Part shown: piece after piece, positions 1 to 43,266 of the stretch
How the letters are laid out: each line of letters starts with the position of its first letter
Numbering within the stretch: the first letter of the stretch is position 1
NCBI GenBank assembly: GCA_031178105.1
Contig: JAPSJX010000008.1
Span: forward strand, 1-43,266
DNA from: Agrococcus sp.
Lineage (GTDB): Bacteria; Actinomycetota; Actinomycetes; Actinomycetales; Microbacteriaceae
DNA length: 43,266 nt
Direction of reading: 5' to 3'
Notes under the pieces: generated by a model
Databases searched by the model: none
What the model saw: the letters and a program-made list of their open reading frames with translations, nothing else
Told to the model about the DNA's origin: nothing
Position numbers and translations under genes: made by a program

Positions 1-2
1 TG

Positions 3-920
3 GAGGAGATGGGCTACACCGTCGACCTGCAGTACGCGAACGACGACATCCCCACCCAGGTCTCGCAGATCGAGAACATGATCTCCTCGGGCGCTGAGGC
101 CCTGATCATCGCCTCGATCGACGGCACGACGCTCACCGACGTGCTCGCGCAGGCCGGCGACGCCGGCATCCCGGTCATCGCCTACGACCGCCTCATCAAC
201 GGCAGCCCGAACGTCGACTACTACACGACCTTCGACAACTTCCAGGTGGGCGTGCAGCAGGCGACGAGCCTGCTGACCGGTCTCGGCGTGGTCGACGAGA
301 ACGGCGAGCGCACCGACGTCGCCGGCCCGCTGAACGTCGAGCTCTTCGCCGGCAGCCCCGACGACAACAACGCGACGTTCTTCTGGGAGGGCGCGATGAG
401 CGTCCTCCAGCCCCTGATCGACGAAGGCGTGCTCGTGGTCCCCAGCGGCCAGACCGACTTCGAGCAGGCGGCGATCCTCCGCTGGCTGCCGGAGACGGCG
501 CAGGAGCGCATGGAGAACATCCTCACCGTCATCGGCGACACGAAGCTCGACGGCGTGCTCTCGCCCTACGACGGCCTGTCGATCGGCATCATCTCGGCGC
601 TCACGTCGGGCGGCTACGCGACCGACGCGCTGCCCATCATCACGGGCCAGGACGCCGAGGTCGGCTCGGTGCAGTCCATCATCGCCGGCGAGCAGTACTC
701 GACCATCTTCAAGGACACGCGACTGCTCGCCGAGCAGGCCGTGACCATGGTCGACTCGATCCTGAACGGCGAGGAGCCGGAGGTCAACGACACCGAGACC
801 TACGACAACGGTGACCACATCGTGCCGTCGTACCTGCTCGAGTCGACGATCGTGACGGTCGACAACTACGAGGAAGTCCTGATCGAATCTGGCTACTACG
901 AAGAGGGCGACCTCTCCTGA
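3..920 (+). CDS. chvE: Sugar ABC transporter substrate-binding protein, ChvE type (5' end outside window)
   Basis: Periplasmic-binding-protein family 1 component (ChvE/XylF-like) that would bind a monosaccharide outside the membrane and hand it to the ATPase and permease encoded next. The reading frame is open from base 3, so the signal peptide and N-terminus lie upstream of the window. Visible family features are the hinge segment PVIAYDRLI, the stretch [12 protein letters not shown] and the C-terminal lobe with [17 protein letters not shown] and STIFKDTR, typical of the multiple-monosaccharide (ChvE-GguAB) binding proteins. A strong hairpin follows the stop, and the ATPase gene starts 77 bases on. 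The exact sugar cannot be read from sequence; a broad monosaccharide range (xylose, arabinose, galactose, glucose) is known for the family. Confidence 0.9.
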
Positions 921-926
921 CGGCCT

Positions 927-952
927 GGGGCGGGGGCGCGAGCCCCCGCCCC
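927..952 (+). terminator. Intercistronic hairpin after the binding-protein gene
   Basis: A perfect 11-base-pair stem (927-937 with 942-952) closed by a GCGA tetraloop lies seven bases after the binding-protein stop. There is no T tract and the ATPase has its own strong ribosome site, so this is more likely a partial terminator or an RNA-stabilising hairpin that keeps binding-protein mRNA above that of the membrane components. That arrangement is common in ABC operons. Confidence 0.65.
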
Positions 953-997
953 GCTCCGCCACCCACCCAGCGGCATCGCAACGGAAGGAGGGGCGCT

Positions 998-2542
998 GTG
1001 ACGGCGATCCTCGAGATGCGCGGCATCACCAAGGAGTTCCCGGGCGTCAAGGCGCTCTCCGACGTCACCCTCACCGTCGAGCGCGGCGAGGTCCACGCCA
1101 TCTGCGGCGAGAACGGCGCGGGCAAGTCCACCCTCATGAAGGTGCTCTCGGGCGTCTACCCGCACGGCACCTACGACGGCGAGATCGTCTACGAGGCCGA
1201 GCCCGTCGCGTTCCGGTCGATCTCCGACTCGGAGCACAAGGGCATCGTGATCATCCACCAGGAGCTGGCGCTCAGCCCGCACCTGTCGCTCGCCGAGAAC
1301 ATCTTCCTCGGCAACGAGCTCACGGGCCGCGGCGGCCTCATCGACTGGCACGCGACGAACACCGAGGCGCAGCGGCTGCTGGCGCGCGTGGGTCTCGGCG
1401 ACAACCCCGCCGTGCGCGCGAACGAGGTCGGCGTCGGCAAGCAGCAGCTCGTCGAGATCGCGAAGGCGCTCTCGAAGGACGTCAAGCTGCTCATCCTCGA
1501 CGAGCCGACCGCCGCCCTCAACGACGAGGACTCGGCGCACCTGCTCGACCTGATCCGGCACCTCAAGGGCCAGGGGATCACGTCGATCATCATCAGCCAC
1601 AAGCTCAACGAGATCAAGGCGATCGCCGACAAGGTGACCGTCATCCGCGACGGCCGCACGATCGAGACGCTCGTCACCGACGACGTCACCGAGGACCGCA
1701 TCATCAAGGCGATGGTGGGTCGTGACCTCGAGTCGCGGTATCCGGAGCGCGACGTGACGATCGGCGACGAGGTCTTCCGCATCGAGGACTGGCGGGTCCA
1801 CCATCCGACCGAGGCCAGTCGCGTCATCATCCACGACGCCAACCTGTCCGTGCGCGCCGGTGAGGTCGTCGGCATCGCCGGCCTCATGGGCGCGGGCCGC
1901 ACCGAGCTCGCGATGAGCGTCTTCGGCCGCTCCTACGGCTCGCACATCACCGGCACCGCCTACCTGCACGGCAAGGCCGTCGACGTGCGCACGGTGCCCG
2001 CGGCGATCCGGGCCGGGCTCGCGTACGCGACCGAGGACCGCAAGCGGTACGGCCTCAACCTCATCGAGGACATCAAGCGCAACATCTCCGCGGCGGCGCT
2101 CGACAAGCTCGTGAAGCGCGTGCTCGTCGATGGCGAGGAGGAGATCCTCGTCGCCGAGGGCTACCGCACGAGCATGCGCATCAAGACCCCCACCGTGAAC
2201 GCGATCGTGGGCAAGCTCTCGGGCGGCAACCAGCAGAAGGTCGTGCTCTCGAAGTGGCTGTTCACCGACCCGGAGGTGCTCATCCTCGATGAGCCGACGC
2301 GCGGCATCGACGTGGGCGCGAAGTACGAGATCTACACGATCATCAACCAGCTCGCGGCGGCGGGGAAGGCGGTCATCGTCATCTCCTCCGAGCTGCCCGA
2401 GCTGCTCGGCATCTGCGACCGCATCTACACGCTGTCGGAGGGCCGGATGACCGGCGAGTTCCCCATCGCCGCGGCGACCCCCGAGGCGCTCATGCAGCGC
2501 ATGACCCAGGAGAAGGAGGCGGACCATGTCCTCGCCCAGTGA
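998..2542 (+). CDS. mmsA: Multiple-monosaccharide ABC transporter ATP-binding protein (MmsA/GguA)
   Basis: Double-cassette sugar ATPase of 514 residues, the usual length for XylG/RbsA/MmsA proteins. The first cassette has Walker [10 protein letters not shown] at about residues 37-45, Walker [12 protein letters not shown] and the H-loop IIISHKL; its signature is the degenerate VGVGKQQ. The second cassette has the altered Walker [10 protein letters not shown], as in RbsA, the signature LSGGNQQK and Walker [18 protein letters not shown]. The GTG start is set by AAGGAGG at 985-991. Its 3' end overlaps the permease start by 17 bases, implying translational coupling. It powers uptake by the complex with the flanking binding protein and permease. 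Confidence 0.95.
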
Positions 2543-3803
2543 CCCCTCGACCGGCGCCCCCGCACGGCGCTCATCGCAGGGCGATCCAGCCCGCGACCTC
2601 GCGCCGTCGACGCTGCGCACCGCCAGCTCGTTCCTGCTCTCCAGGGTGCAGCAGATCGGCATCTTCATCGCCCTGGTGGTGATCGTGCTGCTGTTCCAGG
2701 GCCTCACGGGTGGCCGCCTGCTCACCGCGGGCAACGTCGCCAACATCATCGTCCAGAACAGCTACATCCTCATCCTCGCCATCGGCATGGTGATGGTCAT
2801 CATCGCCGGGCACATCGACCTCTCGGTCGGCTCGGTCGCCGCGTTCGTCGGTGCCGCCACGGGCGTGATGGTCGTGCAGTGGGGCTGGCCCTGGTGGCTC
2901 GCCATCGTCGTCGGCATCGTGCTCGGCGCGGTGGTCGGCGCGTGGCAGGGCTTCTGGGTCGCGGTGGTCGGGATCCCGGCGTTCATCGTCACGCTCGCGG
3001 GCATGCTCATCTTCCGCGGGCTCACGCAGATCACGCTCGGCAACACCCAGATCACGCCGTTCCCGACCGAGTACCGGCAACTGGGTGGCGGCTACCTCTT
3101 CCCAGAGCTGTTCCCGGCCTCCACGAGCCCTGCCGAGTGGATCACCGTCGGGCTCGGCCTGCTGACCCTCGTGCTGTTCGTCGGCTCGCAGCTGCGCGGT
3201 CGCAGCAAGCGCGTCAAGCTGGGCGTCGAGGGTGAGCCCGCCTGGTGGTTCTGGACCCGCACGGGCTTCGGCGCGCTGCTCATCGTGCTGCTCACCTACC
3301 TGCTGGGCATCGCCGAGGGCTCGCGCGGCACCCCGATCGTGCTCATCGTGCTCGGCATCCTCGTCGTCACCTACTCGATCGTGATGCAGCGCACCCGGTT
3401 CGGCCGCCACATCTACGCCGTCGGCGGCAACCGGCACGCTGCCGACCTGTCGGGCATCCGCTCGAAGCGCATCGACTTCATGCTCTTCGTCAACATGGGC
3501 ATGCTCGCGGCGCTCGCCGGCATCGTGTTCACGGGCCGCTTGAACTCGGCGGGTCCTGGCGCCGGCAACCTCTTCGAGCTCGACGCCATCGCCGCGGCGT
3601 TCATCGGCGGCGCCGCGGTGCAGGGCGGCATCGGCACCGTCGTCGGCGCGATCACCGGCGGCCTCATCATGGGTGTGCTCAACAACGGCATGTCGCTCAT
3701 GGGCGTCTCGACCGACTACCAGCAGTTCATCAAGGGCATGGTGCTGCTGCTGGCTGTCGCCTTCGACGTCTACAACAAGCGGCGCGCTCGCTCGCTCGGC
3801 TGA
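2526..3803 (+). CDS. mmsB: Multiple-monosaccharide ABC transporter permease (MmsB/GguB)
   Basis: Membrane component of the sugar ABC transporter, 425 residues and highly hydrophobic, with roughly ten predicted membrane spans. A polar N-terminus of about 35 residues precedes the first span. The central loop around [12 protein letters not shown] and the C-terminal coupling region ([22 protein letters not shown]) are characteristic of the XylH/MmsB branch, which is longer than RbsC. The ATG lies inside the 3' end of the ATPase gene, so the two are probably translated together. A long inverted repeat just after the stop ends the operon. Confidence 0.95.
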
Positions 3804-3809
3804 CGAGCG

Positions 3810-3855
3810 GCGCACAGGCGGCCCCGGGCGGAAGCCCGGGGCCGCTGCTGTGCGC
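3810..3855 (+). terminator. Long hairpin terminator after the sugar ABC operon
   Basis: A 12-base-pair GC stem (3818-3829 with 3834-3845) carries a GGAA loop and is extended outward by an eight-pair arm (3810-3817 with 3848-3855) after a two-base bulge. It starts seven bases after the permease stop. There is no T run, as is usual for actinobacterial terminators. Confidence 0.8.
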
Positions 3856-3912
3856 GATCGCCGCGAACCCCTTCTCGTCCCGGTCGTTCGTCCGGCTAAG
3901 GAGGTAGGCTGG

Positions 3913-5157
3913 ATGGAGCAATCGGACACGAAGAGGGATCGCATGCTGCTCGCCATCGTCAACGCCAAGGTCATCCCGGTCGAGGGCGAGGAGTTCGACG
4001 GCACGATCCTCGTGCGCGACGGCCGGATCGCGGAGCTCGGCGCCGACGTCGTCGTCCCGGAGGGCGCGGAGGTGCTCGACGCCGCTGGCGCCCAGGTCAC
4101 GCCCGGCCTCGTCGACGCGCACGTGCACCTGGGCGTGCACCCCGAGGGCGACGGCCCGACCGCGAGCGACACGAACGAGATGACGAACCCGAACACCGCG
4201 GGCGTGCGGGCGCTCGACGCGATCGACCCGTTCGACGAGGGCTTCGACCTCGCGCTCGCCGGCGGCGTGACGACCGTCAACGTGAACCCCGGGTCCGGCA
4301 ACCCGATCGGCGGCCAGGCGGTCACCCTGCACACGCACGGCCGGATCGTCGACCACATGGTGCTGCGAGAGCCCGCGGGCATCAAGAGCGCGCTCGGCGA
4401 GAACCCGAAGCGCGTCTACGGCGACAAGAAGGTCATGCCCTCGACGAGGATGGGCACGGCCAAGATCCTGCGCGACGCCTTCGTCGCGGCGCAGAACTAC
4501 CAGCGCAAGCTCGCCGATCCCGAGAAGGGCGGCGCCCAGGACGTCGACCTCACGATGGAGGCGCTCGCGAAGGTCCTGCGACGCGAGATCCCCTGGCGCC
4601 AGCACGCGCACCGCGCCGACGACATCGTCACGGCGCTGCGGCTGCAGGCGGAGTTCGGCTACGACCTCATCATCGATCACGGCACCGAGGCGCACGTGGT
4701 CGCCGACCTGCTCGCCGAGCGCGGCGTGCCGGTGCTCATCGGACCGCTGTTCACGACGAAGTCGAAGATGGAGCTGCGGAAGCGCTCGATCGCGAATCCC
4801 GGCAAGCTCGCGAGGGCCGGCGTGGAGCTCTCGCTCATCACCGACCACCCGGTGATCCCCATCTCCTTCCTCGTCCACCAGGCATCCCTCGCCGTGCGCG
4901 AGGGGCTCGACCGCGAGACCGCGCTGCGCGCCATCACCATCAACCCCGCGAAGGCGCTCGGCGTCGCCGCCGAGGTCGGCTCGATCGAGGCCGGCAAGCG
5001 CGCCGACCTCGTGCTGTGGGGCGGCGACTGGATGGACCCGATGGCGCGGCCTCGCGTCGTGCTCATCGACGGCCGCGTGGTCTTCGAGCACGACGTCGCC
5101 ACCGGCGACGAGCGCATCGCGTCGCGCGACGCTGTGCCCCTGGCGCTGCCCGCGTGA
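3913..5157 (+). CDS. Metal-dependent amidohydrolase (imidazolonepropionase-like)
   Basis: Amidohydrolase-superfamily enzyme of 414 residues that would hydrolyse an amide or C-N bond in an unknown substrate. The N-terminal beta sandwich starts NAKVIPVEGEEFDG, followed by the first metal motif VDAHVHLG, a histidine-rich segment (PWRQHAHRADD), IIDHGTEAH, and the late metal aspartate in LITDHPV. The C-terminal AINPAKALG-like segment and GKRADLVLWGGD are typical. The start at 3913 follows a nine-base match to the anti-Shine-Dalgarno (TAAGGAGGT, 3897-3905). The next ATG at 3943 is an alternative and would fit if TAGGCT (3905-3910) is a -10 box. The downstream transporter overlaps its stop, so substrate and export may be linked; this is inference. 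Confidence 0.85.
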   Translation: MEQSDTKRDRMLLAIVNAKVIPVEGEEFDGTILVRDGRIAELGADVVVPEGAEVLDAAGAQVTPGLVDAHVHLGVHPEGDGPTASDTNEMTNPNTAGVRALDAIDPFDEGFDLALAGGVTTVNVNPGSGNPIGGQAVTLHTHGRIVDHMVLREPAGIKSALGENPKRVYGDKKVMPSTRMGTAKILRDAFVAAQNYQRKLADPEKGGAQDVDLTMEALAKVLRREIPWRQHAHRADDIVTALRLQAEFGYDLIIDHGTEAHVVADLLAERGVPVLIGPLFTTKSKMELRKRSIANPGKLARAGVELSLITDHPVIPISFLVHQASLAVREGLDRETALRAITINPAKALGVAAEVGSIEAGKRADLVLWGGDWMDPMARPRVVLIDGRVVFEHDVATGDERIASRDAVPLALPA

Positions 5158-6374
5158 CCGGGCACCCCGGAGACGCGCTGAGTCCCAGCCGTCGCTTCAC
5201 CACCCTGCTCGTCCTCGGCCTGCTCGCCGGGCTGGGCCCGTTCACGATCGACCTGTACCTGCCGGCGTTCCCCGCAGTGAAGGACGAGTTCGCGACGACG
5301 GATGCCGTCGTGCAGCTCACGCTCTCGGCCACCACCATCGGCTTCGCGCTGGGACAGCTCATCGTGGGCCCGCTCTCCGACCGCATCGGGCGCCGTCGGC
5401 CGCTGCTCATCGCCACGAGCGTCCACGTGATCGCGAGCGTCGGGGTGGCGCTCGCGCCCGACGTCACGACGCTCATGCTGCTGCGCGTCCTGCAGGGCTT
5501 CGGCGCGGCGGCCGGCACGGTGGTGGCCATGGCGATGGTGCGCGACCTGTTCAGCGGGTCGCGGCTCGTGACGGCACTGTCGCGCCTCGCCCTCGTCATC
5601 GGCATCGCGCCCATCGCGGCGCCCGTGATCGGCTCCTGGCTGCTGGGCGTGCTGGACTGGCGAGGACTGTTCTGGGTGCTCGCCGCCTACGCGGTGCTGG
5701 TCATCGCGCTGCAGCTGCTGTTCCTGCGCGAGACGCTGCCGCCGCACCTGCGCCACGAGCCAGGCCACACGACGCTCCGCCAGCGCTACCGCGCGGTGCT
5801 CGGCGACCGCGTCTTCGTCGGCGTCGCGATCATCGGCGCGAGCATCTTCGGCGGCATGTTCGCCTACCTCTCGACCTCGTCGCTGCTGCTGCAGGAGGTC
5901 CACGGCTTCACGCCGGGCGAGTTCGGCCTCATCTTCGCGCTCTGCTCGGTCGCGGTGCTCATCGGCACCCAGACCGCCGGTCGTGCCGCGAACCGCTGGG
6001 GGGCGCAGTGGGTGCTCGCGGTCTCGACGGCGCTGCTCATCGTCGGCGCCTCGGGCATCATCGTGCTCGACGTGGCGGGGCTCGGCATCGTCGGGCTCGT
6101 CCCGCCGCTCGCCCTGTTCGCCTTCGCCTTCGGCCTGTCGATGCCGTGCGTGCAGTCGTTGGCGCTCGCGAACCACGGCCAGGAGGCGGGCACCGCGGCG
6201 TCGCTCCTCGGGGCGCTCAACATGTCGATCGCCGGCCTCGTGAGCCCGGTCGTGGGCCTCTTCCGCATCGAGAACGCCATCCCGATGGGCGTCGTGATGC
6301 TCATCTGCGGTGTGCTCGCCACCTGCTCGCTCTGGCTCGTCGTGCGTCCGCGCCAGGTGCAGCCGATCACCTGA
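5154..6374 (+). CDS. MFS efflux transporter, Bcr/CflA family
   Basis: Major facilitator protein of 406 residues with twelve predicted membrane helices. The start LVLGLLAGLGPFTIDLYLPA and the motif-A loop GPLSDRIGRRRPLL mark the Bcr/CflA drug-resistance branch, and the helix-5 region LRVLQGFGAAAG with IAPIAAPVIGSWLL is also typical. The GTG start shares GTGA with the amidohydrolase stop, so translation is coupled. The substrate is unknown; family members export bicyclomycin, chloramphenicol, florfenicol or cysteine-related compounds. Confidence 0.9.
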   Translation: MTGHPGDALSPSRRFTTLLVLGLLAGLGPFTIDLYLPAFPAVKDEFATTDAVVQLTLSATTIGFALGQLIVGPLSDRIGRRRPLLIATSVHVIASVGVALAPDVTTLMLLRVLQGFGAAAGTVVAMAMVRDLFSGSRLVTALSRLALVIGIAPIAAPVIGSWLLGVLDWRGLFWVLAAYAVLVIALQLLFLRETLPPHLRHEPGHTTLRQRYRAVLGDRVFVGVAIIGASIFGGMFAYLSTSSLLLQEVHGFTPGEFGLIFALCSVAVLIGTQTAGRAANRWGAQWVLAVSTALLIVGASGIIVLDVAGLGIVGLVPPLALFAFAFGLSMPCVQSLALANHGQEAGTAASLLGALNMSIAGLVSPVVGLFRIENAIPMGVVMLICGVLATCSLWLVVRPRQVQPIT

Positions 6375-6433
6375 CGCGGCGGCGCACAGCGCCGCGCGGT
6401 CGAGGCGGCCGCTGCCGCCCGGCGCCCGCGACC

Positions 6434-6439
6434 TAGGAT
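6434..6439 (+). promoter_or_regulatory. -10 box TAGGAT for a leaderless transcript
   Basis: TAGGAT lies six bases before the ATG at 6446. Transcription would start at or next to the start codon, and no Shine-Dalgarno sequence is present in between. The same layout recurs at six other genes in the window. Confidence 0.6.
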
Positions 6440-6445
6440 GGCGGC

Positions 6446-8275
6446 ATGACGGACGAGCTGGCGAAGGCCCAGGCGGAACTCGAGGCGGCCAGGCACGCGC
6501 AGGCCGCGGCCGCGGCGCGGCTCGCCGAGCTCCAGGCGGGGCGGGAGCGCGCGCGGGTCGACGCGCCTCCGTCGCCGGCCGAGGACGTGGCCCCCGAGGG
6601 AGCGCCGCCCGTCGCCGAGTCGTTCTCGCGGGCACCCGAGGCCGAGACCGTGCCCGCCGACCCCGAGCATCCGTCGGAGCCCGGGGACCGGATCCAGCCG
6701 GCCGAGAGCGCCGGCCCGCTGAGCGTCGACGAGGTGGCCGCCGTCCGCGCCGGCTACGCGTTCGACGGCCCGGCGCTCGCGATCGGCGCGCTCGTGAACG
6801 GCGAGCCCGACGCCGAGACCCAGGTGCGCATCCCGCTCGCGATGCTGAACCGGCACGGCCTGGTCGCCGGCGCGACCGGCACCGGCAAGACGAGGACGCT
6901 GCAGGTGCTCGCCGAGCAGCTCTCGGCCGCCGGCGTGCCGGTCTTCGCCGCCGACATCAAGGGCGATCTCTCGGGCGTCGCCACCGCGGGCGCCTCGGAC
7001 GAGAAGCTGCTCGCCCGCACCGCCGGCATCGGCCAGGCGTGGCAGGCCACGGCGTCCCCGGTCGAGTACTTCGCCCTCGGCGGCGAGGGCATCGGCGTGC
7101 CGGTGCGCGCGACCGTGCTCTCGTTCGGCCCGACGCTGCTCGCGAAGGTGCTGGGGCTCAACGACACCCAGGAGTCGAGCCTCGGCATCGTCTTCGCGTA
7201 CGCCGACGAGCACCGGCTGCCGCTCGTCGACCTCAAGGACCTGCGCGAGCTGCTGCTGTGGCTCACGGGCGACGAGGGCAAGGCCGAGCTGAAGCGCCTC
7301 GGCGGGATCTCGGCGCAGACCGCAGGCGTCATCCTGCGCGAGATCACCGCCTTCAGCGAGCAGGGCGCCGACGTGTTCTTCGGCGAGCCCGAGCTCGACA
7401 CCCGCGAGCTCATGCGCACGACGCCGGACGGCCGCGGCATCATCAGCCTGCTCGAGCTGCCGCGGGTCGCGAGCAGGCCGGCACTGTTCTCGACGTTCCT
7501 CATGTGGCTGCTCGCGGACCTCTTCGAGGGCCTGCCCGAGGTGGGCGACGTCGAGCGGCCGAAGCTCGTGTTCTTCTTCGACGAGGCGCACCTGCTGTTC
7601 CAGGACGCGTCGAAGGACTTCCTCACCGCGATCACGCAGACCGTCCGGCTCATCCGCTCGAAGGGCGTCGGCATCTTCTTCGTCACGCAGACGCCCAAGG
7701 ACGTCCCCTCCGACGTGCTCGCGCAGCTCGGCTCGCGCGTGCAGCACCAGCTGCGCGCCCACACGCCCGACGACGCGACCGCCCTGCGGCAGACGGTGCG
7801 CACGTACCCGCGCAGCGGCTACGACCTCGAGGAGGTGCTCACGAGCCTCGGCATCGGCGAGGCGATCGTGACGGTCATGGACGAGCGCGGCGCCCCGACA
7901 CCGGTCGCGTGGACACGGCTGCGGGCGCCGCAGGGCTCCATGCAGCCGACCCCGGATGCGGTGATGCAGCAGAGCGTGCAGGCATCGCCGCTCACGGCGA
8001 CCTACGGTCGGGCCGTCGACCGGGAGTCCGCCTACGAGCTGCTGCAGGCGCGGCTCGCCGCCGCGCAGCGCGCCGAGCAGGACGAGGCCGCTCGCGAGGC
8101 CGCCGAGGAGGAGGCGGAGCGCCTCGAGCGCGAGGCGGCGAAGCACCGCGCGCGCGCCGAGCGATCCAGTCAGCGCTCGGGCGGCAGCGTCGTGACCGAC
8201 TTCATCGGCTCCCGCTCCGGCCGATCGCTCATCCGCGAGATCGTGCGCGGCGTCTTCGGCAACCGTCGACGATGA
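6446..8275 (+). CDS. HerA-like helicase-domain ATPase (DUF853/YjgR family)
   Basis: A 609-residue P-loop ATPase of the HerA/FtsK superclass. Residues 1-40 form an alanine-rich coiled coil, followed by an acidic, proline-rich linker to about residue 90. Walker A GATGTGKT is at 142-149, followed by FAADIKGDLSG; Walker B FFFDEAHLLF and the sensor-like FFVTQTPKDVP come later. The C-terminus is a charged coiled coil (residues 530-580). Family members are known as YjgR or DUF853 proteins; their cellular role is not established, though relatives pump DNA. Transcription appears to start at the ATG itself (TAGGAT at 6434). The stop overlaps the histidine kinase start (ATGA). Confidence 0.88.
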   Translation: MTDELAKAQAELEAARHAQAAAAARLAELQAGRERARVDAPPSPAEDVAPEGAPPVAESFSRAPEAETVPADPEHPSEPGDRIQPAESAGPLSVDEVAAVRAGYAFDGPALAIGALVNGEPDAETQVRIPLAMLNRHGLVAGATGTGKTRTLQVLAEQLSAAGVPVFAADIKGDLSGVATAGASDEKLLARTAGIGQAWQATASPVEYFALGGEGIGVPVRATVLSFGPTLLAKVLGLNDTQESSLGIVFAYADEHRLPLVDLKDLRELLLWLTGDEGKAELKRLGGISAQTAGVILREITAFSEQGADVFFGEPELDTRELMRTTPDGRGIISLLELPRVASRPALFSTFLMWLLADLFEGLPEVGDVERPKLVFFFDEAHLLFQDASKDFLTAITQTVRLIRSKGVGIFFVTQTPKDVPSDVLAQLGSRVQHQLRAHTPDDATALRQTVRTYPRSGYDLEEVLTSLGIGEAIVTVMDERGAPTPVAWTRLRAPQGSMQPTPDAVMQQSVQASPLTATYGRAVDRESAYELLQARLAAAQRAEQDEAAREAAEEEAERLEREAAKHRARAERSSQRSGGSVVTDFIGSRSGRSLIREIVRGVFGNRRR

Positions 8276-9924
8276 CCGCCACCGAAAGCTCGGTGGCCCC
8301 CGAGCGACCGCGCGGCATCGCCGCGCTGACCGAGACGCTGCGCGGTCAGCTGCTGTCGGTCGCGGTGCTCGCGCTCGTGCTCTTCGTGCTGACGATCCTC
8401 GCTCCGGGCGTCTGGCAGGGGCCGTGGCTGTGGGCGGGCGTGGCGGTCGTCGTCGCGGCGACCGGGGCCGCCGCGCTCGGGCAGGGCCCGCTCTACGAGG
8501 CGAACTGGCTCCCGGTGCTCGTGCCCGCGATGGACCTCCTCGCCATCATGCTGCTCCTCGGCGACCCGGGGGTGCCCCGGATGGTGGCGATGCTCGCGGT
8601 CGTGCCGGCGTTCTGGCTCGGCTTCGTCGGCCGTCGCGCGGGTGTCGTCATCGTGGCGATCGGCGGCGTGGCGATGGGCATCGCGATGGCGGTCCAGATC
8701 GCCGGATCGGTGGGGACGACGAGGACGGCGAACGCCGTGGGTGCGGTGCTCGTGCCGCTCGCCCTGATCGCCGCCGCGTCGTTCGCCGACAGCTACACCG
8801 GCAGGATCGAGCGCCAGCAGGACGCCATCCTCGACCGCGAGCGGGAGAAGACCGCGATGGCCCGCCAGCTCGTCGCGGACGGCGTGCTGCTCGACGCGAT
8901 CTTCGAGACGGCGCGGGTTGGCCTCATGGTGCTCGACGCCGACGGCGCCATCGTGCGCATGAACCCGACGCTCAGCGGCCACCCCGCGCTCCAGGGCACG
9001 AGTCACGACCACGTGCTCGACGGTGCGCGGTTCCTCGACCTGGAGACGCGGCAGCGCATCCCGCACGGGGAGATGCCCTTCCTGCGGGCGGCGCGCGGCG
9101 AGTCGTTCGACAACAGCAGGTTCTGGATCGCGCGCCCCGGCCAGGACATGTTCGCGGTGACGTTGTCCTCGCGACCGCTCATGGTCGACGGCGAGTTCCG
9201 CGGCTCGATCGCGTCGGTGGATGACGTGACGGCGTACATGCGGATGCTCGAGGACCGCGACGACTTCGTCGCGCTCATCTCGCACGAGCTGCGCACGCCC
9301 CTCACCTCGATCGCGGGCTACATCGAGCTCGCGATGGACGAGGACATGTCCGACGAGCTCCGCGCGTGGCTCAGGATCGTGGAGCGCAACGGCACGCGGC
9401 TGCGCACGCTCGTCGAGGACCTGCTCATCGTCGGCGAGATGAGCCGCGGCGAGCTGCACCTCGACCCCACCGACGTCGACCTGCGATCGCTCGCCGAGGA
9501 CGCCGTCGCGACCCTCGAGCACCGGGCGCGCAACCGCGGCGTCGAGCTGCGGCTCGTCGACGGGCCGCCGGCGCCGCTCGTGGCCGACGAGCGCCGCCTG
9601 AGCCAGGTGGTCGAGAACCTCATCTCGAACGGCATCAAGTACACGAGCGACGACGGCTTCGTCGAGGTGCGCGTGGGCGTCGAGGGCCGGGAGGCGCTGC
9701 TGCAGGTCAGCGACGACGGCCCCGGGGTCGCGCCCGACGAGGCGGCACGCGTGTTCGAGCGGTTCTACCGCTCGTCCGCCGCCCGCGCCTCGGGCGTGCA
9801 GGGCGCGGGTCTCGGCCTCTGGATCTGCCGGATGATCGTGCAGGCGCACGGCGGCGCGATCGCGTTCGACAGCGAGGTCGGCGCCGGATCAGTCGCGACG
9901 GTCCGGCTGCCCTCCGGCCGCTGA
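8272..9924 (+). CDS. Membrane PAS-domain sensor histidine kinase
   Basis: A 550-residue sensor kinase. Residues 25-175 hold about six hydrophobic segments, followed by a short coiled coil, a PAS domain (about 205-325) and a HisKA dimerisation domain with phospho-acceptor His338 in SHELRTPLTS. The catalytic domain has the N box NLISNGIKYT, G1 box DDGPG, F box ERFYR and G2 box GAGLGLW, so all boxes are intact. The ATG overlaps the stop of the HerA-like gene. No response regulator follows on the same strand; the nearest is the stand-alone receiver on the opposite strand at 12341-12706, whose operon converges on this gene, making it the best partner candidate. The last 36 bases overlap the 3' end of the glycosyltransferase gene. 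Confidence 0.92.
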   Translation: MTATESSVAPERPRGIAALTETLRGQLLSVAVLALVLFVLTILAPGVWQGPWLWAGVAVVVAATGAAALGQGPLYEANWLPVLVPAMDLLAIMLLLGDPGVPRMVAMLAVVPAFWLGFVGRRAGVVIVAIGGVAMGIAMAVQIAGSVGTTRTANAVGAVLVPLALIAAASFADSYTGRIERQQDAILDREREKTAMARQLVADGVLLDAIFETARVGLMVLDADGAIVRMNPTLSGHPALQGTSHDHVLDGARFLDLETRQRIPHGEMPFLRAARGESFDNSRFWIARPGQDMFAVTLSSRPLMVDGEFRGSIASVDDVTAYMRMLEDRDDFVALISHELRTPLTSIAGYIELAMDEDMSDELRAWLRIVERNGTRLRTLVEDLLIVGEMSRGELHLDPTDVDLRSLAEDAVATLEHRARNRGVELRLVDGPPAPLVADERRLSQVVENLISNGIKYTSDDGFVEVRVGVEGREALLQVSDDGPGVAPDEAARVFERFYRSSAARASGVQGAGLGLWICRMIVQAHGGAIAFDSEVGAGSVATVRLPSGR

Positions 9925-11379
9925 CGCAGCCGACGCCGCCGGCGCATCCGAGGCCTCGGCGAAGCCGGTGCGGGTCATCTCGCCCCACACCTGCGCGCGG
10001 TTCGTCAGGCCGGCCCACCAGCCCTGGATGCGCCAGATCGCGGTCAGCTGGCGGTAGCCGAGGCTCTCGGCGACGATCGCCCACAGGGTCGCGCCCATGT
10101 CGCGCCAGCGCTCGTAGCGGTGGAAGCTGGCCTCCTCGACGAGGACGGCGGCGAGCGTGACGATGGTGCCGTAGACGTAGGCGACGATGAGCAGCAGCAG
10201 CGCCATGCCGGGATGGACGGCGCCGACCAGCAGCCCGAGCACGACGAGCACGATGCCGACGAGCTCGATGAGCGGCGCGAACAGCTCGAAGAGCCAGTAG
10301 TAGGGGAGCGCCAGCATGCCCACCCGGCCGTAGCGCGGGTTCAGCAGCATGCCGCGGTACTTCCACAGCACCTCCCACAGCCCGCGGTGCCAGCGTCGGC
10401 GCTGCCGCGCCAGCACCTTCAGGGTGGAGGGAGCCTCGGTCCAGCTGACGGGCTCGGCCACGAACTCGACCCGGCACTCGCGGTGGCCGTGGCGGATCCA
10501 TCGCTGGATGCGCATGACGAGCTCGAAGTCCTCGCCGATCGAATCCGCGTCGAGGCCGCCGACCTCGACGAGCACGTCGCGGCGGAACATGCCGAAGGCG
10601 CCGGAGATGAGGATCAGCGCGTTCAGGTCCGACCACGCCGTGCGACCGAGCAGGAACGCGCGCAGGTACTCGACGACCTGGATGCGGGTGACGAGCTCCT
10701 TCGGCATGCGGATGTCGACGATGCGGCCGGCCTGCACGCGGCTGTTGTTGACGATGCGCACCACCCCGCCGGTCGCGACGACGCGCTCCGGATCGTCCGC
10801 GAACGGCTTCGACACCGACAGCAGCGCATCCGGCTCCAGGATCGAGTCGGCGTCGACCATCACCACGAGCTCCTTGCTCGCGAGGTCGAGGCCGAGGTTG
10901 ATCGAGTCGGAGCGACCCGAGTTCTCCTTGTCGACGACGAGCAGCGGCACCGCCGGATCGGGCGAGCGCCACACGCCGCGGAGGGCACCGCGAGCGGGGA
11001 TGCGTCCGGGCAGGTCTCGCTCGTCGGGCACGAGGCCGAAGCCCTCGCGGAGGAGGCGCAGCGTGTCGTCCGTGCTGCCGTCGTTGACCACGATCAGCTC
11101 GTGATCGGGGTAGCGGAGGTCGAGCACCGAGCGGACGCTCGTCAGGATGACGGCCGCCTCGTTGTAGGCGGGCATGATGACGCTCACGCCCAGGCTCAGC
11201 GGCGATGCGGCCATGGCGTCCTCGCCGCGGTGCTCGCTGCGCCGCAGGTAGCGCGCGAAGTGGCGGGCGGCGAGCAGGACGAGCACCAGCATGGACGTGT
11301 TCGCGAGCACGAAGTACATCGCCGCCGGCCACGCGATGACCGCGAAGATCGCCTCGAGGGTGTCGTGGAGCCAGCTCAC
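9889..11379 (-). CDS. Membrane family-2 processive glycosyltransferase
   Basis: A 496-residue GT2 enzyme of the cellulose/hyaluronan/poly-GlcNAc synthase type. One or two N-terminal membrane helices (residues 8-42) precede the catalytic domain with VIMPAYNE, VNDGST (Asp100), the DAD motif (176-178), GED (282-284) and QRRRW (326-330), all required for processive polymerisation. About four further helices follow (355-415). There is no PilZ domain. It is the last gene of the receiver-HEAT-GT operon: its GTG start overlaps the HEAT gene stop (GTGA). The polymer is unknown; an exported surface polysaccharide is inferred. The 3' end overlaps the histidine kinase gene by 36 bases tail to tail. Confidence 0.9.
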   Translation of the reverse strand: MSWLHDTLEAIFAVIAWPAAMYFVLANTSMLVLVLLAARHFARYLRRSEHRGEDAMAASPLSLGVSVIMPAYNEAAVILTSVRSVLDLRYPDHELIVVNDGSTDDTLRLLREGFGLVPDERDLPGRIPARGALRGVWRSPDPAVPLLVVDKENSGRSDSINLGLDLASKELVVMVDADSILEPDALLSVSKPFADDPERVVATGGVVRIVNNSRVQAGRIVDIRMPKELVTRIQVVEYLRAFLLGRTAWSDLNALILISGAFGMFRRDVLVEVGGLDADSIGEDFELVMRIQRWIRHGHRECRVEFVAEPVSWTEAPSTLKVLARQRRRWHRGLWEVLWKYRGMLLNPRYGRVGMLALPYYWLFELFAPLIELVGIVLVVLGLLVGAVHPGMALLLLIVAYVYGTIVTLAAVLVEEASFHRYERWRDMGATLWAIVAESLGYRQLTAIWRIQGWWAGLTNRAQVWGEMTRTGFAEASDAPAASAASAAGGQPDRRD

Positions 11380-12344
11380 GCGCTCGCCGCCGCCCTCGGG
11401 AGCCCGGCTGCGCGCCGCACACCGGGCTCCGCCTCCGCGCCGATCTGCGCGAGCGCGTCGGCAGTCCAGCGGCCGGGCATCGCGATGAGCGCTCGGGCCG
11501 CGGCCTCGCCGATGGTGCCGCCGTCGAGCGCCGCCGCACGGAGCGCCGGGACGGCGTCGCGCACGGGCATGCGCTCGAGCGACCGCATGGCCGCGAGCCG
11601 CACCGACTCGTGCTCGTCGGCGACCAGCCGGGCGAGCGCGTCACCGGAGCCGGAGGCCTGCAGCAGGCCGGCGACCCGCGCCGCGCCGCGCCGCACGCCC
11701 GGATCGTCGTCCTCGAGCGCCCGCCGCACGCGGTCGCCGACCGCGCTGCCCTGCTGCAGGAGCGCCGATGCCGCGACGCTGGTGGGGATGCCGCTGTCGA
11801 CGGCGAGCGCGGCGACCACCCGGTCGACGGAGGCGGGCTCGTCGAACGCGCCCAGGGCGCGGATCGCGACGGTCCGGACATCCGCCGACGCGTCGTCGGC
11901 GAGCTCGAGGAGCAGCGCGAGCGCGCCCTCCGGTGCGAGCAGCCCGAGCGCCTCGGCGACGTCCGCGCGGACGACCGGGTCGCGGTGGCGCGCTGCGGCG
12001 ATGACGCGCGGGGCGAGCCCGCTCGCGTCCGCGAGCGCGCGCAGCCGGTCCGCTGCCTCGCCGGTGATGCCTCGGAGCATCGAGGAGACGGTGCGCCCGA
12101 CATGCTCGCGCTCCTCGCCGTCGAGCGCGCGGACGCGCGCGAGCAACGCGTCGACCTCGTCGTCCTCCGCGATCGAGGCCTCGAGCACGAGCGGCCGCAG
12201 TCGCTCGTCGAGCTCGGCGCGACGCCGCTCGCGACGGTGGCGCACGGCGCGCTGCGTCACGAGCGCGACGAGCATGACGGTGGCGACGAGCAGTGCGGTC
12301 ACGAGCAGCCACTGCAGGAGCGTCGGCGGCAGCAGCGTGGTCAT
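11376..12344 (-). CDS. Membrane-anchored HEAT-repeat protein
   Basis: A 322-residue protein with one N-terminal membrane helix (LLQWLLVTALLVATVMLVAL), a basic stop-transfer stretch (RHRRERRR) and then alpha-helical repeats with HEAT/PBS-lyase spacing: DPVVRADVAEALG, SADVRTVAIRALG, DPGVRRGAARVAG and HESVRLAAMRSLE. It has no catalytic motif and is probably a cytoplasmic-face scaffold. The ATG overlaps the receiver-gene stop (ATGA) and its own stop overlaps the glycosyltransferase GTG, so the three proteins are made in tight coupling. A role connecting the receiver to the synthase is inference. Confidence 0.85.
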   Translation of the reverse strand: MTTLLPPTLLQWLLVTALLVATVMLVALVTQRAVRHRRERRRAELDERLRPLVLEASIAEDDEVDALLARVRALDGEEREHVGRTVSSMLRGITGEAADRLRALADASGLAPRVIAAARHRDPVVRADVAEALGLLAPEGALALLLELADDASADVRTVAIRALGAFDEPASVDRVVAALAVDSGIPTSVAASALLQQGSAVGDRVRRALEDDDPGVRRGAARVAGLLQASGSGDALARLVADEHESVRLAAMRSLERMPVRDAVPALRAAALDGGTIGEAAARALIAMPGRWTADALAQIGAEAEPGVRRAAGLPRAAASA

Positions 12345-12706
12345 CCCAGCGCGGCGGTGACGCGAGCGAGCAGCGCCCGCGGACTGAACGGCTTCGTGAC
12401 GTAGTGGTCCGCGCCGGCCGCGAACCCCGCCTCGATGTCCTTCTCCTGCCCGCGAGCGGTGAGGAGGATGACGGGCGTGCGGTCGCCGCGGTCGCGGATC
12501 TGGCGGAGCACGTCGATCCCGGACATGCCGGGCATCATCACGTCGAGCACGATCACCGACCACTCGCCGTCGCTCGCAGCCTGCAGCGCCTCGGATCCGT
12601 CCGCACGCGTCTCCACCTCGAGACCGGCGGACTCGAGCTTGATCGCGACGAGGTCGCGGATGTCGCGGTCGTCGTCGACGACCAGGATGCGCCCGTTCAC
12701 GAGCAT
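12341..12706 (-). CDS. Stand-alone receiver-domain response regulator
   Basis: A 121-residue CheY-like receiver without an output domain. The acidic pocket DDD, the phospho-accepting aspartate in VLDVMMPGMSG, the threonine in LLTA and the lysine in VTKPFS are all conserved, so phosphorylation is expected. The chosen ATG gives MLVNGRILVVDDD; upstream codons in the same frame run into the tRNA-Ser gene and are not plausible. It is the first gene of an operon with a HEAT-repeat protein and a GT2 synthase, so it most likely acts through protein contact. The PAS kinase at 8272-9924 is the nearest candidate donor. Confidence 0.88.
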   Translation of the reverse strand: MLVNGRILVVDDDRDIRDLVAIKLESAGLEVETRADGSEALQAASDGEWSVIVLDVMMPGMSGIDVLRQIRDRGDRTPVILLTARGQEKDIEAGFAAGADHYVTKPFSPRALLARVTAALG

Positions 12707-12822
12707 GCTCCAGCGCGCCCGAGCGGGCGCGGACTGCTTGGGCCCATCGGGTGCTCCAACGTGACGAGTCTGCTTGCCGGTGCACTCACGGTACACCGCT
12801 GACCTGCGCGGGCGCGGCACGG

Positions 12823-12855
12823 GCAGAGCCCCCGACCGAGGATCGGGGGCTCTGC
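12823..12855 (-). terminator. Terminator downstream of tRNA-Ser
   Basis: A perfect 13-base-pair inverted repeat (12823-12835 with 12843-12855) and a seven-base loop sit 21 bases past the tRNA 3' end and 116 bases before the receiver gene. It would separate tRNA transcription from the downstream operon. Confidence 0.8.
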
Positions 12856-12876
12856 CTGCGCGACGCCGTCGCGGGG

Positions 12877-12961
12877 CGGAGGATGGGGGATTCGAACCCC
12901 CGAGGGCTTGCACCCAACACGCTTTCCAAGCGTGCGCCATAGGCCACTAGGCGAATCCTCC
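12877..12961 (-). tRNA. tRNA-Ser(GGA)
   Basis: An 85-nucleotide class II tRNA. The acceptor arm GGAGGAT pairs with ATCCTCC, with discriminator G. The anticodon stem CACGC/GCGTG encloses the loop TTGGAAA, giving anticodon GGA for UCC and UCU serine codons. The T arm has GGTTCGAATCCCC, and a variable arm typical of tRNA-Ser is present. CCA is not encoded. Confidence 0.95.
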
Positions 12962-12989
12962 AGGCCGGCCTCGAGAGGCCAACCCTGCG

Positions 12990-12995
12990 ATCCTA
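12990..12995 (-). promoter_or_regulatory. -10 box TAGGAT for tRNA-Ser
   Basis: On the minus strand TAGGAT is followed by about 28 bases to the tRNA 5' end, a normal distance for a short processed leader. Confidence 0.5.
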
Positions 12996-13007
12996 CCGGG
13001 TGCGGGA

Positions 13008-13038
13008 AGGGGGCGAGGACCTTTCGTCCCCGCCCCCT
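13008..13038 (-). terminator. Terminator after the first S8 protease gene
   Basis: A 13-pair stem with one G-U wobble (13008-13020 with 13026-13038) and a five-base loop lies 15 bases past the stop codon at 13053. Confidence 0.7.
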
Positions 13039-13052
13039 CCTCGATCAGGCTG

Positions 13053-16000
13053 CTAGCCGCAGATCGCGTACTCCGCGACCTCGGCCGTCAGCGTCGCCTC
13101 GCTGCCGAGCAGGTGCACGGGGGGCTGGTCGAGCCGCAGGCTCTCCGTCACCACCGCCGAGTCCACGCAGGTCATGCGGGCCAGGTAGAGCGGCGAGCCC
13201 TCGGCAGCCCCGAGCGCCGAAGCGGCCAGGGCGTCCGGGAACTTCTCGCCGCTGGCGATGTACATCGCCGGCACGGGAGCGTCGAACAGCGCGCGGTTGA
13301 CGAGCACCGCGGTGTCGAAGCGGTCGGCACCGGCGAACCGGTTGACGACGACGCCGTCGTTGTCGAGCGCGAGCTCGATGCCGTTCGACATCGATGCCTG
13401 GTCGCCCATCAGGTACGCGGTCGTCGCGCCCAGACGGTCGAGCTCGGCCATCGTCGCGTCGTCCAGGCCGCCGAGCATGCCGTCGACCAGGATGATCGGC
13501 GCGTCGATCGAGCCTGCCGCAGCGCCCGCCGACAGTGCGTCGGGGTAGGTGCGACCGGTCGCGATGAAGACGGAGGCGGAGGCCTCGAAGGCGTAGTCGG
13601 CCACCATGCGGCTGGTCTCGTACCGGTCAGCACCCGCGAGGCGCACGACCTCGGCCGCGAGCGGCTCGAGGGCGTCGGCGACGGCCGGCGACACCGAGGG
13701 CTCTCCGCCCACGATGACGATGCGCTCGGGCGACAGGCGCTCGATCTCCTCCATGACGACGTCGTTCAGCTCGCCGCGCGAGGTGAGGAGCAGCGGACCG
13801 CCCTCGTGCGCCGCAGCGGGAGCCGCTGCGAGGCCGTCGGGGAAGTTCTCGCCGCTCGCCACGAAGACGACGCCGGCGCCGTCCGGGTAGCCGCGCTTCG
13901 AGACCTCGACAGCCGTCTCGTAGCGGTCGTCGCCCTCGATGCGCTCGGGCACCGGCATCGTCGCGTCGCCGGTCGTGACGTGCACGATGGTGCGCACGTC
14001 CGTGCCGGAGTACTCGACGACGCCCAGGTACTCGGCGTGCACATCGAGGCCGTTCCACATGGCGTCGTAGCTGAACTCCTCGCCGATGCCGACCGTGACC
14101 GCCCTCGGGTCCGTGCGGAACGAGCCCTCCTGCTGGCCCTCCCCGACGCCGACGTGGTCGAGCGTGAAGCTGCTCGGTGCTCCGGCGTCGCCGGTCGCCC
14201 AGGTGTCGACGATCGCGACGTACGTCGCCGCCATGGGCGACTCCATCAGCAGCGTCTCGTCGGCCGATCCGGTCGCGGCCGTGAACTGCTCGACCGGCTC
14301 GCCCTGCTCGTCGAGACGCAGCACGAAGAGGTCGAGGTCCGCGGTGTCGTCGGCGGCGTCCAGCGACAGGTAGTGCACGAGCTCCCCTGCGGGGATCTCG
14401 AACTCGTACTCGAAGTACTCGCCGTCGTCGCCGCCGTCAGCGCCCAGCTGGACGAACGGCGCGAGGCCGTTCGCCTCGAAGGCGACCTGCCCGGCGATCC
14501 CGGAGGCGCCCGAGACCGGCGTCACGCCCACCGTGCCGGTGCCCTCGACCCACTCGGGGGCCGCGACGGCGACCGGCTGCACCGCGATGGGCGACCGGAC
14601 GGTGTGCTCGGAGCTCGTCCACGTCAGGAAGCCCGACGACCAGGTGCCGAGGTTCGCGGTCGTGGTCGTGAAGGTCACCGTGTACTCGAGCGACTGCCCG
14701 GCCTCGGTGAACTCCAGCGATGCCGGCGACACCTCGACGTCGACCCCGGGGACACCCTCGACCGTCGGCGTGTAGGTGCCGGGCTCGAGTGCCGTGACCG
14801 TGCGCGTCACCGTCTGGACGCCCGCGAGCGAGCCGATCCCGATCGAGGCGATGTTGAGGTCGCTGGCATCGATCGGGCTACCGACCCAGGACTCGGGCAG
14901 CACGTAGCCGAGCCCGCGGAGGTAGCCGTACCAGTCGGCCGTGCCGCTCTCGTAGTAGAGACCCGCGTCGAGCATCGACTGCGTGTTCACGAAGCCGGCA
15001 CCCTGTGCCCAGACGTCCGTCGAGGCGGTGCCATCGGGGTTGAGAGTGTCGGTCGCCGTGGTCATCAGCGCGGACTTGACCTCCGCCGGCGACGCGTTCG
15101 GGTGCGCCCCGAGGTAGATCGCGCCCAGGCCCGCGACGTGCGGGGCGGCCATCGACGTGCCGGAGAGGAACTCGAAGGTCGGCTCGCCGTCTGCGGGGTT
15201 CGGGCCGGCGGCGATGATGCCGACACCGGGTGCCGCGATGTCGGGCTTCAGGATGTCGCTGCCCTCCGCCTCCACCGGACCGCGCGACGAGAAGCCCGCG
15301 ACGACGGGAGCGACGGTCTCGATGCCCGACGTGTTGCCCGGCTCGAACGTGACCACCGTCGTGCCGTCGGCGGCTGCCAGCAGCTCGTCGCGGTACTCGG
15401 CGTCGACGTGGATCGTCGGGACCGCGTGGTCGTCGAGGTCGATCGACCCCGGCGTGACGTTGACGAGCACGGCGGCGATGCCGCCGGCGTCGGCGACGAC
15501 CTGCGACTTCTCGACACGAGGGCTCACGCCGCGGTCGCAGAGCACGATCCTGCCCTCGGCCTCGGCCGGATCGAGCGTGCCCGGGAAGCAGAGCGCGGCA
15601 TCCTCCGCCGCCTGGCCTGCCGCAGGGATGTCGCCCGCGTAGACGAACGCGCCGCTGATCTCATCAGCGTCATCGCCCATCGGCACGGTCACCGAGCCGC
15701 CCGGGATGCGCACATCGCCCGGCAGGACGACCGTCGCCTCGTAGTTGGGCACGGTCGCCGCGGCGACCGTGGTGTACCAGGGCGCGGCGTGGTCGAGGGT
15801 CGCCGCACCGGGGCCGGCATTGCCGGCCGAGACGGAGACGAAGACGCCGGCGGCAGCAGCGCCGAGGAACGCGATGTCGTCGGCGGTGACGACCGAGGTC
15901 GCCGCGCCGCCGCCGATGGAGAAGTTGATGACGTCGACGCCGTCGATCGTCGCCTGCTCGATCGCCTCGACGGAGTCGCTCGTCGCGCATCCGTCGTCGT

Positions 16001-16997
16001 CGCTCGATGCGGGATCGGGTCCGGACCAGCACACCTTGTACGCCGCGATGCGCGCCTCGGGTGCGACGCCCGACATGGTGCCGAGGTCGGCGCCACCGGG
16101 CGAGGTGACGGGCACGTCGGCGTTGCCAGCCGCCGTGGAGGCCGTGTGCGAGCCGTGGGCGTCGCCGTCGCGCGGCGAGAGGTACTCGCCGGGCACCTGC
16201 GTCTCGGTGCCGATGTTCTCGGCGCCGAAGCCGTCGACGTAGTACCGGGCGGAGACGATCTTGGTCGAGCAGTCCGACGCCTCGAACTGCTCGCCCGTCT
16301 CGCAGACGCCGGTGAACGTGTTGCCGTCGCCCTTCTCGTAGACGATCTCGCCCTCGGCGTTGCGGTACGGCTCCGCACCGGGCGTCACGCCCAGCGGGTC
16401 GCCCGCGAAGAGCGGGTTCTCGGGGGCGATGCCCGTGTCGAGCACACCGACGACGACGCCCTCACCGGCGGCGTCGACGCCGCCGACCTGGTTCCAGAGG
16501 CCCTCGAGGTCGAGGAACTCGTTGGCGGGGCTCGCCTGGATCTGCTGGATCTCGTCCGGGAAGATCTGCGAGACGCGCGCATCGCGCGCGAGCTCGAACG
16601 CCTGCTCCTGCGACAGGTCCGCGATGAAGCCGTTCATCGTGACCGTCAGGCTCGACGCGATCTCGGCGCCGATGGCGGAGGCCACCTGCGTCTGCTCGCT
16701 CTGCAGGTGGGCGGCGTAGGCGTTGGCCGCTGCCGAGTCGACATCGATGTCGTCCGTGCCGAGCGGTGCCGTGCGAGCCAGGTTGGGCAGGCCGCCGCGG
16801 TAGGTGGCCATCGGGTCCTCGTCGAGGACGACGATGTAGCGACCGGCCTCGAAGCCGCTCGTGTCGATCGGCGGTTGCGTGGGAGCCGCGCTCGCCGCGG
16901 ACGCACCGAGCACCGACGCCCCCGCGCTGAGCGCGAGGGCGGTGGTGAGTGCGATGCCGCTGCGGAGGCGCACACGCTGGGCGTTGAGTGTGCTCAC
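13053..16997 (-). CDS. Secreted S8 (subtilisin-like) protease with three cell-wall-binding repeats
   Basis: A 1314-residue exported protease. A signal peptide (residues 1-38, ending ASAASAAP) is followed by an I9 propeptide (about 45-155) and an S8 catalytic domain with Asp187 (VLDTGIAPENP), His281 (DAHGSHTAS), oxyanion Asn393 (SAGNAGPG) and Ser615 (LSGTSMAAPH). A PA domain is inserted at about 435-555, as in actinobacterial and plant-like subtilases. Fibronectin-like and beta-rich domains follow. The last 290 residues carry three cell-wall-binding repeats of the PF04122 type (DDRYETA, ADRYETS and ADRFDTA with FPDGLAA/YPDALSA/FPDALAA), which should hold the enzyme on the envelope. The GTG start has GAAGGAT upstream. 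It is a paralogue of the protease at 17225-20272. Confidence 0.93.
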   Translation of the reverse strand: MSTLNAQRVRLRSGIALTTALALSAGASVLGASAASAAPTQPPIDTSGFEAGRYIVVLDEDPMATYRGGLPNLARTAPLGTDDIDVDSAAANAYAAHLQSEQTQVASAIGAEIASSLTVTMNGFIADLSQEQAFELARDARVSQIFPDEIQQIQASPANEFLDLEGLWNQVGGVDAAGEGVVVGVLDTGIAPENPLFAGDPLGVTPGAEPYRNAEGEIVYEKGDGNTFTGVCETGEQFEASDCSTKIVSARYYVDGFGAENIGTETQVPGEYLSPRDGDAHGSHTASTAAGNADVPVTSPGGADLGTMSGVAPEARIAAYKVCWSGPDPASSDDDGCATSDSVEAIEQATIDGVDVINFSIGGGAATSVVTADDIAFLGAAAAGVFVSVSAGNAGPGAATLDHAAPWYTTVAAATVPNYEATVVLPGDVRIPGGSVTVPMGDDADEISGAFVYAGDIPAAGQAAEDAALCFPGTLDPAEAEGRIVLCDRGVSPRVEKSQVVADAGGIAAVLVNVTPGSIDLDDHAVPTIHVDAEYRDELLAAADGTTVVTFEPGNTSGIETVAPVVAGFSSRGPVEAEGSDILKPDIAAPGVGIIAAGPNPADGEPTFEFLSGTSMAAPHVAGLGAIYLGAHPNASPAEVKSALMTTATDTLNPDGTASTDVWAQGAGFVNTQSMLDAGLYYESGTADWYGYLRGLGYVLPESWVGSPIDASDLNIASIGIGSLAGVQTVTRTVTALEPGTYTPTVEGVPGVDVEVSPASLEFTEAGQSLEYTVTFTTTTANLGTWSSGFLTWTSSEHTVRSPIAVQPVAVAAPEWVEGTGTVGVTPVSGASGIAGQVAFEANGLAPFVQLGADGGDDGEYFEYEFEIPAGELVHYLSLDAADDTADLDLFVLRLDEQGEPVEQFTAATGSADETLLMESPMAATYVAIVDTWATGDAGAPSSFTLDHVGVGEGQQEGSFRTDPRAVTVGIGEEFSYDAMWNGLDVHAEYLGVVEYSGTDVRTIVHVTTGDATMPVPERIEGDDRYETAVEVSKRGYPDGAGVVFVASGENFPDGLAAAPAAAHEGGPLLLTSRGELNDVVMEEIERLSPERIVIVGGEPSVSPAVADALEPLAAEVVRLAGADRYETSRMVADYAFEASASVFIATGRTYPDALSAGAAAGSIDAPIILVDGMLGGLDDATMAELDRLGATTAYLMGDQASMSNGIELALDNDGVVVNRFAGADRFDTAVLVNRALFDAPVPAMYIASGEKFPDALAASALGAAEGSPLYLARMTCVDSAVVTESLRLDQPPVHLLGSEATLTAEVAEYAICG

Positions 16998-17022
16998 AGG
17001 GTGATCCTTCGTTCAGGACGAA

Positions 17023-17040
17023 GCCCCCGTCGTCGGGGGC
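17023..17040 (-). promoter_or_regulatory. Hairpin in the 5' leader of the first protease gene
   Basis: A seven-pair GC stem with a four-base loop lies between a possible -10 box (TAGGTT, 17057-17052) and the ribosome site GAAGGAT. It may tune mRNA stability or initiation; the function is unproven. Confidence 0.4.
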
Positions 17041-17092
17041 GGATGCGCTCGAACCTATGCCTGGACTGTGGTCCGCGCACATGGGACCGGGG

Positions 17093-17115
17093 AAGCGTTA
17101 CCGTTTCGTGACCTG
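17093..17115 (-). promoter_or_regulatory. Direct-repeat regulatory site shared by both protease genes (copy 1)
   Basis: On the plus strand this reads GTTAC, six bases, GTGAC, within a 23-base segment that is 19/23 identical to the segment at 20355-20377. The two half-sites are 11 bases apart, one helical turn, as expected for a tandem response-regulator dimer. It sits about 96-118 bases before the start of the wall-binding protease gene. The spacing resembles sites of OmpR-family regulators such as MtrA, which controls cell-wall hydrolase genes in actinobacteria; that assignment is inference. Confidence 0.5.
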
Positions 17116-17177
17116 ACCGCAGCGTGTCGCTCCCACGCGCCCGGATGCCGGGCTCTAGAGGCTTCCGAGCACGCACG

Positions 17178-17213
17178 AGAGCGGGGCGGGAGCCTGCGCC
17201 CCCGCCCCGCTCT
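17178..17213 (-). terminator. Terminator after the second S8 protease gene
   Basis: A perfect 13-pair stem (17178-17190 with 17201-17213) and a ten-base loop lie 11 bases past the stop at 17225. It isolates the upstream protease gene from its paralogue. Confidence 0.8.
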
Positions 17214-17224
17214 GCCGACGTCCG

Positions 17225-20200
17225 CTAGTGGAGCCGGCCGCGCCCGGTCGTGGGACCGGGAGCCGACTCCGCGTACACGTAGGTGCGCTCCGTGGAGCCG
17301 TCCAGCTCGAAGAGCACGACCCCGAGGTACTGCTCGTTGGCGCCGAGGCCGCGCCACCCGGCGTCGACCGTGAAGCTGTCGCCGACCGAGACCTGCTGCG
17401 ACGACGGGGTCGCCGTGAGCTTCCCCTTGCCACCGGTGGGCGACAGCGCCGCGTGCTCGAGCACGAACGGCGTCGCAGCGCCTCCGGCGACGTCGTAGAC
17501 GTGCACCACCACCGCGTAGTCGCCGGGCCGTGGGTCCTCGAGGAGCACCGCCTCGTCGGCGGACGACGTGCCGCCCACCCATTCCTCGACGGCCTGGCCC
17601 GAGCTGTTCAGTCGGTAGACGTAGAGGTCCAGGTCGGCCACCGACTCGTCGCCCGCGAGCACGAAGTCGTGCGCGAGCTCGCCCTGGCGGATCGTGACGG
17701 GATAGACGAACTCGTCGTCCACCACGCCGGTGCCGCGTCCGAGGTCCTCGTACGCCGCGAAGCCCGCAGCGGTCGTGCGGAGCGCTCCGGAGGATCCGGC
17801 GATGCCCTCGATCTCGACGGAGCCGACACGTCCCGATGCGGTCGCCCACTCCGGGGCGTCCAGCGCGAGCGGGCGGACCGCGATCGGCGAGCGCACGGCA
17901 TGCACGTCGTTCGCCCACGTCAGGGACCCGGTCGCCCAGGCGTTCGGGGTGGCGGACGCCACGGTGAAGGTCACCGAGTAGGTCTGCGTGTCACCCGGCT
18001 CGGCGAAGTCGAGCGTCTGCGGCGACACCTCGACCTCCACGCCGTCGACGCCCTCGACCGACACCGCGTAGCTGCCGGCCTCGTGCGCCGTCAGCGTGCG
18101 GGTGACCGTCTGCGATCCCGCGAGCGCGCCGATGCCGATCGACGGGATGTTGAGGTCGCTCGGATCGATCGCCTCGCCCACCCACGCGTCGGGCAGGCCG
18201 TAGCCGAGGCCGCGGAGGTAGCCGTACCAGTCCTCGGTGCCGTTCTCGTAGTACAGCCCGGGGCTCAGGAAGGACGGGGAGTCGACGATCCCCGCACCCT
18301 GGCCGAACGGGTCGGTCTCGCGCTCGCCGTTCGCCTGCACGGTGTCGTCGGCGCTCGTCATGAGCGCGCTCTTCACCTCAGCGGGCGAGGCGAGCGGGTG
18401 CTCGGAGAGGTAGACGGCGGCGAGTCCGGCGATGTGCGGGGCAGCCATCGAGGTGCCCGACAGGAACTCGTAGCGGTCGGGACCGCCGGGTGCCTGCCAC
18501 GCCGCCGCGACGATGCCGACGCCAGGAGCGGCGACATCGGGCTTGATGACATCCGAGCCGTTCGCGAGCACCGGGCCGCGCGACGAGAAGCCGGCGACGA
18601 CGGGCGCGGGCGTCGAGGTGCCGGAGGTGTTCCCCTGCGTCAGGGTGACGGTCTGGCGCGCCGCCGCCGCCGCGTTGACGGCAGCCAGGTGCTGCGCGTC
18701 GACGTGGACGGTCGGGATGGCGTGATCGTCGAGGTCGATCGACCCGGGGGTCACGTTGACGACGATCGCGCCGGTCGCGCCGGCTGCCGCCGCGACCTGC
18801 GACTTCTCGACCCGGGGGTTGCCGCCGCGCTCGCAGACCACGATCTGGCCGGCGGCGCGTGCGGCATCGAGCGAGCCGGGCAGGCAGAGCGCGGCATCGC
18901 CGGCCGCCTTCCCGGCGGCCGGGATCGCGCGCCCGGCGACGAGCTGGCCCGTGAGGCCCGCAGCGGGCACCGTGATGGATGCGCCGGCGACCTTCGAGCC
19001 GTTCGCGAACGTCACGGTCGCCTCGTAGTTCGGGATCGTCGTCGCCGCGACCGTCGTGTACCACGGCGACGCGTGGTCGACCGTGGATGCGCCGGGGCCG
19101 GAGTTCCCGGCAGAGGCGGAGACGAAGACGCCCGCGGCTGCAGCGCCGAGGAACGCGACGTCGGTGGCGGCGACGACCGAGGTCGCCGCGCCGCCGCCGA
19201 TGGAGTAGTTGATGACGTCGACGCCGTCGATCACAGCCTGGTCGATCGCTGCGACGAGGTCGGTCGAGGCGCAGCCGTCGTCGGTGCTCACGGCGGGGTG
19301 GGGGCCCGACCAGCAGACCTTGTACGCGGCGATGCGCGCCTCGGGAGCGACGCCCGACATGGTGCCGAGGTCGGCGCCGCCGACCGACGCGATCGCGACG
19401 TCCGCGTTGCCCGCTGCGGTCGAGGCCGTGTGCGAGCCGTGGCCGTCGCCGTCGCGCGGCGAGGCGTACTCGCCGGGCACCTGCGCCTGGGTGCCGAGCC
19501 GGCTCGCGCCGAACCCGTCGAGGAAGTAGCGGGCGCCGACGATCTTGGTGGAGCAGTCATCGGCGCTGAAGCCGGGGCCGGTCTCGCAGACGCCCGTGAA
19601 CGTGCTGCCGTCGCGCTTGACGTAGGTGATCGTCTCGCCGTCGAGGTAGGGCTCGGAGCCGGCGACCGTGCCGAGCGGCTCGCCGGCGAAGAAGGGGTTC
19701 TCGGGGGCGATGCCCGTGTCGAGCACGCCGACGACGACGCCGGCGCCGGCCTCGCCCATGCCGCCGACCCGGCCCCAGAGCGCCTCGAGCTCGAGGTGGT
19801 CGTTGGCGGGCGAGCTCGTGATCTGGAGGATCTCGTCGGCCTCGACCGAGCGCACGCCGGCCTGGCGCGACAGGTCCTGCGCCTGGTCCGCGGTGAGGTC
19901 GGCGACGAAGCCGTTGATCGCAGCGGTCAGATCGACGTCGATCGTGGCGCCCACGGAGGCGGCGACGTCCTGGTGGCGGGCCTCCAGATGCGCGCTGTAC
20001 GCCCGCGATGCAGGCGACGCGGCGTCGAGGTCCTGGCCGCGCTGCGGCGCGGTCGGCGCGAGTCCGCGGATGCCGCCCTCGTAGGTGGCGAGGGCGTCCT
20101 CGGCGAGGACGACGACGTAGCGCCCGTCCTCGAAGGCTGCGGTGCCAGACGGCAATGCGACGGCATTGGCCGTCGCGGCGCTCAGGAGGCTCGCGCTCGC

Positions 20201-20272
20201 GCCGAGCGCGACCGCTGTCCCGACCGCGACTGCGCGGCGCACAGCTGTCCTCTTCCTGCTCGGTGACGACAC
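17225..20272 (-). CDS. Secreted S8 (subtilisin-like) protease without wall-binding repeats
   Basis: A 1015-residue exported protease, paralogous to the neighbour at 13053-16997 along signal peptide, I9 propeptide, catalytic, PA and C-terminal beta domains. Triad residues are Asp185 (VLDTGIAPENP), His278 (DGHGSHTAS) and Ser608 (LSGTSMAAPH); the oxyanion Asn is in SAGNSGPG. It ends after the domain containing LGANEQYLGVVLFELDG, just where the paralogue continues into wall-binding repeats, so it is probably released rather than retained. The start is taken at the GTG preceded by GAAGGGAAG, which gives a clean signal peptide (RKRTAVRRAVAVG to SAATANA). In-frame starts at 20317 and 20332 would add 15-20 residues ahead of it. 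Confidence 0.92.
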   Translation of the reverse strand: MSSPSRKRTAVRRAVAVGTAVALGASASLLSAATANAVALPSGTAAFEDGRYVVVLAEDALATYEGGIRGLAPTAPQRGQDLDAASPASRAYSAHLEARHQDVAASVGATIDVDLTAAINGFVADLTADQAQDLSRQAGVRSVEADEILQITSSPANDHLELEALWGRVGGMGEAGAGVVVGVLDTGIAPENPFFAGEPLGTVAGSEPYLDGETITYVKRDGSTFTGVCETGPGFSADDCSTKIVGARYFLDGFGASRLGTQAQVPGEYASPRDGDGHGSHTASTAAGNADVAIASVGGADLGTMSGVAPEARIAAYKVCWSGPHPAVSTDDGCASTDLVAAIDQAVIDGVDVINYSIGGGAATSVVAATDVAFLGAAAAGVFVSASAGNSGPGASTVDHASPWYTTVAATTIPNYEATVTFANGSKVAGASITVPAAGLTGQLVAGRAIPAAGKAAGDAALCLPGSLDAARAAGQIVVCERGGNPRVEKSQVAAAAGATGAIVVNVTPGSIDLDDHAIPTVHVDAQHLAAVNAAAAARQTVTLTQGNTSGTSTPAPVVAGFSSRGPVLANGSDVIKPDVAAPGVGIVAAAWQAPGGPDRYEFLSGTSMAAPHIAGLAAVYLSEHPLASPAEVKSALMTSADDTVQANGERETDPFGQGAGIVDSPSFLSPGLYYENGTEDWYGYLRGLGYGLPDAWVGEAIDPSDLNIPSIGIGALAGSQTVTRTLTAHEAGSYAVSVEGVDGVEVEVSPQTLDFAEPGDTQTYSVTFTVASATPNAWATGSLTWANDVHAVRSPIAVRPLALDAPEWATASGRVGSVEIEGIAGSSGALRTTAAGFAAYEDLGRGTGVVDDEFVYPVTIRQGELAHDFVLAGDESVADLDLYVYRLNSSGQAVEEWVGGTSSADEAVLLEDPRPGDYAVVVHVYDVAGGAATPFVLEHAALSPTGGKGKLTATPSSQQVSVGDSFTVDAGWRGLGANEQYLGVVLFELDGSTERTYVYAESAPGPTTGRGRLH

Positions 20273-20354
20273 GGTCTTCCCTTCGGATGGCTGCCCTGTG
20301 GGGGCTGAAGCATCCATCCTGACGGGTTCCAAGGCCGCAAAGTTGCACGATCAC

Positions 20355-20377
20355 AAGCGTTATGCTTTCGTGATCTG
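20355..20377 (-). promoter_or_regulatory. Direct-repeat regulatory site shared by both protease genes (copy 2)
   Basis: On the plus strand it reads GTTAT, six bases, GTGAT, and matches the site at 17093-17115 in 19 of 23 positions. It is about 83-105 bases before the start of the second protease gene and also just upstream of the -10 box of pta (20393), so it could act on both divergent units. Confidence 0.5.
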
Positions 20378-20392
20378 CCAGGCGCGGGGGAC

Positions 20393-20398
20393 TAGCCT
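20393..20398 (+). promoter_or_regulatory. -10 box TAGCCT for leaderless pta
   Basis: TAGCCT is followed by seven bases and then the GTG at 20406, which fixes the start of pta. No ribosome-binding site precedes the GTG. Confidence 0.6.
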
Positions 20399-20405
20399 GT
20401 GGCTC

Positions 20406-22514
20406 GTGCCGACCCGCATCGTGATCGCGTCCCCTGAAGGCCATGCCGGCAAGTCGATCGTCGCGCTCGGGCTCGTCGAGGCGCTGAGCCGCCGCGTCGG
20501 GCGGGTGGGGGTGTTCCGACCGATCGCCCGCTCGGCGGAGGAGCGCGACCGCGTGCTCGAGCTGCTGCTCGCCCACGACGCCGTCGACCTCGAGTACGAC
20601 GAGGCGATCGGCACCACCTACGCCGCCGTCCACGACGACGCGGAGGCGGCGCTGTCGACGATCGTCGACCGATACCACCGCATCGACGAGCGATTCGATG
20701 CCATCGTGATCGTCGGATCCGACTACACCGACGTCGGCAGCCCGACGGAGCTGGGATTCAATGCGCGGGTCGCCGCCAACCTCGGCGCTTCGGTGCTGCT
20801 GGTGCTGGGCGGCCACGACCCGGAGACCGACGCACCGCGCACCGCCGACCAGCTCCGCCAGCTCGCCGAGGTGACGACCGCGGAGCTGACCGGGGCGCAC
20901 GCCTCCATCGCGGGCGTCATCGTCAACCGCGCGGATCCCGCTGCGATCGACGGCATCCCGGCCGCGATCGCCGACGCGGTGCCCGCCGAGGTGCCGGTGT
21001 GGTCGATCCCCGAGGATGCGCTGCTCAGCGCGCCGAGCGTCGGCACGCTGTTCCGCGCAGCCGATGCCGAGCTGATCCGCGGCGACCCGGAGCTGCTGCA
21101 GCGCGAGTCGCTCGGCACCGTCGTGGCGGGCATGTCGATGGAGCACGTGCTCGAGCGCCTCATCGAGGGCGGCATCCTCGTGATGCCCGGCGACCGCTCC
21201 GACGTCGTCGTCGGCACGCTGCTCGCGCAGCAGTCCGAGACGTTCCCCTCCATCGCGGGCATCGTGCTGAACGGCGGCTTCGAGCTGCACCCCGCCGTGC
21301 AGCGACTGCTCGACGGCCTCGACCTCGACCTGCCGATCGGCCGCAGCCCGCACGGCACGTACGAGACCGCGCGTCGCATCGCCACCACGCGCGGCTCGCT
21401 CATCGACGGAACGCAGCGCAAGCGCGACGCGGCGCTCGCCCTCTTCGACGAGCACGTCGACGCGGAGGCGCTGCTCGAGCGGCTGGAGGTCGCGACGAGC
21501 GACGTCGTCACGCCGCTCATCTTCGAGCACAGCCTCGTCGAGCGCGCGCGGTCCGACGTGCGGCACATCGTGCTCCCGGAGGGCGAGGACGACCGCATCC
21601 TGCAGGCCGCATCGACGGTCCTCGCGCGCGGCATCGCGCGCCTCACGATCCTGGGCGACGAGGCCGCCACCCGCCAGCGCGCCGCAGCGCTCGGCCTCGA
21701 CCTCGCCGACGCCCGCATCGTCGCCACCGACGACGAGGAGCTGCGTCCGCGCTACGCCGCCGAGTACCAGCGGCTGCGCGCGCACAAGGGCGTGACGATC
21801 GAGCAGGCCATGGAGCGGCTGCTCGACGTCTCGTACTTCGGCACCCTCATGGTGCACACCGGCGACGCCGACGGCATGGTCTCGGGGGCGGCGCACACCA
21901 CCGCGCACACCATCAAGCCGTCGTTCGAGACGATCAAGACGAAGCCCGGCGTCTCGGTCGTCTCGAGCGTCTTCCTCATGGCGCTCTCCGACCGCGTGCT
22001 CGTCTACGGCGACTGCGCGGTCATCCCCGAGCCGACCGTGGAGGAGCTCGCCGACATCGCCATCTCGTCGGCGCAGACGGCGCGCGACTTCGGCATCGAG
22101 CCGCGGGTGGCGATGCTCTCGTACTCGACCGGCGAATCGGGCACGGGCGCCGAGGTCGACCGGGTGCGCGCGGCCACGACGCTCGTGCGCGAGCGCGCGC
22201 CGGAGCTGCTCGTCGAGGGGCCGCTGCAGTACGACGCGGCGGCGGATGCGGCGGTCGCGCAGAAGAAGATGCCCGACTCGCAGGTGGCCGGACGGGCGAC
22301 CGTCTTCGTCTTCCCCGACCTCAACACGGGCAACAACACCTACAAGGCGGTGCAGCGGTCGGCGGGGGCGCTCGCGATCGGGCCCGTGCTGCAGGGCCTG
22401 AACAAGCCGGTCAACGACCTGTCCCGCGGTGCGCTCGTGAGCGACATCGTGAACACTATCGCCATCACCGCGATCCAGGCCCAGGCCGAGGCGAGCGGGG
22501 AGGACGGGGCATGA
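20406..22514 (+). CDS. pta: Phosphate acetyltransferase
   Basis: Converts acetyl-CoA and phosphate to acetyl phosphate and CoA, the first step of acetate overflow. At 702 residues it is the long form (E. coli Pta is 714). It has an N-terminal P-loop BioD/CobQ-like domain (ASPEGHAGKS, residues 9-18), a central DRTGG domain with GDRSDV at about 260, and the C-terminal PTA_PTB catalytic domain from about 375 (LPEGEDDRIL, LSYSTGESGTG, DLNTGNNTYK). The start is set by the -10 box at 20393. The stop overlaps ackA (ATGA), so both enzymes are co-translated. Confidence 0.96.
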   Translation: MPTRIVIASPEGHAGKSIVALGLVEALSRRVGRVGVFRPIARSAEERDRVLELLLAHDAVDLEYDEAIGTTYAAVHDDAEAALSTIVDRYHRIDERFDAIVIVGSDYTDVGSPTELGFNARVAANLGASVLLVLGGHDPETDAPRTADQLRQLAEVTTAELTGAHASIAGVIVNRADPAAIDGIPAAIADAVPAEVPVWSIPEDALLSAPSVGTLFRAADAELIRGDPELLQRESLGTVVAGMSMEHVLERLIEGGILVMPGDRSDVVVGTLLAQQSETFPSIAGIVLNGGFELHPAVQRLLDGLDLDLPIGRSPHGTYETARRIATTRGSLIDGTQRKRDAALALFDEHVDAEALLERLEVATSDVVTPLIFEHSLVERARSDVRHIVLPEGEDDRILQAASTVLARGIARLTILGDEAATRQRAAALGLDLADARIVATDDEELRPRYAAEYQRLRAHKGVTIEQAMERLLDVSYFGTLMVHTGDADGMVSGAAHTTAHTIKPSFETIKTKPGVSVVSSVFLMALSDRVLVYGDCAVIPEPTVEELADIAISSAQTARDFGIEPRVAMLSYSTGESGTGAEVDRVRAATTLVRERAPELLVEGPLQYDAAADAAVAQKKMPDSQVAGRATVFVFPDLNTGNNTYKAVQRSAGALAIGPVLQGLNKPVNDLSRGALVSDIVNTIAITAIQAQAEASGEDGA

Positions 22515-23698
22515 GCCGCTCGGTGTTCGTCATCAACGCGGGCTCGTCGAGCCTGAAGTACCAGCTCGTCGACGTCGACTCCGGCGAGGCCCTCGCCGGC
22601 GGGCTCATCGAGCGCATCGGCGAGACGACCGGCGAGGCGAAGCACGAGGCGCCCGGCATCCCGAAGGTGGTCGAGCGGCGCGTCATCCCCGACCACGAGC
22701 ACGCCTTCGGCTGGGTGCTGCGCCAGTTCGACGCGCACGGCCCGTCGCTCGACAGCGCGCAGCTGCTCGGCATCGGGCACCGCGTCGTGCAGGGGGGCGC
22801 CCGCTTCGACCGAGCGGTGCGCATCGACGAGGACGTGCAGCAGCAGATCGAGGACCTCGCCCCGCTCGCGCCGCTCCACAACCCGGCGAACCTGCAGGGC
22901 ATCCGCTCGGCCCGCGCCACGTTCCCCGGCTACCCGCACGTCGCCGTCTTCGACACGGCCTTCCACCTCACCATCCCGCCCGCAGCGCACCGCTACGCGA
23001 TCGACGCCCGCGTCGCCGCCGAGCACCGCATCCGCAAGTACGGCTTCCACGGCACGAGCCACCAGTTCGTCTCGCGTCGCACGGCGGAGCTGCTCGGGCG
23101 CCCGCTCGAGGAGGTCAACACGATCGTGCTGCACCTCGGCAACGGCGCGTCGGCGACAGCAGTGCGCGGCGGCAGGAGCGTCGAGACGTCGATGGGCATG
23201 ACGCCGCTCGCGGGGCTCGTGATGGGCTCGCGCTCCGGCGACATCGACCCGGGCGTGGTCTTCCACCTCCACCGCGTCGCCGGGCTCTCGGTCGACGAGA
23301 TCGACACGCTGCTGAACAAGCGCTCCGGGCTGCTCGGGATGACCGGCACGGGCGACATGCGCGACGTGCTGCAGGCGGCGGACGCCGGCACCGAGCGGGC
23401 GGTCGAGGCGCTCGAGGTCGTCGGGCACCGCCTCCGCGGCACGGTCGGGGCGTACCTCGCGCACCTCGGGCGCACGGACGCCATCGCCTTCACCGCGGGC
23501 ATCGGCGAGAACGCCGCGCGGGTGCGCGAGATCGCGCTCGAGGGGCTCGAGGGGCTCGGCATCGTGCTCGACCCCGAGCGGAACGCGGGCCGCGGCGAGC
23601 GGCGCATCTCGGCGGACGGGTCCGCGATCGAGGTGTGGGTCGTGCCGACGAACGAGGAGCTCGAGATCGCGCGACAGGTCGCCGAGCTCGTCGGCTGA
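22511..23698 (+). CDS. ackA: Acetate kinase
   Basis: Makes acetate and ATP from acetyl phosphate and ADP, completing the Pta-AckA route. The 395-residue protein is of normal length and shows the ASKHA signature VINAGSSSLKYQL, GHRVVQGG, the catalytic segment VAVFDTAFH, KYGFHGTSH, LHLGNGASATA, MGMTPLAGLVMGSRSGDIDP and FTAGIGENA. Its ATG overlaps the pta stop. It ends back to back with the convergent membrane-cytochrome gene, with no space between stop codons. Confidence 0.97.
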   Translation: MSRSVFVINAGSSSLKYQLVDVDSGEALAGGLIERIGETTGEAKHEAPGIPKVVERRVIPDHEHAFGWVLRQFDAHGPSLDSAQLLGIGHRVVQGGARFDRAVRIDEDVQQQIEDLAPLAPLHNPANLQGIRSARATFPGYPHVAVFDTAFHLTIPPAAHRYAIDARVAAEHRIRKYGFHGTSHQFVSRRTAELLGRPLEEVNTIVLHLGNGASATAVRGGRSVETSMGMTPLAGLVMGSRSGDIDPGVVFHLHRVAGLSVDEIDTLLNKRSGLLGMTGTGDMRDVLQAADAGTERAVEALEVVGHRLRGTVGAYLAHLGRTDAIAFTAGIGENAARVREIALEGLEGLGIVLDPERNAGRGERRISADGSAIEVWVVPTNEELEIARQVAELVG

Positions 23699-24484
23699 TC
23701 AGCGCTCGGCGAGCTCGCCGATCGCGAACCGGCTGAGCTGCTCGGCGGGCTCCGCCTGGCCGGTGTGCTGCGCGCGGAAGTCGTCGCTCGCGTCCGTGCC
23801 GCAGATGGCGAGGATGCGGTCGGGTCCGCCGGGGTGCTGCGTCACCCACTCCGTGAGGTCGTAGACGGTGCCCTCGATGGCCGCCCAGCAGCTCGCGGAG
23901 TCGTCGTGCTGGGCGACCTCCGCGATCGAGATGCCATCGGTGCCGTCGCCGGTCTGCGAGGGGCTGGGATCGGGCGCCGCGGTGGCGTCAGCACCGGAGG
24001 ACGCGGCTGGCAACCGATCGCCCCAGACCGCGGTCGCGCCGGAGTGGCCGGTGAGCACGGTGACGATGAGCGACGCGAGCGCGACGGTGGCGAGCACGAT
24101 CCCGACGATGAGGCCGATGACGCCGGCCGCGCGGCGCTGCCGCACCCGCCGGCGCTCCCACAGCCACCACGCGAGGGTCGAGGCGAACAGGATCCACGCC
24201 ATCGCGACCAGCCAGTTGCCGAGCTCCTGGTGGCGGCCGGGATCGCCGACGCGCGCGGCGAGCGCCTCGCCCGACAGCTTCGCGACGAGCGAGCCGACGG
24301 CCGCGATGCCGAGCACCGCCACGACGGGCCAGCCGAGCGGCGTGCGCCAGCGCGGCACGAGCAGCAGCAGGATCACCGCGAGCGCGCCGAGCGGCAGCAG
24401 CACGACCGGTACGTGCACCGCGAGCGGGTGCAGCGGGAGGTCGAAGGCGGTGTCGAACGGGTTGCCGGAGGCGGCGATCGTCAT
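23699..24484 (-). CDS. DUF2231 membrane protein fused to a cytochrome b5-like domain
   Basis: A 261-residue fusion. Residues 1-165 are a DUF2231-type membrane domain with four helices and conserved histidines in LHPLAVHVPV and LTGHSGATAVWG. A low-complexity Ser/Pro/Asp linker (about 166-190) leads to a cytochrome b5-like domain (190-261). That domain has DDSASCWAAIEGTVYDLTEW, the heme-ligand motif HPGG and the second ligand in FRAQHTG, so both heme histidines are present. The protein should carry electrons at the membrane; partners are unknown. Transcription is probably leaderless (TATCGT six bases before the ATG), divergent from the SRP RNA promoter. Confidence 0.85.
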   Translation of the reverse strand: MTIAASGNPFDTAFDLPLHPLAVHVPVVLLPLGALAVILLLLVPRWRTPLGWPVVAVLGIAAVGSLVAKLSGEALAARVGDPGRHQELGNWLVAMAWILFASTLAWWLWERRRVRQRRAAGVIGLIVGIVLATVALASLIVTVLTGHSGATAVWGDRLPAASSGADATAAPDPSPSQTGDGTDGISIAEVAQHDDSASCWAAIEGTVYDLTEWVTQHPGGPDRILAICGTDASDDFRAQHTGQAEPAEQLSRFAIGELAER

Positions 24485-24490
24485 GCGAAG

Positions 24491-24496
24491 ACGATA
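24491..24496 (-). promoter_or_regulatory. -10 box TATCGT, leaderless start of the DUF2231-b5 gene
   Basis: On the minus strand TATCGT is followed by six bases and the ATG at 24484; there is no Shine-Dalgarno sequence. Confidence 0.55.
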
Positions 24497-24533
24497 GCGG
24501 GAGCCCGCGGTGCCGAGCTGCGCCGGCATTCGG

Positions 24534-24539
24534 TACGAT
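24534..24539 (+). promoter_or_regulatory. -10 box TACGAT for the SRP RNA
   Basis: TACGAT ends seven bases before the inferred 5' end of the SRP RNA at 24546, as expected for a -10 element. Confidence 0.6.
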
Positions 24540-24545
24540 GGATGC

Positions 24546-24633
24546 GGCTCCCCGCGTGGCGCCATCCAGGCCAAATCCCCCAGGTCGGAGACGAAGCAAG
24601 GGCAACCGGGCTCTGGCGGGTGCGCGGGGAGTC
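24546..24633 (+). ncRNA. ffs: Signal recognition particle RNA (4.5S type)
   Basis: A short rod-shaped RNA. The closing stem CTCCCCGCG (24548-24556) pairs with CGCGGGGAG (24623-24631). The conserved Ffh-binding domain appears as CAGG, TCG, loop GAGA, CGA, AGCA (about 24581-24597), matching the bacterial layout CAGG, stem, GNRA-like loop, stem, AGCA. The apical loop is GAGA rather than the usual GGAA. Its position just before dnaX is the usual actinobacterial synteny. The ends are inferred from pairing and the promoter. Confidence 0.88.
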
Positions 24634-24700
24634 CCTCATGTCGCGGCCCGTCGAAGGTCGCCTCGTCGCACGAGCGGCGGCCGGCGTGGGCGGCGGGAAG

Positions 24701-24706
24701 TAGCCT
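24701..24706 (+). promoter_or_regulatory. -10 box TAGCCT for leaderless dnaX
   Basis: TAGCCT is followed by six bases and the ATG at 24713. Confidence 0.6.
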
Positions 24707-24712
24707 GGGCGC

Positions 24713-26962
24713 ATGGTCGCTGCCCTCTACCGTCGCTATCGACCGGAGTCGTTCACCGAGCTGATCGGGCAGACCCACGTCACCGATCCCCTCAGCACCG
24801 CGCTGCGCGCCGACCGCGTGAACCACGCCTACCTCTTCTCCGGTCCGCGCGGCTGCGGCAAGACGACGAGCGCCCGCATCCTCGCGCGCTGCCTCAACTG
24901 CGCCGAGGGGCCCACGCCAGATCCGTGCGGGGTCTGCGACTCGTGCGTCGAGCTCGGCCGCGACGGCGGCGGCTCGCTCGACGTCGTCGAGATCGACGCC
25001 GCGAGCCATGGCGGCGTCGACGACGCCCGCGACCTGCGCGAGCGCGCCACCTTCGCGCCGAGCCGCGACCGCTACAAGGTCTTCATCATCGACGAGGCGC
25101 ACATGGTGACCTCCGGCGGCTTCAACGCGCTGCTGAAGATCGTCGAGGAGCCGCCGGAGCACATCAAGTTCATCTTCGCGACGACGGAGCCCGAGAAGGT
25201 CATCGGCACGATCCGGTCGCGCACCCACCACTACCCCTTCCGCCTCATCGCACCCGCGCCGATGCTCGAGTACGTGCAGCAGCTCTGCGCGAAGGAGGGC
25301 GTCGAGGTCGAGCCGGGCGTGCTGCCGCTCGTCGTGCGCGCCGGCGGCGGCTCCGCCCGCGACACGCTCAGCCTGCTCGACCAGCTCATCGCCGGGTCGG
25401 AGGGCCGCGTCGCCTACGGGCACGCGGTCGCGCTCCTCGGCTTCACGCACGGCGAGCTGCTCGACGAGATCATCGAGGCGCTCTCCGCCGCGGATGCGCC
25501 GCGGCTGTTCGCGTCGATCGACCGCGTCGTGCAGTCGGGGCAGGACCCGCGCCGCTTCGTCGAGGACCTGCTCGAGCGGCTGCGCGACCTGATCGTCGCG
25601 CACGCGGCGAGCGACCCGGCGGCCATCCTGCACGGCGTGCCGGAGGACGAGCTCGCGACGCTCATCGAGCAGGCCGGCGGCTTCGGCAGCGCGGAGCTCT
25701 CGCGCGCTGCCGACATCGTGGCGAAGGCCCTCACCGACATGGCGGGCGCCACGAGCCCCCGCCTGCACCTCGAGCTCATGGCCGCGAGGCTGCTCGTGCC
25801 GGAGTCGGGCGACCCCGTGGTCGGCACGCTCGCGCGCGTCGAGCGGCTCGAGCAGCGGCTCGACGGCGGCGCGCCCGTGCCCGCCCCGGTCGACCCCGCG
25901 AGCGCGGTCGAGGACCCCGAGCCGCCCCGAGGGTCCGAGGTCCCGGGCCCGGCAGGCGGAACGGAGTCCCGGAGCGGTGCGGCGTCACCGCCGGCCGAGG
26001 CGCAGCCGGCCCCTGCCGCGGAGCGACCGGCATCCGCGCCGGCGCGGGTCGCGCCGGCAGAGCCCGTGGCCTTCGCGCAGCTGCGGGACTCGTGGGACGA
26101 GGTGCTGCAGCTGCTGGCCGACCAGCACCGCTCGGCGTGGATGGTCGCGGCGACCATCACGCCGAAGGAGCTGCGGCCCGGCGACGTGCTCGTGCTCGGG
26201 TTCCAGTCGGACGCCGACGTGCAGCGGTTCCGCGAGCCGCAGGGCGCGAAGCCGAGCATCGCCGACCTGCTGCGCACGGCCATCAAGTCGCTGCTCGGCA
26301 TCGAGGTGAAGTACGTCGCCCGTGCCGAGCCGTCGCCGCGCGGCTCCCGCGAGCAGCAGCCGGCCGCCGACGACGACAGCGATCGAGGGGCGAGCGCCGC
26401 CCCGGCCGCTCCTCGGGCCGCCGCGCCCGCGCAGTCGACCGCGCCCGCGGCTGCATCCGCGCCCGCGCAGCAGGCGGACGTCCGCACGCCGCGGCCGGCC
26501 GCATCCGCACCGAGACCCGCCGCGGCCGCGCCCTCCGCGACCGCGGCGTCCGCCACGTCGGCACCTTCGGCGACGGCGGCGTCCGCCGTGACGGCGCCGG
26601 CGCAGCGGCGCGCGCCCGAGCCCGCGGCTCCCGTCACCGGCTGGGCCGTCGCGACGATCCCGACCGACGACGAGGCGCCGCCGGAGGACCTCCCGGAGCA
26701 GCCGCTGCCCGACCAGCCGGAGCCCGACCCGTTCTCGTTCGTGTCGGCGCCCGACGCGCCCGAGGGGGTGCCGCTCGCGCCGGCGGTCGAACCCGCCGCG
26801 GTCGCGCCGTCGCCCATGCGGGCCGCGCGCGCGAGCGAGCCGGTCGTGCCCGAGCCGGCGCTCTCGGCGTCGCAGGCCGCGCGCTACGGCGAGGCCGTCG
26901 TGCGGGAGGAGCTCGGCGCCGAGCTCATCGAGGAGCGCCCCCGGGCGCGAGGGGAGCGCTGA
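24713..26962 (+). CDS. dnaX: DNA polymerase III subunit gamma/tau
   Basis: Clamp-loader ATPase subunit of 749 residues. Walker A GPRGCGKT is at 44-51, zinc ligands Cys63, Cys72, Cys75 and Cys78, Walker B FIIDEAHM and the sensor region [22 protein letters not shown]. Domain III covers about 240-370. The tau C-terminal region begins after a proline/acid linker, with a folded block at about 445-545 ([24 protein letters not shown]), followed by a long Ala/Pro-rich tail. No A-rich slippery site like that of E. coli is seen, so only the full-length form is expected. recR follows four bases after the stop. Confidence 0.96.
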
Positions 26963-26966
26963 GCGC

Positions 26967-27566
26967 GTGTACGACGGCATCGTCCAGGACCTGATCGACG
27001 AGCTCGGCAGACTGCCCGGCGTCGGTCCCAAGTCGGCGCAGCGCATCGCCTTCCACATCATCCAGACGGAGTCGTTCGACGTCGACCGCCTGGCGACGAT
27101 CCTGCAGACCGTCCGCGAGCGGGTGCGCTTCTGCGTCATCTGCGGCAACATCGGCGAGGAGGAGCGCTGCGCGATCTGCCGCGACCCTCGCCGCGTGCCG
27201 ACCGCGATCTGCGTCGTCGAGGAGGCGAAGGACGTCGTCGCGATCGAGCGCACCCGCGAGTACCGCGGGCTCTACCACGTGCTCGGCGGCGCGCTGAACC
27301 CCATGCAGGGCGTCGGGCCGGACCAGCTGCGCGTCGCGCAGCTCATGACGCGGCTGCAGGACCCGACGGTCGAGGAGGTCATCATCGCGACCGACCCGAA
27401 CGTCGAGGGGGAGGCGACCGCCACCTACCTGATCCGCTCGCTGCTGCCGCTCGGCGTGCGCGTCTCGCGGCTCGCGAGCGGGCTGCCCGTCGGCGGGGAC
27501 CTCGAGTTCGCCGACGAGATGACGCTCGGCCGGGCGTTCGAGGGCCGCCGCACCGTCGAGCGCTGA
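26967..27566 (+). CDS. recR: Recombination mediator RecR
   Basis: A 199-residue protein of standard length that acts with RecO (and RecF) to load RecA on gapped DNA. It has an N-terminal helix-hairpin-helix ([21 protein letters not shown]), a four-cysteine zinc finger (CVICGN and CAIC), and a Toprim domain beginning [14 protein letters not shown] with [14 protein letters not shown]. The GTG start lies four bases after the dnaX stop, making dnaX-recR a classic operon; the usual intervening ybaB gene is absent here. Confidence 0.97.
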
Positions 27567-27619
27567 GCGCGTCGCGCGCTCGCCGGGCGTCGTGGCCGGA
27601 TCCAGCGCACCGCGCCGCC

Positions 27620-27625
27620 TAGACT
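27620..27625 (+). promoter_or_regulatory. -10 box TAGACT upstream of lysC
   Basis: TAGACT lies 28 bases before the GTG of lysC. A ribosome site AAGGAGC (27644-27650) follows, so this transcript should carry a short leader. Confidence 0.55.
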
Positions 27626-27653
27626 TGAGCAGTCCAGGACTCCAAGGAGCGGT

Positions 27654-30001
<2,348 letters not shown>

Positions 30002-30018
30002 CGCAGACCGCGACGCGC

Positions 30019-30050
30019 GCGGAGGGCGGGCCTGGCGGCTCGCCCTCCGC
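30019..30050. terminator. Bidirectional terminator between asd and the convergent small gene
   Basis: A ten-pair stem GCGGAGGGCG (30019-30028) with its complement at 30041-30050 and a 12-base loop lies between the asd stop and the opposite-strand stop at 30057. Confidence 0.75.
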
Positions 30051-30056
30051 TGCGTC

Positions 30057-30419
30057 TCAGCCCTGCCGATCCTGCTCGTCGTCCTCGGTGGTGGCGGCGT
30101 GCGCGCCGGCGTCACCCGCGGTCGCGTCCCGGTCGGGCGCGGTCGCGCCGTCGACGGTGCTGCCGTCGGCGGTCACCTCGACCCACTCCTCGGCGAGCGA
30201 GGCCTCGTGCGAGGCGTGGAGGTCGCCGCCGCCCGCGACGCGGGCGTCGGGCTCCACGTCGCTGCCGACCCTCGAGCCCACCCAGTGCCGGGCATCCGCA
30301 GCCTTCTCGCCGAGCGTCTGCGCGGCGTCCTGCGCCTGCTCGCCGAGGTGCCCGGCCTTGTCCTTGACCCACTCCGCGGCCTCGCCGAGCTTGTCCTTCG
30401 CGTCGTCCAGGATTCCCAT
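30057..30419 (-). CDS. Small amphipathic, acidic protein of unknown function
   Basis: A 120-residue protein. Residues 1-50 form a long amphipathic helix with repeated Ala/Lys/Asp/Glu spacing (MGILDDAKDKLGEAAEWVKDK), similar in style to CsbD-like and Rv0909-type stress proteins. The rest is acidic and disordered (many Asp, Ala, Thr). There is no signal peptide. The start is supported by AAGGAG nine bases upstream. A stress-related role is only suggested by composition. Confidence 0.75.
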   Translation of the reverse strand: MGILDDAKDKLGEAAEWVKDKAGHLGEQAQDAAQTLGEKAADARHWVGSRVGSDVEPDARVAGGGDLHASHEASLAEEWVEVTADGSTVDGATAPDRDATAGDAGAHAATTEDDEQDRQG

Positions 30420-30452
30420 GAGCGGCTCCTTCTGTCGTGTGCCGGCGCGCCC

Positions 30453-30458
30453 ATGGTA
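30453..30458 (-). promoter_or_regulatory. Possible -10 box TACCAT for the small amphipathic protein
   Basis: On the minus strand TACCAT lies 33 bases before the ATG at 30419, leaving room for a short leader with its AAGGAG site. It is divergent from the mqo promoter. Confidence 0.4.
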
Positions 30459-30510
30459 GGCCTGGCGGGCGCCTGGGGCCTGGGCGCGATCGGGGTGCCG
30501 ACGGAAGTCG

Positions 30511-30516
30511 TAGACT
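30511..30516 (+). promoter_or_regulatory. -10 box TAGACT for leaderless mqo
   Basis: TAGACT is followed by seven bases and the GTG at 30524. This decides the start over the longer upstream frame. Confidence 0.6.
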
Positions 30517-30523
30517 CGACGGC

Positions 30524-32044
30524 GTGACGAAGACCATCGATGTCGCCCTGATCGGCGGCGGGATCATGAGCGCGACGCTCGGCGCGCTCCTGCACCGCCT
30601 CGAGCCCGCGTGGACGATCGAGGTGTTCGAGCGGCTGCCGAAGGTCGGTGAGGAGTCGTCGAACCCGTGGAACAACGCCGGCACCGGTCACGCCGCGCTG
30701 TGCGAGCTCAACTACACGCCCGAGGCGCCTGACGGGTCGATGTCGAGCGCGAAGGCCATCGACATCAACGAGCAGTTCCAGCTCTCCCGCCAGCTGTGGT
30801 CGTCGTTCGTCGAGGACGGCACGCTGCCGGACCCGCGCGGCTTCATCTCGCCGACCCCGCACATGACCTTCGTGTGGGGCGAGCAGAACGTCGACTACCT
30901 GCGGCGCCGATGGGAGCTGCTCAAGGACGAGCCGCTGTTCGCCGGGCTCGAGTACTCCGAGGACGCCGAGGTGATCCGCGGCTGGGCGCCCACGCTCATC
31001 CCCGGGCGCAAGAAGTCGCAGCCGATCGCCGCGACCCGCTCGACCGACGGCACCGACGTCGACTTCGGCGCCCTCACGCGGATGCTGTTCGACCGTCTGC
31101 AGGACGACGGCGTGCGCGTGCACACCGACACGACGATCACGGGCCTCAAGCGCCGCTCCGACGGGACCTGGCGGCTCAAGGCCCGCCGCGAGGTCGGCAT
31201 GAGCTCGGCCGAGGTGCACGCCCGCTTCGTCTTCGTGGGCGCGGGCGGCGGCGCGCTCAAGCTGCTGCAGCAGGCGCGCATCCCGGAGGCCAAGGGCTTC
31301 GCCGGGTTCCCCATCACCGGCGCGTTCCTGCGCACCGACAACCCCGAGGTGGTCGCGCGCCACAACGCGAAGGTGTACGGCAAGGCGAGCGTCGGCGCCC
31401 CGCCGATGTCGGTGCCCCACCTCGACACCCGCGTCGTCGACGGCGAGGCCAGCCTGCTGTTCGGCCCGTACGCCGGCTTCAGCCCCAAGTACCTCAAGAC
31501 CGGCTCGTACACCGACATGTTCGAGACGATCAAGCTGCACAACCTAATGCCCATGATCCGTGCCGGGCTGGCGAACCTCGACCTCGTCGGGTACCTGGCC
31601 GGTCAGGTCTTCGCCTCCCGCACCGCGCGCCTCGACGCGCTCCGCGAGTTCATGCCGGACGCCCGCGACGAGGACTGGCGGCTCATCACGGCCGGCCAGC
31701 GCGTGCAGGTCATGAAGAAGGATCCGGAGAAGGGCGGGGTGCTGCAGTTCGGCACCGAGGTCGTCACCGGGGCGGACGGCACGATCGCAGGCCTCCTCGG
31801 CGCGTCGCCGGGCGCATCCACCGCGGTCCACATCATGCTCACCATCTTCGAGCGGTGCTTCCCGGAGCACATGCCGAGGTGGCGCGGCACCATCCGCGAG
31901 CTGATCCCCAGCTACGGCTCGAAGCTGAACGCCGATCCGGCTGCGGCGCGCGAGAGCCTCGCGCGCACCGCCCGCGTGCTGCGGCTCGTCGACGAGCCCG
32001 AGCGGGAGCTCGAGGCGGCCGCCGCGGCGGCCGCTGCCCCCTGA
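30524..32044 (+). CDS. mqo: Malate:quinone oxidoreductase
   Basis: Membrane-associated FAD enzyme that oxidises malate to oxaloacetate and passes electrons to menaquinone. The 506-residue protein is of usual length, with the FAD motif ALIGGGIMSATLG at the N-terminus. It carries the Mqo-specific blocks NPWNNAGTGHAALCELNY, FISPTPHMTFVWGE, DVDFGALTRML, FVFVGAGGGALKLLQ and FPITGAFLR, and ends with a C-terminal FAD region (GASPGASTAVHIML). The GTG start follows from the leaderless promoter. The regulator gene starts 13 bases after its stop. Confidence 0.96.
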   Translation: MTKTIDVALIGGGIMSATLGALLHRLEPAWTIEVFERLPKVGEESSNPWNNAGTGHAALCELNYTPEAPDGSMSSAKAIDINEQFQLSRQLWSSFVEDGTLPDPRGFISPTPHMTFVWGEQNVDYLRRRWELLKDEPLFAGLEYSEDAEVIRGWAPTLIPGRKKSQPIAATRSTDGTDVDFGALTRMLFDRLQDDGVRVHTDTTITGLKRRSDGTWRLKARREVGMSSAEVHARFVFVGAGGGALKLLQQARIPEAKGFAGFPITGAFLRTDNPEVVARHNAKVYGKASVGAPPMSVPHLDTRVVDGEASLLFGPYAGFSPKYLKTGSYTDMFETIKLHNLMPMIRAGLANLDLVGYLAGQVFASRTARLDALREFMPDARDEDWRLITAGQRVQVMKKDPEKGGVLQFGTEVVTGADGTIAGLLGASPGASTAVHIMLTIFERCFPEHMPRWRGTIRELIPSYGSKLNADPAAARESLARTARVLRLVDEPERELEAAAAAAAAP

Positions 32045-32057
32045 TCCCGAGACCACC

Positions 32058-32687
32058 GTGCAGACCCATGCGACACCCTCGACGGGTGCGACCAGGAGCG
32101 TGAGCATCGTCGCCGACGCTGCTCGCGTCGGGGCGCTCCGCGACGCGATCGCCGCGGAGCCGTCGCTCGTGCTCACCGCCGAGGCGTCGCGCTTCGCGGC
32201 GCTCGTCGTGACGGCCGGGTTCCCCGGCGACGTCGTGCTGCTCGCCGAGGAGGCCGGGCATCCGCTGCTGGCGCACGCCCGGACCGCCGCGGCCGCGGGC
32301 GCGGCGGTCGTCGCGCAGGCCGATGCCGAGGGCGAGCTGCTCGAGAAGCTGGAGGCCGTCGGCGCCGTCGTGCTGCCGCTCGACGCGACCGCCGATGAGG
32401 TCGTGGCGCAGGTCGTCGCTGCCCGCCGCATCCGACGCCGCCCCGGCGCGCGATCGCGCATCGATCCGGTCGACCGCAGGCCGCGCCTCTCGGTCGGCGA
32501 GCGCCGCGCGCTCGCGCACTACGCGCAGGGGCTCACGACCGTGCAGGTCGCCACCGAGATGGGTGTCGGCTACGAGACCGCGAAGACCTTCCTCCGGCGC
32601 GTGCGCGCGAAGTACGCGGCCATCGATCGCCCCGCGGGCAAGCGCGCGGAGCTCATCGTGCGCGCCGAAGAGGACGGGATCCTCTAG
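32058..32687 (+). CDS. LuxR-type helix-turn-helix regulator with a degenerate receiver-like domain
   Basis: A 209-residue protein. Residues 15-130 have the alternating strand/helix pattern of a receiver (VSIVADAARVGALRDAI, GDVVLLAEEAGHP, VLPLDATADEVV) but lack the usual acidic pocket and conserved lysine. Residues 145-209 are a LuxR/GerE DNA-binding domain (LSVGERRALAHYAQGLTTVQVATEMGV, YETAKTFLRRVRAKY). It is probably a transcription factor that does not depend on phosphorylation. It lies 13 bases after mqo and 2 bases before tdk, so it is probably transcribed with them; targets are unknown. Confidence 0.82.
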   Translation: MQTHATPSTGATRSVSIVADAARVGALRDAIAAEPSLVLTAEASRFAALVVTAGFPGDVVLLAEEAGHPLLAHARTAAAAGAAVVAQADAEGELLEKLEAVGAVVLPLDATADEVVAQVVAARRIRRRPGARSRIDPVDRRPRLSVGERRALAHYAQGLTTVQVATEMGVGYETAKTFLRRVRAKYAAIDRPAGKRAELIVRAEEDGIL

Positions 32688-32689
32688 CG

Positions 32690-33283
32690 GTGGCGAAGCT
32701 CTACTTCCGCTACGGCGCGATGAACTCCGGCAAGTCCACCGGTCTCCTCCAGGCAGCGTTCAACTACGAGGAGCGCGGTCAGCGGGTGCTGCTGACGAAG
32801 CCCGCGACCGACACGAAGGGCGAGCGCGAGGTCGTGTCCCGGCTGGGGATGACGCGCCAGGTCGACTTCGTCGTCGGCCCCGACGAGTCCGTCCTCGACG
32901 GCTTCGAGGCGGCAGCCGCGCAGCGCGACGAGCCGGTCGCGTGCCTGCTCGTCGACGAGGCGCAGTTCCTGCAGCCGCGGCAGGTCGACGAGCTGCTCCG
33001 CGTCGCGGTCGAGCGCGGCGTGCCCGTGCTGGCCTACGGCATCCGCACCGACTTCCTCACGCACGCGTTCCCCGGGTCCGCGCGCCTGCTCGAGCTCGCG
33101 CACTCGCTCGAGGAGCTGAAGACCATCTGCCGGTGCGGCCGGAAGGCGCTCTTCAACGGACGCAAGGTCGGGGAGCGCTTCGTCTTCGACGGCGATCAGG
33201 TCGCGATCGACGGCGAGACGGTCACCTACGAGTCGCTGTGCGCCACCTGCTACCTGGAGGAGTCGGGCGGGCGGCTGGGCTGA
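32690..33283 (+). CDS. tdk: Thymidine kinase
   Basis: Salvage enzyme phosphorylating thymidine. The 197-residue protein is a type II thymidine kinase with P-loop GAMNSGKST (residues 9-17), Walker B CLLVDEAQFL, the segment VLAYGIRTDF, and a zinc-binding lobe formed by CRCGRKA and LCATCY. The GTG starts two bases after the regulator's stop. A strong hairpin lies 80 bases downstream. Confidence 0.95.
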   Translation: MAKLYFRYGAMNSGKSTGLLQAAFNYEERGQRVLLTKPATDTKGEREVVSRLGMTRQVDFVVGPDESVLDGFEAAAAQRDEPVACLLVDEAQFLQPRQVDELLRVAVERGVPVLAYGIRTDFLTHAFPGSARLLELAHSLEELKTICRCGRKALFNGRKVGERFVFDGDQVAIDGETVTYESLCATCYLEESGGRLG

Positions 33284-33363
33284 TCCTCGTCCCGGGCGGC
33301 GGTCGAACGGCTGCCGCCGGAGCCGGCCACATCCCATCCGACGACGAGGACCCCCGGACGACG

Positions 33364-33393
33364 AAGGGCCCCCGCCTTGCGGCGGGGGCCCTT
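33364..33393. terminator. Terminator between tdk and tRNA-Pro (probably bidirectional)
   Basis: A perfect 13-pair stem (33364-33376 with 33381-33393) with a TTGC loop. It lies seven bases past the tRNA 3' end and 80 bases past the tdk stop. Confidence 0.8.
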
Positions 33394-33397
33394 CCCA

Positions 33398-33474
<77 letters not shown>

Positions 33475-33516
33475 AAGTGCGAGACCGGAGTCGAGCTCCG
33501 ACCGTGCAACCTGGCC

Positions 33517-33522
33517 AGTCTA
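33517..33522 (-). promoter_or_regulatory. -10 box TAGACT for tRNA-Pro, overlapping a stop codon
   Basis: On the minus strand TAGACT starts with the TAG stop codon of the metallophosphoesterase gene. It lies 42 bases before the tRNA 5' end, consistent with a short processed leader. Confidence 0.5.
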
Positions 33523-34422
33523 CCCGATCGGGCGGGGCAGGAGCGACACGACGACCGCTTCCGGTGGCGTCCCCAATCGGAACGGCGCGAAGATCGACGA
33601 GCCGATGCCCTGCGACACGTTGAGCGGCACCGAGCGGCCGTCGTGCGACCAGGCGCTGAGGCCGGACGCCTGCTCGCGCGGGATGTCGCAGTTCGTGACG
33701 AGCGCATGCCCGCCCGGCACCCGCACCTGACCGCCGTGCGTGTGACCCGCGAGGATCGCGTCCGCGCCGAGATCGACGAACGCGTCGAGGATGCGACGGT
33801 ACGGCGCGTGGGTGACGCCGAGCGTGACGCGCGGCGCGTCGCCGAGCGCCTGGCGCATTCGCGCGACGGCGGCCTCGGTCTCGTCGAGCCGGTCCCAGTG
33901 GCGGTGGGCGTCCGCGACGCCGAAGGCCGCGATCGTCGTGCCGCGCACCTCGATCGCGCGCGCCGTGTTGTTCAGGTCGAGCCAGCCGAACCCCTCGAAG
34001 GCGCGCTCGAGGCCGACGGTGTCGAGGCGCTCGACGTCGCCGGCGGACGCGAGCCCCGACGGCCCGCTGAAGTACCGCAGCGGGTTCTTCAGCACCGGCC
34101 CGTAGACGTCGTTCGAGCCGTGCACGAAGTAGCCGGGCACGCCGTCGAAGACGCGCAGCGCATCCGTGAGCGCCGGCAGCGCAGCACGGTGCCCGAGGCT
34201 GTCGCCGGTGTTGACGATGAGGTCGGGCTCGAGGCTCCTGAGGCCCTCGAGCCATCCGAGCTTCGCCTCCTGCCACGGCGCGAGGTGGATGTCGGCGAGG
34301 TGCAGCACCGAGATCGGCCGAGCGCCCGCAGGCAGCACCCGCAGCTCCTCGGTGCGGATGCGGAAGGCGCGCGGCTCGACGGCGGTCGCGTAGGCGGCCA
34401 CGGCGGCGCCGGCGGCGAGCAC
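33520..34422 (-). CDS. Membrane-anchored metallophosphoesterase (YkuE-like)
   Basis: Calcineurin-like phosphoesterase of about 300 residues with an N-terminal hydrophobic anchor. Metal-site motifs appear in order: LADIHLAPW, NTGDSLGH, GSNDVY (the GNHD position), and GHTHGGQVRVPG near the C-terminus. Relatives such as YkuE are wall-associated and cleave phosphodiesters or pyrophosphates, possibly lipid-linked. It starts 31 bases after the penicillin-binding-protein stop, so it is probably co-transcribed. The GTG start is the first usable one, but the hydrophobic anchor would be longer with an upstream non-standard start, so the N-terminus is uncertain. Confidence 0.88.
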   Translation of the reverse strand: MLAAGAAVAAYATAVEPRAFRIRTEELRVLPAGARPISVLHLADIHLAPWQEAKLGWLEGLRSLEPDLIVNTGDSLGHRAALPALTDALRVFDGVPGYFVHGSNDVYGPVLKNPLRYFSGPSGLASAGDVERLDTVGLERAFEGFGWLDLNNTARAIEVRGTTIAAFGVADAHRHWDRLDETEAAVARMRQALGDAPRVTLGVTHAPYRRILDAFVDLGADAILAGHTHGGQVRVPGGHALVTNCDIPREQASGLSAWSHDGRSVPLNVSQGIGSSIFAPFRLGTPPEAVVVSLLPRPIG

Positions 34423-34453
34423 GCCGCCGGCGACAGCGCTGAGCGCCCGCGCG

Positions 34454-37018
34454 CTAGCAGCCAGGGTCGCCCCCGCTGGCGTTCGTGCCGACCACGACCG
34501 AGATCGGGTCGCCGGGCGCGCCGGCGGTGCCGGCCGCGGGGTTCTGCGCGAGCACCAGGCAGACGTTCGCGTCGCCGTGGTCCTGCCAGGTCACCTGGAT
34601 GTTCGCCGGGTCGAAGCCGGCGCCCTGCACGGCGCTCCTCGCGTCCGCGAGCGGCTGGGCCACGACATCGGGCCACGCCTGCGCGCCCTCGTCGGCCGGG
34701 GGAGCGGTCTCCTCCGCCTGGCCCCCGGCAGCGAGCGCGCCGTTCGACGGGTAGATGATGATCGGCGTCGCCGTCGTCACGAGCGAGCCGGCGCCGGGCG
34801 CCGTGTACTCGGCGATGCCCTCCGCCTGCGCCCCGTCGATCGGGTTCGCGACCTGCACCGTGAAGCCCTGCGCCTCGAGCGCGGCCTGCGCGTCGGCGAC
34901 GGGCTGGCCGGCGACGTTCGGCAGCTCGGTGGCGCTGCCGCGCAGCGTGTCGGCGTCGGGGGCCAGGAACTCGCCGCCGGGGTAGCGCGCGATCGCCTCC
35001 TCCATCGCGCCGCGGAACAGCGTCGAACGGATGTTCCAGCGAGGCTGCAGCGAGTAGTTGCCGACGATGTTGCCGACCCACACCGAGGTCGCGACGGTCG
35101 GGCTCGCGCCGTTGACCCAGGTCTGCACGACCCCGTTCGACGTGCCGGTCTTCGAGATGACCGGGGTGGAGCCTGCCGGGTTGTTGAGCGGGTTGCGCTC
35201 GGTGACGGTCTCGAGCACGAGCTGGAGCACGGAGGCGACGTCCGCGCTGATGGCCTGCTGGCACTGCTGCGCCGGCGGCTGCACCTCCGTGCCGTCGCGG
35301 GCGACGATCCGGTCGATGGCGATCGGCTCGCAGTGGATGCCGCCGTTGGCGATCGTCGCGAACGCCTCCGCCATGCCCATGGGCGTCACGTTCGAGCCCG
35401 AGCCGATGACGGCGGGCGCGAAGATCTCCCAGTCGCCGCCGTTCGCGGGCGTCGTGCCCATCCGTGCCGCGGTGTCGTGGATGTCGCACAGGTCCATCTC
35501 GCTCGCCATGCGGGCGATGCCGGTGTTCACCGAGTTCACCATGATCTCGGTGGGCGTCATCCGGGCGTACTCCTTGCCCTCGTTGTTCTGCGGGTCCCAC
35601 TCCTCGGAGACGAGGCCCGTGCACTCCGCCGTGAAGGCGCCCTGGGGCCACTTCTCACGGGTGGCGTCGAGCTGCTCGTTCACCGAGTGCCCGTCGAGCA
35701 CCCACTGCGCGAGCGTGAAGATCTTGAACCCCGAGCCGGGCTGGAAGCCGCCCGACCTGCCGTGCGCGTAGTCGGCGTTGAAGTTGACGCTCGTCGCGGT
35801 GGGCGGCGCATCCTCGGTGGGGAAGTAGTCCTTGTTCTGCACCATGGTCAGGATGCGCCCGGTGCCGACCTCGAGCTGCGTCACCGCTGCGCCCGACTGC
35901 CAGCGGGTCTCGTCGTTCGGCACCTGCGCGTCGACCATCGCCTGCACGGCGTCGTTGAGGTTCAGGTCGATCGACGTGTAGATCTGGTAGCCGCCCTGGA
36001 AGAGCGCCGCGGAGTTGTCCTCGGGCGTGGCGCCCAGGATGTGATGGCCGTCGACCTGGTCGGTCGCGAGCACCCGCTGCACGTAGTCGCAGAAGAAGCG
36101 AGCCGAGTCGTAGCCCGCGATGCAGCCGTTGTTCGGAGGCTGGATGTTGACGAAGGCCTCGTCGACGGGGATGGCGAGCGCCTCGTCGCGCTGCTCCGCG
36201 GTGATGTAGCCCTCGGACGCCATCGCGCTGATGATGAAGTCGCGACGCTCCTGGTTGCGCGCGAAGTTGTCGGCGCTGAAGAGGTTGCGGGTCGACGGGT
36301 TCTGCACCGTCGCGATGAGCGCCGCCGCCTCGCCGATCGAGAGCTCGGCCGCCGGCTTGCCGAAGATGCGCTGCGCGCCGGCCTCGATGCCGTAGACGTT
36401 GCCGCCGAAGTTCGCGATGTTGAGGTAGGCGAGCACGATCTCGTTCTTCGTGTACCGCTGCTCGAGCCCGATCGCGAGCCGCATCTCTGCGAGCTTGCGC
36501 TGGTAGCTCGCCTCGTACTGCTGCTCGTACGTCTCCTGGTCGCCGCGGATGAACGCATCCATCGCGATCTGCTGGCGCACGAGCTGCATCGTGAGCGTCG
36601 AGGCGCCCGAGTCGCCGCCGAAGCCGAGCTGCGAGAGGCCGGCGCGCACGACCGACGGGGCGTCGACGCCGCCGTGCGTGTAGAAGCGGCGGTCCTCGCC
36701 GGCGATGAGCGCCTCGACCGCGGTGCGCGGCACCTGCTGCCACTGCAGCACCTGGCGGTCCTGGGCGTAGAACGACGCGATCTCGACGGGCTGGCCGTCG
36801 CGGACGCCGTAGATGCGGTTGCGCTCGGCCTGCTCGGTGATCCGCGCGTACGAGGGCAGGCTCTCGAAGACGTCGAGGCCGCTGTTCGCCGTGGTCGAGG
36901 CGACGGCGAGGGCAGGCGTCAGCGTCGCGGAGACCAGGATCCCGGCGATCGCGCTGAACCCGATGAGCCCGAGGAGCGAGCCCAGCAGGCTTCCGGGCTT
37001 GTGTCTTGTGGCGGCCAT
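34454..37018 (-). CDS. Class A penicillin-binding protein with PASTA domains
   Basis: Bifunctional peptidoglycan synthase of 854 residues. It has a short cytoplasmic start, one membrane helix (about 12-40), a GT51 glycosyltransferase domain with catalytic Glu108 (GEDRRFYTHGGVD) and STLTMQLVRQ, then a transpeptidase domain with Ser429 in PGSGFK, SVN in MVNSVNTGIARM and KTGTSNG. Two PASTA repeats end the protein (from about residue 710: LPNVAGQPVADAQAALEAQG, and WPDVVAQPLADARSAVQGAG), as in actinobacterial PonA-type enzymes under Ser/Thr kinase control. The promoter appears leaderless (TACCCT eight bases before the ATG). The metallophosphoesterase is downstream. Confidence 0.95.
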   Translation of the reverse strand: MAATRHKPGSLLGSLLGLIGFSAIAGILVSATLTPALAVASTTANSGLDVFESLPSYARITEQAERNRIYGVRDGQPVEIASFYAQDRQVLQWQQVPRTAVEALIAGEDRRFYTHGGVDAPSVVRAGLSQLGFGGDSGASTLTMQLVRQQIAMDAFIRGDQETYEQQYEASYQRKLAEMRLAIGLEQRYTKNEIVLAYLNIANFGGNVYGIEAGAQRIFGKPAAELSIGEAAALIATVQNPSTRNLFSADNFARNQERRDFIISAMASEGYITAEQRDEALAIPVDEAFVNIQPPNNGCIAGYDSARFFCDYVQRVLATDQVDGHHILGATPEDNSAALFQGGYQIYTSIDLNLNDAVQAMVDAQVPNDETRWQSGAAVTQLEVGTGRILTMVQNKDYFPTEDAPPTATSVNFNADYAHGRSGGFQPGSGFKIFTLAQWVLDGHSVNEQLDATREKWPQGAFTAECTGLVSEEWDPQNNEGKEYARMTPTEIMVNSVNTGIARMASEMDLCDIHDTAARMGTTPANGGDWEIFAPAVIGSGSNVTPMGMAEAFATIANGGIHCEPIAIDRIVARDGTEVQPPAQQCQQAISADVASVLQLVLETVTERNPLNNPAGSTPVISKTGTSNGVVQTWVNGASPTVATSVWVGNIVGNYSLQPRWNIRSTLFRGAMEEAIARYPGGEFLAPDADTLRGSATELPNVAGQPVADAQAALEAQGFTVQVANPIDGAQAEGIAEYTAPGAGSLVTTATPIIIYPSNGALAAGGQAEETAPPADEGAQAWPDVVAQPLADARSAVQGAGFDPANIQVTWQDHGDANVCLVLAQNPAAGTAGAPGDPISVVVGTNASGGDPGC

Positions 37019-37026
37019 AGCATACG

Positions 37027-37032
37027 AGGGTA
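37027..37032 (-). promoter_or_regulatory. -10 box TACCCT, leaderless start of the penicillin-binding protein gene
   Basis: On the minus strand TACCCT is followed by eight bases and the ATG at 37018, with no ribosome site. Confidence 0.5.
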
Positions 37033-37044
37033 CGGGACCAACCT

Positions 37045-37068
37045 ATGAGCACAGAGGAAGCACACTGA
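37045..37068 (+). CDS. Seven-residue leader peptide (possible)
   Basis: ATG at 37045 opens a frame reading MSTEEAH and stopping at TGA 37066-37068, whose last base is the A of the next gene's ATG. Its codons contain the purine-rich GAGGAAG that serves as ribosome site for that gene. It could be a coupling leader or an accident of the Shine-Dalgarno region. Confidence 0.3.
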   Translation: MSTEEAH

Positions 37069-37235
37069 TGGCGAAGACGACCTGGGAGTACGCGACCACG
37101 CCGCTCCTCATCCACCGAGAGACGGCCATCCTCAACACCTGGGGCGGCGACGGCTGGGAGCTCGTCCACGTCGCGAACGGCCCCGAGGGCGGCCTCGTCG
37201 CCTTCCTGAAGCGCCCGCTGGAGGCATCCGCATGA
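37068..37235 (+). CDS. Small DUF4177-like protein
   Basis: A 55-residue cytoplasmic protein with the pattern WEYATTPLL, LNTWGGDGWELVHV and GLVAFLKRPL, resembling DUF4177 proteins, which commonly end in a Lys/Arg tail after a hydrophobic strand. AGAGGAAG (37053-37060) supports the ATG. The stop overlaps the RidA-family start (ATGA), and the pair is conserved in style in related actinobacteria. Function unknown. Confidence 0.8.
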   Translation: MAKTTWEYATTPLLIHRETAILNTWGGDGWELVHVANGPEGGLVAFLKRPLEASA

Positions 37236-37690
37236 GCATCGCGCAGCGGATGGAGGAGCTCGGCTTCACCCTGCCGGCGGTCGTGCCGCCCGTCGCCTCC
37301 TACGTGCCCGCCGTCTCGACCGGCCGGCTCGTGTTCACCTCGGGCCAGCTGCCGATGGTCGACGGGGCGATGCCGCGCACCGGCAAGGTCGGCGCGGAGG
37401 TCTCGGCCGACGAGGCGACCGCCGACGCCCGGCAGTGCGCGCTCAACGCGCTCGCCGCGATCGAGGCCGAGATCGGCTCGCTCGACCGCATCACCCGCAT
37501 CGTCAAGGTCGTCGGGTTCGTCGCCTCGGCCGAGGGCTTCCACGGCCAGCCGGGCGTGATCAACGGGGCGAGCAACCTGCTCGGCGAGATCTTCGGCGAT
37601 GCCGGCCGGCACGCGCGCAGCGCCGTCGGCGTCGCAGAGCTGCCGCTCGGCGCCCCCGTCGAGGTCGAGGTCATCGCCGAGTTCGCCTAG
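37232..37690 (+). CDS. RidA family protein (YjgF/YER057c/UK114)
   Basis: A 152-residue member of the RidA superfamily, whose archetype removes reactive enamine/imine intermediates from PLP enzymes. Visible are VSTGRLVFTSGQLPMVDG, CALNALAAIEAEIGSLDRI, VKVVGFVASAEGF and the C-terminal segment with the conserved Arg (ARSAVGVAELPLGAPVEVEVIAEFA is split by the active-site loop). It belongs to the longer subgroup of about 150 residues. It is coupled to the DUF4177-like gene. Its stop codon shares CTAG with the stop of the opposite-strand DUF559 gene. Confidence 0.92.
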   Translation: MSIAQRMEELGFTLPAVVPPVASYVPAVSTGRLVFTSGQLPMVDGAMPRTGKVGAEVSADEATADARQCALNALAAIEAEIGSLDRITRIVKVVGFVASAEGFHGQPGVINGASNLLGEIFGDAGRHARSAVGVAELPLGAPVEVEVIAEFA

Positions 37691-38673
37691 CCCTCCCACC
37701 ACCGAGCTTCCCCGAACTCCGGGATTCCGGCGAAGAATCCCGCGATCCGGGGAAGCTCGGCGTCGGGGCGGTGGCGTGCTCGGATGCGATCGGCGATCGG
37801 GGCGAGGTCCTGGGCGGTCCTGGTCGGCGTCGCGACGGTGAGCCGGTACACCTCGAGGCCGAGCCGCTGGACGACGTTGTAGCGCTCGAGGTCGCTGAGC
37901 CACTGCGCGCGGTCGGTGCGATGCTGGTCGCCCTCCACCTCGATCAGCACGCGCGATCGCCAGAACGCGACGTCGGGGGCCAGCGTCACCCCCGCGAGCA
38001 CGACCGGCACGTTGCACCACGGCTCCGGCAGCTCGAGCGCCTCGAGCCCCAGCCGCATGATCGACTCGGGCCGGGACCACGCGCGCGGATGCATCGCGTG
38101 CGCAGCCGCGAGCAGGCGACGGTGACCCCGCTGGCCGACGTGCGCGGACACCGCGACGCGGAGCTCATCGCGGGACGCGAGCGGCGCGCGCTCCTCGATG
38201 ATCGAATCGCCGAGCGCGACGAGGTCCTCGAAGCCGAGGTAGTCGGCGCCGTCGACGAACGCCTGGGCCGGGCTCGAGATCCGGAGGCCGTCGTGCAGGC
38301 GGATCTGCCCGGGATCGAGCGTGCGCTGCCGTCCCCGGATGCCCGTGCCTCGCGGTGCGTGCTGCGGGCTCGGCACCGTCACATCGATGCGGTCGAGCGC
38401 TCGCAGGCGCCGGGGCAGCGGGCGCTCGTACAGCGCGGCGGCGGTCGCGTGGCTGACCCACGCGCTGCCATCCAGCGATCGCAGGGCCGCGCTCGCGCGT
38501 CGGTGCAGATCGATCGGCGCCGACGCATCCACGTACACGTCACGAGCGAGACGCACGGCGCGGTGGCCGCGCAGGCGCTCCGCCCCGACGCCCGCCCGGC
38601 GCGCGTCCGCGCTCGTGAACAGGTCGCCGCGCAGCGACTCGGGCAGCTTCCAGGCGTCCTCCACGAGACGCAT
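37687..38673 (-). CDS. DUF559-domain protein with AbiEi-like N-terminus
   Basis: A 328-residue protein. Residues 1-170 resemble the AbiEi/transcriptional-antitoxin type (a winged-helix-like start with TSADARRAGVG, then AWVSHATAAALYERPLP). Residues 195-300 form a Vsr-like PD-(D/E)XK fold of the DUF559 family: PDVAFWRSRVLIEVEGDQH with Asp234, Glu245, Glu247 and His251, then DLERYNVVQRLGLEVYRLT. A nuclease role is plausible but unproven. Residues about 305-325 are encoded by a palindromic repeat (37702-37760). A related palindrome lies 91 bases upstream of the start. The gene sits between acsA and ridA, neither of which is related to it, suggesting insertion as a unit. Confidence 0.82.
   Translation of the reverse strand: MRLVEDAWKLPESLRGDLFTSADARRAGVGAERLRGHRAVRLARDVYVDASAPIDLHRRASAALRSLDGSAWVSHATAAALYERPLPRRLRALDRIDVTVPSPQHAPRGTGIRGRQRTLDPGQIRLHDGLRISSPAQAFVDGADYLGFEDLVALGDSIIEERAPLASRDELRVAVSAHVGQRGHRRLLAAAHAMHPRAWSRPESIMRLGLEALELPEPWCNVPVVLAGVTLAPDVAFWRSRVLIEVEGDQHRTDRAQWLSDLERYNVVQRLGLEVYRLTVATPTRTAQDLAPIADRIRARHRPDAELPRIAGFFAGIPEFGEARWWEG
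37702..37760. repeat. REP-like palindrome, copy A (inside the DUF559 gene end)
   Basis: An imperfect hairpin: 13 outer pairs (37702-37714 with 37748-37760), an internal loop, then eight inner pairs (37720-37727 with 37735-37742) around an eight-base loop CCGGCGAA. Its left arm shares the pattern CCGARCTTCCCCGAACTSCG with copy B. It starts 12 bases after the ridA stop and also encodes the tail of the DUF559 protein. Confidence 0.85.
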
Positions 38674-38763
38674 GGTGCACCCCGATCGCCCCGCGCGCGG
38701 ACCGGAGCCGGTCGCGCTGAGGACAGCCGCCCCGCTCCGCCGCGGCGCCTCCGCCCGCCGCTA

Positions 38764-38828
38764 CCGCCGAACTTCCCCGAACTGCGGGTTCTCGAGGCGA
38801 GAACCCGCAGTTCGGGGAAGTTCGGCGG
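38764..38828. repeat. REP-like palindrome, copy B (between acsA and the DUF559 gene)
   Basis: A perfect 31-base-pair inverted repeat (38764-38794 with 38798-38828) with a three-base AGG loop, clearly related to copy A. It begins 21 bases past the acsA stop, so it may also end acsA transcription. Apart from this hairpin nothing else is recognisable in the 176-base gap 38674-38849. Confidence 0.9.
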
Positions 38829-38849
38829 AGGAGGAGCGAGCGGAGGGGA

Positions 38850-40793
38850 TCAGCGGAGCTGGGAGCGGATCGCGTCGACGACCGTCTGGTCGGCGAGCGT
38901 CGTGGTGTCGCCCAGGTCGCGGCCCTCGGCGAGGTCGCGGAGCAGGCGGCGCATGATCTTGCCCGAGCGGGTCTTCGGCAGGTCCGGCACGATGAACACC
39001 TGCCGGGGGCGCGCGATCGCGCCGATCTCGGCCGCGACGTGCTTGCGCAGCACCGCCTCCGACTCCTCGACCGTCAGCTCGTCGGCGAACCGCTGCTTGA
39101 GGATCACGAACGCCACCACCGCCTGGCCGGTGGTCTCGTCGCTCGCGCCGACCACGGCGGCCTCGGCGGTCGACTCGTGGGCGACGAGCGACGACTCGAT
39201 CTCGGCGGTCGAGAGCCGGTGCCCCGACACGTTCATGACGTCGTCGACGCGGCCGAGCAGCCAGATCTCGCCGTCGTCGTCCTTGCGCGCGCCATCACCG
39301 GCGAAGTAGCGGTCGCCGAACTTCTGCCAGTACGTCTCGCGGTAGCGGTCGTCGTCGCCCCAGATGGTGCGCAGCATCGACGGCCACGGGCTCGTGACCA
39401 CCAGCAGCCCGCCGTCGCCGTCGCCGACCGGCTCGCCCTGCTCGTCGACGACGTCGATGTCGATGCCCGGGATCGGCACCTGGGCGCTGCCGGGCTTGAG
39501 CGTCGTCACCGAGGCGAGGCCCGAGATCATGATCGCGCCGGTCTCGGTCTGCCACCACGTGTCCATGACGGGGGTCGTGCCCCCGCCGATGACCTCGCGG
39601 TACCACATCCACGCCTCCGGGTTGATGGGCTCGCCCACCGTGCCCAGCACGCGCAGGCTCGACAGGTCGCTCGACTGCGTGTGCTGGCGGCCGAGCTTCA
39701 TGAACGTGCGGATGGCCGTGGGGGCCGTGTAGAAGACGGTGACGCCGTAGCGCTCGATGATCTGCCACGGCCGCTCGGGCGTCGGGGTGTCGAAGGTGCC
39801 CTCGTGCATGACCTGCGTCGTGCCGTTCGCCATCGGGCCGTAGACGATGTAGCTGTGGCCGGTCACCCACCCGATGTCGGCGGTGCACCAGTAGACGTCC
39901 GACTCGGGCTTGAGGTCGAAGACGTGCCGGTGCGTGAACGCGGTCTGGGTGAGGTAGCCGGCGCTCGTGTGCAGGATGCCCTTCGGCTTCCCGGTGGTGC
40001 CGGACGTGTAGAGGATGAAGAGCGGATGCTCGGCGGGGAAGGCCTCCGCCTCGTGCTCGGCGTCGGCGGCGGCCATCGCGTCGTGGTACCAGACGTCGCG
40101 GCCGGGCGTCCACTCGATCTCGTTCTCGCCGCGGCGCACGACGAGCACGTTCGTGACCCCGTGGCCGGGCTCGCGGAGCGCCTCGTCGACCGTCGGCTTG
40201 AGCGGGAAGACCTTGCCCTTGCGCCACGCGCCGTCGGTGGTGATGACGAGCGTCGCGCCGGCGTCGTCGATGCGGCCTCGCAGGTTGGAGGGGCTGAAGC
40301 CGCCGAAGACGGCGGTGTGCACGGCGCCGATGCGCGCGCAGGCGAGCATCGCCGCGACGGCCTCCGGGAGCATCGGCAGGTAGATCGCGACGCGGTCGCC
40401 CGCCCGCACGCCGAGCGAGGTCAGCACGTTCGCGAGCCGCTTCACCTCGGCGGTCATGTCGGCGTACGTGAGCGTGCGGCGGTCGCCGGGCTCGCCCTCC
40501 CAGCGGAGGGCGACGCGGTCGCCGTGCCCGGCCTCGACGTGGCGGTCGAGGCAGTTCACGGCGACGTTCAAGGTGCCGTCGTGGAACCACCGGGCGTGCG
40601 GCGGCTCCCAGTCGAGCACCTCGGTGAACGGCGTCGCCCACTGCAGCTCGCGGGCCTGCTCGGCCCAGAAGCCGAGCCGGTCCTCGCGCGCCCGCTCGTA
40701 GAGGGCGGCGGAGGTCGCGGATGCACCGGCCAGCGCCTCCGGCGGCGCGAAGCGGCGCGTCTCGTTCAGCAGGTGGTCGATGCGGTCAGACAC
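38850..40793 (-). CDS. acsA: Acetyl-CoA synthetase (acetate-CoA ligase)
   Basis: Activates acetate to acetyl-CoA with ATP, giving AMP and pyrophosphate. At 647 residues it is of normal length. Motifs include the P-loop YTSGTTGKPKG, the acetate-pocket segment MDTWWQTETG, GDRYFAGDGARKDDDG and the hinge LLGRVDDVMNVSGHRLSTAEIES. The C-terminal LPKTRSGKIMRRLLR holds the catalytic lysine that is acetylated in many species. The GTG start has GAAGGAG upstream. It runs divergently from the Tad locus and is followed by palindrome B. Confidence 0.97.
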   Translation of the reverse strand: MSDRIDHLLNETRRFAPPEALAGASATSAALYERAREDRLGFWAEQARELQWATPFTEVLDWEPPHARWFHDGTLNVAVNCLDRHVEAGHGDRVALRWEGEPGDRRTLTYADMTAEVKRLANVLTSLGVRAGDRVAIYLPMLPEAVAAMLACARIGAVHTAVFGGFSPSNLRGRIDDAGATLVITTDGAWRKGKVFPLKPTVDEALREPGHGVTNVLVVRRGENEIEWTPGRDVWYHDAMAAADAEHEAEAFPAEHPLFILYTSGTTGKPKGILHTSAGYLTQTAFTHRHVFDLKPESDVYWCTADIGWVTGHSYIVYGPMANGTTQVMHEGTFDTPTPERPWQIIERYGVTVFYTAPTAIRTFMKLGRQHTQSSDLSSLRVLGTVGEPINPEAWMWYREVIGGGTTPVMDTWWQTETGAIMISGLASVTTLKPGSAQVPIPGIDIDVVDEQGEPVGDGDGGLLVVTSPWPSMLRTIWGDDDRYRETYWQKFGDRYFAGDGARKDDDGEIWLLGRVDDVMNVSGHRLSTAEIESSLVAHESTAEAAVVGASDETTGQAVVAFVILKQRFADELTVEESEAVLRKHVAAEIGAIARPRQVFIVPDLPKTRSGKIMRRLLRDLAEGRDLGDTTTLADQTVVDAIRSQLR

Positions 40794-40825
40794 AGGCTCT
40801 CCTTCAGACGACGTCGTCGAGCCCG

Positions 40826-40831
40826 AGCCTA
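40826..40831 (-). promoter_or_regulatory. -10 box TAGGCT for acsA
   Basis: On the minus strand TAGGCT lies 32 bases before the GTG at 40793, leaving a leader with the GAAGGAG site. Confidence 0.5.
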
Positions 40832-40893
40832 GCGAGGCCGGCAGCCCCGAGAGCCTCGGTGACGTGCGCGATCAGGCCGAGGCGACCGGTGCA

Positions 40894-40907
40894 GCCGTCC
40901 ACAGGCG
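40894..40907 (+). promoter_or_regulatory. 14-base repeat upstream of tadA (copy 1)
   Basis: GCCGTCCACAGGCG occurs here, ending 35 bases before the -10 box of tadA, and again at 42926-42939 upstream of the pilin-like gene. The core GTCCACA resembles a DnaA box (TTGTCCACA) with two changes. A shared operator of the Tad locus is inferred. Confidence 0.45.
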
Positions 40908-40942
40908 GCCCGGTCCGGCCGGCGGCCGCGGCCGGCGCCGCC

Positions 40943-40948
40943 TACGGT
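40943..40948 (+). promoter_or_regulatory. -10 box TACGGT for leaderless tadA
   Basis: TACGGT is followed by seven bases and the ATG at 40956, favouring that start over the GTG at 40947. Confidence 0.55.
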
Positions 40949-40955
40949 GCGCGAC

Positions 40956-41960
40956 ATGCAGGGACCGTCTCGCTCGGGCATCCCCTTCGTCGCGGGAGCC
41001 GCGCGCGCCGTCGCCGCAGGACCGGTGCGCACGGCCGCCGACGGGGCGGCGCTGCGTGAGTTCGGAGAGCTGGCCCCGCTCGTGGCGGAGGCGGCGGTGA
41101 CGGATGTCTTCGTCACCGGAGGCGAGGTCTGGGCCGACCGGGGCGCGGGCGCTGCGAGGGTGGGGATGCACCTCGACCCCGACCGCGCGCGTGCGCTCGC
41201 GGTGGCGCTCGTCGCCGCGGGAGGCAGGCACGTCGACGAGGCCACGCCGTGCGTGGACGTGCGGCTGCACGACGGCATCCGGGTCCACGCGGTGCTGCCG
41301 CCGATCGCGGTGTCGGGGACGCAGCTCTCGATCCGGCTGCCGAGGGTGCAGGCGCTCTCGCTCGACGAGCTCGAAGCGGCCGGGACCTTCGCCGCGGTGC
41401 CCCTGCGACTCGTCCGCGCGCTCGTCGCGCGCCGGGCGAACGTGCTCGTGACCGGGGCCACCGGGTCGGGCAAGACGACGCTGCTCGGCGCGATGCTCTC
41501 GGCGGCGGCGGGCACCGAGCGCATCGTGACCATCGAGGACGTGGCGGAGCTGCGCATCCGCCACCCCCACGTCGTCGCGCTCGAGGCGCGGCAGGCGAAC
41601 GCGGAGGGCGCGGGGGCGGTCGGGCTCGAGCAGCTCGTGCGCGAGGCGTTGCGGATGCGGCCGGATCGGCTCGTGCTGGGGGAGTGCCGCGGCGCTGAGG
41701 TGCGCGAGCTGCTCGCGGCGCTGAACACCGGGCACGACGGCGGTGCCGGCACGCTGCACGCGAACTCGCTCGACGACGTGCCGGCGCGGCTGGAGGCGCT
41801 CGGGGCGCTCGCGGGCCTCACGGCCGCGGCGCTCGCCAGGCAGGCGGTGAGCGCGCTCGACGCGGTGCTGCACGTCGAGCGCGGCACCGACGGGCGCCGC
41901 GTCGCCGCGGTCGGCGAGCTCGCGCTCGATGGCGACCGGCTGGTGGTGCGACGGCGATGA
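40956..41960 (+). CDS. tadA: Tad/Flp pilus assembly ATPase TadA (CpaF-like)
   Basis: Secretion ATPase of the VirB11/TadA family, 334 residues, driving assembly of the Flp/Tad pilus. The N-terminal part has the typical VTDVFVTGGEVWADRG and HDGIRVHAVLPP. Walker A GATGSGKT is at 167-174, the Asp box reads VTIEDVAELR, Walker B DRLVLGECRGAEV and the His box GTLHANS. It is shorter than CpaF proteins, which usually carry an extra N-terminal domain. The downstream gene overlaps its stop (ATGA). Confidence 0.93.
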   Translation: MQGPSRSGIPFVAGAARAVAAGPVRTAADGAALREFGELAPLVAEAAVTDVFVTGGEVWADRGAGAARVGMHLDPDRARALAVALVAAGGRHVDEATPCVDVRLHDGIRVHAVLPPIAVSGTQLSIRLPRVQALSLDELEAAGTFAAVPLRLVRALVARRANVLVTGATGSGKTTLLGAMLSAAAGTERIVTIEDVAELRIRHPHVVALEARQANAEGAGAVGLEQLVREALRMRPDRLVLGECRGAEVRELLAALNTGHDGGAGTLHANSLDDVPARLEALGALAGLTAAALARQAVSALDAVLHVERGTDGRRVAAVGELALDGDRLVVRRR

Positions 41961-42817
41961 GCGCGACGGCGTTGGACGCGACGGCGACGGACGATGCGGC
42001 GGCGACCGTGCACCGGCTGGCAGCGCTCGTCGCGGGCGGACTGCCGCTCGACCGCGCGTGGCGGATGCTCGGCACGGATGCGGCCGAGGTCGACGCCCGC
42101 ATCGGCGCGGTGCGCGCGGGCGGCGGCCTCGTCACCGCCGTGCTGGACGTCGCGCGGCGGACGGGCGCGCCGACGGCGCCCACGCTCGAGCGGCTCGCCG
42201 CGCTGCTGCGTGAGCGCGCGGCGCAGGCTCGGGCGCTCGAGGCGGCGCTCGCGGGCCCGCGCGCGACGGCGCGGCTCGTGATGGTGCTGCCGATCGTCGG
42301 GCTCGGCTTCGGCACGGTGCTCGGTCTCGACGTGGTCGGCGCGCTCGCAGGCGGTGGGCTCGCGACGTGGTCGGTGCTCGCGGGAGCCGCGCTGCTCGTC
42401 GCCGCCTGGGGCTGGTCGCACGCGATCGTCCGGCACGCCGCGCGAGGCGACGAGGCGCCGGGGATCGCGCTCGACCTCGTCGCGGTGGCGCTCGCGGGCG
42501 GGGGCGCGGTCGATCGTGCGCGCACCGCCGCCGCGGCCGCGCTCATCGATGCGGGTGTCGCGTCGAGCGGCTGGGACGACGTCGACGCGGCGCTCGACCT
42601 CGCGCGCCGGGCCGGCGTCCCCGTCCGAGGGCTGCTGCTCGCGGAGGCGTCGGCGGCGCGCACGCGTGCGCGGCTCGAGGCGGAGGCGCGAGCGACGCGA
42701 GCATCGGTGCGGCTCGCGCTGCCGCTCGGCGTCTGCGTGCTGCCGGCGTTCTCGCTGCTCGTGGTCGTGCCGCTCGTGGTCTCGATGCTCGAGGGAGCGC
42801 TCGCGCCGCTCGGCTGA
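41957..42817 (+). CDS. Fused TadB-TadC-like inner-membrane pilus platform protein
   Basis: A 286-residue protein in which two short type II secretion F-like modules lie in tandem. The first (residues 17-120) has LAALVAGGLPLDRAWRML, a GGGLVTAVLDVARRTGAP linker and the hydrophobic segment ARLVMVLPIVGLGFGTVLG. After a transmembrane pair (about 128-158), the second (165-286) has LDLVAVALAGGGAVDRARTA, DLARRAGVPVRGLLLAEA and ASVRLALPLGVCVLPAF. Tad systems usually encode TadB and TadC separately, each around 250-300 residues, so this is a compact fusion. It is coupled to tadA. Confidence 0.85.
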   Translation: MSATALDATATDDAAATVHRLAALVAGGLPLDRAWRMLGTDAAEVDARIGAVRAGGGLVTAVLDVARRTGAPTAPTLERLAALLRERAAQARALEAALAGPRATARLVMVLPIVGLGFGTVLGLDVVGALAGGGLATWSVLAGAALLVAAWGWSHAIVRHAARGDEAPGIALDLVAVALAGGGAVDRARTAAAAALIDAGVASSGWDDVDAALDLARRAGVPVRGLLLAEASAARTRARLEAEARATRASVRLALPLGVCVLPAFSLLVVVPLVVSMLEGALAPLG

Positions 42818-42874
42818 GGTCAGCACCATCGGTCGCGCCGATCGCCTCGAGCACCCGCCAGCCCCCATGCCGGC

Positions 42875-42897
42875 CGACCGCGCGCTGAGCGCGGTCG
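42875..42897 (+). terminator. Hairpin between the platform gene and the pilin-like gene
   Basis: A nine-pair stem (42875-42883 with 42889-42897) with a GCTGA loop lies in the 190-base gap after tadBC. It may weaken read-through so that the pilin-like gene depends on its own promoter. Confidence 0.45.
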
Positions 42898-42925
42898 AGC
42901 GCGCATCCAGCCCAGCGTCGCAGCC

Positions 42926-42939
42926 GCCGTCCACAGGCG
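42926..42939 (+). promoter_or_regulatory. 14-base repeat upstream of the pilin-like gene (copy 2)
   Basis: Identical to the element at 40894-40907. It ends 26 bases before a possible -10 box CATCGT (42966-42971) and 68 bases before the ATG at 43008. Confidence 0.45.
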
Positions 42940-43007
42940 TGGCCGACCCGCGCTCGCGGACCCGCCATCGTGCCGCACGCTGGGCCTCCCAAGGGAAGGA
43001 GGCGGGC

Positions 43008-43181
43008 ATGCGGATGCTCGAGAGGCTGGTGCAGGAGGAGGACGGCGCCGCGACGGCGGAGTACGTCATCGCGACGATGGCGGCGGTCGGGTTCGCGGGG
43101 CTGCTGGTGGTGATCCTGCGCTCGGACGAGGTGCGCGGCATGCTCACCGACATGGTGGGGCGTGCGCTCTCCGTGCAGTAG
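43008..43181 (+). CDS. Flp pilin-like protein, DUF4244 family
   Basis: A 57-residue protein with the pilin-like layout: a polar charged start (LERLVQEEDGAATAEYVI) followed by a hydrophobic helix (TMAAVGFAGLLVVIL) and a short polar tail. The GAATAEY junction with a conserved Glu five residues into the helix is typical of Flp pilins and DUF4244 proteins, encoded in the same position in actinobacterial Tad loci. A strong AAGGGAAGGAGG site fixes the ATG. It is probably the major pilus subunit. Confidence 0.9.
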   Translation: MRMLERLVQEEDGAATAEYVIATMAAVGFAGLLVVILRSDEVRGMLTDMVGRALSVQ

Positions 43182-43209
43182 CGGGGGCACCCGTGGCGAG
43201 CTCGGCACG

Positions 43210-43266
43210 GTGACGGCCGAGCACGCCGCGGGCCTGCCGGCGGCGGTGCTCGGGATCGGGCTCGCG
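43210..43266 (+). CDS. TadE-like minor pilin (3' end outside window)
   Basis: Only the start is present: VTAEHAAGLPAAVLGIGLA, matching the VTAEFAxxLPAV start of TadE-family minor pilins, and the gene order fits. The GTG at 43210 is the likely start but lacks a clear ribosome site; it overlaps the TGA of a six-codon frame starting at 43193, which might couple it. The rest lies beyond the window. Confidence 0.6.
   Translation, partial: MTAEHAAGLPAAVLGIGLA

Follow-up and report, generated by a model that had tools for sequence, protein, structure and literature searches.

The arrangement described here is most readily compared with the REPtrons of Pseudomonas, Stenotrophomonas and E. coli, which, in the accessible portions of the reports on them (PMC2817692, PMC3686654), share with it a gene bracketed by cognate palindromes with further copies in intergenic DNA, a high copy number together with the cognate gene, and gene lineages that have different palindromes. 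The REPtron enzyme is RAYT, an HuH tyrosine transposase, whereas the present gene encodes a Vsr-like nuclease of the DUF559/MTES_1575 type with an AbiEi-like region; furthermore, the GTAG-type tetranucleotide head is missing at the ends of 38 aligned 61-nt copies of the palindrome family of our locus, and these palindromes measure ~60 nt as opposed to the 20–40 bp given for REPs in the accessible text of PMC3733652. That source also describes the CGTC-tagged REPs, which are likewise dispersed palindromes reported without a dedicated transposase, although their sequences are others and its accessible text reports no link to DUF559. On the enzyme side, the catalytic-domain fold of our protein resembles the EDxHD homing endonuclease I-Bth0305I (3r3p; TM 0.61 by target length), and the accessible part of PMC9403480 assigns a cyanobacterial DUF559 gene to this family; here, however, the gene was not found within an intron or intein, has lineage-specific flanking palindromes and includes the AbiEi-like region. 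This N-terminal region matches the PADLOC AbiEi profiles and hence recalls AbiE type IV systems, but a nuclease domain is fused to it in place of an adjoining AbiEii gene: no AbiEii toxin gene was found beside the gene, whose neighbours are of the ridA and acsA types. The modification-dependent restriction enzymes PvuRts1I and AbaSI share the Vsr-like nuclease domain, but the nuclease part alone aligns with them and the genes analysed here are bracketed by palindromes. In the open-access literature, we found no paper that connects palindromes, whether flanking or dispersed, with DUF559 or MTES_1575.

The window, i.e. the whole stretch of 43,266 nucleotides that was analysed, is contig C69 of an Agrococcus assembly of 1.94 Mb rated 65% complete. 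The association of DUF559-type genes with palindromes has good support; that the nuclease binds, cuts and spreads the palindromes is our inference. We consider it probable that the locus in the window is a single unit of a selfish, REP-like system resting on an unrelated nuclease, the gene of which is bracketed by cognate palindromes, with others scattered at gene 3' ends.

The gene and its palindromes in the window

Table 1. Features of the DUF559/MTES_1575-type locus (positions within the window).
Feature	Position	Strand	Remarks
DUF559/MTES_1575-type gene	37687..38673	-	328 aa; ORF; AbiEi-like N-terminus and Vsr-like nuclease domain
AbiEi-like N-terminal region, residues 18–145	38239..38622	-	PADLOC AbiEi profiles
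Conserved nuclease core, residues 200–264	37882..38076	-	S200, E203, R207, D234, E245, H251, D261
Palindrome copy A	37698..37762	.	Within the 3' end of the DUF559/MTES_1575-type gene; G016 (L089) has a copy at the equivalent place
Palindrome copy B	38764..38828	.	21 bp from the acsA stop, 5' of the DUF559/MTES_1575-type gene
ridA-type gene	37232..37690	+	Pfam L-PSP/YjgF; convergent with the DUF559/MTES_1575-type gene
acsA-type gene	38850..40793	-	Pfam ACAS_N and AMP-binding; neighbour of the DUF559/MTES_1575-type gene

A preliminary description of this DNA had recognised a perfect 31-pair hairpin with a three-base loop and a degenerate relative of it at the two ends of a single gene between ridA and acsA, and recomputation gave the same picture: copy B is a perfect inverted repeat of 31+31 nt with a 3-nt loop (arms 38764–38794 and 38798–38828), the arms of copy A (37695–37727 and 37735–37767) are imperfect with 79% complementarity, the two copies (65 nt each) are 74% alike and both neighbouring genes fit their Pfam profiles. 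Copy A falls within the final ~25 codons of the DUF559-like gene. The further claim that this copy has become coding sequence for the protein tail holds for two of six orthologs, in which the palindrome lies inside the reading frame (G000, the genome of the window, and G016), but not for the other four (G001, G008, G002 and G019), where it follows the stop codon. As RNA, copy B is predicted to fold with -68.5 kcal/mol (z -14.45) and copy A with -59.6 kcal/mol (z -7.95), in both cases with 0/200 shuffles as good. A known RNA family was rejected for the palindromes, with no Rfam family reaching its gathering score in 37000–39500.

The PADLOC AbiEi profiles match the window protein with an E-value of 1.1e-9, while Pfam returns MTES_1575 (E 0.0037) and DUF559 (E 0.11), both short of their curated cut-offs; among 30 diverse members, 23 match MTES_1575, 11 match DUF559 and one or two match an AbiEi model at E <= 0.01. 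MTES_1575 is described as a Vsr-fold REase in the accessible part of PMC3710099. The acidic and histidine site expected of an EDxHD/Vsr-like nuclease fold is conserved, with six of the seven core residues (S200, E203, R207, E245, H251 and D261) invariant across 30 diverse proteins of the genus and D234 present in at least 90%; the structural E-values, on the other hand, are weak. The predicted structure (pLDDT 92.1) has PvuRts1I as its best Foldseek match (E 0.015), with none at or below 0.001; I-Bth0305I is matched at E 0.13 and the E-value for 4oq2 is weak as well, whilst profile matches to PvuRts1I and 3hrl reach 0.0017–0.0018. The structure and profile matches to known nucleases are suggestive, not strong. 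The protein consists of an AbiEi-like N-terminus joined to a Vsr-like nuclease domain.

Such a composition allows for a regulatory reading, in which the AbiEi-like domain would bind the palindromes as operators or self-marks, either regulating its own gene or restraining a defence or restriction nuclease, with the dispersed copies acting as extra sites. We hold this to be quite improbable: the AbiEi-like N-terminus, the resemblance to the modification-dependent PvuRts1I and the PADLOC mREase_II profile found in 8/30 members all favour it, yet an operator need not sit at both ends of a gene nor behind unrelated 3' ends, and the ridA- and acsA-type neighbours in the window are neither toxin nor methylase.

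Bracketing of DUF559-type genes within and beyond the genus

An ortholog of the window gene (at least 51% identity) was detected in six of 24 genomes of the genus, located between acsA and ridA in four (G000, G016, G001 and G008) and elsewhere in two (G002 and G019); as the latter two have common neighbours, the orthologs occupy two genomic locations. The other 18 genomes, 3 of which are less than 90% complete, are without a detected ortholog. The acsA-DUF559-ridA order is thus not general in the genus; its being ancestral in the whole family had been named as a possible refutation of the original suggestion. All six orthologs are bracketed by CGARCTTCCC...GGGAAGYTCG palindromes: one on each side in G000, G016 and G008, two on each side in G001 and G019, and three plus two in G002, as counted with a loose pattern from which chance matches inside genes were excluded by eye. 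A purely local duplication beside ridA was rejected, orthologs at the other locus being bracketed too.

Searching the genus with the window protein (E <= 1e-5) returned 84 matches, of which 81 were fetched (the other three being two from G006 and one from G019) and 79 had enough flank to be scored by the best local alignment of the 5' flank against the 3' flank. At the genus cut of at least 35, 59/79 DUF559-like genes are bracketed compared to 4/157 control genes taken from the window and from the DUF559 and ridA loci; the remaining 20 genes of the genus miss the cut, and four of these score less than 25. In 49/79 genes the two aligned stretches each form a hairpin (score >= 12), leaving 30 without a two-sided hairpin, and examples of the bracketing palindromes are GATGGAAAAGTCCCGAC (L140), GATTGGTCACGAA (L145), CGCAGAGTGCCGGAACTCTGCG (L164) and TGAGGTTTTCGGCCC (L169). 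When the proteins are grouped into clades at 60% identity, the median flank score is at least 30 in 17/20; a single-linkage clustering of the palindrome families, which lumped 39 genes together, was set aside. The REP-DUF559 association suspected in the preliminary description is thereby upheld, with all six orthologs bracketed and other lineages bracketed by palindromes of their own, and flanking of the gene on both sides by cognate palindromes is a feature shared with REPtrons. In a subset of loci, among them L178, L179, L180, L185, L188, L189 and L192, both sides carry ~20-bp tandem arrays, for example of the GAGTGGCGCCTCCCGC type, in inverted orientation, which are not hairpins. In the DUF559 flank at L033 (G000:C73), near the contig end, there is an extended low-complexity stretch rich in C and G, possibly an assembly artefact.

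The Y1 (RAYT-type) transposase profile PF01797 was found in 0/24 genomes of the genus, a few of which are incomplete, with a control search positive in 5/14. RAYT as the mover is hence disfavoured in this genus and, because the defining transposase was not found, we do not file the system as a REPtron. That a RAYT or some other transposase moves the palindromes as classical REPs or MITEs, with DUF559 a mere neighbour, we regard as very improbable indeed: REPs are associated with RAYTs elsewhere, according to the accessible portions of PMC2817692 and PMC3686654, but against this stand both the missing Y1 profile and the far greater frequency of bracketing at DUF559-like genes than at controls.

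In order to compare palindromes between genes, the 5' flank of one gene was aligned with the 3' flank of another (cut >= 30). Similarity across flanks was seen for 69% of pairs with more than 85% protein identity (13 pairs), 84% at 70–85%, 29% at 60–70% and 2–7% below 60%; palindrome similarity tracks protein similarity (Mantel 0.213; 0/500 permutations as high). For the wider tests, gene positions were taken from tblastn and 29 Micrococcales and 27 phylum loci were given, with one further Micrococcales gene contained in the phylum sample, and L269 and L338 were dropped as too near an edge. A score of at least 30 was reached by 21/28 genes from other Micrococcales versus 2/55 shifted-flank comparisons, and by 12/26 genes of the phylum sample versus 1/52 shifted controls, with 14/26 below 30; four named loci outside the genus gave 1/4 bracketed at 30 and 3/4 at a cut of 25. 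The family profile itself occurs in 52/59 order-level and 20/60 phylum-level genomes, with the genome of the window counted in both. We advance, as a proposal whose chances we put a little short of even, that actinobacterial DUF559/MTES_1575 genes form the core of a phylum-wide class of selfish palindrome systems. Here it would be a Vsr-like nuclease, and no transposase, that spreads its cognate palindromes and rewrites them over and over: it would cut them and repair would copy them, so that sites are replaced in place and the gene is carried along between them.

Dispersed copies and their dependence on the cognate gene

The arm RCTTCCCCGAACTSC occurs 30 times in the genome of the window when one mismatch is allowed, compared to 0 for the backward control, by which a chance origin of the copies is rejected. 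In this genome, 14 copies fit a strict two-arm pattern, and a looser scan of the fetched stretches gives 18, the two of the window included. Across the 24 genomes, the strict pattern is found in G000 (14), G001 (9), G008 (7), G016 (5), G019 (2), G013 (1) and G022 (1) and is absent from the remaining 17: at least two strict copies are thus present in 5/6 ortholog carriers versus 0/18 non-carriers. The exception is G002, which has the ortholog but 0 strict copies, though degenerate palindromes bracket its gene. The exact window palindrome occurs in 2/299 Microbacteriaceae genomes, both Agrococcus (the genus contributes only 6/299); it is the exact palindrome, and not the rule linking gene and palindrome, that is restricted to the genus in this sample.

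Two further families were counted. The second, TGAGGNTTTCGGCCC, which flanks the DUF559 genes of G021, G009 and G023 on both sides, has 67, 25 and 24 matches in these three genomes and 0–3 in the other 21; the third, CAGAGAAGTGGGGCACCTG, has 23 and 9 matches in G040 and G058 and 0–1 in 38 other genomes, hand-chosen from the order-level sample. As the carriers are related, often sister, species, these counts represent few independent events. The arm search and copy counts proposed with the original suggestion have thus shown, for the three families examined, that multiple copies track the cognate gene, as dispersed palindromes do in REPtrons, with G002 as the exception; spread without any link to DUF559 genes, which would have told against the suggestion, was not seen, the only non-carriers with a strict palindrome being G013 and G022 with a single copy each. 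A further DUF559-like gene came out of the profile searches only, in the genome of the window (G000:C39:12439-13302), ~1.7 kb from a palindrome of the window family (C39:10731-10779).

Among 38 palindromes, 85.1% of cells are paired and 59 cells are doubly changed, compared to 11–26 with slid and a mean of 38.7 with shuffled alignments. Pairs changed on both sides number 11, which is no higher than in shuffles (338/500 as high), and for this reason covariation lends the palindromic pairing partial support.

With the bracketing copies included, 47 copies of the window family were placed in the loci examined: 17 lie in 3'/5' junctions, 15 in 3'/3', 13 in 5'/3' and 2 in a CDS tail. The 3' end of a gene adjoins 45 of the 47, within 30 bp for 37 of these 45, and none lies between divergent genes, compared to 87/278 background junctions. 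This placement, together with the very stable hairpins and the occupation of the same junctions in several species, is what would be expected if the palindromes were kept by selection as 3'-end elements, either terminators or mRNA stabilisers, and multiplied by other means, with DUF559 cassettes inserting by recombination between them and the nuclease a passenger. We consider such an origin unlikely, as it leaves unexplained both the lineage-own palindromes on the two sides of the gene and the restriction of multiple dispersed copies, in the three counted families, to genomes that have the cognate gene; moreover, no T-run intrinsic terminator (a hairpin followed by a T run) was found in 37000–39300.

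Junction comparisons and a candidate mechanism

Between G000 and G001, the genes neighbouring the acsA-ridA locus have a dS of 0.23–0.29 and 94–98% identity, while the DUF559 gene has a dS of 0.73 and 62%; between G000 and G008 the gene shows 57% and a dS of 0.83 (neighbours: dS 0.26–0.53), and G000 and G016 are mildly discordant (80%, dS 0.59; neighbours 82–90%, dS 0.33–0.45). At the second location, the G002 and G019 genes are 71% identical versus 79–92% for the neighbours. G021, G009 and G023 also have their DUF559 gene at a common place: that of G021 is 61–64% identical to the others, compared to 92–95% for the median gene pair, but 7/93 (G021–G009) and 6/84 gene pairs of G021 with the other two are even more divergent, and G009–G023 is unremarkable. 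This divergence at a shared site may reflect replacement or fast evolution. The acsA-ridA junction is occupied by second-family palindromes in G021, G023 and G009, near-perfect but different in each of the three, and by yet other palindromes in other species, which fits rewriting in place. Among the junctions compared in G021, G009 and G023, neither a clean empty site nor a target duplication was found, because these junctions mostly hold palindromes in all three genomes.

Returning to the REP-like selfish system that we favour for the window, the simplest account would have the Vsr-like domain cut under the guidance of the AbiEi-like region, with other copies then serving as templates for repair. 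The AbiEi-like N-terminal domain would bind the conserved outer arms of the cognate palindromes, and the Vsr-like domain would nick or cut there; repair from other copies could then convert or seed sites with the palindrome and might at times also carry the gene lying between two palindromes, as in homing. Copies would persist mainly behind stop codons, where a hairpin may be a harmless or even useful 3' end. If this is true, a large protein family with many copies, still named in Pfam as one of unknown function, is given a role, an enzyme unrelated to RAYT can underlie repeat systems of the REP type, and the palindromic repeats of genomes lacking RAYTs gain a candidate mover. Recognition specificity can be tested directly on the many gene-palindrome pairs that occur naturally.

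Several junctions show further particularities. At the acsA-ridA junction of G022 and G014 (L114 and L115), an unrelated family is represented by a tandem pair of palindromes, GTCGAGTAG...TATCGAGAC; within the genus, this site may be a hotspot for palindromes. In G021 (C1:2476357-2476463; L289), a tandem palindrome pair occupies the position at which an ~800-bp ORF lies in G023 and G009, and deletion or replacement may have accompanied the gain of the palindromes. The tandem pairs of G021 (L283 and L289) have a 61-bp period and, judged by eye, pair two inner-stem subtypes, one of which resembles the flanks of the resident DUF559 gene and the other those of G009 and G023.
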